DNA of 64,000 nucleotides from NCBI RefSeq assembly GCF_910592395.1, contig NC_088323.1, forward strand, positions 12,323,501-12,387,500, given 5' to 3'. How positions within the stretch are numbered: the first letter of the stretch is position 1; each line of letters starts with the position of its first letter. Below the pieces are notes generated by a model that worked only from the letters and a program-made list of their open reading frames with translations, was not told the DNA's origin and made no database searches. The translations under genes were made by a program, and so were the position numbers. Shown here one piece after another: positions 1 through 64,000 of the stretch. The DNA comes from Lineus longissimus (taxonomy: Eukaryota; Nemertea; Pilidiophora; Heteronemertea; Lineidae).

Positions 1-2978
1 CAAGAGAGGTTTCACGCCCTGAGGCAATATACCGGATGCTGGGATTTGTCATGTGCAACAGCACAAGGACACATAAATTTGTTAATGTCAGCAAGCCCTG
101 TATGCGCGACGGTTTGATACGTCCAGATATAAATGACCTTCAAGCAGATGACAATCCTTTCTATAACAGTATCATTGATTACTACTCCCACCGGCCAGAC
201 TCCATGGAATCCATATCCTTGGCTGAATTTGCCCGTGATTACGACATCAAGTACTCTAAGACAGACACGAATCCAGAAGAAATATTTTCCCCACATGATG
301 ATGATTTTGATGACAATGACATTTCGCATGAAACAACTAATACCATACCATTGAAAGGCAAGATGAGAAACATTCGGCGAAGATGAAAGGGTGCCATTAT
401 CAGATATTATCTTGACAAAAAAGATGACCAAGAAACTATGCGCAGCTTGTTACTATTATTCATTCCATTCAGAGATGAAAACTCCGAGGTGCACAATAAT
501 CCACAGCATTCACTCGATTCACTCTTCAAGATGCATTATTCAGCCATTCAAAACATGCGTCAACAATTTGAACCAAACCGCGAATTGCTCATCAAAATAA
601 CTGCTGCTATGGAACAGTATTCAGCAGACAATGACGACAATGACATTGATGGTGCAAACGATAGTTCCCCTCAAGATGAAACCACATCGAAAAAAGATAT
701 TAACGATTTCATAAAATCAGCTCACAACAAAAAACCGGAAGACTACAATGTAAAAACAAGGCAGGCTGTCTGTGAAAATATACAAAAATTAAATGTTGAA
801 CAACGACGTATATTTGATGACGTCATGGAACGATTGTCAGACTCAACCCACAAACCCTTCTATTTATATATTGGAGGACGTGCTGGAACAGGCAAAACAT
901 TTCTCATGAAAGTAATTATCGATGGAGCAAAGCTACTGCTGATGAAATCGGGTGACGATTTAAATAAAGAATCCGTACTAGTGATGTCTCCCACTGCTAC
1001 AGCTGCACGACTAATAGGTGGTCACACCATTGAAAGTGCCATGGGCATGTACAGAAATGATGACACTGAGGTCATTGACACATTTTCAACAAATGCTACC
1101 CTGGCATCGCGACACAGCCAAGTGCAACTTCTCTGCATTGATGAAGTTTCCATGTTGGGGTGTCGCAAATTTCATAATATTCACCTTCAATGCAAAGCTA
1201 TATTTGGACGACATTCAAAACCGTTTGGAAATATGCCATTGATATGCACAGGAGACTTCTTCCAACTGCCACCAGTTGGAGACTGCTGGATATTTAAGGA
1301 CTTCACTCGCAATAGTGGTATAAGTTTTCCAGCCCAAAATAAGTGGAAAGCATATTTCAAAACCTACAATCTAGAACAAAAGATGCGTTCCATTGGTGAT
1401 GCAGCCTTCTCTGATTTGTGCGATCGCATTGGCTTAGGACCGGCTCATCTCACCGACGATGATGTAACCTTTCTTGAAAACCGTGTCCAATCATGCCCTG
1501 ATGAAGACAACAATGATAAATTCAAGACAGGTAACCTGGCCATTATCGTCATCAACAACAAAATACGTGAACAAATAAACGCAACGAAACTCGTCACTAC
1601 CATTAACAGCCCATCAACAGTGTTTGATGCTGAAGACAAGGCAGCAAATGTTGATCGCTTTGATAAATGGACATTGCTGGACCAACCATACACCAAAACT
1701 GGCCATTTACCAAACCGACTCGAAGTAAAGCTGGAATGCCCAGTAATGTTGACTGTCAACCTCAACAAAATGGATGGCCTGACAAATGGTGTCAGAGGAT
1801 ATGTTGTTCACATTGATGAAGAATGTAATATCATCTGGGTGAAATTCCCACCAGATGTTGGGAAACGTTCTATATCATGTGCCAAGATTAAATATGGCAT
1901 CAACCACCAAAACGGATGTGTCCCTATAACCCAAATGCGAACAACTTTCAAGTTCAAAAACCAGAGCATGCATCACAATGTCAAGATTTAGCGGAAACAA
2001 TTTCCTCTTGTTCTAGCATTTGCAATCACAAGTCACAAGGCACAAGGTTTGACACTCGACCAGGTTATTGTGCACTTCAATAACGACAAGGCTTCATCTA
2101 CCAGACCAGCACCTCCAGGAAGTTTCTACGTTGCCGTTACGCGCGTCAAAACTGCACAAAATCTGTACCTCTCGTCCTTTAACAAAACACAAATGATTGT
2201 CACTGATAAGTCCATAGGAAAAGAACTCTTTGATCAAGTTACAAAGAGACGACATCCTCTCTGCAAGTTTTATTTACACAACAATATCTTCGATAACCAA
2301 AGTACTAATCCAACAGATGAAATCAAAGTGGTCTACCTGAATATTAATGGCCTGTTGCATGCTAATCACATCAGTGATCTCAATGCTGATTACAACTTGA
2401 AAAATGCAGACATTATATGTTTATCAGAGACCAAATTATCATCCAAGATCCCTACACCAGCAATTAGTATTCCAAATTTCAACGTTGTCTCACGTTTTGA
2501 TTTCTCTGACAACTCAATGGGGATGCTAATCCTTCAGAAAATGGACAGCTCATCAAAATGCCACATTCTGACTGAGGAAAACAACATGCAGCACCGATCA
2601 CAAATTATCAGATGCCAGCTTCAATCGTCGTCAATATTATTCCTGTATCTTCACCCTGCCCATGTTACTAATGGCTTGAAGCACATGGAAAACCAAGTGG
2701 CCCCCACAGACATTCTCATGGGAGATTTTAACATTAATAGCAACTCTCCAGATGGACTGAAGAGATTCAATACCTTCTGTGACACCCATTCAAAGTCCAT
2801 TGCACTCACTGCCTGCACACGTGATGAATCCCAATTGGATCATATACTTCTCCTAACATCATTCCTTTATCTGAACTATACAGCGGCATTTAAAAACATG
2901 TATTCTGACCATGCAGCTGTTTCACTTCGATTCGCCACTAATGCCACTTCTGTGAAACCATTCATTACCACTGATTGA
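1..2978 (+). pseudogene. Helentron/Helitron helicase-endonuclease (5' truncated by window, two stops)
   Basis: One reading frame runs from the window start to 2978, broken only by TGA at 384-386 and TAG at 1989-1991. The protein is the C-terminal part of a Helitron replication protein: it unwinds DNA during rolling-circle transposition. Visible PIF1-type helicase motifs are Walker A GGRAGTGKTF near 880-910, Walker B LLCIDEVSMLG near 1130-1160, GDFFQLPPV near 1252-1280, and the arginine motif FYVAVTRVK near 2125-2150. From about 2310 an endonuclease/exonuclease/phosphatase domain follows, with LNINGL, SETK, GDFNIN, LDHILL and SDHA motifs. A helicase fused to this nuclease is characteristic of Helentrons (Helitron2). 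The Rep nuclease part must lie left of the window. The two stops mark an inactive copy. Confidence 0.93.
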
Positions 2979-3150
2979 ACTGATCTGAATCGTCATTTTC
3001 CATGTACAGAATTTTACTCATTCTGCCATTCATCTCTACAATTGCCACTGTGTACAATTACAGCTAAGGGTCAATCGGGTAGCCATTATAACGACAGCCA
3101 CGTGTACTACAGTTGACCATATATTTCTAAAAAAACCATCCGATTCATTT

Positions 3151-4181
3151 TTCAGCCAGCCATCAGTGGACGGATATATTCAAAATGTGTCCCCCTTAAA
3201 AACAGCGGCAAGCGGAAGGGCCTACTTTGATGCGACGTTACAAACTGACCCAGGAAATTATCAACGAGTCGTCTGCTTCAGCCCTGAGAAACGAGGGGTA
3301 TTTCAAACAGCAGAAGACAGAGCAACACCTATTCGAATCAAAAATTCAACATTCGCTTCAAAGGGCAGACCTGCTCACCTCTGTTACGAAGGATGTATTT
3401 TTGAAGAGTGTAAACCCTACCTTTCTTGAATGTAGCACAAATTCATGAGCAGCCTGACTACTACCCCATTTCGGAGATAAAGAAAATGACAACACCAACA
3501 CCAGTGAGTGTCAGAGTAAAAGTAATAGAATTTCTAGGTGAAGAAAGCTTCAACTCGAAATACAACACAAAAAAATCTATGACCAAAAAGAACTACTCAG
3601 TGGCAGACGAAACAGCAACCATCCGATTGTCAACATGGGAAACCAACAACAATATTTTACAACTGGATCAGTCATACAGTATCCAGGGAGCAAAATATGA
3701 CCTTTTCCAAGGTGGCGGTGTAAACACATCTGCAACCACTGTGTTCCAACAGATAGATGATATTGGCAAAGTTTTGCAAACGGCAGCAAGCCATACAATC
3801 AACGGACCAATTATTGCAACAGTTATCAAGCGACGTCATGCCTGCCCTGCCTGCCATTGCTTACTTACAATTGTTGAATCGAAATTACCGAAATATATCC
3901 GCTGCCAGTCTTGCAACCTTAATTTCAAATCGACCAATGTGGAGAGTAGCATATCGGCTACCATACAACTGTACAAGCAGCCGTCACTGTACACCTGTTC
4001 GAATAAAGTGCTGAAGACAATCCTCGGCGACTTGATTGATCGTGATAATGACATCATTGAAGAGTTCTTACTAGAATTGGATGGACAAGTTCAAATGTCA
4101 TCCCTAAAATCGTGTCATTGGTGCGACAGTGCTGCGCTACTAAAACCATGTATTTGGCGCGTAAATGACGCAAAGGACTGA
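3151..4181 (+). pseudogene. Helentron RPA-like single-strand DNA-binding protein (frameshifted)
   Basis: Two overlapping frames (3166-3429 and 3426-4181) read as one protein with a net one-base frameshift near 3420. The N-terminal part has an OB-fold-like stretch (GYIQNVSPLKTA, FDATLQT, VVCFSPEKR). The larger part has a second OB-type segment (VSVRVKVIEF, ATIRLSTWE) and a four-cysteine zinc ribbon, CPACHC then CQSC, around 3840-3915. This matches the RPA1-type proteins encoded by Helentrons, which presumably protect single-stranded intermediates. It lies about 170 bp downstream of the helicase-endonuclease on the same strand, as expected for one element. The family call is firm. Whether it was spliced from separate exons or simply frameshifted is not clear. 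Confidence 0.82.
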
Positions 4182-4183
4182 AT

Positions 4184-4594
4184 TATACTTCAAACATTTA
4201 CATATTTACGCATATTATACTACATGTATATACATTTACTTTATATTTGTGAAGACTGTACTTATGTCATTAATCATCAAAACAGTATAACTTGTATAAC
4301 AGGTTTAATTCGACCAGAATTCTTTGAACAAAAGAATCTATCCGATGTGCAATATATACCCAATCGTTTTATGTAATATCCATCATATACAAGTCCGAAA
4401 TATGCAAGATATACTGATCTCCTAATTTAGTCAAGCTTTATTACTAACATGCATGTATTAGTATATTCAAGAAAATACGGGTTACCATAATTCATCGTCT
4501 TTACTGCTGAAAACTTCCACTAGACACCTCATTGTGTATGAGACAATATGTCTCCCATTATTGTGATACCTTCTTCATAGGGAGGGGGATACTG
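4184..4594 (+). repeat. Helentron 3' terminal region, copy 1
   Basis: This 411-bp segment starts 3 bp after the RPA stop codon and is repeated almost exactly at 5137-5549. It contains the perfect hairpin GAGACA-ATA-TGTCTC at 4540-4554, 40 bp before its end at ATACTG. A short hairpin near the 3' end is typical of Helitrons. Placing the element terminus at 4594 is an inference from where homology between the two copies stops. Confidence 0.7.
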
Positions 4595-5549
4595 TAATAG
4601 TGAGTCGCTGAAGAACAACGAGAGTTGTCGGTTGCAGCACTGATTGCCATGACTATCAAAATCATATACATAGTGAGTGCCTTAAGTAGAACTATACTTG
4701 TCAGTTGCGGCACTGACTGCCGTGACTCCTGCATTTATCAAATTGTCCTCATGTTGACTAATCTACTATGTATAATAATATGAATATTGCACTGAGTGTT
4801 TAACGTTAACTTGTTATCAGTTGCAACACTGATTGTCAATATCACCGATTGTAACTTTCAAAACTGCCATTCAAATGTAATTGTGAGTTTTCATGTATTA
4901 CCCAATGGTATACAGGAATCAACCCTCTAGATCCTATGGGTTTTCTATCTATCACTAGTACTTCCATCGCCAACATTTATCAATAATTTGTCCATGATTT
5001 TGATCAGCATAATATGAACATTTATCATGTCTTCACGGCCAATGATCTCAAAGAACATTGCTCAATATCTATTTGCTGATGGTTGATTTACGGGCCTATA
5101 CAATCTAGAGGGTTAATAATGCTTGCAACTAAGGTCTATACTTCAAACATTTATATATTTACGCATATTATATTACATGTATATACATTTACTTTATATT
5201 TGTGAAGACTGTACTTATGTCATTAATCATCAAAACAGTATAACTTGCATATATCAGATTTAATTCGACCAGAATTCTTTGAACAAAAGAATCTATCCGA
5301 TGTGCAATATATACCCAATCGTTTTATGCAATATCCAACATATACAAGTCCGAAATATGCAAGATATACTGATCTCCTAATTTAGTCAAGCTTTATTACT
5401 AACATGCATGTATTAGTATATTCAAGAAAATATGGGTTACCATAATTCATCGTCTTTACTGCTGAAAACTTCCACTAGACACCTCATTGTGTATGAGACA
5501 ATATGTCTCCCATTATTGTGATACCTTCTTCATAGGGAGGGGCATACTG
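4595..5549 (+). mobile_element. Possible non-autonomous Helentron derivative in tandem
   Basis: A unique 542-bp stretch (4595-5136) is followed by a second copy of the Helentron 3' end (5137-5549, hairpin at 5495-5509). The unique part carries three diverged copies of a CAGTTGCRRCACTGAYTG-like motif near 4628, 4698 and 4818. The simplest reading is a short derivative sharing the 3' end and inserted head-to-tail beside the autonomous copy. An alternative is internal duplication of the Helentron tail. No protein-coding capacity is evident. Confidence 0.5.
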
Positions 5550-6235
5550 CTTTATCTTGGGACAAGAATGAAAACAAAGACTGTCAGATTTCTTGGCATT
5601 CTGGGGGTGAAGCTTTTTTTGAAACAAAAACGAAAGGTCTCACTGATTTTGGTTGACCCCCTCCCCCCCAAACGAATTATTTTCGTTTCTGTTGGCTTCA
5701 CTATATTTTGCTACAGCCACTAACTTAACGCCTTCTATAGGTCAACTATATGTACAAAACATCTTATTTGAATATTACTAGCATAATTGACTTGTGCATC
5801 ACAACCATAATATGATGAGTGCAAATCTACTTTTTCCATTCTAACATGTAAATACCATCGTAACGTTTTGCAACGTTTCAATATATAAACCATTGTATAT
5901 GTCAAATAAAAATACATGATTTTGGACGATTGTTCTTCGATTAAGTTCTTTTTTGGAGACACCAAATACTGCATTTCATTCAAGCAACCACAACTTGGAT
6001 GTGAGAATGTCCTGCCTGCGAGGCAATCACAAATAGCCAGTATGTACAGACAGTGCTGCGAAGAGTACATAGAGAGTAATTAAGCTGCATTAGTAACAGT
6101 GTCAGGCCATGGATATAAAACACAGGAATGGCACATGGAAAGACGTCCCAGACATTCACTTCCAATAGCTCGACATGTACTCAAATATAAGGGCAACCAG
6201 GCACCCATGTCTAATATATAATGGGTAATCTGAAG
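5550..6235. other. Non-coding spacer
   Basis: AT-rich sequence. Open frames on both strands here (for example 5735-6070 minus) are short, lack recognisable motifs and show no family resemblance. I see no gene. Confidence 0.5.
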
Positions 6236-6556
6236 GACATCAATATGGACGACTGATTAATCCCATGGGCTATGCCATCTTGCAAAGACACCATGTTGTG
6301 ACATCACTACAAAGGACTGATAGTGATGAATTCCATCGGCTCAATCTTAGGAAAATGCCATCTTGTGACATCAATATGAACAACTGATTAATCCCATGGG
6401 CTCCAGCTTGCGAAGACACCATGTTGTGACATCAATACGATGACTTATAATCCCATGGACAATGCCATCTTGCAAAGACACCATGTTGTGACATCAATAC
6501 GGATGACCGATTAATCCCATGGGCTCCAGCTTGCGAAGACACCATGTTGTGACATG
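6236..6556. repeat. Minisatellite, about 63-bp unit, five copies
   Basis: Units begin with GACATCA at 6236, 6299, 6367, 6428 and 6490, with a partial sixth at 6551. The units share TTAATCCCATGGGC and AGACACCATGTTGTG. The copies are diverged and 61-68 bp long. Confidence 0.85.
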
Positions 6557-6966
6557 GTCCAGTCCCTGTTCACATTGACAACATTATAGCAATCATTTCT
6601 CACAGTGAGCCATTATCGCCGAAGGGCTTGTCTAATTATCACTTAATTAATTAAATTCACTTGACCTACTAAAGATTTGATTGGTAGGTCCTAAGTCAAC
6701 TGCTCCATTCTAATTGCACTGAAAATTTCATTATTATTGGAGATATGAGCATTCTTCAATTTTCCAGATCACAGCTTTTGTCTTAAGCCTAATGTAAAAC
6801 AATACATTTCCGAAAGGGTAATTTTCCCAGAGTAATTTGCCTGCCTTTCCCTCAATTTGTAAGCTATAGACTTGGTTTTGGTACCAGCATGTTCCTCTTT
6901 TCTTTCTCTATCAGATGCCTCCATTGAATTTGGTATTTGGTTACATCTAAAATTTTTGTCACATAT
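6557..6966. other. Non-coding spacer
   Basis: No convincing coding sequence. It probably includes the 3' flank of the minus-strand ORF2 copy at 6967-7437. Confidence 0.4.
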
Positions 6967-7437
6967 CTATCTCCTCTTCTGGTATCTGCGGTCCATCCAT
7001 CCATTCCTTTCTTTCAGTTCCTTCCAATAGTTTTTGTAGAGTTTTTTTCTAATCGTACTATTTCTCTCAGGTTTTCTTGGCTTGGCAGGTTGCCCTTCTC
7101 CCAGCCAACGTTTAGGGTGTGTGGTGACACAGGGTACAGATAAACACACTCTACATTCTCCATCTCTGAACTCCTCCTCTTCATCATCATCATCATCATC
7201 AGGAAGGACTTCTTCTTGGACTTGTGCTTGGTCACCTTCATTGACTACAGCACCAGCTTCAGCTACACCATCAAAACATTAATTGGCATCTCCAACTGCA
7301 ACACTTTCTCCATCTCCTGTCACATCTTTCACTTCAACAACTGCAGTATCAACATCAAGGTCTTGACACTGCATAAAAATCCCAAAAAGTTCAAACTGAT
7401 CACGGGTTAGTTCCAGTGTATAAAGTTTTGCATCCAT
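6967..7437 (-). pseudogene. ORF2-type small cysteine (zinc-like) protein, copy C, broken
   Basis: Read on the minus strand from ATG at 7437-7435, this resembles the ORF2 proteins at 49070-49726 and 59755-60396. It has a similar N-terminal start (LTRDQFELF against LTNEQREAI), an acidic linker of Asp and Glu runs, then C-x2-C-x4-C and the motif PCVTTHPKRWLGEGQP followed by NSTIRKKLYKNYWKEL. One TAA stop (7279-7281) interrupts it, and the conserved C-terminal REVMP block is not recognisable. No transposase ORF lies upstream on this strand, since a Harbinger element begins at 7712. It is most likely the remnant of a third element of the same type. Confidence 0.72.
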
Positions 7438-7825
7438 TTCTAACAAACACTGCCAAATGCGCGCCAAAATGCTTGAACAGTAGGTTGGCAGGTTTGGACT
7501 GAACCATCTAGTAGCCTGCAGAGGGGTATGACAAATCAGCAGATGTGACCCATGAGTTTCAGTTTGATCTGGAGTCCAGACCACTGCAGATACCAGGCAA
7601 CCATCATGATGAGCAATCAACTAAAGTCTTTCTCAACTTAACTTTAGACCGCAAAATGCAGATATCAAAGGAGCTCCCCTGCTGCTAAGATAATAGCCAA
7701 CTGACCATAGCCGCGCGTACACCACCTGAAAATGGACCACCAATCTTGGTTCGCGAACCAATGCCGCACCATCGAAAATCCACCTAGCGCGTACACCACC
7801 GCTGCAGCTTGTGGACAATGGATCG

Positions 7826-8696
7826 ATTGGGTCATTTGTGGGAGGAGGTCATCTTAAAGAAGTGGACGGAGAAGCAATGGCATGAGAACGTCCGAATGAG
7901 AAAAGGAACATACAGAGTAAGGGCTATAGCCTAGGCTACTAATAGATTAGATTAGATGATACAGGACCAGCTAGTTTTCCTGTTTTTTTCCCAACCAGCC
8001 TGTGGGGTGTGTGTGTGGAGCGTTTGGAAGCTGGTCAGTTCTCATCAGAGTATGCCTATACTAGCAGCATGCAGATAGTCAAATGATTGTTTAAAACGCG
8101 TATCACCTAGGCAAAACCAAAGTGATCAAATTCTGAATGCTACTGGGGGTTTGCATTCCGTGTCCTAGTACTAGTAGACCTATTCATTTCCACAACATTT
8201 ATATCGTGCACATTTTTAGTTCCCATCATCAATCCTGGCGGGTGCTGACGAGTGCATACTAATAACTATTCGTATAGGCCTACCTGGGTACCAGCATTTG
8301 AATTTGATAATCATGCAGTCTGCAAACTTGAAAATAAGGAATTCCGCGATATTGCATCAAAAATATATACCTCAAAGCTTTATTAAATCAAGCAGGAAAG
8401 CACAGCATGGCCAACAATCACTTTTGAAAGCACAATTTTCAGGAATTAAAGTTGTGTGTGTGACTTAAAGTTGACCTCTGACCCTGTGCTGAGAGCACAG
8501 CTCTCTCTCTCTCTCTCTGACCAATACATTTTTCATTGGACTAGCTACAATACAAGTGTATGACAGTGATAATGATAATAGTTTTATTCTGATCTAAATT
8601 GAGAATAATGAGGGAAAAAAAACGTTTGAAATATTTCACTCGTCTCTTCCACTGACAATTATGAAAAAATGATAATGATCTTTATCTCTTTTGCAG
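7826..8696. other. Harbinger left non-coding region
   Basis: This lies between the left terminal repeat region and the transposase exon. It includes a (TC)n tract near 8500-8518. It may hold 5' exons of the transposase that I cannot recognise. The sequence ends in a polypyrimidine tract and TTTGCAG at 8690-8696, a good splice acceptor. Confidence 0.45.
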
Positions 8697-9636
8697 TTCA
8701 TATGTGATGCACTCAGAGCCAAGATCGGTAAGCAGCATACACAGATGAGGCGGGCTATCAGTACTGATTGACGGGTAGCGATAACTCTCTGGAAGTTGGC
8801 TACAAATGCGGGTTGTCGAACAATTGGACATCTTTTTGGAGTGGCACAGTGTACTGTCGTCAGAATTGTCAACGAAACAAGCAAGGCTATAGTCATGGTT
8901 CTCTTTGACAAGTTTGTACGCTTGCCAACTAAGGATGAATTGAAACGTACTGTCGAGTAATTCCGTGTCAAATGGGGATTCCCACAATGTTTTGGTGCTG
9001 TGGATGGGTCGCACCTAGAAATAACTGCACCAAGAGAGAATCCAGTTGACTACTTTTGTAGGAAACATCACTACAGTATAATTCTGCAGGGTGTTGTAGA
9101 CGCTGACTATAAGTTTATCGATGTGAATATTGGCAATCCTGGAAGTGTTCATGATGCCAGAGTTTTTGCTTTGTCAAATATATATAGGAAAGCAGAAAAT
9201 GGTGAACTATTTCCAGATGACTGTCAGTGGACTGAGAACATAACTGATGTAGAAATTCCTTTGCTTCTGCTTGCGGACAGTGCCTATCCCTTGCTCCCAC
9301 GGTGTATGAAGCAATACCCAGACAATGGGAGACTGACAAGAGAACAAGCTCATTTTAAATACCGACTCAGCCGTGCAAGAATGGTGGTAGAAAATGCATA
9401 TGGACGCCTGAAAGGGCGTTGGAGAATTTTACTTAAGAGATGTGATGTTACCATCAAGAACATGAACAACATAGTGGCATCACGTGTGTTGCTTCACAAC
9501 ATTTCAAGAAGAGGTGGCTTGAAGACGTTCCAAATAATGATGACAATGACAACCCTGCCTGTAGGTGTAGGGATGACACAAATGCTGTTCATATCAGGAA
9601 TGCATTGAAAAGCCACTTCAGTGAAAATGGACAGTA
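8697..9636 (+). pseudogene. PIF/Harbinger DDE transposase, broken
   Basis: One frame starting after a splice acceptor at 8696 encodes the helix-turn-helix block VAITLWKLAT, TIGHLFGVAQ and VVRIVNET, then the nuclease core. The catalytic triad is visible as Asp in AVDGSHLEI (about 9000), Asp in LLLADSAYPLL (about 9275) and Glu in VENAYGRLKGRW (about 9390-9425). Breaks are TGA at 8769-8771, TAA at 8958-8960, and a frameshift near 9513 after which the other frame ends in IRNALKSHF and a stop at 9634-9636. The enzyme would cut and rejoin the Harbinger ends together with its Myb partner. The family is certain; the upstream exons are not located. Confidence 0.93.
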
Positions 9637-9799
9637 AAACTTGGGAATGTTGCTCAATACAGTACAGTATGGTGGTGATTTCTCTTACATCACAAATACA
9701 TCATGGGGTACCTACTGTAAGTTAGATCAGGAGACAACACCACTCTGATGTGTAACTCAATCTGAGTACAGTTCGGTACGGTTGTATACAAGTGCATGT

Positions 9800-12169
9800 T
9801 CAGTTCTCGGGATATTTGTAGGGTGTATAGTTTGTTACAGAAGGAAAGCCAGTAGAATGTGGTGGATGAACTGGTTGGCTATTTGATGACTGCATTTGTT
9901 TACTACTTGGCATTTGCACTCTTGAATGCATTGGTGTCAGTGTTTGTATACTTGGCGGTGAAATGGGCATGGTTGGAGTAGTATTTCTTGGACCTTGTGG
10001 AATATTGTACTGATTTCCTATTCGCATATTTGCAGTGTTGTTTGGTGTACTCATTACATTATTTGCTGTAAGCATTTGAAGCACTCTCAACTCGTGTGCT
10101 CGTTCTTCCCGACGGCGAGTTTCTTCTCTTTCCTGCTCTTCTCTACGCCTTCTCTCTTCCCTCTCGATCGCTGTCACCCTATCTTAACGTTCTTGATCTT
10201 GCCGCTGTCTTTCCAGTTGGAGAAATTTTTCATCCGATGCACTTAGGGCTTGAATGAAAGCATTCATCATAGCTATGAATGAGGCCTTATGAATGAGGCC
10301 TTGGAGTCACTTTTGCTCGACTTGTCATCTTTTGACTTCTTCACTTTCCTTTTATAGACTGAAAGACACAATAGAATGAACATTTCAGGTTATCTTGTCA
10401 AATTCATACAATACCCTATAATGTTAAGAACATTGGAATTTATGGCGGATACGATGTAGTTCAATGCATCCCCGTCCCTCATTTTATGAATTTCAAGAAA
10501 GACACATTCAAAAATTGAAAATCGAACAGTATTGATTTTTCTGGTGTAAAGTACTATAGTATAGATATTCGAACAACATATATAAGGTTATTAGTGTAGG
10601 GGTGGGTCGAGTTGATGTGATCAGTGCTTTTAAAAAGCGACGAAACTACTGTAGGTTTATACCATAATTTATTTTTAATGAACTTACATGTATGTTATTG
10701 TCTTTGCAATAAAGCTTTTTGTATGTATTGAGCACATGAATTAATTTCCTATGATTTGCATGCTGACATATTTGCTGGTGGTGTTGCAGGAAATGCACAC
10801 AAGGTGAACAATCTTTTTTCTATCCTATTTAAGAAAGTCCCATTTGGCCAGTATTTTGGAGAAGAAAATACAATGGTATTCATTCCTTTTTTGCTAACCA
10901 TTATGTACATTTATCTGGAACCACCTCTTCATTTTCATAGTATTACTAATAGAATTTATTATACGAACCTGTTCCTCCAACATGGATATAGTCTGGTTCA
11001 TCTGATGCAACCGCTGCAATTGTTTCTGAGGCTCTCTTCCTAGGCTTTGGTGCAGGGGTACTTGTTTTACTTGACTGCACTGGTACCATGAAACTACATG
11101 TGTCTCCATTGTCCTCGAGAAGGCCCGGACTTAGTCTGGAGGAGGGGGTTGAAGAACGAGATACTGCTGTGTCATCTACCAACCAGGGGGCAAGTCTGGA
11201 GGAGGGGGTTGAAGAACGAGACGTCGACATCCCTACTGCTGTGTCATCTGCCAACCAGGGGGCGATCACCAGGTCTTCTTTATTCACGGTGGCGGTAGTT
11301 CTGGGTGGCGACAAGTAGCATCTTTGCCTTTTCTCTACATGGGTAAGGTCAGGGAGCCGGTCTTGTCGGCGAACTGGCGTGTAAGACAAAGAATGCTTCC
11401 TTTTTGGAATGCTGCTGGTAGCTTGTCGTGGGTCGGGTAACTCTGAAAAAAAATGGTTAAAAACCTATGAACATCTGGATTATGAATGCTGCAATACGCC
11501 TATAAATATGCTTATTTATGCTGGACTCCACCCAACTTTATCAGCTTAATCACGTAACGTGAGTGGACAAGAATTTTACGCTGCCGCATGGCCATGGCCT
11601 AGACTAGAGCAGTAGGCCTAGTAGAGGCTAGCTTTAAAGAAGGTGTGATAACGAAACAACCTACCATTTGAAGCACCTTCAAGATCAGATAGATCTGAAG
11701 ATGAATTACTGGCATCATCATCTTGGACCTCCTGTTTGTCACCTCCATCATCACTCTCGTAGGCATGTAGGCCTAGGCTGAGATGACTTGGCCCAAACGT
11801 TTTCTTTTCAGCCCCAATTATTCTCCTACCACTCTCAAATAGCCGATCTGGCGCAACATTAAACGAAGGCTTTTTCCCAAGAATTGCATGGATACGATCA
11901 TAGTGTTCCATGATGATGGTTTTTCGCCTAGTCCCCTTCATATTATCTTAAATCTTTTTATAATCCCGCCGCCATCTCTTCACTTTCGCCTGGACTTGCT
12001 CCTTGTCAACAAGCACCCCCATTGCTGCCAGTTCTTTCGCAACTTTCAAATACACCTTCGTATCCTTCACTGTGCCTTCAAAAAGCGCCTGAATGTCTTC
12101 CCTTTCCCATATCGTCAAAAGCGCGAGTGACTCCGCCGCTGGCCACACGATACTCAATTTTGTTGGCAC
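9800..12169 (-). pseudogene. Harbinger-associated Myb/SANT-like protein, at least three exons
   Basis: Read on the minus strand. Exon A (12169 to about 11667) encodes a trihelix/MADF-like domain, W-x-E...LALLTIWE through VKRWRRDYKK, continuing past one TAA stop (11948-11950) into MEHYDRIHAILG and an acidic tail; a donor GTAGGT follows. Exon B starts after an acceptor near 11440 and is rich in Ser, Thr and Pro, with an internal duplication of a SRSSTPSSRL segment. Exon C starts after an acceptor near 10364, with a basic YKRKVKKSK start and then a long Glu/Arg coiled coil near 10100-10180. A perfect 14-bp duplication (10274-10287 and 10288-10301) breaks the frame in exon C. This protein class recruits the Harbinger transposase to the element ends. 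The start codon is unclear. Confidence 0.75.
10380..10940. other. Probable intron of the Harbinger Myb-like gene
   Basis: AT-rich sequence between the acceptor of exon C and the end of exon B on the minus strand. I see no independent gene. Confidence 0.45.
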
Positions 12170-12347
12170 TTTTGGGACCCATTTTACGAACGCGTTTGGA
12201 ATGTCTAAATTTCTGTCAAGATTTCCGCGCCAACTTTAGCTTGTTTAAATTTTTTGAGCATGCGCAGAAAGAGCCATTTCTCCATCTAACTAGCTAATTG
12301 CCGATCCATTTGCGCGTACACCACGACAAAGCCAAGCTTTTAACAAA

Positions 12348-12393
12348 CCGGGCAAATTTGGACCATCGAGCTTGATGGGACAAATTTGCCCGG
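12348..12393. repeat. Inverted repeat in Harbinger right end
   Basis: Perfect 13-bp arms CCGGGCAAATTTG (12348-12360) and CAAATTTGCCCGG (12381-12393) around a 20-bp loop. It lies between two copies of the terminal motif (12312 and 12479). It could be subterminal transposase-binding structure or part of a small nested inverted-repeat element at 12312-12491, whose ends share 15 bp. Confidence 0.8.
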
Positions 12394-12491
12394 CAATTTG
12401 TATCGGCAATGGATTGCCGAACCAATCTGTCGCGGCAATGTGGTGGTGGTGTACGGGCAATTGGTCCACCAATATTTCGTGGTGTACGCGC

Positions 12492-12921
12492 AGCTCATAT
12501 CAACTCCTGAGTCGCAAGCCACTCCAGTTACTTCACCTTAAGTATAACTCTACCTATGTATGGATACTGCATCAGAATGTAGGTAACCATAGCTTGTCAG
12601 GCGGAATGTACCTAGATTCTATTTACAGTAGATTTTCTGCAATTTCTATAGTCTGTTCTGCAATGGCAGGGGCTTTTCTGGTTTTGTGTGCTTGTAGCTT
12701 GCACAACATGTACTTATTTGGTTCATATATCTCCTTAGAAAGTCGATTTTTTTCAAGGAACTAAGAACACTGTATATTTTGATTTGACTTCCTTGGAAAC
12801 ACAGATGCAACCGATTTGCATTTCCTGCCAGTTGCTATGGTGTGGGGAATCCCCTGGCTTTCCTGAATGAACTGAAGGAAGCATGTGCCACAGAACTCTT
12901 TCTGAAGTCAATTGATGCAGT
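12492..12921. other. Spacer with a coding-like fragment
   Basis: No complete gene. From 12803 to 12925 one frame reads smoothly (FAFPASCYGVGNPLAF, then LKEACATELF) to a TGA, preceded by an AG that could be a splice acceptor. I do not recognise the family. It may be an exon remnant of the Sailor element or of another element. Confidence 0.3.
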
Positions 12922-13690
12922 TTGAAAATGTTATTTCTCCCAATTCCGGGGTTGTGGTCCTGCATTTTTGTTTTTAGTATCCTGTGGTTGTTACTGCCAG
13001 TTGTTGAAGCTGTAAACGGAGCAGAGGGAACTCCTTCAACTAAAAAACATCAAGGGTCCCCATTGACAAGCAAGGAGAAAAAGCTGATTCTTAAGGTTCA
13101 TCAGTATCTTTTAACTCTAAATCCAACATGGATAGTGGAAAACGTGAACATAGAAACGGCAAAGGCATGTGATGTTTCACTTGCCTCAATTTATAAAATA
13201 AAGAAGGAGTTGAAAGAAACAGGGTTTGTTAGGACACCAGGAAAAAAGAGACCTGCAGCCAAAGGAACACGGACACGAAAACAGATTTATGATGAGTTGA
13301 CACTTAACAAAGTACGAGGCAAAGTGCATGACTTTTTCAGGAGAAATGAACCCCCAACACTGAGAAAAGTGAAGCAAAAACTTGATGAGGATGCTGTTAA
13401 AGTGGTATATCTGACCAAAACTAGAATTTGTCACAATAATATATGCATATAAACTGTCAATAAATGGCACCTGATAAACTTTATTTCTCCGTAGTTTTCC
13501 TTATTTTGGCATTTTTGTGTGCCTCTCTTTCCGGCCGAACGAGGAAAAAAAAACACCTTGAAAACGCTTGGCAATCTTCGGTAATCTTCGGCAGTGACGT
13601 CATTACATGGAGCTCATACTGCAAACAATAATTTGATAATGGTTGAATGCATTGTTCAGCTGTTTTGAATAGCCGTATTTGTTCTCCATT

Positions 13691-16600
13691 ATGCCCAACT
13701 ATTGTGTAGTTGGGGGCTGCAAGAACGTGGCCAATGCCGCACTTGGCATTTCGTTGTTTGCTTTCCCGGCTGTTGGGTCGGAGGGAAGGCCCGCATGGGT
13801 AAAATTTGTACAGAGGTCGAGGATTGGGTTCCAGGAACCTGCCCCAGGCAACAGATCGGCTGTGATTTGTTCGAGGCATTTCACCAGCGATTGTTTTACC
13901 CAGCCTCCAGATATCATGTTGGGGAATGGAAAAAGGTAGGCCCCTAATATGTTCCGCCGACGATATATAGCTAACAGTAGCCTACTAAGTTAGCAATGTC
14001 ATCTGGCTCGTAGTAAATAGAGAATTGCTCAAACAAACAGCATGTGTATTTTACATTACAAAATGTACACTTATGACATGATGTACAGTAAAGGTAGGCT
14101 AGGCACACACTATATATTATATATCATGTGGGTATCTTTTCTGAGGATATATCATTGCACACTGCACAGTGCCAGTGGCTTGTGATTGTGTCCATGTGTC
14201 AGTCAGTGCAGCCCGGAGTGGTCAATCGCAAGCAACTGTGTTGCAATGGTTTGCATTGAATCGAAATCAAGGTCATGGAACTAAAGAGCTCCCCCCCCCG
14301 GATACCTAGAATTGTTTTTCTTTGTGGACAGCTTGGCCTTTGACCTGTATCTGGTATCTGTCATTTTGTCCAATTTCTAACCGCACCCTCACAAAATTTT
14401 AAGTTTATCCATATCATTTCAGGGTTGTGCTGCGTAGAAAGCAGGATGCAGTACCCAGCATTCTCTTTCCAAAGAAGGCTAAGGTTTCATAGGAGCCAAG
14501 TGGTGCCATCAAGAAGAGAGAGAGCAAGCGTGTAAGTATCAACTGGATGCACTCAAATCCTGTTAACCCTACGGCGCCCTCACTGTTAGGCTGTAATAAT
14601 AGACAACAGTTCTAGACTTTTAAAGTTTAATTATCGCCATACCTCTTTGTATTTGCTTATAGAAGTTGTTAATTTTAACTAGCTTAAATAAAAAAATCAT
14701 GATGCCATGTACAGTACATAGGGGCCTAATGCCATTCATGTATATGATGATGACAAGTCCCAAAGCAACGACATGATTACAAGTCTGCATGGTGTGAGTG
14801 CGATCATGGTGATTTCATAAACGTGTTCAGGTGCGAAGAGAACTGGATGTCCTAAAAAGGTCAAAGGGCACCCAGTTTGATGGTTAAACTCCAAATGTAA
14901 GCAGTGACCTGCCAATGCCCACTTGCTCAACACCCAAAGCAAACGCACAAGAATAGCAAATGATGGTGGAGCATAGAGATGACACAATGGATACTGTTTC
15001 ATCGCTGTCATTTGAAGACGATGAGGAAAATGACCCTAACTGGAGTATGGATTCAGAAGCGTGAGTGTAGTCAATTTATTGTTTTTGTTGCATAAGGCTG
15101 TCGTTCCAACTTTAATCCATGGGTGGGTTCACGTTTTCTTTTTTCACATAATTTGGGGCACCTGGGTGAATCTCAACCCAATTTCAAATACTTGCGTTTA
15201 ACCACTGGGGTCACAAATGCCCTAATATGGATCAACTATCATATCTGTATTCAGTTAAATTAGGTGTATTTTGCTCACAATGGTCTACTCTACCAGTACC
15301 AATGTTTATCTTAGATGATGCTCTTCCTCAAAAGCTTTTTGACATTTCTTACAAAAAGGTGCTCATTTCATTTGCAGAGATATATCCATTGGCTTAGAGC
15401 AACCCGTGACATTTGGCCCACTTGGTTTTGGGTCCTTGGCCCTCATTGCAGTGCAGAGACACAAACTTCTAAGTCCCTTCCGACGATGCAAAGTCTGTGG
15501 TAGTGGGGCAACGGATTCTGAAATTTGCAATGAAATGGGAACTATGGTTTCAGTGAAGCAACAGTTTCTGGACTGCCTTGCCAAAACGAAATGATACAGC
15601 CAGGACTTAGTTGGAAAGATTCCTGCTGGGAACATTGGCCTGTCAACAGCCATATTGTCAACAGACTCAGTCCCTTCAAAAGTCCTCTGGATGTTGACAT
15701 TTTGGGGGCTTCAGGGTATATCAGCAACAACGTATTTTGACCACCAGCGACGTTTCCTGCACCAAGCCATTAGGAATGTGTTCGAAGAGGAAATTATAAG
15801 GTGCATTGTAGATGTGGGGGATTCTCATCTGCTTTCTGGGGATGCCCGATGCGATTCAATGGGGCATAATGCAAAATATGGATCATATTCCTTGCATGAC
15901 ACCGAGAAGAACAAGATAGTTGCCATGGAATTAGTGCAGGTTAGTTTGTGATTACGCAATATTTGATATGATATGATACCTAAACATACATCTAATGAGT
16001 TCCTGTTTCAAAAGTCATTCAATTTAGGTGAACAAATTTAGGATTTATTTTGGTAAATACAATGTTGATTGCCCTGACATCTTCAGAAACCCCACCTTTG
16101 TTTCCCTTTATTCGGTTGGAACATTGAATGATTTCTGTACACAGTAACATAGAAAACAGAACATGAAACATTCATTTTCACTCATTGGCTTTGTTTTTAT
16201 CTTTTTGCAGGTGTCTGAGGTCAAGTCCAGCTATCATATGGAAATTGAGGGGCTAGAGAGGACCCTCAACTATATGGATAATGCCCTTCCAGACCTACAA
16301 ATCAAATTCACCACTGATGGTCACAAACAAATTGCAAAATGGTTGAGTGAGGCGAAATCTGGCACTGTCACGCATTATTTGGATATTTGGCATGTTGCCA
16401 AAGGGAAGTAATTCCGTCAAAAGTCCATGTTGGGCTTTGTGTACAGTAAAGTAAACACAATTTATAACAGTTATATTGACCTTACCTGCCACTGTATCAA
16501 GATGATGAATGGTACCACTGGTGCATGCATGACTTGTATATACATGTAATGTTGTCATTTTTAAACTTGGTTCATTTCTTTCCCTTAAGGATTGAAGAAA

Positions 16601-18484
16601 AAACTCAAGAAGGGCTAATTGTGTATACACTGTACATGTGATGTTGAGATTCTTATATCTGATTCATTTTTTCAACTCAGGATTGAAGAAAAAACTCAAG
16701 AAGCTCAAGAAATGCCCCCTAGTGGAGAAATGGCAAGGTAGCATCATCAACCACCTTTACTGGTGCGTCAAGACTAGCGGTGACAATGTAGCACTACGAC
16801 TAGCCAAGTGGACGTCAGTTGTCAACCACATTGCGAACATCCATGAGCACAAGAGCGAGTTATATCCTCAGTGTCTGCATGCTGGATCAAAAAAACCAAC
16901 CCCTGGTAAACGCCATAAGTGGTTCAAAAAGAGTGAGTACAAGTGCTCCTGCCAAATGTAGCCAAGTTGTGTCTGTTCATGCCTGAGGCTGGAGATTCAA
17001 GTAATCAAAATTGATATATAAAAATTCTTTTTCAAAAGTCAGGAATAATTACTTGATTCTGAGATGAACTCCTGAAGCTCATGTGTACCAATATTTGTAC
17101 TAATTTTTTTAATGGTGGCAGCCATATTGGATCAAGAGACCTTTAGATGAGGTCCCAAGGTCAACCCCCAAGTCGAATGAGACGAACAAGCACCTGTAAT
17201 AACAATAAATTGTATTTTCCTGAAGATTATAATTCTCTTTTTTCAGGCACTGAAGAATACGACAAGATTTGTAAGGTTCTGCTTAGCAAAGTGCTCCTTA
17301 AGAGTGTTGAAAAGTTGAGCCCTGAAGGGCAGACCTCGGGGCTGGAAGGGTACCACAGCTGCCTAATACATTTTTGTCCAAAAATGTATCACTTTGGATA
17401 CAATTCAATGGCAAGCAGGTATGTACTCAAGTCTCTTGGTTTGTGTGCTATTTCTTTGGCAGGACGAGCAGGAAGCATTTGATATTTCTAGAAGAATCTA
17501 ATGTTTTAAGGGATTTTTACTTGTATCGGTGATCGCCTGGGTGTGAATTTTCCATTTTCAACTTGATATGAAGTGCAAGAGCCATTATTCTCCAACTCCT
17601 GTCGACACCCTGTCACAACCAAATCCAACCAGCTTTTTATAAGGGTTCAGATATTCTATAGTCATTGTTGATCATTTCAAGGTAAATCAAGGTTTTTTCC
17701 ATGATTTGCGTACTTGCAGGCTGCAGCTTGCCGCTCTCCACTTTAATGAGAACTCCGGTCGAGGTCAACGCATTGCTAGGAATGTGATTCCTTACTTCAA
17801 CAGGGTGACCCCCAGGGGTAGAGAAGGACACAGCATTGTCATACCAGTGAAGAAGACTCCGACATTTGGTAAGTTCACATGATGTTGACATGCACATTCA
17901 TTGTGAAAGCTGTCCTGCTAGGGCTGGCGATTCCAATGCTGAAGATTCTGCTCACAGAGCCCGAATTAGAGTACCAAATTGAGAGCATTACTGTCTACAT
18001 GTATTCGGATTAGATTCAGTGCCTGGTTTTCGGATATGAATGACTCTTTCAAACCCTTCATACTGAACAGACAGTACCATAGATATGCTTTTCAAGCACT
18101 GGAACTGGAGTTTATTTGACAGGTTTGACTAATATCCCTGGTAAAAATGATTTATGGATACTGGTGAGCCCAAAAATAGCTTGAAAAAAAGAATGTGCAG
18201 AGGTATGTTGGCCTTTCTACTAGAATGCAACTGAGGCCTGACTGCTAAGGAAGCTCATTATGTAAAGTAAAGCAGTCATTTTTGTTTGAAATCATTTTTC
18301 AAATAACATGTGCGTCGCTTTTCTTTCAGGATATGTGCAGATATTTTTCACTGAAGTTCAGAAATTGGTCACCAGTGGACAGTCCTATGTAATCTCGGAG
18401 GACCCACCAACAGTTTGTTCCAAGTTTGATCGCCTTTCCAAAGAAGAACTGATCAAAGATAGAAAGTCCTTCGAACGCTTTTGA
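13691..18484 (+). pseudogene. THAP-domain Kolobok transposase, about nine exons, broken
   Basis: Exons inferred from GT/AG sites: 13691-13935, 14423-14531, 14831-15060, 15378-15939, 16211-16407, 16681-16932, 17247-17418, 17720-17868 and 18330-18484. Exon 1 is a THAP zinc finger (MPNYCVVGGC at the start, VICSRHFTSDCF near the end), which binds DNA; exon 2 supplies the AVPSI motif. Later exons carry the catalytic region: GDARCDSMGHNAKYG (exon 4), TDGHKQIAKWL and DIWHVAKG (exon 5), HLYWCVKTS (exon 6), and TSGLEGYHSCLIHF with the likely catalytic Glu (exon 7). Stops in exon 2 (TAG 14490-14492), exon 3 and exon 4 (TGA 15592-15594) show it is dead. Exact intron phases were not all verified. Confidence 0.88.
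16531..16703 (+). repeat. Tandem duplication across a splice acceptor
   Basis: Intron sequence plus the first bases of exon 6 are present twice, 91 bp apart: ATTGAAGAAAAAACTCAAGA occurs at 16591 and 16682. Both copies end the intron part in AG. The downstream copy leads into the long open exon. Confidence 0.85.
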
Positions 18485-20039
18485 CTTAGTCTGTGGGACA
18501 TTTCCAATAGTTAAGGTGGAGTACTACAAAGTACATCCAGATAACTTGAATGTTCTGACATTTCCTTGTTGATGGTATGGCTTGTAAAATATGATTTTGT
18601 GTCACCTTACAAACCTTTCTTGACCTTTCAGGTGCCGTGATTCGGAAGGCTTGATTTTCGATCGATAAAATCATTTTTTTACAAGAAAGGGTGAAATTCT
18701 CCTGCGTAAAACACATTCCAAACGAAAGTACACTTTATACACAATTTATGTCTTGAATATGAACTAATTACATATTTTGGTCCGATATACCACTTTAAGG
18801 ATAAGGACCTCCCAAAGGTTTCAGTTGCAACTCTTCACAGACTATTGATTGACATAGGCTTTCGGTTCAAAAAAAGAGGGAGGGTTTGTTTGCTGATAGA
18901 AAGAGATGACTTGATAGTTTGGAGACATCGATACCTTCGGGACATTAAAAAGTTTCGAGAAGGAGGCCGACCAATATTCTATTTGGATGAAACCTGGTGC
19001 AATGCAGGACAGACCCCACCAAAAGCATGGGTTGACACGAATGTGAAGTGTAAAAAGCAGGCATTCCTTGAAGGAGTTACAAGTGGATTACGGGATCCAA
19101 CTGGAAAAGATGAACGATTAATAATTCTTCATGTGGGAAATGAAAATGGATTTATTGATGGTGCGGAGTTAGTATTTCGAACGAATGGGAATCGTGCAGA
19201 CTACCATGGGGACATGAATGGGGATCTTTTCGAAAAGTGGTCTAAAGAGGAACTGATTCCAAGACTGCAACCAAAAGCGGTCACTGTGATGGATAATGCG
19301 AGTTATCATAGTGTACAAGTAGAGAAGCTCCCGACATGAAGCACAGCAAAGGCCAACATGCAAACGTGGCTAACTGACCATAACATCAGCTGGGAACAAA
19401 ATATGACAAACCCCGTCCTCTACAATATCATCAAACAACACAAGGATAAATTTAAGAAATTTAAGATTGATACAAGGGCAGAAGAGTCCAGTTTTAATGT
19501 CTTAAGTTTACCACCATACCATTGTGATCTCAACCCAATTGAACAAGTATGGTCACAAATTAAATGTTATGTATCGGGTTTGAACACAACGTTTAAAATT
19601 CAGGATGAAGAAAAACTCACATTACACATGTGACCCCAGAGCAATGGAAAAACTATTGTGTACATGCGGAAAAAGAAGAAGCTAAGATGTGGGAACTCGA
19701 TGGATTAATGGAGGAAGTCGTAGAGCGAGTGATAATTCAGATTGGGGCAAATGGGGATATTTCATCCGCTGAACTTGAATCGGAGAGTGAAAGTGACTGG
19801 GAGAATGAAGTACAGGAGTTACATTAATACTGTTAATGTTTCACTTCTGCATCATTTCTGTACAGACTATGATCACTGCTCTGGTTGTCTCAGTGGGAGG
19901 AAGTTCCTGATAGTGATAGGTAATTTAATACTCCTGTGATGCCCAAATGCCGATCTAAAGTTGAGGTGAGAAAGACTTTATCACCTTCACCTTCAACCTC
20001 GACTGCTGATTCGGACTCCGTTATAGGCAAACACCAAAC

Positions 20040-21798
20040 ATGCCAGATGGACAGGAAAATGAAGATGACATTGGTCCACCAAAGAAAAAGTACAAAAAGA
20101 ACAACCCAGAGACTGTGAAACGTTACAATGAATCTAGGAAGGATAAGCCAAAGCTGCCAACCGGTAATGTTAGCTTTTGTGCCAATTCAGATGAAGGCAA
20201 AGAGGAATTAAACAACCTCATGCAAGAAATTAAGTCCTATCTTGGAGATGGAAATCCAAACAAAACCACAAACAATAAATTTCTCCTGGAAGTTTGACAC
20301 TTCTACAAAACCCATAACATAACAAAAAACAGTGATGATGCTGCTGATCACATGAAGGACTGGGTGGAGTCAACCACCAGTAAAAGATTTGCGGACCTAG
20401 AGGCTTTAAGGGAACAACTATTTCTCACAAGTGTGAATGGTATCAAGGAACTATTCTTACTTAGGGACAAGCACCAGACGGTCTGTCAGGATTCATTAGA
20501 CATTGACTACATAATGAGTGGACACATTGCGTTGACAACTTTCAAATGTTCTGCCTCCCATTCATTTAATTGGATTTCTACACCCTATCTTGCAGACAAG
20601 GGACTAGCAAATTACCGAATGGCACATGGCTATGCCGTATCTGGTATTTTGCCAAACCAGTACATCTGATTTTGCAAGGCCGCTGCGATAGGGTGCCTAG
20701 GTGAGGAATACCTAAACACCATCTTTGAAACATACGGATATCGTCAAGTCATCGAGGAGGTGAAACAGGAGAGCTGCACAGAAGCCCTTCAAGAAGAAAT
20801 CGAATCATACGACGAGGATTATGGAGGAATAAACATTCTCAGTGACGCAAGCCATGGGACACGCAGAAATGCCAAAGATGCTTCAGTAGTATGCATTGGA
20901 TGCAACTCACATAAGGTTTTGGTTGATGTCCATGTCACCAAAGATGATGATCCCTGCCCCCAGCGACATGAAATGTTTGGAACGAAAAAGATCTTCGAGT
21001 ATTTCCATGAAAAGGGCGTGCCAGTTAAGAAACACTGTCATGATCTGAACAAGCCGATCAACAAATACATCAGGGAAAATCAGCCAGGAACAATATCGAA
21101 CAATGATACATGGCATGCTTCAAAGGGAGTAACCACTGACATCTCGAAAATTACAAAAGGGTTAAAAAGAGAAAAAAAACAAACTATGGCATCCAGAATT
21201 AGCTGATAAGGCTGCTAGTATAAGAACCCATACTTATTGGTGCATGAAAAATTGTGGACAAAATGCAGACAAGCTTACGTCATCTATTATGAATATTGTG
21301 GAACACTACAAGAACATCCACGACAACTGTGACCCTTCTTCAAGATGCAGGACTGATTCCCACTACGTTCCTTCAAAAGAAATTATCAAAAGTGAATTAG
21401 CAATCAATCTCCTCACACAGAAACTGAAATCACTTGAAGAAGTGTGTAAAAATACAAAAGACTTTGTATTCTGTATGGACACATATTATGTGGAAAGTTA
21501 CAACAATGCGATGCTACAGTATCATGATAAGCGTGTGGTATTTTCGGATAAAATATGTGGAATGCGGGCAAACCTTGCAGTGATGGACTGGAATGAGCAT
21601 GTTGGTCGGGAGCACACCTCATCAAGAACAATCATGGATATACGCAATCCAAGGCGGCAGGTGCAAATCCGTGTGAAAAAGAGAAAGTCATATCAGTTTT
21701 GGGACATTATCTGGGAGAAATTTACAATGAGGAGACTTTCCCTTTATACAATGTCTATAAACACCCCCTGCCATTGGACTGGCCCAATCTGTGAGTAG
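20040..21798 (+). pseudogene. Kolobok-related DDE transposase without THAP (ORF1 type), copy D, broken
   Basis: Similar throughout to the 47224-48981 protein. It has a basic N-terminus (PPKKKYKKNN), a NVSFCANSDEGKEELNNLM block matching the helix region of the other copies, the first catalytic Asp in LSDASHGTRRNAK, then RHEMFGTKKIF, HCHDLNKPINKYI, NDTWHASKGV, and Glu in DTYYVESYNNAMLQYHDKRV. It ends with the FWDIIWEKF block. Stops at 20295-20297 and 20667-20669, and a frameshift near an A-run at 21173-21180, inactivate it. No ORF2 follows, and its inverted ends were not found. It begins about 200 bp after the Sailor gene. Confidence 0.83.
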
Positions 21799-21985
21799 CA
21801 CTTTTTGATTTGACTTGACAAGCAGACAGTGAGGTTACCCCTGCACACCCCATTAAAACTAAAAGAAACCAGATGCTGCCCAAGATAGGTCCGTTTCATA
21901 AACCCTGCAACTAAAACTCTACATCCATTATGTGACGAGGCGTACCTGATTCTTTGTCAATGTATTGTGAGCCCAGAATTTTCTG

Positions 21986-22101
21986 TTCCACACAAACCAT
22001 GCAACTTTATCTCTCAATTCACTCTATGGTGAGGTATAGCAAGTTCCACACAAACCATGCAACTTTATTTCTCAATTCACTCTTTGGTGAGGTATAGCAA
22101 G
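21986..22101. repeat. 58-bp tandem duplication
   Basis: Two near-identical units (21986-22043 and 22044-22101), both starting TTCCACACAAACC and ending GGTATAGCAAG, differing by two bases. Confidence 0.95.
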
Positions 22102-22319
22102 TTGGTCCAAGTTCAGTGGTCTAGTAATAGCTACTCCAAAGCGTCAACGTTTTTATTTGGAAAATTTCACGTCACGCACAGTGGCGATCTTCGTTCACAA
22201 ACTTTCTTACCATATTTCACCAACAAAATGAATTTATATTCAATAAAAATAAATACATAATAAAACTGCTGTATATTCTTTAATTTATTGTGCTGTTTTG
22301 GTGGCGATATCTTCATTAT

Positions 22320-23000
22320 TTACGGAGAACGGGCGTGAGAAAAACGTAATACCGCATTTTGCGTCGGCCGTATTCAGTGCATCACGTCATGCATAGCGTA
22401 ACTGGGGATAGCTGGGGATTCCCCGTGGAGCATGTGATTTAAAATGCAAATGCCGCGAAACATAATTTATTTCTAATTTGTTGATTTCCCACTGACCAAT
22501 CAGAGCACAGCTTCTTCTTGCCGATGGTGAAAGAAATATGGCGGAATGTTTATCGGTTGTCAAGGAATCGTGACCTGAAATAATCACGATTTTCTCCAAA
22601 TTTCAAGATAAAAAGTAAGATATTACACGATTGGGCGTCTTCTTATCAATCTTCCGGATACAGTGACATAAATGGTTTTAAATTTCTCAAAGTTTACATA
22701 GCGCGGAATCGATGTTTTATTCCTCGGTTCCGTCAAAAAGCGACCAAAATCAAAACACGCCATGAAGATGAATCATCTAATGAGATGCGTAAAAGAGCGT
22801 TGGTCGACGGCGGGGCCGTGACGTCACGTTCTCCTATTGGCTGGATGTCGTGACGCTGCCATAGCATCCGTCAATCAAACTGATACATTGTCGCGATAAC
22901 GTAATTTCAAACCAATGACGTTGCGGCACGATGTACACATTGACACACGGTTCTCCGGGAAAATGCGTATACAGCTACCTGGAATGACGCGGATTTGTGC
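22320..23000 (+). promoter_or_regulatory. CpG-bearing promoter-like region upstream of the hAT-like gene
   Basis: This stretch has more CG dinucleotides than its surroundings and contains an inverted CCAAT-type context (GACCAATCAGA near 22494). A GTAAGA donor-like site near 22614 follows an ATG-containing segment, and the next recognisable exon of the plus-strand gene starts after an acceptor at 23423. A 5' non-coding exon here is possible. No core promoter was demonstrated. Confidence 0.35.
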
Positions 23001-23431
23001 CTGTGGTATCTTAGGCCCAGAACTAGTATCTTCAACACTTACAACGCATGGTGAATTATATTGATTTTTTGGATGAATATGCCGTTTCGACGCCAGGATT
23101 CTGGCATATGCATGCAATATGTGGGGCCCAGAATCAGCATATCGATAAAGTAACACATCAGCTCAAGACAACTGAAACTTTTATTTATTTACTTATCTGT
23201 TACCTATTATTATGATCAAATCTAAGTAACAATAGTTCTGTTTGGGTGTAGGGTTTGGGGAAATTGTTGTTGAACATTATTACTAAGAATCTAAATGATG
23301 TTTTCACTGTTGTTTTACTGTAACTTGTTGATGTTTTTGCTAATTTGATGATTGGATACTACTCCTATGCACACATTTTCACGGAAATTACTACATGCAT
23401 CAAATTTTCTTTTTACTTTTCAGTCTGACAC

Positions 23432-26400
23432 ATGGCCAGTAGCAAAGACCAATATCTAGAAGAATTTACGAAGGCTGCAGGAATTTCTATTGAAGATCTT
23501 GACTCTAGAACATGTAAATGAAATGGCCAGGGCCATTGTGCTCACCTCATGTGGAGGAAAGATGGATAAAGAGCATGGTATTGTGTCATGTAGTGTTAGG
23601 TTTGATGTAGGTCCAAGCAATTACAATTTCCCCAAAATGGCCAATTTACAGTACATTCGACCTCTGTGACCTTGAAAAGTAGGTCAAATCAAAGAAGACC
23701 CGGGTGACACATTGAATGGTTGCTAGAATTAGATGTACCTATGATATAAAATTGGTGCCAATCGGGCAAGTCATTACTAGGAATAATGGCACTTTGAAGA
23801 ATTTAGGATTTGGCCCCCTCCCTGGAGGCCGAACGGCAAATCAGATCGCACCAAACTTCGGTACCTGAGATCACCTGACCAAGGGGTACATGTGTACTTA
23901 ATTTGTGATCAATAATCATTGCAGTTAAGAAACGTGCCATAGTTACGGCCTGACGGCGAATTTACGCCATTTGACCTCTGTGACCTTGACAAGAAGGTCA
24001 AATTAAAAACCTGTGTGACATATACTGTATGGTGGTTAGATGTACCCATGATATCAAATTGGTGGCAATCGGGCAAGAAGTTAAGGAATAATCACATTTT
24101 TAAGGTTTTTGGATTTTGCCCCCTGGTGGTCAAGTGGTGAATCATAATGGACCAAACTTCGGTCCCTGAGATCACCTGACTAAGGGGTAAATGTGTACCA
24201 AATTTGGTATCAATAGTCATTGCAGTTTAGAAACGTGCCATCGTTACATCCTAACGGCCAATTTACACCATTTGACCTCTGTGACCTTGAAAAGGAGGTC
24301 AAATCAAAAACCCGGATGATATATGATGCACCTTTGCTAGAAGTACCTACCATATTTTTTTCAAAATTTCCCGACTACTATTAAGGGAGATATTGCATAT
24401 TTTCACTTTTAACGTTTGGCCCCCTGGTGGCCAAACCATGAAACGAATCGGACCGAAACTTGGTCTCCAAGGTGTCATTACATAAGGGTACATGTGTACC
24501 AAGTTTCAACTCAATAGCTCTAACAGTTACGAAACGTGCCCTGCTAACGGACACCGGACGACGACGGACGACGACGACGACGACGACGACGACGGACGAC
24601 GGACGCCACGGTATGGGATAAGCTCACCTCTGCTAAGAGGTGAGCTAAAAATGTGACAAATCCCTCATAAAGAATGGTCTGATTTTGGAACTTTACAATT
24701 ATCTCAACAAATGCAGTGATGCAGTAAAATTTTCTTACATAAAGGACATATATCCACATGAGCTTGACGAAAGTCGCAGAAGTGTTCAGCAGTTGTCTGT
24801 TAAGCTTGGCCGCTTACAAAAACGAAAATCAAAATACCGATCCCAGCGTGATGAACATCAAACTGTTGTTTTCCTGAATGAACTTTTTGATGTACCATTT
24901 TGCTGCAAAAAACATTTGAACTCTCTTATCCCAAGTCAGCCACTTGAGCCATCATTATGTGTTCCTCAACCTCTCATTGGGGTGATCCAAGTCAGCCGTC
25001 TGAGCCGTCACAGCCTCGTTTAATAAAAGATCTTCCATTTGATGATGCTGGTGCTGCATATCCCCAAACTGGTAATCAGCTGCCTATTCGCCCAACCCAG
25101 AATTCTTCTCATAACAGTGATAAAGTGAAGGAGCTGAACACTCTTATACATGATATTGAAGTAAAAGAAAAGATACTTAGTCAGTTGAGGCATCTTGAGG
25201 AAGAAAAGAGAAACACATTGTGGGGACTCAATGAGGAATTGGGGAAAGTTGATGGGGGGTATTTCATGAAGGCTAATGTTGAAAAAAGAGAATATGTATA
25301 CAAACAAACAATTAGTGATTTGAACGCAAAGATTACCAGGCCTGAATTGGACCATGTATTTGAAGACATTGACAAACAGGCTGAAATTAAAGAACTTCAG
25401 AAAAAGACTGATGGTGAAATAATCAAATTATCATCGATGTACCAGACTGAGAAACTTAAGAAAGAAAGAGAACAAAAGAACAAATACTACTACAAACAGA
25501 AGACTGTTAGTTCCTCTTCTTCTGACTCAGATCATCGTGCTGGTATTGTAGGGGCACAGCGAAGGGAAATATTAGCACTTGAGAATGAACTTTGCCTAAG
25601 AGACGAAGATCAAATGGGATGTGTTCAAACAAAAGTTAACGGTGTATTTTCAGTCAGTATGCGAAAGTGTGTGATTGAACTTGGTGCACTAGAAATTGCT
25701 GCAGAAAAAATAGGTCCTGCCATTAAGTCTGTGGGCAAATGTTTGATTAATCATGATTTCAAATCTAGTGATCTACCTGGCAAACAGTGCTCCCTGAACA
25801 TTTTAGACAAAGGTCATTGGCTCATAAAGCGCATGTATGCCGATAAATTGAGTGAAACTGAAAATTTAGGAATAAGAACTGACGGCACATCACGAAACAA
25901 GAACAAAATAATGGACACTTCTTTAACTCTTAGTACTGGCGAACATTTGCCACTCGGATTTAATCTGATAGCCACTGAGACCGCTGAAAGCATTGTGTCC
26001 ACAACGAAAGATCATATGAATGAATTGGCTGATGTATCTAATGAAAACAAAGAGGAATTCGTGACACATCTGTTAGAAAAGTTATCGTACTGCATGAGTG
26101 ATCGAGCAGCAAATGAGAAGTGTGCTAAACGGATGTTGGGTGATTGGAGGCAAGAGATGCTGCAGGCAGCCAAGTCAGATGCGGAGTCTTCAGTGCTTCA
26201 CACCATCCACTGCATGGCACATGCTCTTCTTGGCTTCCACTCCTACTCTATCAAGCAACTAGGTGCGTTTGAGAAGGAACTTGGTCCTCCAGGTAGAGAC
26301 TGTGATGGATTCCTGAAGCGCTGGAGCAGCAAAAATGATGTGGTAGCATCACGGTCCATTCGAATGGCTTCTGAGGTTCTTGGTCCTTGTGGCGATCAAA

Positions 26401-28196
26401 AAAATGGTGTGGCGGACAAATGGCAGGACTTCATGTCTGAAACAAATGCTAAGTCTTTGTTAGGTGCGTACAAAGATAATAGGTTCAATGCACTTTTTGA
26501 AGTTAGTGCACAAGTACACCATCACCGTAAGGACATCATCACATTACTAGAACGACTGAAAATTCAAGGAAACAAAAATCCTAAAATTCTTTCAGTCCTG
26601 CTTGACATGAAGGACATTCGACTGGCCACCATAACGCAAGCTCTTGCCATATGCTATGTCCACATCACTGGACCATACTGGAATCTTGTTGTCAGTGGCA
26701 AGGTGGCTTACTTGGACCTGTACCAACACATACAGTCCATGCATCAAAAACTCGGAGAATTTCTCGTAGACCCTTTAGCATTGATAAAGGACACTGTTAC
26801 AATCTTCCCCAGTTTCCCGCCAAACTGTTCCTCAGCACTCTACAAAAGTGCTTTGGACACTGAAAACGCAGATGTTGAGATTCTGAAGAGAACCATAGAA
26901 TGCATTGATAAGGGTATTACACAGACTCTTGAAGTACAACTAAAGGACTTTCTGGCAGGTGGTATATACGGTTCACAACCAACAGACTCGGAACGCAAGC
27001 GAACAAATAACTCTGGGGTAGACAATTTAGAATGTGAACGGCACTTTGGATACTTGGACGCAAGTCAGAACAGGAGACGTCATTGCACCTTCCATCACCA
27101 TAGCACCATTCTACTTTTAAGTCACAAGGAAAGAAACTTTCTAGGTGGATGGAAGGCCAGTCAGACGATTTGTTTGCGGAGGCTCGAAAATCTGGGAAGA
27201 AACTTCGAAGACACCACCGTAGCAAGGAGAAACATCAACATCAGCTTCGCCAGGATCTTCTGAAAAAGATAAATGAAAAGAAGAAGAAGAAGACTGGTGT
27301 AGCCAAGGCTAAGACAATCCTAAAGAAAGCTAAGCTGGCAGTTGGGAAGAAACAGAAGTCCCAAGCTGAGAAGAAACGAAAGAAACCAAAACGAATCCAA
27401 CCTAAGCCAAGGGAACCAGTTCAGATTACCATGAGCAAATGGTTTGCTGTTGCTTACGAAAACGGATGGTTCCCAGGTAATTATATGTACATGATTGTAG
27501 TAGGGTAACAACTCATTATCACAATCAAAGCGTAATCAGCTGATCAAAAGTATGCACTGTGTAACCTAACTTTCAGTCCAAGTGAAGTTTCCCAAAAAAG
27601 CTAATCGACACCTCATTGTACTATCACTACACATATTGACATGCTGATCTCCGTTATTTGTAGTACATGTATTTTCCAAACTTTTTTCTTTCAGGATTAG
27701 TCACCAAAATTAATGACTTGGAGGTGGAGTTTGAATTCATGCATCCTACAGCCCTTGAGGCACAGTTCCGGCCACCACAGTTTTCAAAGGATATTTCCAC
27801 CGTTAAGAAGATGTATGTATTCCATGGGCCATTGGTCAATCCGGTACCGATAAGCGGTGGCCGTCTCTTCTCCTTGCCTGGCAGCAGGACAGTCGACAAC
27901 AAGTTTTGGACATTATGCTTTTGTGAAGGTAAGCCAAGCAAATATTCTTCTTCAGCTGTTGGAGGTCTGCCATCTTTCTCTTCAGTTTTTTACAACTCCT
28001 CAAGCAGATTAAATCAAATCCATTCACAGTTTAAAATGATTTTCTGAAATATTCTTCATTCATGCATAGAATACATGTAGGACAGTTTCCATTTGATGAA
28101 AATTCTTTAATTTGTTTTTGTCTTTTTTAGGATGTGGCCTGTTTATACCCAACCACAAAGAAGGGTGCCAGATTGACGGACTGGGAGAGGGACAAT
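23432..28196 (+). pseudogene. hAT-like (RNase H-fold) transposase-type gene of unnamed family, broken
   Basis: The first coding exon starts with MASSKDQYLEEF after an acceptor at 23423, is interrupted by a 1.1-kb repeat (23516-24650), resumes at 24651 and runs to a donor at 27477. Further exons are 27695-27928 and from 28131. The protein has a long coiled coil (about 25120-25500), then TDGTSRNKNK (first Asp), MSDRAANEKC (second Asp), HCMAHALLG, and LECERHFGYLDA (candidate catalytic Glu), a pattern like hAT transposases. The C-terminus has a Lys-rich stretch and the WFAVAYENGWFPG block. Two frameshifts (near 24960 and 27165) and the insertion make it non-functional. The last exon's phase is uncertain. 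Confidence 0.68.
23516..24650 (+). repeat. Hairpin-ended GAC repeat (family 1), copy 1
   Basis: Starts AAATGAAATGGCCAGGGCC, ends with the 11-bp-stem hairpin AGCTCACCTCT/AGAGGTGAGCT then AAAA. The 5' subterminal GTGCTCACCTC is inverted relative to the 3' hairpin. Inside are three diverged copies of a roughly 305-bp unit, and a short (GAC)9 tract (24567-24593). This architecture resembles HINE-type non-autonomous Helentrons (pearl, DINE-1). It is flanked by ATGT at 23512-23515 and 24651-24654 and sits in a coding exon. Confidence 0.8.
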
Positions 28197-29110
28197 GAGT
28201 TCAAACAAACAAATCGACAGCAATTTGAATTATTGATTTGGAGATGTTGTGGACATAATATTTGACAACATCATTAGTAGATGTTGAAATACTGACATTT
28301 CTGAATTAGGATTAGCATACTGTATCATATGTGTGTGAATTCATAACATTACTATATGTAGAGATAGCCCATGAAACACGTTTTAAGGTCAGCAATCTTT
28401 ATGGTATTATTCAATTGAGCAGCCTCTGTTCTTGTAATAATGGAGACAATGAGACGAGTATTTTGATATATTACATGCCTATATATAGTTGACGGCATAC
28501 TACAAAATGTTCTAAATGCTTTGAAATTCAAAATGGCGGCCTTGAAATTTAAAATGGCGACCATTACCCAAGATGGCCGACAATTTTGTGGTGACTTCTA
28601 TGCCTTAATACATTTTTATAAATTTATTACCATTCAATTTACAGTTGGGTCTATTTTCGGAATTTTTACCAGCGATGTGTTCAAATTTCCAAGTTGACCA
28701 ATAATGGCGGCCATATTGGATTTCAAGATGGCCGCTGGTATGCACTACCCTAAATTTTAAAACATTCGGTCAACCCTATTGTTTAAATTTGATTGCCTGC
28801 ATGTTAGTATCTTCATGACTCTGACATGTTCAAGTTAAGTTCACGGTTGGCAAAATCCAATATGGCCTCCCGTATCCATGGTAACTACCTGCGGCAATAG
28901 TTTTTGACGGCATGATTTCGTAAAACAAGGTCTTGCCCATCCCTACCAGAAATTTCATTAGAATTTATCTAAAGATAAATAAGTTAGAGCCATTTGTGTG
29001 AAAACCACTTTGTATTATGTAATGTTCTCCCTAATGCCAATAAGCCATTGTATACCTGATGTACATTTTCTATAGCGGATAGTGTAAATACAGCAATACC
29101 ATTTATCTAA
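28197..29110. other. Non-coding interval with AATGGCGGCC-type motifs
   Basis: No coding sequence seen. Between 28525 and 28745 there are several copies of AAATGGCGGCC, AGATGGCCG and similar motifs on one strand, probably decayed repeat sequence. Similar motifs occur near 17112 and 45480. Confidence 0.5.
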
Positions 29111-29379
29111 AGCCTGCACCACACGGTGAAAATTTGCGTGATGCAAGTGACACACGTGCATGTTGCGACAGGCAAATTCTCACTGTGTGGGGTCGTTTTT
29201 TGCTGCGTATCTTCCCTCGCGAGTCGAGACGCAGCCGATCTAGCATGTTTGATATTTTCTCGACACGCGAGGAAGTTAATCACCGTGTGGGGGCTACCTG
29301 CAGCAATGTTGCGCGAGTTCGACGAATCACAACAAGCAGATCGGTCACATGATTTATAGGTCAGTCACATGATACCAAA

Positions 29380-29542
29380 ATGGCAGCTCCCATTGAGTCG
29401 ACAGATGTTTTGGCCGAAGACAAATTAGTTGTTTTGTGGCCAGAATACCCGTCCCTGTACGATGTACGTTCGCCTGACTTTAGAGACAGGGACGAGAGAC
29501 AGCAGGCGATCAAAGAAATCGCCGAAAAGATACAACGGACAG
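29380..29542 (+). pseudogene. MADF/Myb-like first exon of deleted Harbinger
   Basis: The ATG lies at 29380, inside the left inverted repeat. The exon reads LVVLWPEYPSLYDVRS then RQQAIKEIAEKI, the pattern of a MADF domain, and ends at a GTGTGT donor (29543). Later exons are missing because of the internal deletion. Confidence 0.72.
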
Positions 29543-30097
29543 GTGTGTATTTGTCATGTGAACCCATTCTTCTGTCATCATTTGTCTGTACAGTATAATA
29601 CAGTACAGTATACACATGGTACATACCGTAGGCCTATGTATTGTCTCCACTCTGGCCCGGGCTGCAATACGCAGTAATATGACATTTGCTACCTTGCCAC
29701 CGGAAATTAAGATGGAAATGAATAGATGAAGTGGGAACATTAATCAAACTTTAAACGCAAGAGTCGGACCCAGTGTCAGTCACAGATAATGACCACCATC
29801 TAATTGATCAACTTCAGCTAGGCCTTCTCGGCTTTAGACAACCTTGGTTGGACTTAATTGGGCAAATACACCAAAGTAATCCAGTGTCTAATTAGATTGA
29901 GCCGCTGTGATATCCTCCATGGACATCCAACAAGCCCACATATTTTTTATCTTATGATTTCCTCCAAAGGCAGCAAACTGGCATTGGTTTTTTACCGGAA
30001 AGGGGGCCCAATGGACCCCAGGTGACCAACAATGTAACTTTCGTGACGTGCCCTGTTGAGGGATAAAGATGCATCCAGATAACCAAGGAATTTAACC

Positions 30098-30437
30098 TAC
30101 CCGTTGCTAAAAAGCGCAGGGTTACAGCAAGTCTCTGGCCAGGATCGATACTGCGTCGCATTACTGTATCCTGCCTTTGTATCTGCGGCCCCACCATCTC
30201 GAGCAATTCCTGAAATTCCTCGACCCGCACTCTGTGGAACTGGCGATACTTCATGGGGTCCTCCTCCCGCAATTCAGCAATTAGATTTGCATAGGCCCCC
30301 TTATCCTCTCTTCTCTGAATCCATGGCCTTGTCCAAAGACTACGGTCCACGCGGCGCCGCCTCCGCCGCCGCCTCCGACGGAGTAACAGCAGGAGAATAA
30401 GGGCAATTTGGTCTTCTTGGTCCATAATACTTCTCAT
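30098..30437 (-). pseudogene. PIF/Harbinger transposase N-terminal exon, truncated
   Basis: Minus-strand exon with a run of ten arginines (the CG-rich part at 30349-30377), then LWTRPWIQRREDKGAY, DPMKYRQFHRV, LLEMVGPQIQRQD and RLAVTLRFLATG, typical of the N-terminal half of Harbinger transposases. It ends at a GTAGGT donor. The DDE core is absent between here and the left repeat. Confidence 0.88.
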
Positions 30438-30736
30438 AGGATTTGACAGTTCCCGGGCGCTGCCATTTTGGTATCATGTGACTGACCTATAAATCATGTG
30501 ACCGATCTGCTTGTTGTGATTCGTCGAACTCGCGCAACATTGCTGCAGGTAGCCCCCACACGGTGATTAACTTCCTCGCGTGTCGAGAAAATATCAAACA
30601 TGCTAGATCGACTGCGTCTCGACACGCGAGGAAGATACGCAGCAAAAAACGACCCCACACAGTGAGAATTTGCCTGTCGCAACGTGCACGCGTGTCACTT
30701 GCATCACGCAAATTTCACCGTGTGGTGCGGGCTTAA

Positions 30737-31363
30737 AAAGTCGACTTCTGTGCAATCTTCAAACGTACACAGAAACCTAACGGGTGAACCGATTTTCAAA
30801 ATTCAAAAACCATTTTTCATGGTTTTCAAAGTACAATCTGATGAAAACAGGTTTGAATGCATATTGCTTCAATGAAATTTTCATGTGGAGTAGCTACTAG
30901 TAAAGTAAGTCACCAGGAAGTCATCAGGTTTGGTTACAAACAGAGCACTCCTAGTTTAAATCTTGGGTACTTGTGGCAATAAAGTTTATGTCTTCTGTCA
31001 ACATGGCACACTCCTCTCATTAGGTGTCATTAGATCTGCTTCAAGAAAAACATTCCATGGACATATGGTACTTTTTATGTTTGTTTCACAAGCCTTACCA
31101 GTATATAGCAGGCACAAAGTACACCTGTTCTATTGCTATTCATGCCAACTCAGTTGATATATTATGAGTTTGTTTCACTTCATGTTGACAACTGTTGCTT
31201 TGCCATTCATGTATTAATTTCTGCTTGTGGACTAGACAAACTTAAAGTGGAATTGAGCAGGGTGTATCATTATTCTGCATCCTGACTCGTGTATCTCATA
31301 TGATGTCTCATATGTATGAGGTGATACATGTGGAAGATATGTATTTTATGTGATAGTATAGGT
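30737..31363. other. Non-coding spacer
   Basis: No gene, repeat or regulatory motif stands out. Confidence 0.5.
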
Positions 31364-31372
31364 ACATTTTGC

Positions 31373-32367
31373 GGGTAGTTGTAAAACAAGAAACACAGAA
31401 ACGAAACAGAAACACAGAAACGCAGAAACGAAACGCAGAAACGAAAATCAAACGGGTTTTCAAAAAGGTTGGAATCAAGCGGCACGCCGATACTTTCCTT
31501 GCCCAATCCGTTGTTATTGTCGTTTAAAAGTAAAATCTGAGGTTGGTGGGTTGCGGCCAGCCGGAATGCAATAGAGTTGTTGAGGGGATACATGGAGCAA
31601 CTTGGGGGGGGGGGGTGGGGGGGAGGGGGCGGCACGATATGTGAAGTCTTTTGAGGTGGTGGTGTAGTACTTTGGTAGGTTCGATTCGATTCCTACAGCA
31701 TGTTATTTTAAATGAAGGTGCAGTGCAACATCTTGCCTTGTAGTGTTCAATTTACATGAAGTACCAGGATCATCCTACAAATCCCGTCTGATGCAGCACT
31801 AAATGCAAGGTACGGTACCAGTACATGGGTGAATCATTTCGACGTTATGTGAGACGTGAGAGACCAATTTTGGCGACTAGAATAGAGTAAAGTGGGGGGG
31901 GGGGGGCACTAGACTTGGACTTGGAGTAACTCAATCTTGCCTGCCCAGCTGCTGCCTTTAAATAGTCCCTTAAATATATGTTTATGTTAATGAGGTTGCA
32001 GTAGGGAAGTTCAGCCTAGTGTCGTGCACAGGCCATGGAATGTACAAAAGAACAGGACTCGCTATTCGAAGGACTATTTTCTATTTACGCCGTGTAGTAC
32101 ATACATGTAGTGTATTGGCACGATCAAGGCCGGATGCTGCCAATCTGCGCACACGTTGATGAGGCTAAAAGGGGTATTGGGAAATGAGCATTCCTCCTTC
32201 CATTCCGACTGAATACCGGTTTTAGTTACACCCGCGTTCGCGGCCACAACCATGGCAACAAGATGGAGTTTGCAGACCAGAATTCGCCACAAGACTGGTT
32301 TCTGCGTTTCGTTTCTGTGTTTCTGTGTTTCTGTTTCGTTTCTGTGTTTCTTGTTTTACAACTACCC
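31373..32367. mobile_element. Mutator-like miniature element
   Basis: About 69-bp inverted ends with one mismatch, starting GGGTAGTTGTAAAACAAG and rich in GAAAC/ACAGAAAC units. A perfect 9-bp duplication ACATTTTGC flanks it (31364-31372 and 32368-32376). The 9-bp duplication and long inverted ends suggest the Mutator (MULE) superfamily; a hAT or P-type origin would give 8 bp. The interior (995 bp total) has poly-G tracts near 31603-31628 and 31893-31905 and no coding sequence. Confidence 0.82.
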
Positions 32368-32376
32368 ACATTTTGC

Positions 32377-32836
32377 AGAGTGGTCAGTAGCCGAGTAGGC
32401 ACAAGAACAATTTTTGTTTTTTTGGAGCACATACACTTTGCTTTGAGAATGAAGTAAAAGGATGACCAGTAAGTAAAACATTATTATAACTTTATTTCGT
32501 ATTGGAAAATTTGGCAAATAAGTAATTCTATAGTGAAAGTCTGCAACGTAGGCGATATGAATAGGCCTACATTAGCAGTTTGGGGTCAAGTTTGGGAAGG
32601 ACAAGATTATTTTGGCTTGGGGTAAAATGTAAAGTGGACACATTTTTTATTGGTTCACAGCAGCCTTCTAGATTTTTCTGCAATTTTGGTCAAAATAAGG
32701 AACTTGAGCCATGGTCGTGGGCCATAGCCCCCCCCCCCCCCCAATACATGTTGCAGGCCCTACCTTTTCATATTATAATATATTATAAGTTTTCCATTTT
32801 TTACACTAGGCTATCCAATATATACATAATCATCAT
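32377..32836. other. Spacer with a possible exon remnant
   Basis: Just right of the Mutator-like element a short open stretch (TRTIFVFLEHIHFALRMK) is followed by a GTAAGT-like site at about 32470. The element's 9-bp target ends in TTTTGC followed by AG, so it may have landed at an intron-exon border. The rest is non-coding, including a poly-C run near 32730-32742. Confidence 0.3.
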
Positions 32837-32840
32837 TTAA

Positions 32841-33879
32841 CCCTTTCGCTGCCGCTGGTCGACGATCATCGACGGGAAAAAGTTTCCCTTCACTGCCGGC
32901 CGTCGACGATCATCGACAGATCACTATCGCAAGTATCGCCATCTCTCCAAAGACCAATGAACTAAATACCGAATTGGTGGCTGCATGTATGTATTGTACA
33001 CAGCCAATGCTTTATATTTCCGCGAAAATTTTTGTATGTTGCTTCTCAAAGATTTGGAGTAAAGAACATCTGAACTTTGTAAACAAATATGGCAGCAAGA
33101 AGGGTTACATTGTCAGGTGAGCAGGTTTTAGATGCAATTTTTGCGGATAGTGGAAGTGAAATGAGTGAGATTGACGATGATTTTGAACTGCCAGATTCTG
33201 ATAATGAAAGTGTAGACATGGTAGATGACGTACGGCAGTCAGATGATGATTCTGATGGCGGGAACCCACCCCCACCACGTGTTAACCCCTTTGGACCACC
33301 AGTTCCAGATCGTTTGTTGGATAATAGGGGCTACACTGATAGAGATGGATGGAGAAGATTGGGTCAAGGTGATAGGTTTCAAAATGACTTTTGGCCTGAT
33401 TTTCACCCTGCTCATGATACCCCTGGGGTCATACCTGATATGGGTGATGCTCCCCCCTTTGAGTACTTTTCAAAATTTTTTCCAACTGGAATTTATCGAG
33501 TTATGGCTGAAGAAACCAATAGATATGCCCTTGAATTGATGAAGTAGTGACTCTGGCAAGTTCAAAGCATTGTGTAAAGTCATATTCTGTAAAAAAACCT
33601 GGGATTTAATGTGACAACAGTCATTTCTTCAGAAAATCTCGTATCTCGTTAGTAATTAGCTAATTAGCATATTCATAATTAGTCCAAAAAATTTTTTTTC
33701 ACTTTATAATGAAACTTTAGTATCACCTCAACAAACTTTTACTTTACACCAACTTCCTATCTCTGATAGTTTATGAGCTAGAAAGGCCCAAAATTTACTA
33801 CCTGTTTTTACTGTAAACCCCCAAAACATGCCCGGCAGTGTAGGGATTTTGGGCAAAAACGAGCCCGGCAGCGAAAGGG
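32841..33879 (+). mobile_element. Deleted piggyBac element
   Basis: TTAA duplications at 32837-32840 and 33880-33883 and inverted ends CCCTTTCGCTGCCG are diagnostic of piggyBac. Two copies of the palindrome-like GTCGACGATCATCGAC lie in the left end (about 32858 and 32906). Only the transposase N-terminus remains. Confidence 0.95.
33089..33547 (+). pseudogene. piggyBac transposase N-terminal fragment
   Basis: This 152-residue frame begins MAARRVTLSG, has an acidic region and reaches the conserved entry to the piggyBac domain (PFEYFSKFFPTGIYRVMAEE then TNRYA) before a stop. A normal transposase is over 500 residues, and the three catalytic aspartates are absent, so it cannot transpose. The open frame is a deletion relic rather than a frameshifted gene. 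Confidence 0.9.
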
Positions 33880-33904
33880 TTAAAAATCCATTCTTCTAAT
33901 GTTG

Positions 33905-36115
33905 CAGAAATGATGACATGGCTGATGTTGCAATGAAAGGATGGACGAGCAACAACATCTTTCAACACTTTCAACACACCTTGAAGGGTTGACTCAAGAA
34001 ACAGCGGACACCAATGCAATTCCTTTGATTGAACTGGATGAACTGCAACGTCAAAAAGTTCAATGTGGCAGGTGTTATAAGTAAATATGACCATGGTAGC
34101 GGTATTCGGACTGTTGAGAACAAAGCAAAGTTTTCCTTCTCTTCGCTTTTACGTTACATCTTTGCCAAACAGGATGAGGTGGAAATATGCAAAAGTGTTG
34201 CCAGTGATTTATCTAAACTACCGTTAAAATGTGCTTTTGGTGGAGACGCAGTAGATGTAAGTGCCAAGGGACTAACAGTAACACCAAAACTTACGAAGCC
34301 AACTGTGTACGAACTCTACTGTGCATTGAGGAATGACGAGAATATCTTTGGTTCTTTGGAGGATAAGAAACTGGACTTTCTTAATGAGGAGCCACCATAC
34401 ATTTGCAGTGCAACATACAATGATCGGAAACTGTTTGATGAGGATACATGGAAGAGAATACGATTCTTTGAATGGCACTTTGGACTTTTGCATGAAAGGG
34501 ACCGGAAGACCAGAGGTTGTGCATCCACCACAACGGCTTAACCGCAGCTAAGTGGAAATTTTATAAAGACTGTCAAGGGGTTCTTTCCATTTCAGGTAAC
34601 TTGAAGAAAAATGTCAGTTCGGTGGCCTCTCTCAACAAGAGGCGTAGAGCTGTCGGGGATGTCTTTAATAGTATGGTACTCCACTGCAACGGTTATTTGC
34701 ATGTTCCACTTGCCCTTGAGACAAGTATTCGAGAAAGTATTGGAGTAGGTGCTGGTGACAAGGTGACAATGATGTCTTGTCATGAGGAGTGTAACAAACA
34801 TGTTGAAGGCTTGCATGTTTTCTGTGAAGTAGGGCTAGGGGATACCTTGTCACATGAAGATATTTACCACCTTATGAGTTCTGAGTTGACCAAAAGCCGC
34901 AACATAGCCATTCATGATGTTGTATTCCTGGAGTCAGGTACCATTTCATCTCAAAATTCATGTTTTGCATTGCGAGACAAGTTCTATACTGGCCAGTTAT
35001 GTGAAAGTGTCATTTACCACATTAGAGATGTCACTTAGGTAGATCCAGACTGCAACATTTTGCCAAATGATGAGAACCTCAACTGCTCTCACTGTTTCAA
35101 TGGTTTTTTGGATTGGATTAACCACCCTCTTGCAATTGGCACACTAGATGCCACCAAAGATTGGTCCGTTTTTGTTCCACTTCAAATACAGCTTCTGTTC
35201 GAAGGAATGTTTATCTGCGACAATGCAATGAGGAGCACCGATGATCGATACAGATATTGGAAAGAGCATGTAGCTCGGCTCTACACCTACTTAGATGCTG
35301 GGTTGAACATCTATAGCCAAAAGCATGTTGGGGTTACACAGGTTATGAACACTAATGAACTCATCATTAGTAGCTTCAGCATGTCAAGCTGTTTTTCTAT
35401 TATGTCCTTTCATGGCATGAGCCAAAGCCTGAGCACTGCCAAACTGAATCTACAGAAACTATCATCAGCAAATGAAGTTATAAACAATACATACCATAAG
35501 AGACAAGAAGTATTGTACAGGTCTGTTTTTGAGACAATGCCATCAACACACCTTGTTCAGTTGCGGTTCAATTCTTGTTACCTGATTTTCTTCATTGACA
35601 ACCTCGTCCGCTTGAGGAAGCATACAGACCCCAAGCCCAGAGAGAGTCGTAGTAGTCAATTGTGCACATTAACAATCACTGTGAAAGGAATGCCGAAGGA
35701 TGCTGCCATAACAGAGACAGGGCATTTGCCATCTTGTCAAAATCAAGATGTTTGCAAATGCAAGGATACCCTGTCCTTGAAAAAGGCAGATATGAACCAG
35801 GCTTTGTTGTCTTTAACCCCAGCAGAGGTCAGACAGGAAGAATGTTTCAAACATGAAGCATTCTGGGGTCTAATTGGATTCGTGAACCGAATAGACATAC
35901 CCACTGTGGACAAGGCAGAGAGCAGTGATCTGAACAAGAGCTTCAGTGCTCTGCGGATAGATGACCAGAACTGTGCTGATAGCGATCCTGATGGCATTAC
36001 AATTCAACCTGATGAAATAACTGACATTATTGATATTTTCGAATTCGATGACATTCGCGATGATGACGAGGATGATGAGATGGAGATAGATGAAGATTTA
36101 CTTGATGTGCCATAG
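33905..36115 (+). pseudogene. Unrecognised multi-frame coding region upstream of the FEN1-like gene
   Basis: Coding-like sequence begins after an acceptor (TTGCAG, 33899-33904) and passes through several frames: 33941-34075, 34029-34541, 34517-35038 and 35060-36115, joined by frameshifts and a stop at 35036-35038. Readable blocks include KFSFSSLLRYIFAKQDEVE, GYLHVPLALETSIRESIG, HEECNKHVEGLHVFCEVGLG, IGTLDATKDWSVFVPLQIQL and an acidic Asp/Glu tail near 36030-36110. I do not recognise the family. Codon-like continuity across 2.2 kb argues for a real decayed gene, and its position suggests it belongs to the same element as the downstream nuclease gene. Confidence 0.6.
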
Positions 36116-36133
36116 GACGGTCGGTCTTCCATC

Positions 36134-39100
36134 ATGGATGTTGCAAGTGATTCATGCCCAGAAGTGGATGACAGAGACGATAGTCAGTCTTGGAAAAGCT
36201 ATCAATCCAGCGATACTAGTTTAGCGTGTCCATCAGAAGACTATGGGACAGATGATGACCTCGACAGTGGTCTATTTCAACTCGTAGACTTACTCAGCTC
36301 AGACAGCATCAACACAACAGAAAATTCTGATGACAGAGTTGTTCACTCTAAACATGTAGAGGATGAAAATCTGTTCACAGCAGATTCTGCCACTCAGTTT
36401 GTGCCCTTTCATGAAATAGATCCTGTGATAGATGATGCGGAAAACCAGACCAGAGAACCGAGCATTGGCATGAAGGATCCAATGAAGGATCCGTTAGATA
36501 AGACGTTACACAGCATAGCAGGAAATAGAGATGAAGGACACATTCCCATAAAGCGTTTAGGGGCTGTCAAGTTCACAGCTCCTCCTTTTATATGCAGACA
36601 TCCCCCACCAGCTGTCGGGTGTGATGATCAACCGAAGAAATTGAAGGAAGTCCTTGATGATTTTCTACTCCATTCAGGTCAGGTTTACTTGCCTAATAGC
36701 AAAGACCGGATAATATTTGCACCCGACAACAAAATTGCGAAGTGTTTGTATCAGCTGATGGATCAAGGCCCACGATACAAGGTATTCCTGCCTGAATTTC
36801 CCCTTCTGCACCTCAGGAAATCAAAGATAACGAATATCTTTGCTGCATACAAGGAAGCAGATCTAATCCATATATTGAAGTACATGAGGGATGAAGAAGC
36901 CGAGAAGAGCTGGGAGCAACTCATCACAGTTGATAACAAAATTGAGCTAGCTACGAGAAATATATTTCGGATATCATGTGCCTTCCAGTTAGCCTTCTTC
37001 ACCAAGTTTCAAGAGTCCCTTTCCACTGACGAAATAATGAAATTTCAGCAAAACATCAGAGAAGGAAACATTGAACATTGGTATGAACAATTCCAAAAGT
37101 ACTTAGAGGCAGGGAAGGAAAACGCCACATTTCTGATGCAACTGGATATTCTACAGCGTTGCCACGAAGTAGTGATGATATCACTGGCCGAGAGAATTGG
37201 TGGACAGGATGGATGTGACTTGCTCTTAGCTGCAGTGAAGAAAAGCCTCCCTTTTCCTTGTCTCAATGGAGCCTGTTCCTATGCATCGTTCTGCGTGCGA
37301 CTGTTGCACACACATGCTGAAGCGAGCCCTTTCCACAAACATCTAAAAGCAGCACTTTTCACGACACCTCATAAGCACAGTGAGACAAATTTCGCCCTTG
37401 ACTGCCAACGCGAAATGGATCATCAAGATGCGCTAAAAGGGTTCCCCAAGGGTTCCACAGAAGCTTCTGTTGTTCCACCCATGAGTGTCATTGATCATCT
37501 TGAGGAATCCAGGCAGCCAGAAACAGAATGAAAAGCAGCAGAAAAACAAAAGCATTGTAGGGTGATGGAAAATCGGCTTTCTTTTATCTTGGAAATGAAA
37601 TTGGCGAAACTGACAGAAAATACATCAAGAAGACAGTTGAACTCATTCTGAGGAGAGGAGGACTGGACCAAGAGTATGATCCATTGCCAAGGAATTTTTA
37701 TGCCGTTTCGAAACTGCCGTTGCCTGCATCTGTGTTGGATCAATGCACAATTCCACTTGGCCAGTACTTGGTAAAGAGATATGTGGCAAAGATTGGCCTT
37801 TTCGAAATGACTGCGTCCGACGTCCCAGATGTGACAACAGTAGATGGCCCAAAGGAGCTACGGGCAAGAATTGCTCGTGGAACCAGCATCACGGTCAGGA
37901 GAAGTACCCTGAGAGCAGTACCAGCTGTAGCAGATGAAGAAGAAAAACGAGAGGTGAAGAGGAAAGCAATGGTAAAAAAAAAGGCAAAGGAATATGACAG
38001 GAAATCAGCAGAGGAGAATACCTGCCAACCACTTCTTTCAGGAAGCACTAACTTGAACACAAGTAAAGCAAGTGGAATCAAAAAGGCTGTTCTGAACTTA
38101 TTCGGAAGTATAGAAGGAATACAAAAGGAGAAGACGGAGAGTAAAAAACAGTATGATCAGAGACTGACCGAGCATTTGGAAAAAGAAGACCTGATGTATT
38201 TACAGTCAACCAAACCTCCAGCTAAGTTGACAAAGGCAACCTATGCTACCATGGAATTCGCTGGAGTCAAGTTCAAGTGTGGGGCAGACACTGGAACAGA
38301 TTACCTCAGATTTGTCCAAGATGCTGTAATATCTCCAATACTGAAGCTAATGCCTGACTTACAGGAGCTGGTTATATGTGAGGAAAAGTATGCATATACG
38401 CCTGATGATTTCAAGTCGCAGACTCGGAAGGGAAGACAAAAGAGCAAAAAAGAGGAAGGCCATTACAAGTGTGGAGAAACTCAGCAAAGCTGCTGTTACC
38501 AAGACCGATATAGGTAAAAGAATGATGAGCACCTTCTTAGCAGAATATATCGACCGGCTTGTTGTCAACAGAGATATCAACATAACCATTGACAGTCAGT
38601 ACATGATGAGTGATAATAAGGAGTACTCTACACCACTAAAAGTTTCGTTTCAGAAGGGCTCCAATTCAATTGTCCAAAACTTGCAAGCAATACAACAATG
38701 CAAAGGAGAGGCAGAAATGTCTCAGGTAGATTGGCTGATCAACGCGGCAGAAGGAACAGAAGAAGGAACTTGCTTCGTTAGTGTTGTCACTTCTGGTGAC
38801 ATTGACGCTATCCCCATTCACTTATTTGCAGTGGCAAGGTATTGGCCAAGAAATCCAGACAGGAACTTCACTCGTCCAGTATATGTAGTGCTGCAGAAGC
38901 CAAGTGGTAGAAAAGAGGATACCTTAGACAGAAGCAAGGCAAAGGTTGACATCTACAATATCACAAAGATGATTGAAAGGATTGAAGGGAAATATCCTGA
39001 AGACCAATTCATTGCGATAAAACCGGCAATAATTATGTGCATGGGAGGGAACGATTTCTTGCCCAAGTTTCATGGAATATCTCATGAAAGGATTATGTCA

Positions 39101-39658
39101 ACAGTTCTAATGAAGAGTGACATCCTATTCAATATCTTGAAAGTGTCAAATGATCCAATGAAGGTAGACGCCAAAGTGTATCTAGATCTGATGAAATTGC
39201 TCTATTGTCCAAGTGGCATCGATGCAATGAAGCTTTCATTTGAAGATGTTCGTCATTTATCCATCAAGAGACCTGGAAAGGAAATTCGCAGTCCTGAGGT
39301 TTGGATGCCACCACGATGCGCACTTGAACAAGTTGTAAAGCTGCTGAACAGCCAAGTACAGTACGTCATGACTGTTGGAAATCACTCAGCAAAGCTACCA
39401 CTTTTTCTTGAGAATGGAGGGTTAAAGAAAGACCAAAAGGGCCAGATCTGGTTTGACTTTGGTCCTGCTTCTGAGTGTCATGTTGATAACCCTGAAAGTC
39501 TACTGGTGATACCAGAGGAAACGTTGCAGCAGAGAATGAAATCAGCATCATTGAAACCTCAAACAAAAGGGGAAAGTACAGCAAAGCGCAAAAAGAGCAA
39601 AAGACCATTGGAGAGAACACCGAACAAATCAACGCCAGGGAAAAAGAGACTAAAATGA
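36134..39658 (+). pseudogene. FEN1/XPG-like nuclease gene of an unnamed element, broken
   Basis: Three frames (36134-37531, 37561-38517, 38378-39658) read as one long protein. The first part is acidic, then helical (FPLLHLRKSKITNIFAAYKE, SISL-type MISLAERIGGQDGCDLLLAA). The last part has the PIN/FEN signature: VICEEKYAYTPDDFKSQTR, the I-region KGEAEMSQVDWLI, VTSGDIDAIPIHLF and MGGNDFLPKFHGISHERI, with acidic metal-binding residues in each. Such enzymes cut branched or flapped DNA. Breaks are a stop and frame change at 37529-37560 and a frameshift near 38410. I recall similar proteins as uncharacterised predictions in several invertebrates, but no family name. Inverted ends were not identified. 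Confidence 0.7.
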
Positions 39659-40657
39659 AGGCAATTAATGAATTATTGCACAACACAACAAACATGACAA
39701 TAACAGTTGGCAACTAGTATAGAATATTATAACTTGTCATTTTACCTTACCCTGAGGTTACTCTTAAAAAACTTTTTCGGTTCTGGTTATGGTTCTGGTG
39801 GTTTGATATGATGGATTCTTTGAAACATTCGCTATGTCCCAGAAAGTCTGATTGTCGTCATGGTTCGCCTAGGCTTGATTTTTGTGATGGAATTCATGCA
39901 TTTGCTAAATTAAATTGTTCACTAAATCCGGCATTCATAAACTCTATACTTTGTGCAAAACTGATTATTGAGATGCAATTACTAAGCATCACTTTAGGAT
40001 TAGTTTTTGACTGAAGTGCAAGTTCACATGTTTCCTTTGGAAGTCCATGCTATCATAATTAAGGGTAATGCCCACAACACTGGTGTACTCAGTTAGCTAC
40101 TAGATAGAGGAGATCATGTGTAAACTGGTTAATCAGTGATCAACACTGGGAAAGCTTAGTTATAAAGTTTGAGAAGTGATTGGGATATCCATGTTTTTGT
40201 ATTTGTGGGTGTGGCCACACATATCATACATTGGTTGCATATTCATATTGATAATTATTCTAGGTGGCATTCTAGATGCCATGGTGTACAGTGTAAGTTT
40301 AGCAAAGGATTTTTATCGGGATGTCCCCGGGAAGATGTATCAATTCTGGCAGTCAAGGTCACTTAGCTGGATCGGATTGGGATGTCCACTTGAAAAAAGA
40401 CATTGGTATCTTCAGCTCATACTTAAAGGGGTTAATCTGAAGTGCTTTTCTATGTGGGCAGATAAACCTATTTTGGCAAGAGGTTTCTGCCGAAATATTA
40501 TTATTAGTGTTGATAACTGAATGTGATCCAGCCAAATGATTCACCATTACTTAAGAAATATGTATACCAGTATAGTGCAGTGGAGAAAAAAATGGGTTAC
40601 CAAGTTCTTATGATTATGGATGCAATCCGCCCTGGATTCAGATCCTATCCCTATTGT
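39659..40657. other. Non-coding spacer
   Basis: Nothing recognisable. Probably the 3' flank of the nuclease element. Confidence 0.45.
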
Positions 40658-41159
40658 AACAAGAGGCCCAAGGGCCTGGCGCTCAGCTGAAATGGCTAGG
40701 TGAAGGCAAGGGCCAAGTGTGTGTCGGTACCGTTATTATGAGGCAACGTGAAGCTATAACGTCTAGCACGCAGAAGTGCTGGTGCGAAGACCTTCTTGCT
40801 ATATCAGTGCATGCTGAAGTACTGAGTTGACGTCACCCTGCTATATGACGTAGTCATTTCTATTGCCGTTGCAGTAGTGGGGTGTGTGATGACGTCAAGG
40901 AGTTGTGTGGTGACGTCAAAGAGTGGAGTCCTTGTCTTCATGCAGCGTAGGTGGAACTAATAACATGCACATGGACACAAGGTACATAATTATTACAGTG
41001 TATTTTGTGAGGTGGGGCCTGGTGCTTTACAATGGTCAAATGAACCGACTGTTGTCTGGACATTGATGAAGTGGATGCAGCCAAATGTTTGGGACGGTCT
41101 TTTTTGTATGTGAAGAAAAGAAGATAAAGAGTTGGTTAACAAAATGAACTTTATTGGTG

Positions 41160-41245
41160 TGACAGATATTTGATGCCTTTCGGCAGATATTTGAAGCGCC
41201 TTGCGGCAGATATTTGTTGCCTTGCGGCAGATATTTGATAACGCT
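41160..41245. repeat. Short minisatellite, GGCAGATATTTG units
   Basis: Four diverged copies of a unit containing CGGCAGATATTTG with CCTTG between them, spaced about 22-26 bp apart. Confidence 0.8.
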
Positions 41246-41372
41246 CTCCGGGAATGGAAAGCAGTAAAACGAGTAAGCACACCTTACTCTGAATGTGGGA
41301 ACAGCAAGTGCTTTCCTGGACTTGAAATGTGCCAACGACTCCTCTTGCAATAACCAACAACAGTAAATCTGT

Positions 41373-42639
<1,267 letters not shown>

Positions 42640-42668
42640 AAGAGAAGAGAAATTAACACTGACTGAAT

Positions 42669-43940
<1,272 letters not shown>

Positions 43941-44550
43941 AGGGTGACATAGACGGGGAAATGTACACCACCGGATACAGTCTGTGCTTGACCAGGCATA
44001 GGTCAGATGATATCCTGAACAAGGCATCTATGGAAGCAAATCCAGAAAGAGACTTAACCTTTGAAGGGCACACTTACTCAGTGAAAAGTCAGTCCTGTGG
44101 GCTGTTTTCCAATTCAAAATAAAAGTGTAACCTCTTTAAATTAGTCTCACAGACTGAACCATAACACTCAACAGCCAACCGTGCCCACATGATGTGAGCC
44201 GAGAGCTGGGCTTAAAGATGAGCGAGTGGTGTACTACATTTTGAAAATTGTCTATCGTCTACGACATGTGACAGAACAGGATCTAGTGGACTTAATGATG
44301 AGGTACTATCAAATAAGGTGTCCATCAATTGAATCATGAGGGCCTGTTGAGTTATCCTCTTAGTCTTAGGCTATCGTTTTTGTCTTTTTTTACAGCCAAC
44401 AGTACAACCATGCACAGCGCAGTGTACAGACAGTACAGGCCGTACAGGATTGCAAACCAAAAACATGAGCATTGCTGCCTAACGAAACTGCAGTGGAATT
44501 CATACTACGATGTCATAATGTGACTTTCAAAATAATTTTTTTCACGGCCA
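43941..44550 (+). other. Spacer with a coding-like segment
   Basis: From 43961 one frame reads MYTTGYSLCLTRH then ILNKASMEANPERD and stops at about 44122. It reads smoothly but matches nothing I know. The remainder shows no gene. Confidence 0.25.
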
Positions 44551-45968
44551 ATGACCAGACAGGGAGAAAACAAACGTAAATGGCGAGATTTGTTGCAAAA
44601 TTGCCAACCACAACAACTCAGGGACCGTAGCCAAAATGGCCAACGGCGAATTCTCCGGTCGCTCGCGCAGTCCATAAACAAGCATCAATTTTACCAACTT
44701 TGGGTGCAAGCTTGGTCATCAAAGTTACAGAACTGTTAGAAATACATCTAAACAACATAAATATACAGTTAAAAGTGCATAAAAATCCCGTTTCAACCTC
44801 CGGGCGCTACCTTTTTTTCTCCGCCAGACTTCGGGCCCTACCGGTCGTTATTTAGTGCGACCGCCACCAGAGTGTTTATCAAGATCTTTCGCCGTTTTAA
44901 TTGCGCGTTTTAGGCAGATCAATCAATTATTACATGCATGCATTATATATCACCGAAATGATAATTGCGTAGGCTATTTGAAACTAAGTTCAGATATTAT
45001 TTTCGATCTTTGAACTGAATTAAGGCGAGTGATTCTTGACACCCGGTCGACAAATCAGGACTTGCAAAATTCACGTGAGATCGCTTGCATCATCGGCACG
45101 TTTGAAAGCCGAATTTCACAAATTCCACAAATATTTATCACATACTATATGTATCACCACAAAGGTAACTCTCTAGACTATTTGAAACCAAGTTCAGATA
45201 CTTATTTTCACAAAAATTCGAAGCTATGCAAGCGATTTTTCAGTGGTAGAGATCGACGGAAACAAATTTCTCGCTCTAAAATGACATGAGACGAGCACCA
45301 ACTTTCGCTAATTTGTGCACAAAATTTCCGCAATATTATAAAAAACTATTGATAAATCTGAATTATATAGACTCTTTGCAGTACCTTCACAAATTTCAGG
45401 TACATGGTCATGTTGATTAAAAGAGTATCAACCGATTGAACATGAGAAAGTTCACTCACCTTCATTGAAGCAGCGACTACCGCCATTTTTAAATGGTGGC
45501 ATCTCTTCTATCGATCGGCCAATCAGCAGCACTGCTTGCAAAAAGTTGAGCCACCGCCAAATTTGAAATCGCCAAAATTCAGTCAATGTGCCTGCAGCGC
45601 CAACTGGCGGTGAAAACTATATTAATTCCATTAAAAGTAAAAAATGAAAAAATATTAAAAAATATTCAGCCATATTTGAAATCAATATTTGCTCTGTGGA
45701 CCAAGGTAAAAAGGGAAAGAAATCTAAACGCGAAATGACCTCATTCTCTTAATATAGGTCGGATCGCGCTGATTTTTCGTTTTTTGAGTTCACCTTGGGC
45801 AACTCCTAATTTACCACCGTCAACGAAGTGGCTGGGTCTTCCCGGTCAGAAATGTCCAATTTTGTCCACAGATGGGTCCCTAGATGGATGGATGGATGGA
45901 TTGCAGGACGGACACCATTTGAACAGCTATTCTACTAGCTCCGCTGACTTTGTCAGCTGAGCTAAAAA

Positions 45969-47130
45969 GAGAGTTGAGCATTGATCTGGCAACATATGTT
46001 TAGGTTTTTTACATCTTTACATTAATACATGTAGCAGCAAATGGCCGTAGAGTTCAGTAATTTTTAAAATTGCCCTGGCAGAAAGCAAACTCTGATGTCT
46101 GATCCCAAATACGGAATAAACTATGAAGGATTCTAAGAACAATCAGATTAATGGTTTTCTTAATTCATTCAGGGTGGTGTTAAAATCACCCTGATTTATG
46201 TAAGCTTAGATGTATTCTCGTAATTGTGGAAGTATTCTTCAGTTTATTTTTCATTCCGGTTCAAAATCAAATTTCGTTTCATTCATTCCATGAAATAAGT
46301 TTAATTATACTTCAAAAGGTACCCTCTAAACCAACAAGCATTTCTCATATTTTTGGAATCAGGATGTAGTCATATGCATCTGTATAAAACAATAATTGTA
46401 AGTGAAGAAAATAAACAGTCAAGTTAGTTAAACCTACAACTTGCGTTCCGTGTGATGGCATAGTAATTATGCCAGAGAGGCTGGGCTTGGCCTAGATCTG
46501 ATAAACACTAGTGCTCGTTGATAGGCTAGGTGTAGGTAGCTTGTGTTCACGTCATTGGCGCCAAATAAACACGTTGCAATGCTTCTATACAAAGGATGGT
46601 TTTCAGAAAATAGGCCCTACATGTAGAATGTACTTTTTCTCTATTTGATTGCTTTCCCCTAGAGTATCTTTGGAATGCATTACATACATCCCTGTTTAGG
46701 TCTACCTAGACCTAGGCCTATATAATTTCAGACTGGCATGGCATTACTGTCAGGGTCACATCTGATGAGGTGTTACTATGGGAAAGATGATTCTAAGGCA
46801 GTAAAACAATTCTTTGAATGTGACATTTGGGTCATTTTTTCACTTATCCAATAAACACATGCAGTCAGTTCCTGATGTTGGATTGCAGGCCATGAAAAAA
46901 ATAATATTTTTATTGTCCATTATCTTTTACTGACCACATTAATTCAGCTTTATACTATGACACAACCATCTAACTTGTTAATAGAAATACAATATTGTCC
47001 TACCCAAGACTTGCAGAAGCCCCTTTTATAATCACTGGAGGGTCATATCCCTACCACTGTCCGAGTTGAGGGACAATAAACCCAAAAATACTTTCTTTTC
47101 CCTGACTTGACTTAGTGACAATCTGATACT
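45969..47130. other. Non-coding interval, includes 5' flank of the two-ORF element
   Basis: No gene. A small inverted repeat CAGGGTG/CACCCTG flanks GTGTTAAAAT at about 46171-46194. The left end of the element encoding ORF1 at 47224 should lie here, but I could not find inverted ends. Confidence 0.4.
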
Positions 47131-47223
47131 GATATGGCCTGTTTACCAAATCTCAAGGACAGTTTCCACAAAGAAGCTTCAGAGAAAGTTCAGTTACACT
47201 CAGTTCTAAACCAAGCAGCCATC

Positions 47224-48981
47224 ATGGCAAGTAATGCTGAAGACGATGAGACCCTTAATTTCATACGATTAAAAGAAATGCACAAATTGCAGAATCCAAG
47301 GAAAAAACGGCCATCCGATAGTCCAAGTAAGCAGAAGGAAAAACGGCAGAGAAGAAAGGAATCCGGCATTGCGATCAGCAAAGTTCGGGGGCACATTGAA
47401 TTTTCTTGTGATACGTCTGAGGAGAAAACAATACTAATGAACAAAATTGACCATATCAAAATGATACTTGGAGGAGGCCGAATTGCTAAGGTGAGCAATT
47501 ACGCCCTACTGTCACAGGTTTTGGATTACTATGTAGAGAAGAATTTAGAGAAGGACATAACTAAGAGAAAGGAAGAACAGGAAAGGGCGAGTGACGTTCC
47601 ACTCCCTGGATCGTACCATCATTGCAACGAAGACTCAACGGATGAGCCAATATTTTTGTGCACGCAATCCGCAATTAACAATCTTTTTAATCGTTTGCAG
47701 TTGCACAATTCTTCATGCTCCAAACCAATGTCTGTTAGTGGATTTAAAAATGAAGATGGACATGTTGGGACCATGGACTTCATGTGTGAAGCTAAGGTCC
47801 ATGCAATTCACTGGTACTCTTCTCCACGGATAGCAGGAGGGAAATTCTTAGTCGATGCTAGGATGCTACATGGACATATTAGTGCTGGTATCCAGCCAGC
47901 ACAATATGAACGATTATGTAAATCTGCCAATATTGGTAAAATCGGGGACACTGCCCTCAACACATTTGTGGACTCCTACAGACAGAGTGTGCATACAGTT
48001 GCCGAGGAATCCCAGAAGGATGCTCTTCTGGAAGAGGTTGCATCAAGTGAGGTCATTGATGATGGCATTGACATTATGACAGACGCTCGCCACTGTTGGC
48101 GCAGCAATGCTAAATTCTCAGATGTTGTTTGTTTGGGTGAAAATAGTCACAAAGCTCTGCGGGTTGAAACAATCACAAAAGAAGATGACAAATGTTCTCA
48201 GCGCCATGAAATGATTGGGACAAGAAGAATATATCAATATCTTGATGATGAAGCTGTACCAGTAAGAATTCATGCTCACGATTACAATGCCACAGTGGTG
48301 AAGTTCGTCAGAGAGGAAAGAAAACCAACTCGAAACGGGAACGACACATGGCACGCGACCAAAAATGTAGCAAAGAACATGAAGAAGAGAATAACACAGG
48401 GAGAAAAACGAGCCAAGTGGTACAAAAATGAACTATCCGACAAAGGTGCATCTATAAAAACTCATTTGTACTGGTCAATCAAAACTTGTAACAATTCTCC
48501 TGATCGACTTAGGGCAAGTATAGACAACATAATCCCACACTACCAAGGTGACCATCAAAACTGCAGTATGGAATCAAGATGCCGTAGTGATCCATTGTAC
48601 GAGCCATCAAAGGAAAAGATCACCACCCCAAAAGCTGAAGAAAGGTTGAGGAAATACCTCCAAAGTCTTCCAATTTACAAATCGGCTCAGGATTACACAG
48701 CTTGCAAAGACACACATTACGTTGAATCTTTCAATAATATGTTGCTCATTTACCATGACAAGAGGATTGGTGGCATCGGTTTCAACAGATACAGGATGAA
48801 CACCGAGTTGTCCATCCTGGATTGGAATGAGAACATTGACCGTCCTCGAACATCTGTGAGGCTCGTTGAAGAAGATGTAAATCACCCAAGAAGAATGACT
48901 GGGAAACCAGTTCATTCCAAAAAAACTTATTCATTTAGATCCATAATTTGGGAAGATTGGATTTCCAGATTTTACCAATAG
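47224..48981 (+). CDS. Kolobok-related DDE transposase without THAP (ORF1), apparently intact
   Basis: Open throughout. I prefer the ATG at 47224 (MASNAEDDETL) over the upstream 47134 start because the related copy at 58736 begins at the equivalent place; this gives 585 residues. A basic segment (NPRKKRP, KEKRQRRKE) precedes a helical block ending VSNYALLSQVLDYYVE, then Cys/His positions around GHVGTMDFMCEAKVHAIHW. The catalytic region has TDARHCWRSNAKFSDVV (first Asp), RHEMIGTRRIYQYL, HAHDYNATVVKFV (second Asp candidate), NDTWHATKNVAKNM, and DTHYVESFNNMLLIYHDKRI with the likely Glu. These blocks align with those of the THAP-Kolobok gene at 15378-17418, hence the assignment. ORF2 follows 88 bp downstream on the same strand. 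Confidence 0.82.
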   Translation: MASNAEDDETLNFIRLKEMHKLQNPRKKRPSDSPSKQKEKRQRRKESGIAISKVRGHIEFSCDTSEEKTILMNKIDHIKMILGGGRIAKVSNYALLSQVLDYYVEKNLEKDITKRKEEQERASDVPLPGSYHHCNEDSTDEPIFLCTQSAINNLFNRLQLHNSSCSKPMSVSGFKNEDGHVGTMDFMCEAKVHAIHWYSSPRIAGGKFLVDARMLHGHISAGIQPAQYERLCKSANIGKIGDTALNTFVDSYRQSVHTVAEESQKDALLEEVASSEVIDDGIDIMTDARHCWRSNAKFSDVVCLGENSHKALRVETITKEDDKCSQRHEMIGTRRIYQYLDDEAVPVRIHAHDYNATVVKFVREERKPTRNGNDTWHATKNVAKNMKKRITQGEKRAKWYKNELSDKGASIKTHLYWSIKTCNNSPDRLRASIDNIIPHYQGDHQNCSMESRCRSDPLYEPSKEKITTPKAEERLRKYLQSLPIYKSAQDYTACKDTHYVESFNNMLLIYHDKRIGGIGFNRYRMNTELSILDWNENIDRPRTSVRLVEEDVNHPRRMTGKPVHSKKTYSFRSIIWEDWISRFYQ

Positions 48982-49069
48982 TCATGGAACACACCATGGA
49001 ACCTAGTATTATCTCAGACTATTATATGGACCAGACTTCTATTCATTACCAAGAGGAAAGCATTTTGCA

Positions 49070-49726
49070 ATGGACAACAGAGAGCCTTGGCATATTATGG
49101 TAACTGAGGAGCAACGAGAGACTGTGAGGGCACTTTTTAACCACTACAACTGGGACCTTGTTGAGATTGAAGGGAATCATGCTGGGGGTGAAAACATAGA
49201 GGACGTAAATCAAGAGCAACAGGTTGAAGGCAGTGACGATGAAGTATTAGAAGAGCAGCAGGTTGGACTTGTTGGAGAACTAAATGATGATGTGTTAGGA
49301 GCCATTCCACTAGTTGAAGATGTTGATGAGGATGGTGTTAACCCCTTGGAGGCTGATGAGGAAGTGGCAGCACCCGATCCCGCCCCACCCATACCACCTG
49401 TAGCTGGGGCTATGGAATGCCAGGAGTGCTTTTGTTCTCCATGTGTGCTTCAGTTCCCTCAAGCGTGGTTTGGCAGGCAACATCAACCACATGCGAGGAA
49501 TAATGCAATTCGCAAAAAAAAGTACAAGTTATTCTGGAGGATGCTTGATCAAAGAGGGGCATGGTGGGATGACAGATATGTTCTAAAGAAAGGACAGAGG
49601 GCCAGAGATGCAAACTTTACTGTCTGGAGTAGGAGGGAGGTAATGCCAGATTGCGTGATTGACTTTGTCAGAGGATTGTACCCAAATTTACCTGGGAGAC
49701 CATACATGGGTCACAGGTGGCAGTAA
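49070..49726 (+). CDS. ORF2 small cysteine (zinc-like) protein of the Kolobok-related element, intact
   Basis: 218 residues, open from MDNREPWHIM to the stop. The N-terminus has VTEEQRETVRALFNHYNWDL, followed by a long acidic linker. The C-terminal third has CQECFCSPCV, RNNAIRKKKYKLFWRML and a conserved tail REVMPDCVIDFVRGLYP then GRPYMGHRWQ. Copies at 59755 and 7437 (minus) share this layout. From memory the tail pattern R-x2-M-P-x-C-V/I-x3-V-R-x2-Y-P-x3-G-x2-Y-x-G resembles the cytosolic zinc domain of P2X7 receptors. Function in transposition is unknown; DNA or protein binding through zinc is a guess. No homology search was run. Confidence 0.8.
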   Translation: MDNREPWHIMVTEEQRETVRALFNHYNWDLVEIEGNHAGGENIEDVNQEQQVEGSDDEVLEEQQVGLVGELNDDVLGAIPLVEDVDEDGVNPLEADEEVAAPDPAPPIPPVAGAMECQECFCSPCVLQFPQAWFGRQHQPHARNNAIRKKKYKLFWRMLDQRGAWWDDRYVLKKGQRARDANFTVWSRREVMPDCVIDFVRGLYPNLPGRPYMGHRWQ

Positions 49727-50952
49727 CGATTTTTATTGATTAAATCTCAATTCTGACTTTATTTTAGGAATATTTGGTGAATTCTATATTTAACTGATCT
49801 GTATATTATTTGGATTACACATGTTTTAACACTCTATTACGACTGACATGACACAACTTACTGTTGAATTGTGAAATATTATCATGTTTTTCATACAAAT
49901 AATAACTCTGTGGATGTTTCTATGATGGATTTCTTGATATAGACTTTGGATAAAAACTTATCTATGAATGATTTGGATACACATTTGGATATTAGTACTG
50001 GAAATGAGAGATTTAGGTAGGAAATAGATATTTATGCATGCTCTCTTTACTAAGCATGCCTAATGGTATCCAAGCAACAAGAAAACAATAATAATGTCAC
50101 ATGACATATTCTGTCAATCAAATTTCTAACTGATCTTTGAATTTGCCTATTTTTCTCAAACAAGTGTTCTTTTTGACTGATTGGGAATCCTACTACAAAT
50201 CCTTTTTTGGTTACACATACATTAGATATTCACGGAAAAGGGAATCACAGAAATTTTTTACATAGGGCAAAAAGTACTGAGTAAATCATGAAAACATCAC
50301 AAATTATACAGGAGCTCTGTTTTTGAATTTGCCTGGCTGCCATTTAAATACTTTGCCCACACCCCCTCCTTTTATACCGTGGCTGTAGGTTTAATAAAGA
50401 CCCAATTGACAGTAGCGGCTACTGGCAACCTGGGTGATGCATTAGTCTGATAATGGGCATTATCAGCGGTGGCCTGATTGGCTGTTCCTGTTTGATGTGC
50501 AGCTGACATATTTACAGGTGACATCACTCCCGGGAAATTGGCACATGGTTTCTTGTCTTACATTGGGCTTCATACACAATATGATGTGGGGTTTTGTTTT
50601 AAGATGTGGGGTTGTGTTTTATGAATTAAATAGCCATTAGGTCATGAACTTGAGCATTCCTGTCTAAGAGACGGAAAGGCCAAAGTAAACTCACAGTTTC
50701 GTGTCTTAGTCATCAATAATACTTGTCCCAAGACATACTACATTTTGTTCTGTTTTGCATGGTTTAGAAACAGAGAAATACCTTGGTAATATTTCTGAAG
50801 TTAGTTGCTGTGCGCATCTTGGTGCAAAGTTACAGGGTGACTAACTCTTCTTGGTACAAGATAACATTTGGTGATGATCTAGGTGGAAAGGACCATTAAA
50901 GCGAGAAGGGGAGGTTACCAGTATCCCCAAATCTTTGTTACTTTCATTAAAT
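49727..50952. other. Non-coding interval between two elements
   Basis: Holds the 3' end of the 47-kb element and the 5' part of the element encoding the 58.7-kb copy, cut off by the BEL/Pao insertion. No termini were recognised. Confidence 0.4.
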
Positions 50953-50957
50953 GAGAA

Positions 50958-51678
50958 TGTTACGGTCAAATTCATATTACTATCTTTGTTGTTTATAATT
51001 AGTCTTAGTATCTGTCGGAAGCTACACATAATCAATTGCATCCGTGTTTAACCTTTTTAGCCTTTACTTAGAATTCGTACTAAATGTACTATTGGCCATC
51101 CTGGTTGCTTTGACATGTTTAAGTTAGGTTCATTTGTCACCAAGATAGGCATATGGTTTTAGTTAGCTTTCTGGGGAGTAAGGGCCTCTCCCTCACATGT
51201 TTTCCAGGGAAACAGGAATATGACTAAACGAGTTTTTGTTTGAACTTTCTATAGTATTTTCTAATTAGTATCAGTGAGGCTAGAATCATCAAGGCGGCAA
51301 GACGTGCCCCTTTTCTTTGTTTGGACAGAAGGTCCAAACTATGTATAAATTTGCCTAGTAAACCCAGCTTTGTAAGTAATGTTACAATTGTCAATTTCTC
51401 GGTTTGTCGATTGATTCCGTAATTTTTAGGTAGTTATTATATGATATGTATTTAGGATTCTTTGTTTCAATTACAGATTGAACCACTATCACCATCATCA
51501 TTATCATCACACCACTTTGAAGTTCATCACACTTTAAAGACGTTGATCACTTGTATTGTAAGAAGTTGTGCGTCTCAATAAGCTGAATATTTACATCATC
51601 GTTGTTTCGTTCGTCTATCATAGGATAGTTTTGTTTCGGCAGCCTCACTCACGCATGTGGACATCAGCCAGGTCCACA
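50958..51678 (+). repeat. BEL/Pao 5' LTR
   Basis: Begins TGTTACGGTCAAATT and ends GGTCCACA. A TATAAA box at 51344-51349 is a candidate promoter. It is matched by 58009-58729. Confidence 0.96.
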
Positions 51679-52066
51679 TTTAGTTCAATAAAGGTCACAG
51701 GAATAATTCATATCTTGGAATACCAACAGAACGAGTGTTCTAAGGACTTCAATTGGTACTGTTATGGTTCAGTGCCCAGAAATATTGAAGGTTTCATCAC
51801 CGGGAACTTTCATAAATATCTTTCTTTGGAGCTGTTCAGTTCGGGACAGTGTTCAGGAAAGTTTCATCTATTCACAAGAAGTGTGAATATCTTCGATGGG
51901 TACTGTGATAGTGGCTAGGAATATTGAAGGTTTAGTCTCCGGGAGTTTATGACTTTCATGTTGGAGCAAGTTTGTGACAGTGTTCAGTTTCGTCTAATCA
52001 CAAGTGTGAACAAGTTGGACTAGTACTGTTATCAGTTGTGCAGTTGCGAAAGGAACAGTGTTCAAG
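51679..52066 (+). other. BEL/Pao leader with internal duplication
   Basis: Untranslated leader between the 5' LTR and the Gag start. Two diverged copies of a segment containing GAATATTGAAGGTTT or its close variant lie about 143 bp apart (near 51757 and 51901). No primer-binding site could be assigned with confidence. Confidence 0.6.
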
Positions 52067-55000
52067 ATGGCAACAGCAAATGTCGCAGCCGTGATCAAGG
52101 AATTGAAGAAAAGGCGATCTTATGCCAAGGGACAGTTAACTAGGAAGTTGAACAATTTGTATGATTTGATGTCGGATCCCAACTACCATGACAACGTAGA
52201 AAGGATTACTCTAGCGGCCAAGGAAGTAGGTAATCATTTTCAATTCTTTTCGGCATGCCATAATGGGTATCACCAAAGTTTAGTTAGCCCTCATGATATA
52301 GAATTGTCCCAAGATTATTCAGATGGGGTTGTTCGCGTCATGTGCCGGTATCGAGATGACTTGGCTGGCTGGATTGATGGTCAGCTTGGCGGGAGACTGT
52401 CGCCGGCAGTAGGTAGTGTTAGTGAAGACAATGCAGATGATGACCAACCTCAGGAGTCTGTTTCAAGCATTAGCTTGGGTGACGGGTCTTCCAGTCGCGT
52501 GTCTGGGTCCAGTAGAAGCTCGACCGCGACGAAGGCTCGTATGGCGGCGGCTGCTGACAGGGCAGCTATTGACATTGAAGCCTCAATACTAGAAGAGCGC
52601 CAGGCCTTAGAAAAGCAAGAGTTCGAGTTGTCCAAAGAGAGGGAAAGGTTGGAATTGAAAGTAAAGTTAGCAAAAGCACGGGCGAAGGAAGATGTCTGTT
52701 CGTCTATGAGTGATAAAGGCTCAGTTGCTTCAAGTAAGCATTCCAATAAGAGTTTCGATATAAACCGACCATTGGAAACTTCTAAGTTGAGTCCGTTTAC
52801 TACTCCCTTTGAAACAAAAGCTACAAGTAGGCCAAACCAATTAGTGAAGTGTGCTGAGTCAGCCGACCCACGTCAGTCAACCCCAGTAGGTGTTGAATCA
52901 GGACGCATGCATGTTGCCGACATTCCAACAGAGACTGCGATAAGTGTGCCAGATGACAGCAGGCCCAATGTAGCTGCAGAGGTAAACAACGAGGCCAGAG
53001 ATGTTTACACGGCTCAGCAGGGTGAGGTCACGGTATCACAACAAGATAACTCAGCATTACCAGATGCATTGTTGCAAGTACTTGATCAAGGGCAGAAGCA
53101 GCAGCAGTTGCTATTAGACACCATCCAACTACCCAAGGTTGATCTTATGACTTTTGATGGTGATCCATCTAAGTACTGTCTCTTCATTCGGTCCTTTGAG
53201 AATTCGGTTGATAAACAAACCATAGATGACAGTATCAAGCTAGGTAGGCTGGTAAGGTTTTGTACAGGAAAAGCCAGGCGTGTTATAGAAAGCTGCTCTG
53301 TGAAGGAGCCTACTGTACGATACCAGCTGGCTAGGAAGCTGTTAAAAGAGAGGTTTGGAAATGATTTCGTCGTTTCTCAAACATGGGTGGACAAAATTGT
53401 CAATAGAAAACCGGTTAGGGCCTCTGATCCAGAGGCACTTAGAGATTTGGCCGACGATATGTTGAACTGCGTTGAAACGTTGACAGCTATGAAAAGGTTG
53501 GACAGCTTTAATGAAACTAGCCTGGTTCAGATCGTTGAGAAATTGCCACTTTATTTACAAAATAAGTGGAAAGCGGTGGTACGTAAAATCAGACAGGAAA
53601 ATAGATCGCCTACAATTCAGGACACTCTGATATTTGTCTCCAGAGCAGCAGAGGAGGCTAATGATCCAGTATTTGGTAAGTGCGGCACAGCTTCAAAGGA
53701 TACCAGGGATGATAGGCAAGCCAAAGGGGCCAAAGATAAGTCAAAGTCATTTGGAAAGACGACATTTGGTACTCAAGTAGGGCCAGAACCCACACAGAGA
53801 CCTAAGAAGTGTGCAGCATGTGATGGTAACCATTGGCTGCACGCGTGCAACAAGTTCAAGGCCATGCAGCCGCCAGATAGACTGGAATTTGCGAGAAAGG
53901 CAAAGCTTTGCACGAACAGTTTCCGTTCAGGAAACTTTGCTAGCAGATGTTCAAAGCCCAGTTACTGCGACATAGCTGGATGTGAGCGGAAGTACAGCAA
54001 GCTCTTACATTTTGATAAAACCAAACCAACTACCAATCCTGATGAAGAGAGAGGACGACCCGTTCCACGAAATGCTGATGCACGACCACCGAACATTGAG
54101 AATCATTGTTCCTTCAATGGGGCCGGAGTCACGCGGAGTCGTGTGGCATTGCCAATAGTGCCTGTGAAGGTGAGAGGGCGTGGCAGCGTAGGATACGTCA
54201 AGACCTATGCACTCTTGGACAGCGGGTCAAACAGGACTTTCTGTTCAGATGACTGGGCCAGTCAGTTGGACCTGTCAGGCATGAAGAAACAAGTAGAGGT
54301 AACAACACTAGAGAAGAAGAACAGTGTGATGGAAGCAGCTATATACCAACTTGATGTCACAGACCTCGACGAGAATGAAGTCATAGAGTTGCCGAGCGTT
54401 GTTGCTAGACCAGATCTGCATATCAGCCCGACCATCATGACGAGCCAAGACTTAGACAAATATTCCCACCTCGAGAAGTTGGAGTTTCCTGTGATTGAGC
54501 CTCGTAAAGTGCAACTGCTGATTGGCCAAGATGTTCCTGAAGCTTTAATGCCAGTGGATATCAGAAGAGGCGCAAGGGGTGAGCCTTATGCAACCAAGAC
54601 TGCATTGGGTTGGACACTGAATGATCCGATAGGCGTCGACAGACATGCAACATCTAATTTCATTGGTTTAACCAGTCATTGGGTCCAAGCGGACGTTAAC
54701 CTGCAGAAACAGGTCGAGAAACTTTGGAAATTAGAGAATCTCACAGGAGATGAACAAGGAATGTCTATCGAGGACAAAAGGGTAATCTCGCTTTGGGATG
54801 CTCGCGCTGACAAGGTAAACGGGCATTATCAGTTGCCCATACCATTCAAGTACTCACCACCTCACATGTCTAATAATTACAGCATGGCAGTTCATAGGCT
54901 GAACCACTTAGGACGAAAGTTCACCCGTACCCCAGACTTACACCAGAGATATAAGGCAGAGATTGCCACTTTGCTGGGCAAGGGCTATGCCGAGGAAGTA

Positions 55001-55390
55001 ACATTAGAAGAGATGAATAGAAAGGATGGCATGGTCTGGTATCTCCCGCATCATCCCGTGATTAATCCCAAAAAGCCAGAAAAACTTAGGATAGTTTTTG
55101 ATTGCGCCGCACAATGGAAGGGAACTTCATTGAATCAGCAGATACTACAGGGTCCTGACCTCGCTAACAAACTGGTAGGTGTCCTTCTGAGGTTCCGACA
55201 AGAGAGGGTTGCAATGATGGCTGACGTAGAGGGGATGTTTAACCAGGTATTGGTCCAGCCAGACCACCGAGACGTGCTGAGATTCCTATGGTGGGATGAC
55301 GACGACCCCACCAAAGAGGTGAAGGTGTACCGGATGAAGATCACCTGTTTGGCGGGGTCTGGAGCCCCGGCTGTGCCAACTATGCCTTAA
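52067..55390 (+). pseudogene. BEL/Pao Gag-protease-reverse transcriptase (first part, frameshifted)
   Basis: ATG at 52067. In order: an N-terminal helical Gag region; a Glu/Lys coiled coil near residues 180-225; the BEL-type Gag core (PKVDLMTFDGDPSKY) near residue 355; cysteine/histidine knuckles (CAACDGNHWLHAC) near 585; the aspartic protease site LLDSGSNRTF near 720; and the first half of reverse transcriptase (LRIVFDCAAQWKG, MMADVEGMFNQV). The frame is lost near 55340-55348 and a stop follows at 55388-55390. The expected downstream sequence continues in another frame, so this is a one-base mutation, not a natural boundary. Confidence 0.93.
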
Positions 55391-57780
55391 AGAAGACTGC
55401 GGATGATAATGCGAAAGATTTCACTCCAGAGGCAGTTAAAACCGTCCATAGGAATTTCTATGTTGATGACCTTTGTAAATCTATCCCAAGAGAAAAGGAG
55501 GTGATAGTACTTGCTGATGACCTTCGTCAGCTGCTGTCCAAAGGAGGCTTTCGGTTGACAAAATGGGTCAGCAATAATCGAGCCCTGTTGAAAGCAACCC
55601 CAGACTCAGAACTTGGAAAAGGGATGAGAAATCTTGATCTTGATAGTGACGGATTACCAATTGAAAGGGCCCTAGGAATGATCTGGGATGTTGACCTTGA
55701 TCACTTTAGGCCTAGCATAAGTATACAGGAACGACCATCCACCAAGAGGGGAATGTTGAGTATACTGAGTTCTGTATACGACCCACTTGGATTAGTCAGC
55801 CCTTATGTTCTGCTCGTCAGAATGATGTTCCAAGACCTGTGCCGAGCCAAGATGGGATGGGATGATGATTTGCCAGAAGACAAACTGAGACAGTGGCAGC
55901 GATGGTGCACAGACCTGAAGAACCTACAGGAGTTCTCGATCCCCCGTTGCATAAAGCCAGAGGATTTTGGCGTGATAGCTGACTGTACTCTGCACCATTT
56001 CTCAGACGCCTCAGAGAGAGGATTTGGTAGTGCGTCTTACGTACGTCTGGAAAACCAGGAGGGTCAGGTGCATTGTGCCTTGGTAATGGCTAAGGGAAAG
56101 CTAGCTCCGATTAAAGTCACAACCATTCCAAGGCTTGAGCTGACAGCAGCTTGTGAGTCGATTAAACTAGACAGGATATTACGAAAGGAATTGGAAATCC
56201 CCATCAACAACTCTGTGTTCTGGACGGACAGCATGATCGTGCTGCATTACATCAAAAATGAGACTAGAAGATTTCAGACGTTTGTGGCCAACAGAGTTGC
56301 GAAAATCCATGAAGGCTCGTCACCAACACAGTGGAGGCATGTGGACACTGAGAACAACCCTGCCGATGACGTGTCCCGGGGCTTGATGGCTGACGAGTTG
56401 ATCGCCAACACCAGGTGGAACGACGGACCCGGATTCCTGCAGAAGCCAGATGAGGAGTGGCCACAAACACCAGCACAACTGCCGCCATCTGATCAGCTGG
56501 AAGAGAAACCTGAGCACCAAGTTTATGCCACTGATCAGGCATCCACGTGCCCAGACATAATTACCAGACTGATTGACAGGCACTCCGGATGGTACAAGTT
56601 GAAGAGGTCAGTGGCCTACATTCTGATATTGCCAAAGAAGCATCATGTTACTGACCTGGTAGTCAGGCAATACCATGCTGTCACAGGCCATTCAGGTTGT
56701 GAGCGGGTGCTCACAGAAATTCGACAGAAATACTGGATTCCAAAGGGCCGGATTGCTGTTAGAAGGATCATCACGAGATGCTTTCCTTGCAGCAAGAGAA
56801 ATGCAAAGCCACTGACGCAGCAAATGGCAGACCTGCCCCCTGATAGGGTAAATCAAGCAAAGGGCCCATTCTGCTTTACTGGTGTAGATTACTTTGGACC
56901 CTTCCAGGTTAAACGGGCAAGGAGCACAGTGAAGAGATACGGCTGTCTGTTTACTTGCTTGTCAACGAGGGCAATTCATATTGAAATTGCGGCGTCACTT
57001 ACAACAGACTCCTTCATAAATGCGCTTGTCAGGTTCACTAGCAGAAGGGGACACCCTGAATTGATACGGTCAGACAATGGGACCAACTTTGTTGGGGCTC
57101 AGAAGGAGCTAAAACAAGCCATAAAAGAATGGAACCAACAGAAGATAGAAGATTTTCTACATCAGAAGGAAATCCGATGGACTTTCAACCCACCGGCGGC
57201 CAGCAATATGGGTGGGGTATGGGAACGCCAGATTAAAACTGTAAGAAAGGTATTGAACGGAGTAGTCAAAGAGCAGATCATGGATGATGAAGGGATATCC
57301 ACCCTGATGTGTCAAGTGGAGGCCATCATAAATGGTAGGCCAATCACAAGACTTTCAGATGACCCCAATGATCTAGAACCGTTAACTCCGAACTACCTCT
57401 TGCTGTTTAGGAGCGGTCCCACGCTTCCCCCAGGACTGTTTGGGAAAGCTGACAAGTATAGCAAGAGACGATGGAAGCAGGTGCAGTACCTAGCAAACGT
57501 ATTCTGGAGAAGATGGTCTAGGGAATACCTTACCGGTCTACAAGAAAGACAGAAGTGGACTGCGGAAGTGAGAAACATCAGGACGGGAGACTTGGTCTTA
57601 ATAGTTGATGATAATGCGCCAAGAAACACCTGGCAGCTAGGAAGAGTCATAGAGGTGTACCCAGGAAAAGATGGCCTGATCAGGTCAGGCAAAATCAGGA
57701 CACAGCACACTCAGCTGGTGAGACCTGTCAACAAGCTATGCTTGATTGAACCTGTGGAGGACACTTCTAGTGCTTTATAG
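55349..57780 (+). pseudogene. BEL/Pao reverse transcriptase C-terminal half, RNase H and integrase
   Basis: The continuation in the second frame includes the polymerase active site FYVDD at about 55457 before the long open stretch from 55501. RNase H is marked by HHFSDASERGFGSASY (about 55996) and IPRLELTAACE. Integrase has an HHCC zinc region (HAVTGHSGCERVL, CFPCSK) and a catalytic triad: Asp in GVDYFGPF (about 56884), Asp in RSDNGTNF (about 57070) and Glu in GGVWERQI (about 57215). A BEL-type C-terminal extension follows. The frame is intact from 55501, so the only obvious defect is the upstream shift. Confidence 0.93.
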
Positions 57781-57998
57781 GCAGTCTCCCAATGTTATTG
57801 GCGTCCTGCTGGTCTGCATGAAGCGAACATCCCTATCTCAATATTGTCCGGTGATACCTGTTGGGCGCATGTCTAAAACTTTTGATAAATGATTATACTA
57901 CATGTATGTTTTTGGCGTAGAAACTTTAGAATCGATATTTGATTGATGAATCTGCCTTTTAGGATTAGGTTAAATGCTTTTTTTTGGGACGCATTTAT

Positions 57999-58008
57999 GG
58001 GGCCGGAA
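57999..58008 (+). promoter_or_regulatory. BEL/Pao polypurine tract
   Basis: A purine-rich GGGGCCGGAA-like stretch immediately before the 3' LTR, where plus-strand priming is expected. Confidence 0.55.
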
Positions 58009-58729
58009 TGTTACGGTCAAATTTATATTACTATCTTTGTTGTTTATAATTAGTCTTAGTATCTGTCGGAAGCTACACATATTCAATTGCATCCGTGTTT
58101 AACCTTTTTAGCCTTTACTTAGAATTCGTACTAAATGTACTATTGGCCATCCTGGTTGCTTTGACATGTTTAAGTTAGGTTCATTTGTCACCATGATAGG
58201 CATATGGTTTTAGTTAGCTTTCTGGGGAGTAAGGGCCTCTCCCTCACATGTTTTCCAGGGAAACAGGAATATGACTAAACGAGTTTTTGTTTGAACTTTC
58301 TATAGTATTTTCTAATTAGTATCAGTGAGGCTAGAATCATCAAGGCAGCAAGACGTGCCCCTTTTCTTTGTTTGGACAGAAGGTCCAAACTATGTATAAA
58401 TTCGCCTAGTAAACCCAGCTTTGTAAGTAATGTTACAATTGTCAATTTCTCGGTTTGTCGATTGATTCCGTAATTTTTAGGTAGTTATTATATGATATGT
58501 ATTTAGGATTCTTTGTTTCAATTACAGATTGAACCACTATCACCATCATCATTATCATCACACCACTTTGAAGTTCATCACACTTTAAAGACGTTGATCA
58601 CTTGTATTGTAAGAAGTTGTGCGTCTCAATAAGCTGAATATTTACATCATCGTTGTTTCGTTCGTCTATCATAGGATAGTTTTGTTTTGGTAGCCTCACT
58701 CACGCATGTGGACATCAGCCAGGTCCACA
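58009..58729 (+). repeat. BEL/Pao 3' LTR
   Basis: Same length as the 5' LTR, with about seven substitutions. It is followed by the GAGAA duplication, 6 bp before the ATG of the interrupted ORF1. Confidence 0.96.
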
Positions 58730-58735
58730 GAGAAG

Positions 58736-59740
58736 ATGGATAAAGACATTGACAACATGAGTTATACTGATGATAACAGAAATGATTTAGTTCGCTTTCG
58801 TGATGAAAATCGTCAGCTTCATGCTAGGAAACGAAAAAGGGGATCCATGAATAATTCTGAAAGAACCAAGCCCAAAAAGACCAATCTTTTGAAAAGCCAA
58901 TTAACATTCTATTGTTCAGACGAAAATGAAAAGGTTTCTTTCTCCAACAAAATGGACAAGTTGAAGTCAAAGTTAGGGGGTGGAAAATGCTCAATGGTGT
59001 CGAATTACAAATTTCTAAACCAAGTGATTGACTTTTACATCGAAAACAACAGCAAGGAGAGCAAAAAAACTGCTGAGGATAAGTCTACTGTCCCCAAAAC
59101 CACACCAGCTTACCAGCTCACAACAGACACGAAGGAACCACTGTTCATATGTGCAGGGACTTCAGTCAGAAATTTAATTGACAGGGTCCAGTCTCATGCA
59201 ATAAATTGTGGGAGCAACTTGTTCACGAAGGATTTCCAACGGGATGGACATGTAGGATGTATCAACCTTTTATGCCAAGGAACAGAGAAACATGCTATTC
59301 ATTGGACTTCATCTCCCCACATCAAGGAAGGACAGTTTCTGGTGAATGCAAGAGTGGCTCATGGGTTTTTTACATCAGGGGCCCTGCCCGTTCAGTATGA
59401 TAAAATTGTAGAAGGCAGTGATATTGGTGTACTCTCCACGGACAGACTAAACACGTTCATAGATTCCTATGCTCCCATAGTACAACAACAGACAGATGAA
59501 TCCAAGAAAGATGCAATAATGTAGGAAGTCGCCCTTTCAATGGCTAATGAAGTTGACGAAATAGACATTCAGACAGATGCCAGGCATTGTTGGCGCAAGA
59601 ATGCCCGTTTTAGTGATGTTGTCTGTTTGGGTGACCAATTACCGTGATGTCATTTGGGACAGATGGATGAATACACCATATCAACAAGTTGTACTCACCC
59701 CTCAATTTGGACTGCTCCAAGAAAATTGGCGGGTTTCACT
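58736..59740 (+). pseudogene. Kolobok-related transposase (ORF1), copy B, internally deleted
   Basis: Starts MDKDIDNMSYTDDNRNDL and keeps the N-terminal half: basic RKRKRG, the KLGGGKCSMVSNYKFLNQV helix block and GHVGCINLLCQGTEKHAIHW. A TAG stop lies at 59522-59524, after which the same frame reaches TDARHCWRKNARFSDVV. Then about 230 codons, including the second Asp and the catalytic Glu, are missing and the C-terminal YRDVIWDRWMN block follows directly (about 59640). It therefore cannot cut DNA. Its 5' flank was displaced about 7.8 kb by the BEL/Pao insertion. Confidence 0.85.
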
Positions 59741-59754
59741 TCATTAGGTAAAAA

Positions 59755-60396
59755 ATGGCTGTACAAAGGCAACTGATTTCTCTTCTTCTGACTAATGAGC
59801 AAAGGGAGGCTATTCGTGGTTTCTTTAATTTCTATGATTGGGACTATGTGGAGATATTAAATTCAACTTCTGGGAATATAAGTGATCAGGACAAAAATGA
59901 AACCAATGGGCCTACAAGTGGAGCAGATGTAAATGATGATCCAGGACAACCAGACTCACCACCACCACAAGCTGAGGCCATGGTCGATGGAGAGGACCTT
60001 GCTGAGGGTATTGAAGAGGGTCTTGGGCAGCTGCAACCCCAACCAGTTATAGCTCCTGTTCCTGGCACAGAAATGTGCCAGCAGTGTTTTTCATCACCCT
60101 GTGTGACAACCCATCCACAGCGATGGTTGGGAGCGGGCCAGCCACCAAGGGATGGCAATAATACAATTAGGAAAGGCCTTTATAAAAAAAAATGGAAGAT
60201 GCTTCAGGACAGGGGGGCCTGGAATCATCCCCTCTATTTGCAGAAAAAAGCAACAATACAACAGCAAGATAAGGCAGCAGATCCAACACTTGTTTGGACC
60301 AAACGTGAAGTGATGCCCGAGTGTATCTTGGAACTTGTCCGGAATCTTTACCCCTACCCAAAAGGAATACCATATATGGGACATAAATGGCAGTAG
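59755..60396 (+). CDS. ORF2 small cysteine (zinc-like) protein, copy B, intact
   Basis: 213 residues starting MAVQRQLISLLLTNEQREAI, with an acidic and Pro-rich linker, then MCQQCFSSPCVTTHPQRWLG, NNTIRKGLYKKKWKML and the tail REVMPECILELVRNLYP, GIPYMGHKWQ. It keeps the C-V-T-x-H-P motif that copy A has lost, making it the better example of the zinc-like domain. The frame is fully open although the neighbouring transposase is deleted. Expression would depend on a promoter that is now separated or replaced by the retrotransposon LTR. Confidence 0.8.
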   Translation: MAVQRQLISLLLTNEQREAIRGFFNFYDWDYVEILNSTSGNISDQDKNETNGPTSGADVNDDPGQPDSPPPQAEAMVDGEDLAEGIEEGLGQLQPQPVIAPVPGTEMCQQCFSSPCVTTHPQRWLGAGQPPRDGNNTIRKGLYKKKWKMLQDRGAWNHPLYLQKKATIQQQDKAADPTLVWTKREVMPECILELVRNLYPYPKGIPYMGHKWQ

Positions 60397-62270
60397 TTTT
60401 ACACACGGGACAAATTTATATTACTAAAAGCAAAAATAGATAGGAGCAAAAATAGGAGTGAATAGTTTATATGTATACTTGTGGATATTTTTGTTTGATC
60501 ATGTGATGAATCCCATGTTTCTTTATTTAAAAGCGCTTAAGTTTGTTGTGAGCCAATTACATAAGAAGTGTGGTAATCATTTTAATATGTCCTAAGTCAT
60601 TCAAGTTCATTATTAGATAGTGTTGTGCAACATGGACTCAAGTAGAAAGACTGGACAATTGGAGAGTTGTGGAAATGCTTGACAATTGGAGATTGGACAA
60701 TGACTTTGCAATGACTAGACAACTGGAGGGTTTGGTAATTGAGGCAAAGGCTTAGGCCTTATTGTGAGGCATGGTTGAAGTGTAGACTGTATTGGCAGTA
60801 CTGAGAGAGCCTAAAGGAAGGCAGTTGAGTTGTGCTTCCTTGTCAAATAACCTGGAGCTCCAGAATCCCTTTTCGGGGGATACTTCGTTGAAATCCGGAC
60901 TTTACAGTCGGAAGACATGATCGAGTGATCATCCTGGCGTTGGTGCCGCAATTCGTTGAACGTATGGAGTCGCTGCAGCTGTAACTCGGGTTACACACGT
61001 GTTGGAATCGGAACGTCTACATTCCGTATTCCACTTGGAACGGATGAATCCGTATTCATAAATTGCCTCCCAATTTACCCTCCGTGTTGCCATATCTGGG
61101 CCCTTATTTGGATTCGGACGTTATTCATGGATTCCTTTTGAACTGGACGTTTTATTTCCTCAGTTGCCATGAACACTGAACAGTGAACCCTACTTCCCCT
61201 GTGGCATGATATACCCCTGAACTGAACATTTGAAATCTCACATGCTAATCTTTCCTTAGTTTCAGCAGCTGTGAATATTGTAAATAATTTTTGTCTTAAA
61301 ATAAATTTTTGTGTTTCATTTAGGAGTTAGCTGTTTTTACAGAGAGGTGTCCAGTGTCGAGCAGCCGCTCTGTCACAGATCACTCTCAGTCTCATTCATT
61401 CACTCATTCGTTCATTTATTATAACTTACATAAGAGACAGGATTATTTTTGATGACCGGATCAGATTATTATTATAAACTCATATGGATTACTACGTTAT
61501 AAAGGTGACAATGTTGATACCTGTATCATAAAACATTTTAGAATTACATTGTGCAGTTTGGAGAACGGAAATACAAGTTTAGGTAGGAGTAATAAAGATA
61601 TCAGCATGAACCTGTGCTTGCATGACGAAACACATCCAGCCATGTGCCCATTGTTTACAAACATTGCCATGGATAGCAGCAGCCAATCAGAGCCTGGTTA
61701 GAAATTTCAACTTGGGTTCTCTTTTCATGATAGCAACTGTGACTTGAAATAAAAGCTCAGTAATGTCAATCAGATTTATGATTTATACGTTGACGAAAGG
61801 GTAACTTGGTCCTGGTATATTCATAAGTTTATAAAACCAAATCTATTCCAATCAGATATCTAACTGATGAGAAATCCAGATGGAATCATCGAAAAAGCCA
61901 GGAGCTCATTACAGTGTAATAACAGGCAACCATTTACATACTACCATCCACTCCCATCCTATTTATACTCCAACTCCCCCTTTAAACTGTATTGCTTCGT
62001 TGACCTTGTTTTATAAGTAGAGCAGTGGCAGCGACCATCGTGAATGACAGATAACAGATGCCAGGAGGTCGTTGGCAAAGTAACGGCTGTATCAGGTGTC
62101 AGCCCCAGCACACGCAGAGATAAACACAAGCTATATCGTTTTACTTCCTCCTTCAGTGAAGGAGGTCTCTCCAGATTCTGGCCAGGAGTGAGAGGCCAAC
62201 TTCTGAAGAAAAAGTTTATCACTGGGTGAAAGCAAGAATGTGCCGGTACTTCATCCATTGCAAGTTGATT
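60397..62270. other. Non-coding interval, possible decayed LTR sequence
   Basis: No gene. Repeated GACAATTGGAGA-like motifs occur near 60650-60700. A stretch around 61260-61370 has AATAAA and a polyadenylation-like context and might be a decayed solo LTR, but I found no matching partner or target duplication. Confidence 0.35.
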
Positions 62271-62479
62271 TCCTAGTGTTAACCCCTTTTGGTTAAAACC
62301 GATTTTACTTTGGCATTATCATTGATCCTAAGTGGATGACCTAGATGGCCCGAACTGAATGCAATCAATTCAGTCTTTTGCAGGGAAGCGGCGAAGCTGG
62401 TCGCCGCTTCAGCAGTCTCCGGAATGCTGGGGAAATTTAGAAGTGATAGCCTGTGTGGCGATTGAAATAAGGTGAAACT

Positions 62480-62750
62480 GTGTGATGGGACTTGGTGTCC
62501 TAGACCCATTACATAAGGGAAGGGTCGTTCTTTGTGGTAACCTATAGAAGGGCCTGTGTGGCCCTTTTTTTCTTTGTGAAGAGCTTGGAGTATGTGTGAC
62601 TCCCCATGTGAAGAGATTGGAGTCTGATCTGTGCGACTTCCCATGTAAAGCGCTTGGGGTCTGTGTGAAGTTGCTAGCCTGGCGGGCGCGGCAGAGCGAA
62701 ACGGTTTGGCGGGACTGGGTGCCCAAGACCCTTTAGAATGGATGGCTTGT
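62480..62750. repeat. Diverged internal duplication
   Basis: GGGACT-GGTG-CC-AGACCC occurs near 62487 and again near 62704, with similar surrounding words. The stretch is GC-richer than its neighbours and may be an old short interspersed element. No coding sequence is convincing on either strand. Confidence 0.4.
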
Positions 62751-63560
62751 GGTGTAGCCCTCCCTAAAGACGGAACCGCCTGTAAACAGAGAGGGTGGCG
62801 CGCTAGAGTTGTGTGTTTGTCAACCACACAATCTAAAATGTTTTAGGGCTGATCTGCTGGGAAGATGGCGAACGTGTCTTCGTGAGGGCTTGGTGGCTTT
62901 CACTATTTGGTTTGCCCGGATAGAGCCACTAGGCCATGCAGGATGGGCCTACAGAGTTTTTCTCTTTTCTTAGCAATTCCATGCCGTGACAATTGGGTCG
63001 TGGACATGTTATCTGATCTCTCATTGTCTTTTCTGGGACATGTCCCGGGATCTCCGCCCACCATGGAAACCTTAGAAAATCATGGATTTTGAAAAAGCTT
63101 TTTTCCATGTCTGGAAAGTCATGGAAAAATCATTTATCTAATAAAAGTCTTTAAAAGTCATGGAATTTTTGATTTGCTTGTTCAAAAAATATCAACTGCC
63201 TAATTTTCAACCTGTACTAGACATTTTTGCCTAATATCGACATCTTCAACATTTGCGAAAGTCGCAAGCTCCATTAGCACGTGTTGAGTCAGTTTCTCCG
63301 ACTTGACTACAACCACGCCATCTACAAATGACAATGGAACGAAATTTTCGCGCGTATTTCTGTCCAATCAGAATGTTCTTCTTTGAGTAGTTCGGGATGA
63401 AACAATGATACGAATCGATGTCTATCTTTGACCAGAGCTAGTATCATTTTTACTTTGGACCAATCACAAAATAAATCAAATCACATCAAATCACATTTCA
63501 ATGGCGGACGTTCGTGTGAACATTGCTATTCATGATCATTGATATGGAAATACTAGGACA
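62751..63560. other. Non-coding 5' flank of the BED-finger gene
   Basis: Contains repeated TCATGGAAAA-type words (63060-63170). These may belong to the transposon whose transposase starts at 63561. No inverted end was verified. Confidence 0.4.
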
Positions 63561-64000
63561 ATGGCTTGTAAATACCAGATTGAATGGGAGACGAAATACA
63601 AGTGGATTGGTCGCTTGGATGGGGAAGAACACCGCGCTCGATGTACGTTGTGTTTGAAGACTTTCTGTGTAAAAAATATTGGGATAGGTGCGGTGAAGTC
63701 GCATGCTAAGACTAACAAACATGTGCAAAAACAAAACATTGGCAATCGCAACCTGAATTTGAATGATATGCTGCTTGGTGGTATCCGTGGTGCCAATGCT
63801 GCTAGGCAGCCTGCTGCTGCTAGGCAGCCTGCTGCTGTGGTCGCTGGTAGAGCTGAACCTGTGAATGACCCAAATCCTCGACCACCTTTGGCTGGGCAAC
63901 AACGGCATATGGATGATCATGGTGTAGATGTGATCAATGCTGAGATCTTATGGGCTTTGAAGTGTGTGTCCTCTCATTACAGCTACAATAGCTCCTCGGA
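63561..64000 (+). CDS. BED-like zinc-finger transposase N-terminus, runs off window
   Basis: Open from ATG at 63561 to the window edge (146 codons). The start reads WETKYKWIGRLDGEEHRARC, then TLC, and later GAVKSHAKTNKHVQ, forming a C-x2-C...H-x5-H finger of the BED-like type used by hAT-related transposases. A low-complexity segment with AARQPAA repeated follows, then EILWALKCVSSHYSYNS, a block I associate with the same families. The catalytic domain should lie beyond the window. No stop or frameshift is seen in the visible part. Confidence 0.8.
   Translation, partial: MACKYQIEWETKYKWIGRLDGEEHRARCTLCLKTFCVKNIGIGAVKSHAKTNKHVQKQNIGNRNLNLNDMLLGGIRGANAARQPAAARQPAAVVAGRAEPVNDPNPRPPLAGQQRHMDDHGVDVINAEILWALKCVSSHYSYNSSS

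Follow-up and report, generated by a model that had tools for sequence, protein, structure and literature searches.

The two intact small proteins encoded next to transposase genes in the 64,000-nucleotide stretch of the Lineus longissimus genome analysed here (contig NC_088323.1, positions 12,323,501 to 12,387,500; hereafter the window, numbered from its first letter) are probably divergent, minimal forms of KolX. At a probability that we put at about 0.77, this protein, ORF2, is the second product of a Kolobok-like transposon that targets TTAA sites, and is remotely homologous to the ballast domain of the P2X7 receptor, having kept the C-terminal half and four cysteines. For KolX itself, which Kol0 Kolobok transposons encode as their second protein, homology to the P2X7 ballast domain has been reported, and it has been named as the likely source of that domain (Kojima & Bao 2022, PMC9587614). 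The text available from that paper gives no tested role for KolX, and the sites at which the ballast domain binds zinc and nucleotide are described in PMC9859053 as being of unknown function.

Transposons of the window and their gene pair

Element A (46432..50390, plus strand) is a complete Kolobok-like DNA transposon with a 7-bp terminal inverted repeat, ACCTACA/TGTAGGT. It is bounded exactly, with TTAA target-site duplications at 46428..46431 on the left and 50391..50394 on the right. The left boundary, TTAA followed by ACCTACAACTTGCG, is found with other flanks in two further copies, the C15 copy (L088/L071) and the C1 copy (L074), and the right end is confirmed with other flanks in one. 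The element encodes an intact DDE-type transposase of 615 aa (47134..48981, plus strand), which matches the Pfam Mutator family PF20700 with an E-value of 1.6e-10 and is followed on the same strand by ORF2A (49070..49726), an intact reduced KolX-like protein of 218 aa with an acidic N-terminal part (pI 4.1) and a basic C-terminal domain (pI 10.0).

The membership of this element in the Kolobok group is supported by the TTAA duplications present on both sides of element A and of its C15 copy, and TTAA adjoins the 3' end in 8 of 11 copies of the related family g1 and in all 8 g2 copies read. The residue order of the transposase is also that of a DDE enzyme with C/DxxH and a zinc-finger-like cluster, i.e., D, D, D-T-W-H, H-H-C-C, E, as judged by eye from the alignment of the element A transposase (TpA) with copy D. 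Kolobok termini are stated to be 5'-RR ... YY-3' (PMC9587614); g1 and element B end in CT at the 3' side, which fits YY, but element A has AC...GT and g2 ends in GT, and because of this misfit we use only the label Kolobok-like.

Element B (50900..61981, plus strand) contains a nested BEL/Pao LTR retrotransposon (50958..58729, plus strand; LTRs at 50958-51678 and 58009-58729), which splits it immediately before the transposase start. The two LTRs are alike at 714 of 721 positions and the insertion is flanked by a 5-bp duplication, GAGAA. The right end of element B, before TTAA 61982-61985, is supported by its similarity to the g1 terminus (21 of 26 matches), and its left end is only likely to lie after TTAA 50896-50899. 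The start codon of the element B transposase (58736..59524, plus strand) directly follows the insertion duplication; an in-frame stop truncates the protein, and the similarity continues past the stop at 59524, to 59635. Downstream on the same strand lies ORF2B (59755..60396), another reduced KolX-like protein, intact and 213 aa long, with an acidic N-terminal part (pI 4.1) and a basic C-terminal domain (pI 9.7). The preliminary description, made from the letters of the window, was thus right that both small proteins exist and that each follows a Kolobok-related transposase. It had also listed a third copy with the same tail. This copy C (6967..7437, minus strand) is a broken ORF2 remnant with one in-frame stop and without the M-P-x-C tail, so the tail is not common to all three copies, and no transposase match is present near it within the window.

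Cysteines, tail and relationship to the P2X7 ballast domain

ORF2A and ORF2B share the motif C-x2-C, another cysteine with V-T or V-L after it, a basic aromatic helix and, as their tail, M-P-x-C-x4-V-R-x2-Y-P-x3-G-x2-Y-M-G. The motif C-V-T-x-H-P, noted earlier in copies B and C, is not a hallmark of the family: it is missing from copy A and complete in only 3 of 17 aligned ORF2 domains, with H-P present in 4. Four cysteine columns are retained in 16, 17, 17 and 17 of these domains and a fifth cysteine in 11; among 24 rows compared, the fourth cysteine is absent in L065, L067 and L068. The 7-8 conserved zinc cysteines in three clusters that mark the P2X7 zinc domain (ZCD) and KolX are not found in the ORF2 family, and seven canonical P2RX7_C proteins from this genome, when aligned, have eight invariant cysteines. 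The retention of four of the canonical 7-8 cysteines suggests that ORF2 would bind one zinc ion rather than two. The zinc part cannot be equated with that of P2X7, and the fold search gave no P2X7 either: an AlphaFold model of ORF2 compared by Foldseek with the PDB had one match, a mitoribosomal chain with an E-value of 7.8, and an earlier model from three sequences (pLDDT 37) was useless.

A direct profile match to the P2X7 C-terminal family had been set beforehand as the test of homology, and it is absent for the window proteins. In the Pfam search P2RX7_C matches neither ORF2A nor ORF2B, and it matches one of 15 ORF2 family members with an E-value of 0.17. The ORF2 proteins remain below the curated cut-off of PF20478 (23.5 bits), above which human P2X7 and a bivalve protein (L001) both scored as positive controls, and those of the window are not among the genome's 150 PF20478 rows (150 of 187 candidates scored). 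Searches of the PDB with ORF2A and ORF2B by phmmer and with profiles gave no significant P2X7 match. Comparison with mammalian receptors alone is not significant: in pairwise permutation against three mammalian P2X7 sequences, 43-74 of 2000 shuffles scored as high for copy B, 326-661 for copy A and 436-1150 for copy C; with an HMM built from three mammals, ORF2 was not among the listed ORFs and decoys scored higher; and in hhalign against mammals only, 8 of 200 shuffles were as high.

It is a different matter when canonical members from invertebrates are used. The profile of 17 ORF2 domains aligned by hhalign with that of 12 canonical P2RX7_C proteins encoded in this genome with P 9.7e-6 and a probability of 82.6, with none of 200 column shuffles as high and P 0.17 for the reversed profile; with cysteines masked, P was 0.0043 (range 0.003-0.006) and the alignment was confined to the tail. 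Reciprocal HMMs were run on 2856 ORFs from fetched loci. The canonical HMM gave more than 7 bits for 48 of 64 ORF2-family ORFs versus 3 of the 2752 ORFs that belong to neither family, and the ORF2 HMM more than 8.3 bits for 22 of 40 canonical ORFs versus none of the 2752. The three ORFs of neither family that pass the canonical HMM all sit in canonical loci. The best ORF2 family member reached an E-value of 8.5e-4 for 2856 ORFs, and ORF2B scored only 8.8 bits with the canonical HMM. A permutation test with the canonical tail of a bivalve gave 16 scores as high in 20000 shuffles for ORF2B and 14 in 20000 for ORF2A, and the helix and tail blocks are co-linear between ORF2 and canonical P2RX7_C. 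The homology to the P2X7 domain proposed earlier therefore holds only as remote homology, significant through invertebrate canonical members and not through mammals; in our view, the canonical intermediates outweigh the missing direct profile match. The published tail motif, when used to scan the window, is only weakly specific: both ORF2 tails score 7 of 12, seven other places in the window score equally, all with a stop inside, and 120 of 3.2 million positions in a shuffled control reach at least 7.

Two other explanations bear on these comparisons. The first, which we consider unlikely, is that ORF2 is a normal KolX from the Kol0 lineage and has been catalogued before. The element type and the role of the gene agree with this, as does the published link of KolX to P2X7 (PMC9587614), but canonical copies in the genome have eight invariant cysteines and reach as much as 102.8 bits in the PF20478 search, and no TpA-like transposase lies within 5 kb of any of the best 50 canonical rows (of 150). 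In the 3 kb preceding one canonical copy (L104) no ORF exceeds 82 aa, and a genome search with PF20700, in which 114 of 272 candidates were scored, found mostly other lineages (compared with the canonical places by eye). The second, still less probable, is that the transposon encodes in ORF2 a small, unrelated zinc protein, the tail of which resembles P2X7 by convergence. This would agree with the negative Pfam and fold searches of the window proteins and with the small number of cysteines, as well as with the 0.3 bits that ORF2A obtains with the canonical HMM and the weak match of RING models to one of 15 family members (best E 0.0028); the reciprocal HMM counts, the co-linear blocks and the column shuffles argue against it, and so does the fact that ORF2 is a TTAA element's second protein, as KolX is in PMC9587614. 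Searches of PHROGs with ORF2A and ORF2B gave no match, and nothing was found for ORF2 in viral contigs, in phages or in a first scan of genome contigs.

Copies, selection and possible role

The ORF2 family is multicopy, with 119 match rows for ORF2B in its own genome. A related transposase lies within 5 kb at 55 of 75 ORF2 places examined, in 43 of the 55 upstream and on the same strand, and random positions gave a mean of 0.2 and a maximum of 2 such cases (200 trials). On a tree of 17 ORF2 domains the layout (same strand versus opposite or unknown) needs three changes, so a single flip is not supported. That ORF2 is a decaying passenger gene with no function in transposition is very improbable: copy C is broken, several rows of the whole genome listing contain stops and dN/dS is 1.33 for the close pair ORF2B and L023 (0.50 for ORF2A versus L051), but only one of the best 30 ORF2B rows has a stop inside, dN/dS between subfamilies is low (0.17 and 0.13 in two pairs, with the underlying dS near saturation) and ORF2 is retained in both same-strand and divergent layouts.

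The best reading is that ORF2 would be an accessory transposition protein under purifying selection, which kept the N-x2-[IL]-R-x3-Y helix and the M-P-x-C...V-R...Y-P...Y-x-G tail with only four of the canonical cysteines. Its acidic N-terminal part and basic C-terminal domain may point to a factor acting with the transposase in excision or integration, in which case it would bind the element ends or the transposase itself. It can be speculated, although we consider it improbable, that a transposition cofactor with one zinc ion stood at the origin of the ballast fold, that the four-cysteine branch represents its minimal core, that canonical KolX gained a second zinc site, and that P2X7 arose later by fusion of this transposon module to a channel, which would make the receptor domain a repurposed DNA- or transposase-binding module. 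A multicopy branch that is still selected beside its transposase with only about half the zinc cysteines would mark out the minimal core of the domain, and the small ORF2 protein offers a means of testing what the ballast domain binds. It would also mean that Pfam P2RX7_C misses one branch of the family.

Comparison with known systems

The link between transposons and P2X7 in general is already published, and the reduced four-cysteine branch was not found in the literature searched. The suggestion that a mobile element was the source of the receptor domain was made in print in 2022 for canonical KolX (PMC9587614), and our data do not identify the reduced branch as the donor. With the P2X7 ballast domain, or ZCD (PF20478; PANTHER PTHR36981, nanor; PMC7016195), ORF2 shares the R-x3-Y helix and the tail P-x-C-x4-[IV]-R-x2-[FY]-P followed by Y-x-G. 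In contrast to the ZCD, ORF2 does not have the complete W-C-x-C-x2-C and C-C clusters; six residues rather than five separate P and Y in its tail, an extra insert precedes that tail, and the protein is not part of a receptor. By their description in PMC9587614, the piggyBac proteins that resemble the C-terminal part of KolX are similar to ORF2 in that most of the seven cysteines are gone and the C-terminal similarity is kept, but they reside in piggyBac elements. KolX, by its description in the same paper, resembles ORF2 in being encoded as second protein by a Kolobok-type element that targets TTAA, in its relationship to the P2X7 ballast domain and in the tail motif; by that description ORF2 is set apart by four conserved cysteines instead of seven, by window proteins that PF20478 does not recognise, by its acidic N-terminal part and, in some subfamilies, by its position on the strand opposite to the transposase.

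Two transposons and their second genes

Element A (46432-50390) is a complete DNA transposon, flanked by a TTAA duplication and ending in inverted repeats of 7 bp. Its left end recurs with different flanks in two more copies, and the right end likewise in one more. Its transposase, TpA (47134-48981, 615 aa), matches the Pfam Mutator family at 1.6e-10 and, in an alignment with a degraded third transposase copy at 20127-21732, displays by eye the residue order D, D, DxxH, H/C cluster, E, which is the Kolobok signature in the available text of PMC9587614. The degraded copy carries stops and a frameshift, and no ORF2 match was found near it within the window. The AC...GT termini of element A violate the RR...YY rule quoted in the same text, and therefore the elements are named only Kolobok-like here; the 3' ends of element B and of g1, a related transposon family, conform to the rule. 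Element B is split by a BEL/Pao LTR retrotransposon (50958-58729; its 721-bp LTRs agree at 714 positions, GAGAA duplication) that sits directly ahead of the transposase start codon. At its right end, TTAA 61982, 21 of 26 positions equal the g1 terminus, the runner-up among 504 TTAA-adjacent strings compared reaching 13 of 26, and its left end at TTAA 50896 is only likely. Elsewhere in the window, ORFs at 438-1991 and 9000-9608 resemble, by eye, a helicase of the Helitron type and a transposase of the Harbinger type, and a minus-strand frame at 43519-44073 contains a long arginine run, apparently over a triplet repeat.

Intact ORF2 genes are present in element A (ORF2A, 49070-49726) and element B (ORF2B, 59755-60396), their products being ~40% identical, and a third ORF2 on the minus strand (6967-7437) is a broken copy. 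The preliminary description had all three sharing a series of motifs: the C-x2-C...C segment and the basic helix are indeed common to them, but the M-P-x-C tail belongs to the A and B copies only.

ORF2B has 119 matches in its own genome (113 candidates, all scored) and TpA at least 73 (71 of 197 candidates scored). Pairing was counted for 75 of the 119 ORF2 matches (the 78 with E up to 7.4e-13 minus three second fragments; 41 weaker ones were excluded) against all 73 transposase matches. A transposase lies within 5 kb in 55 of the 75 cases, upstream on the same strand in 43 of them, with a gap of 74-162 bp in 29 of these 43 and of up to 4966 bp in the others; on the opposite strand, it is upstream in 10 cases and downstream in 2. 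Random placement, with the size of contig C3 assumed, gave a mean of 0.2 pairs and a maximum of 2 in 200 trials. With flanks of ~1.5 kb, a transposase match is found at 27 of 30 ORF2 loci, window copies counted. The dN/dS ratios are 0.17 (B/L024) and 0.13 (A/L053), with dS near saturation in both; closer pairs gave 0.50 (A/L051) and 1.33 (B/L023), and dS was not obtained for two further pairs. ORF2 would most likely be an accessory transposition factor, a mechanism that we infer.

Relationship to the P2X7 ballast domain

It had been proposed that ORF2 may be homologous to the C-terminal zinc domain of P2X7. Direct comparisons did not bear this out: a Pfam/HMMER check of the window proteins against P2RX7_C (PF20478) gave no match, a comparison of ORF2 with PDB sequences recovered no P2X7 relation, and mammal-only P2X7 profiles yielded no significant match. 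The positive controls, human P2X7 and the bivalve-type L001 protein, matched PF20478 at 7.2e-59 and 5.6e-17. Against the bivalve tail of L001, the ORF2A score was reached by 14 and the ORF2B score by 16 of 20000 shuffles. The L001 gene (L001:2255-3328, at least two exons) is canonical (P2RX7_C type); the contig carrying it is part of the assembly of a Bathymodiolus gill symbiont and is probably DNA of the mussel host that was placed in a bacterial bin.

The homology found support when traced through canonical copies of the same genome, which are numerous: with 150 of 187 candidates scored, there are at least 150 matches, the best of them at 4.4e-27. The ORF2 and canonical profiles align co-linearly across the N-x2-[IL]-R-x3-Y helix and the tail, with P of 3.9e-4 in a first test against canonical intermediates, 2.3e-4 in a second (a score reached by none of 300 column shuffles) and 9.7e-6 against 12 canonical sequences (7 + 5 taken from 15 canonical loci; score reached by none of 200 shuffles). 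Among 2856 ORFs searched, the canonical HMM exceeded 7 bits in 48 of 64 ORF2-family ORFs versus 3 of 2752 belonging to neither family, and these three are all in canonical loci (L101, L093, L005) and are probably pieces of canonical genes. Reciprocally, the ORF2 HMM exceeded 8.3 bits in 22 of 40 canonical ORFs, the remaining 18 being at or under this value, versus 0 of the 2752. Many entries in these counts are near copies and hence non-independent; at least 10 bits was reached in each of L064, L052, L024, L058, L057, L053 and L041, which represent different subfamilies. ORF2B scores 8.8 bits with the canonical HMM, and 16 of the 64 ORF2-family ORFs, including ORF2A (0.3), fall below 7 bits.

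ORF2 is a real, divergent branch with a reduced cysteine set, and it most likely belongs to a family of transposon proteins, already in the literature, that is related to the P2X7 ballast domain. As a whole, the explanation that ORF2 is a divergent minimal KolX (the second protein of Kol0 Kolobok transposons) serving as an accessory transposition protein is given a probability of about 0.77, slightly reduced from 0.78 because the canonical HMM misses ORF2A.

Cysteine set, predicted fold and known systems

Seven aligned canonical proteins have eight invariant cysteines in the pattern C-x-C-x2-C, C-C, C often followed by [VIF]-T, and P-x-C, of which ORF2 retains C-x2-C, C-[VI] and P-x-C. The four ORF2 cysteine columns are kept in 16, 17, 17 and 17 of 17 domains, picked from 24 with near copies and damaged sequences omitted; the fourth cysteine is absent in three of those omitted. 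The AlphaFold model of ORF2 (15 sequences) has a mean pLDDT of 69 and a pTM of 0.49, with pLDDT blocks from residue 101 of 84, 86, 59, 79, 87, 88, 87, 82, 76, 85, 68 and 51 and predicted helices at 135-152, 159-175 and 189-198; a Foldseek search with it returned no P2X7 match.

Four loci of one canonical group (L010, L011, L012, L019) begin at TTAA followed by AGTCGTATATCAGACC, with four different flanks, and therefore canonical copies here also reside in TTAA elements. No transposase partner of these multicopy elements was found, and the 50 best of 150 canonical matches have no TpA-like transposase at a distance of 5 kb or less. There are also dozens of tail-only P2RX7_C places (frames of ~60-90 aa, profile positions about 144-192, many scores identical), which may be terminal exons belonging to a distinct mobile family.

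In the available text of Kojima & Bao 2022 (PMC9587614), KolX resembles residues 476-595 of human P2X7, P2X7 originated when a P2X4-like gene became fused to KolX, and a few piggyBac families have a KolX-like protein without most cysteines; the ZCD motif was defined by Rump et al. 2020 (PMC7016195). A literature search on KolX, Kolobok, the P2X7 ballast domain, PF20478 and nanor brought up no description of a four-cysteine branch in the main texts and listings covered. The canonical copies of this genome share the TTAA-element setting with KolX as published. Compared to canonical P2RX7_C, ORF2 has an insert ahead of the tail, and its four cysteines, taken as ligands, would form one zinc site, in contrast to the dinuclear site of P2X7 described in the available part of PMC9859053.
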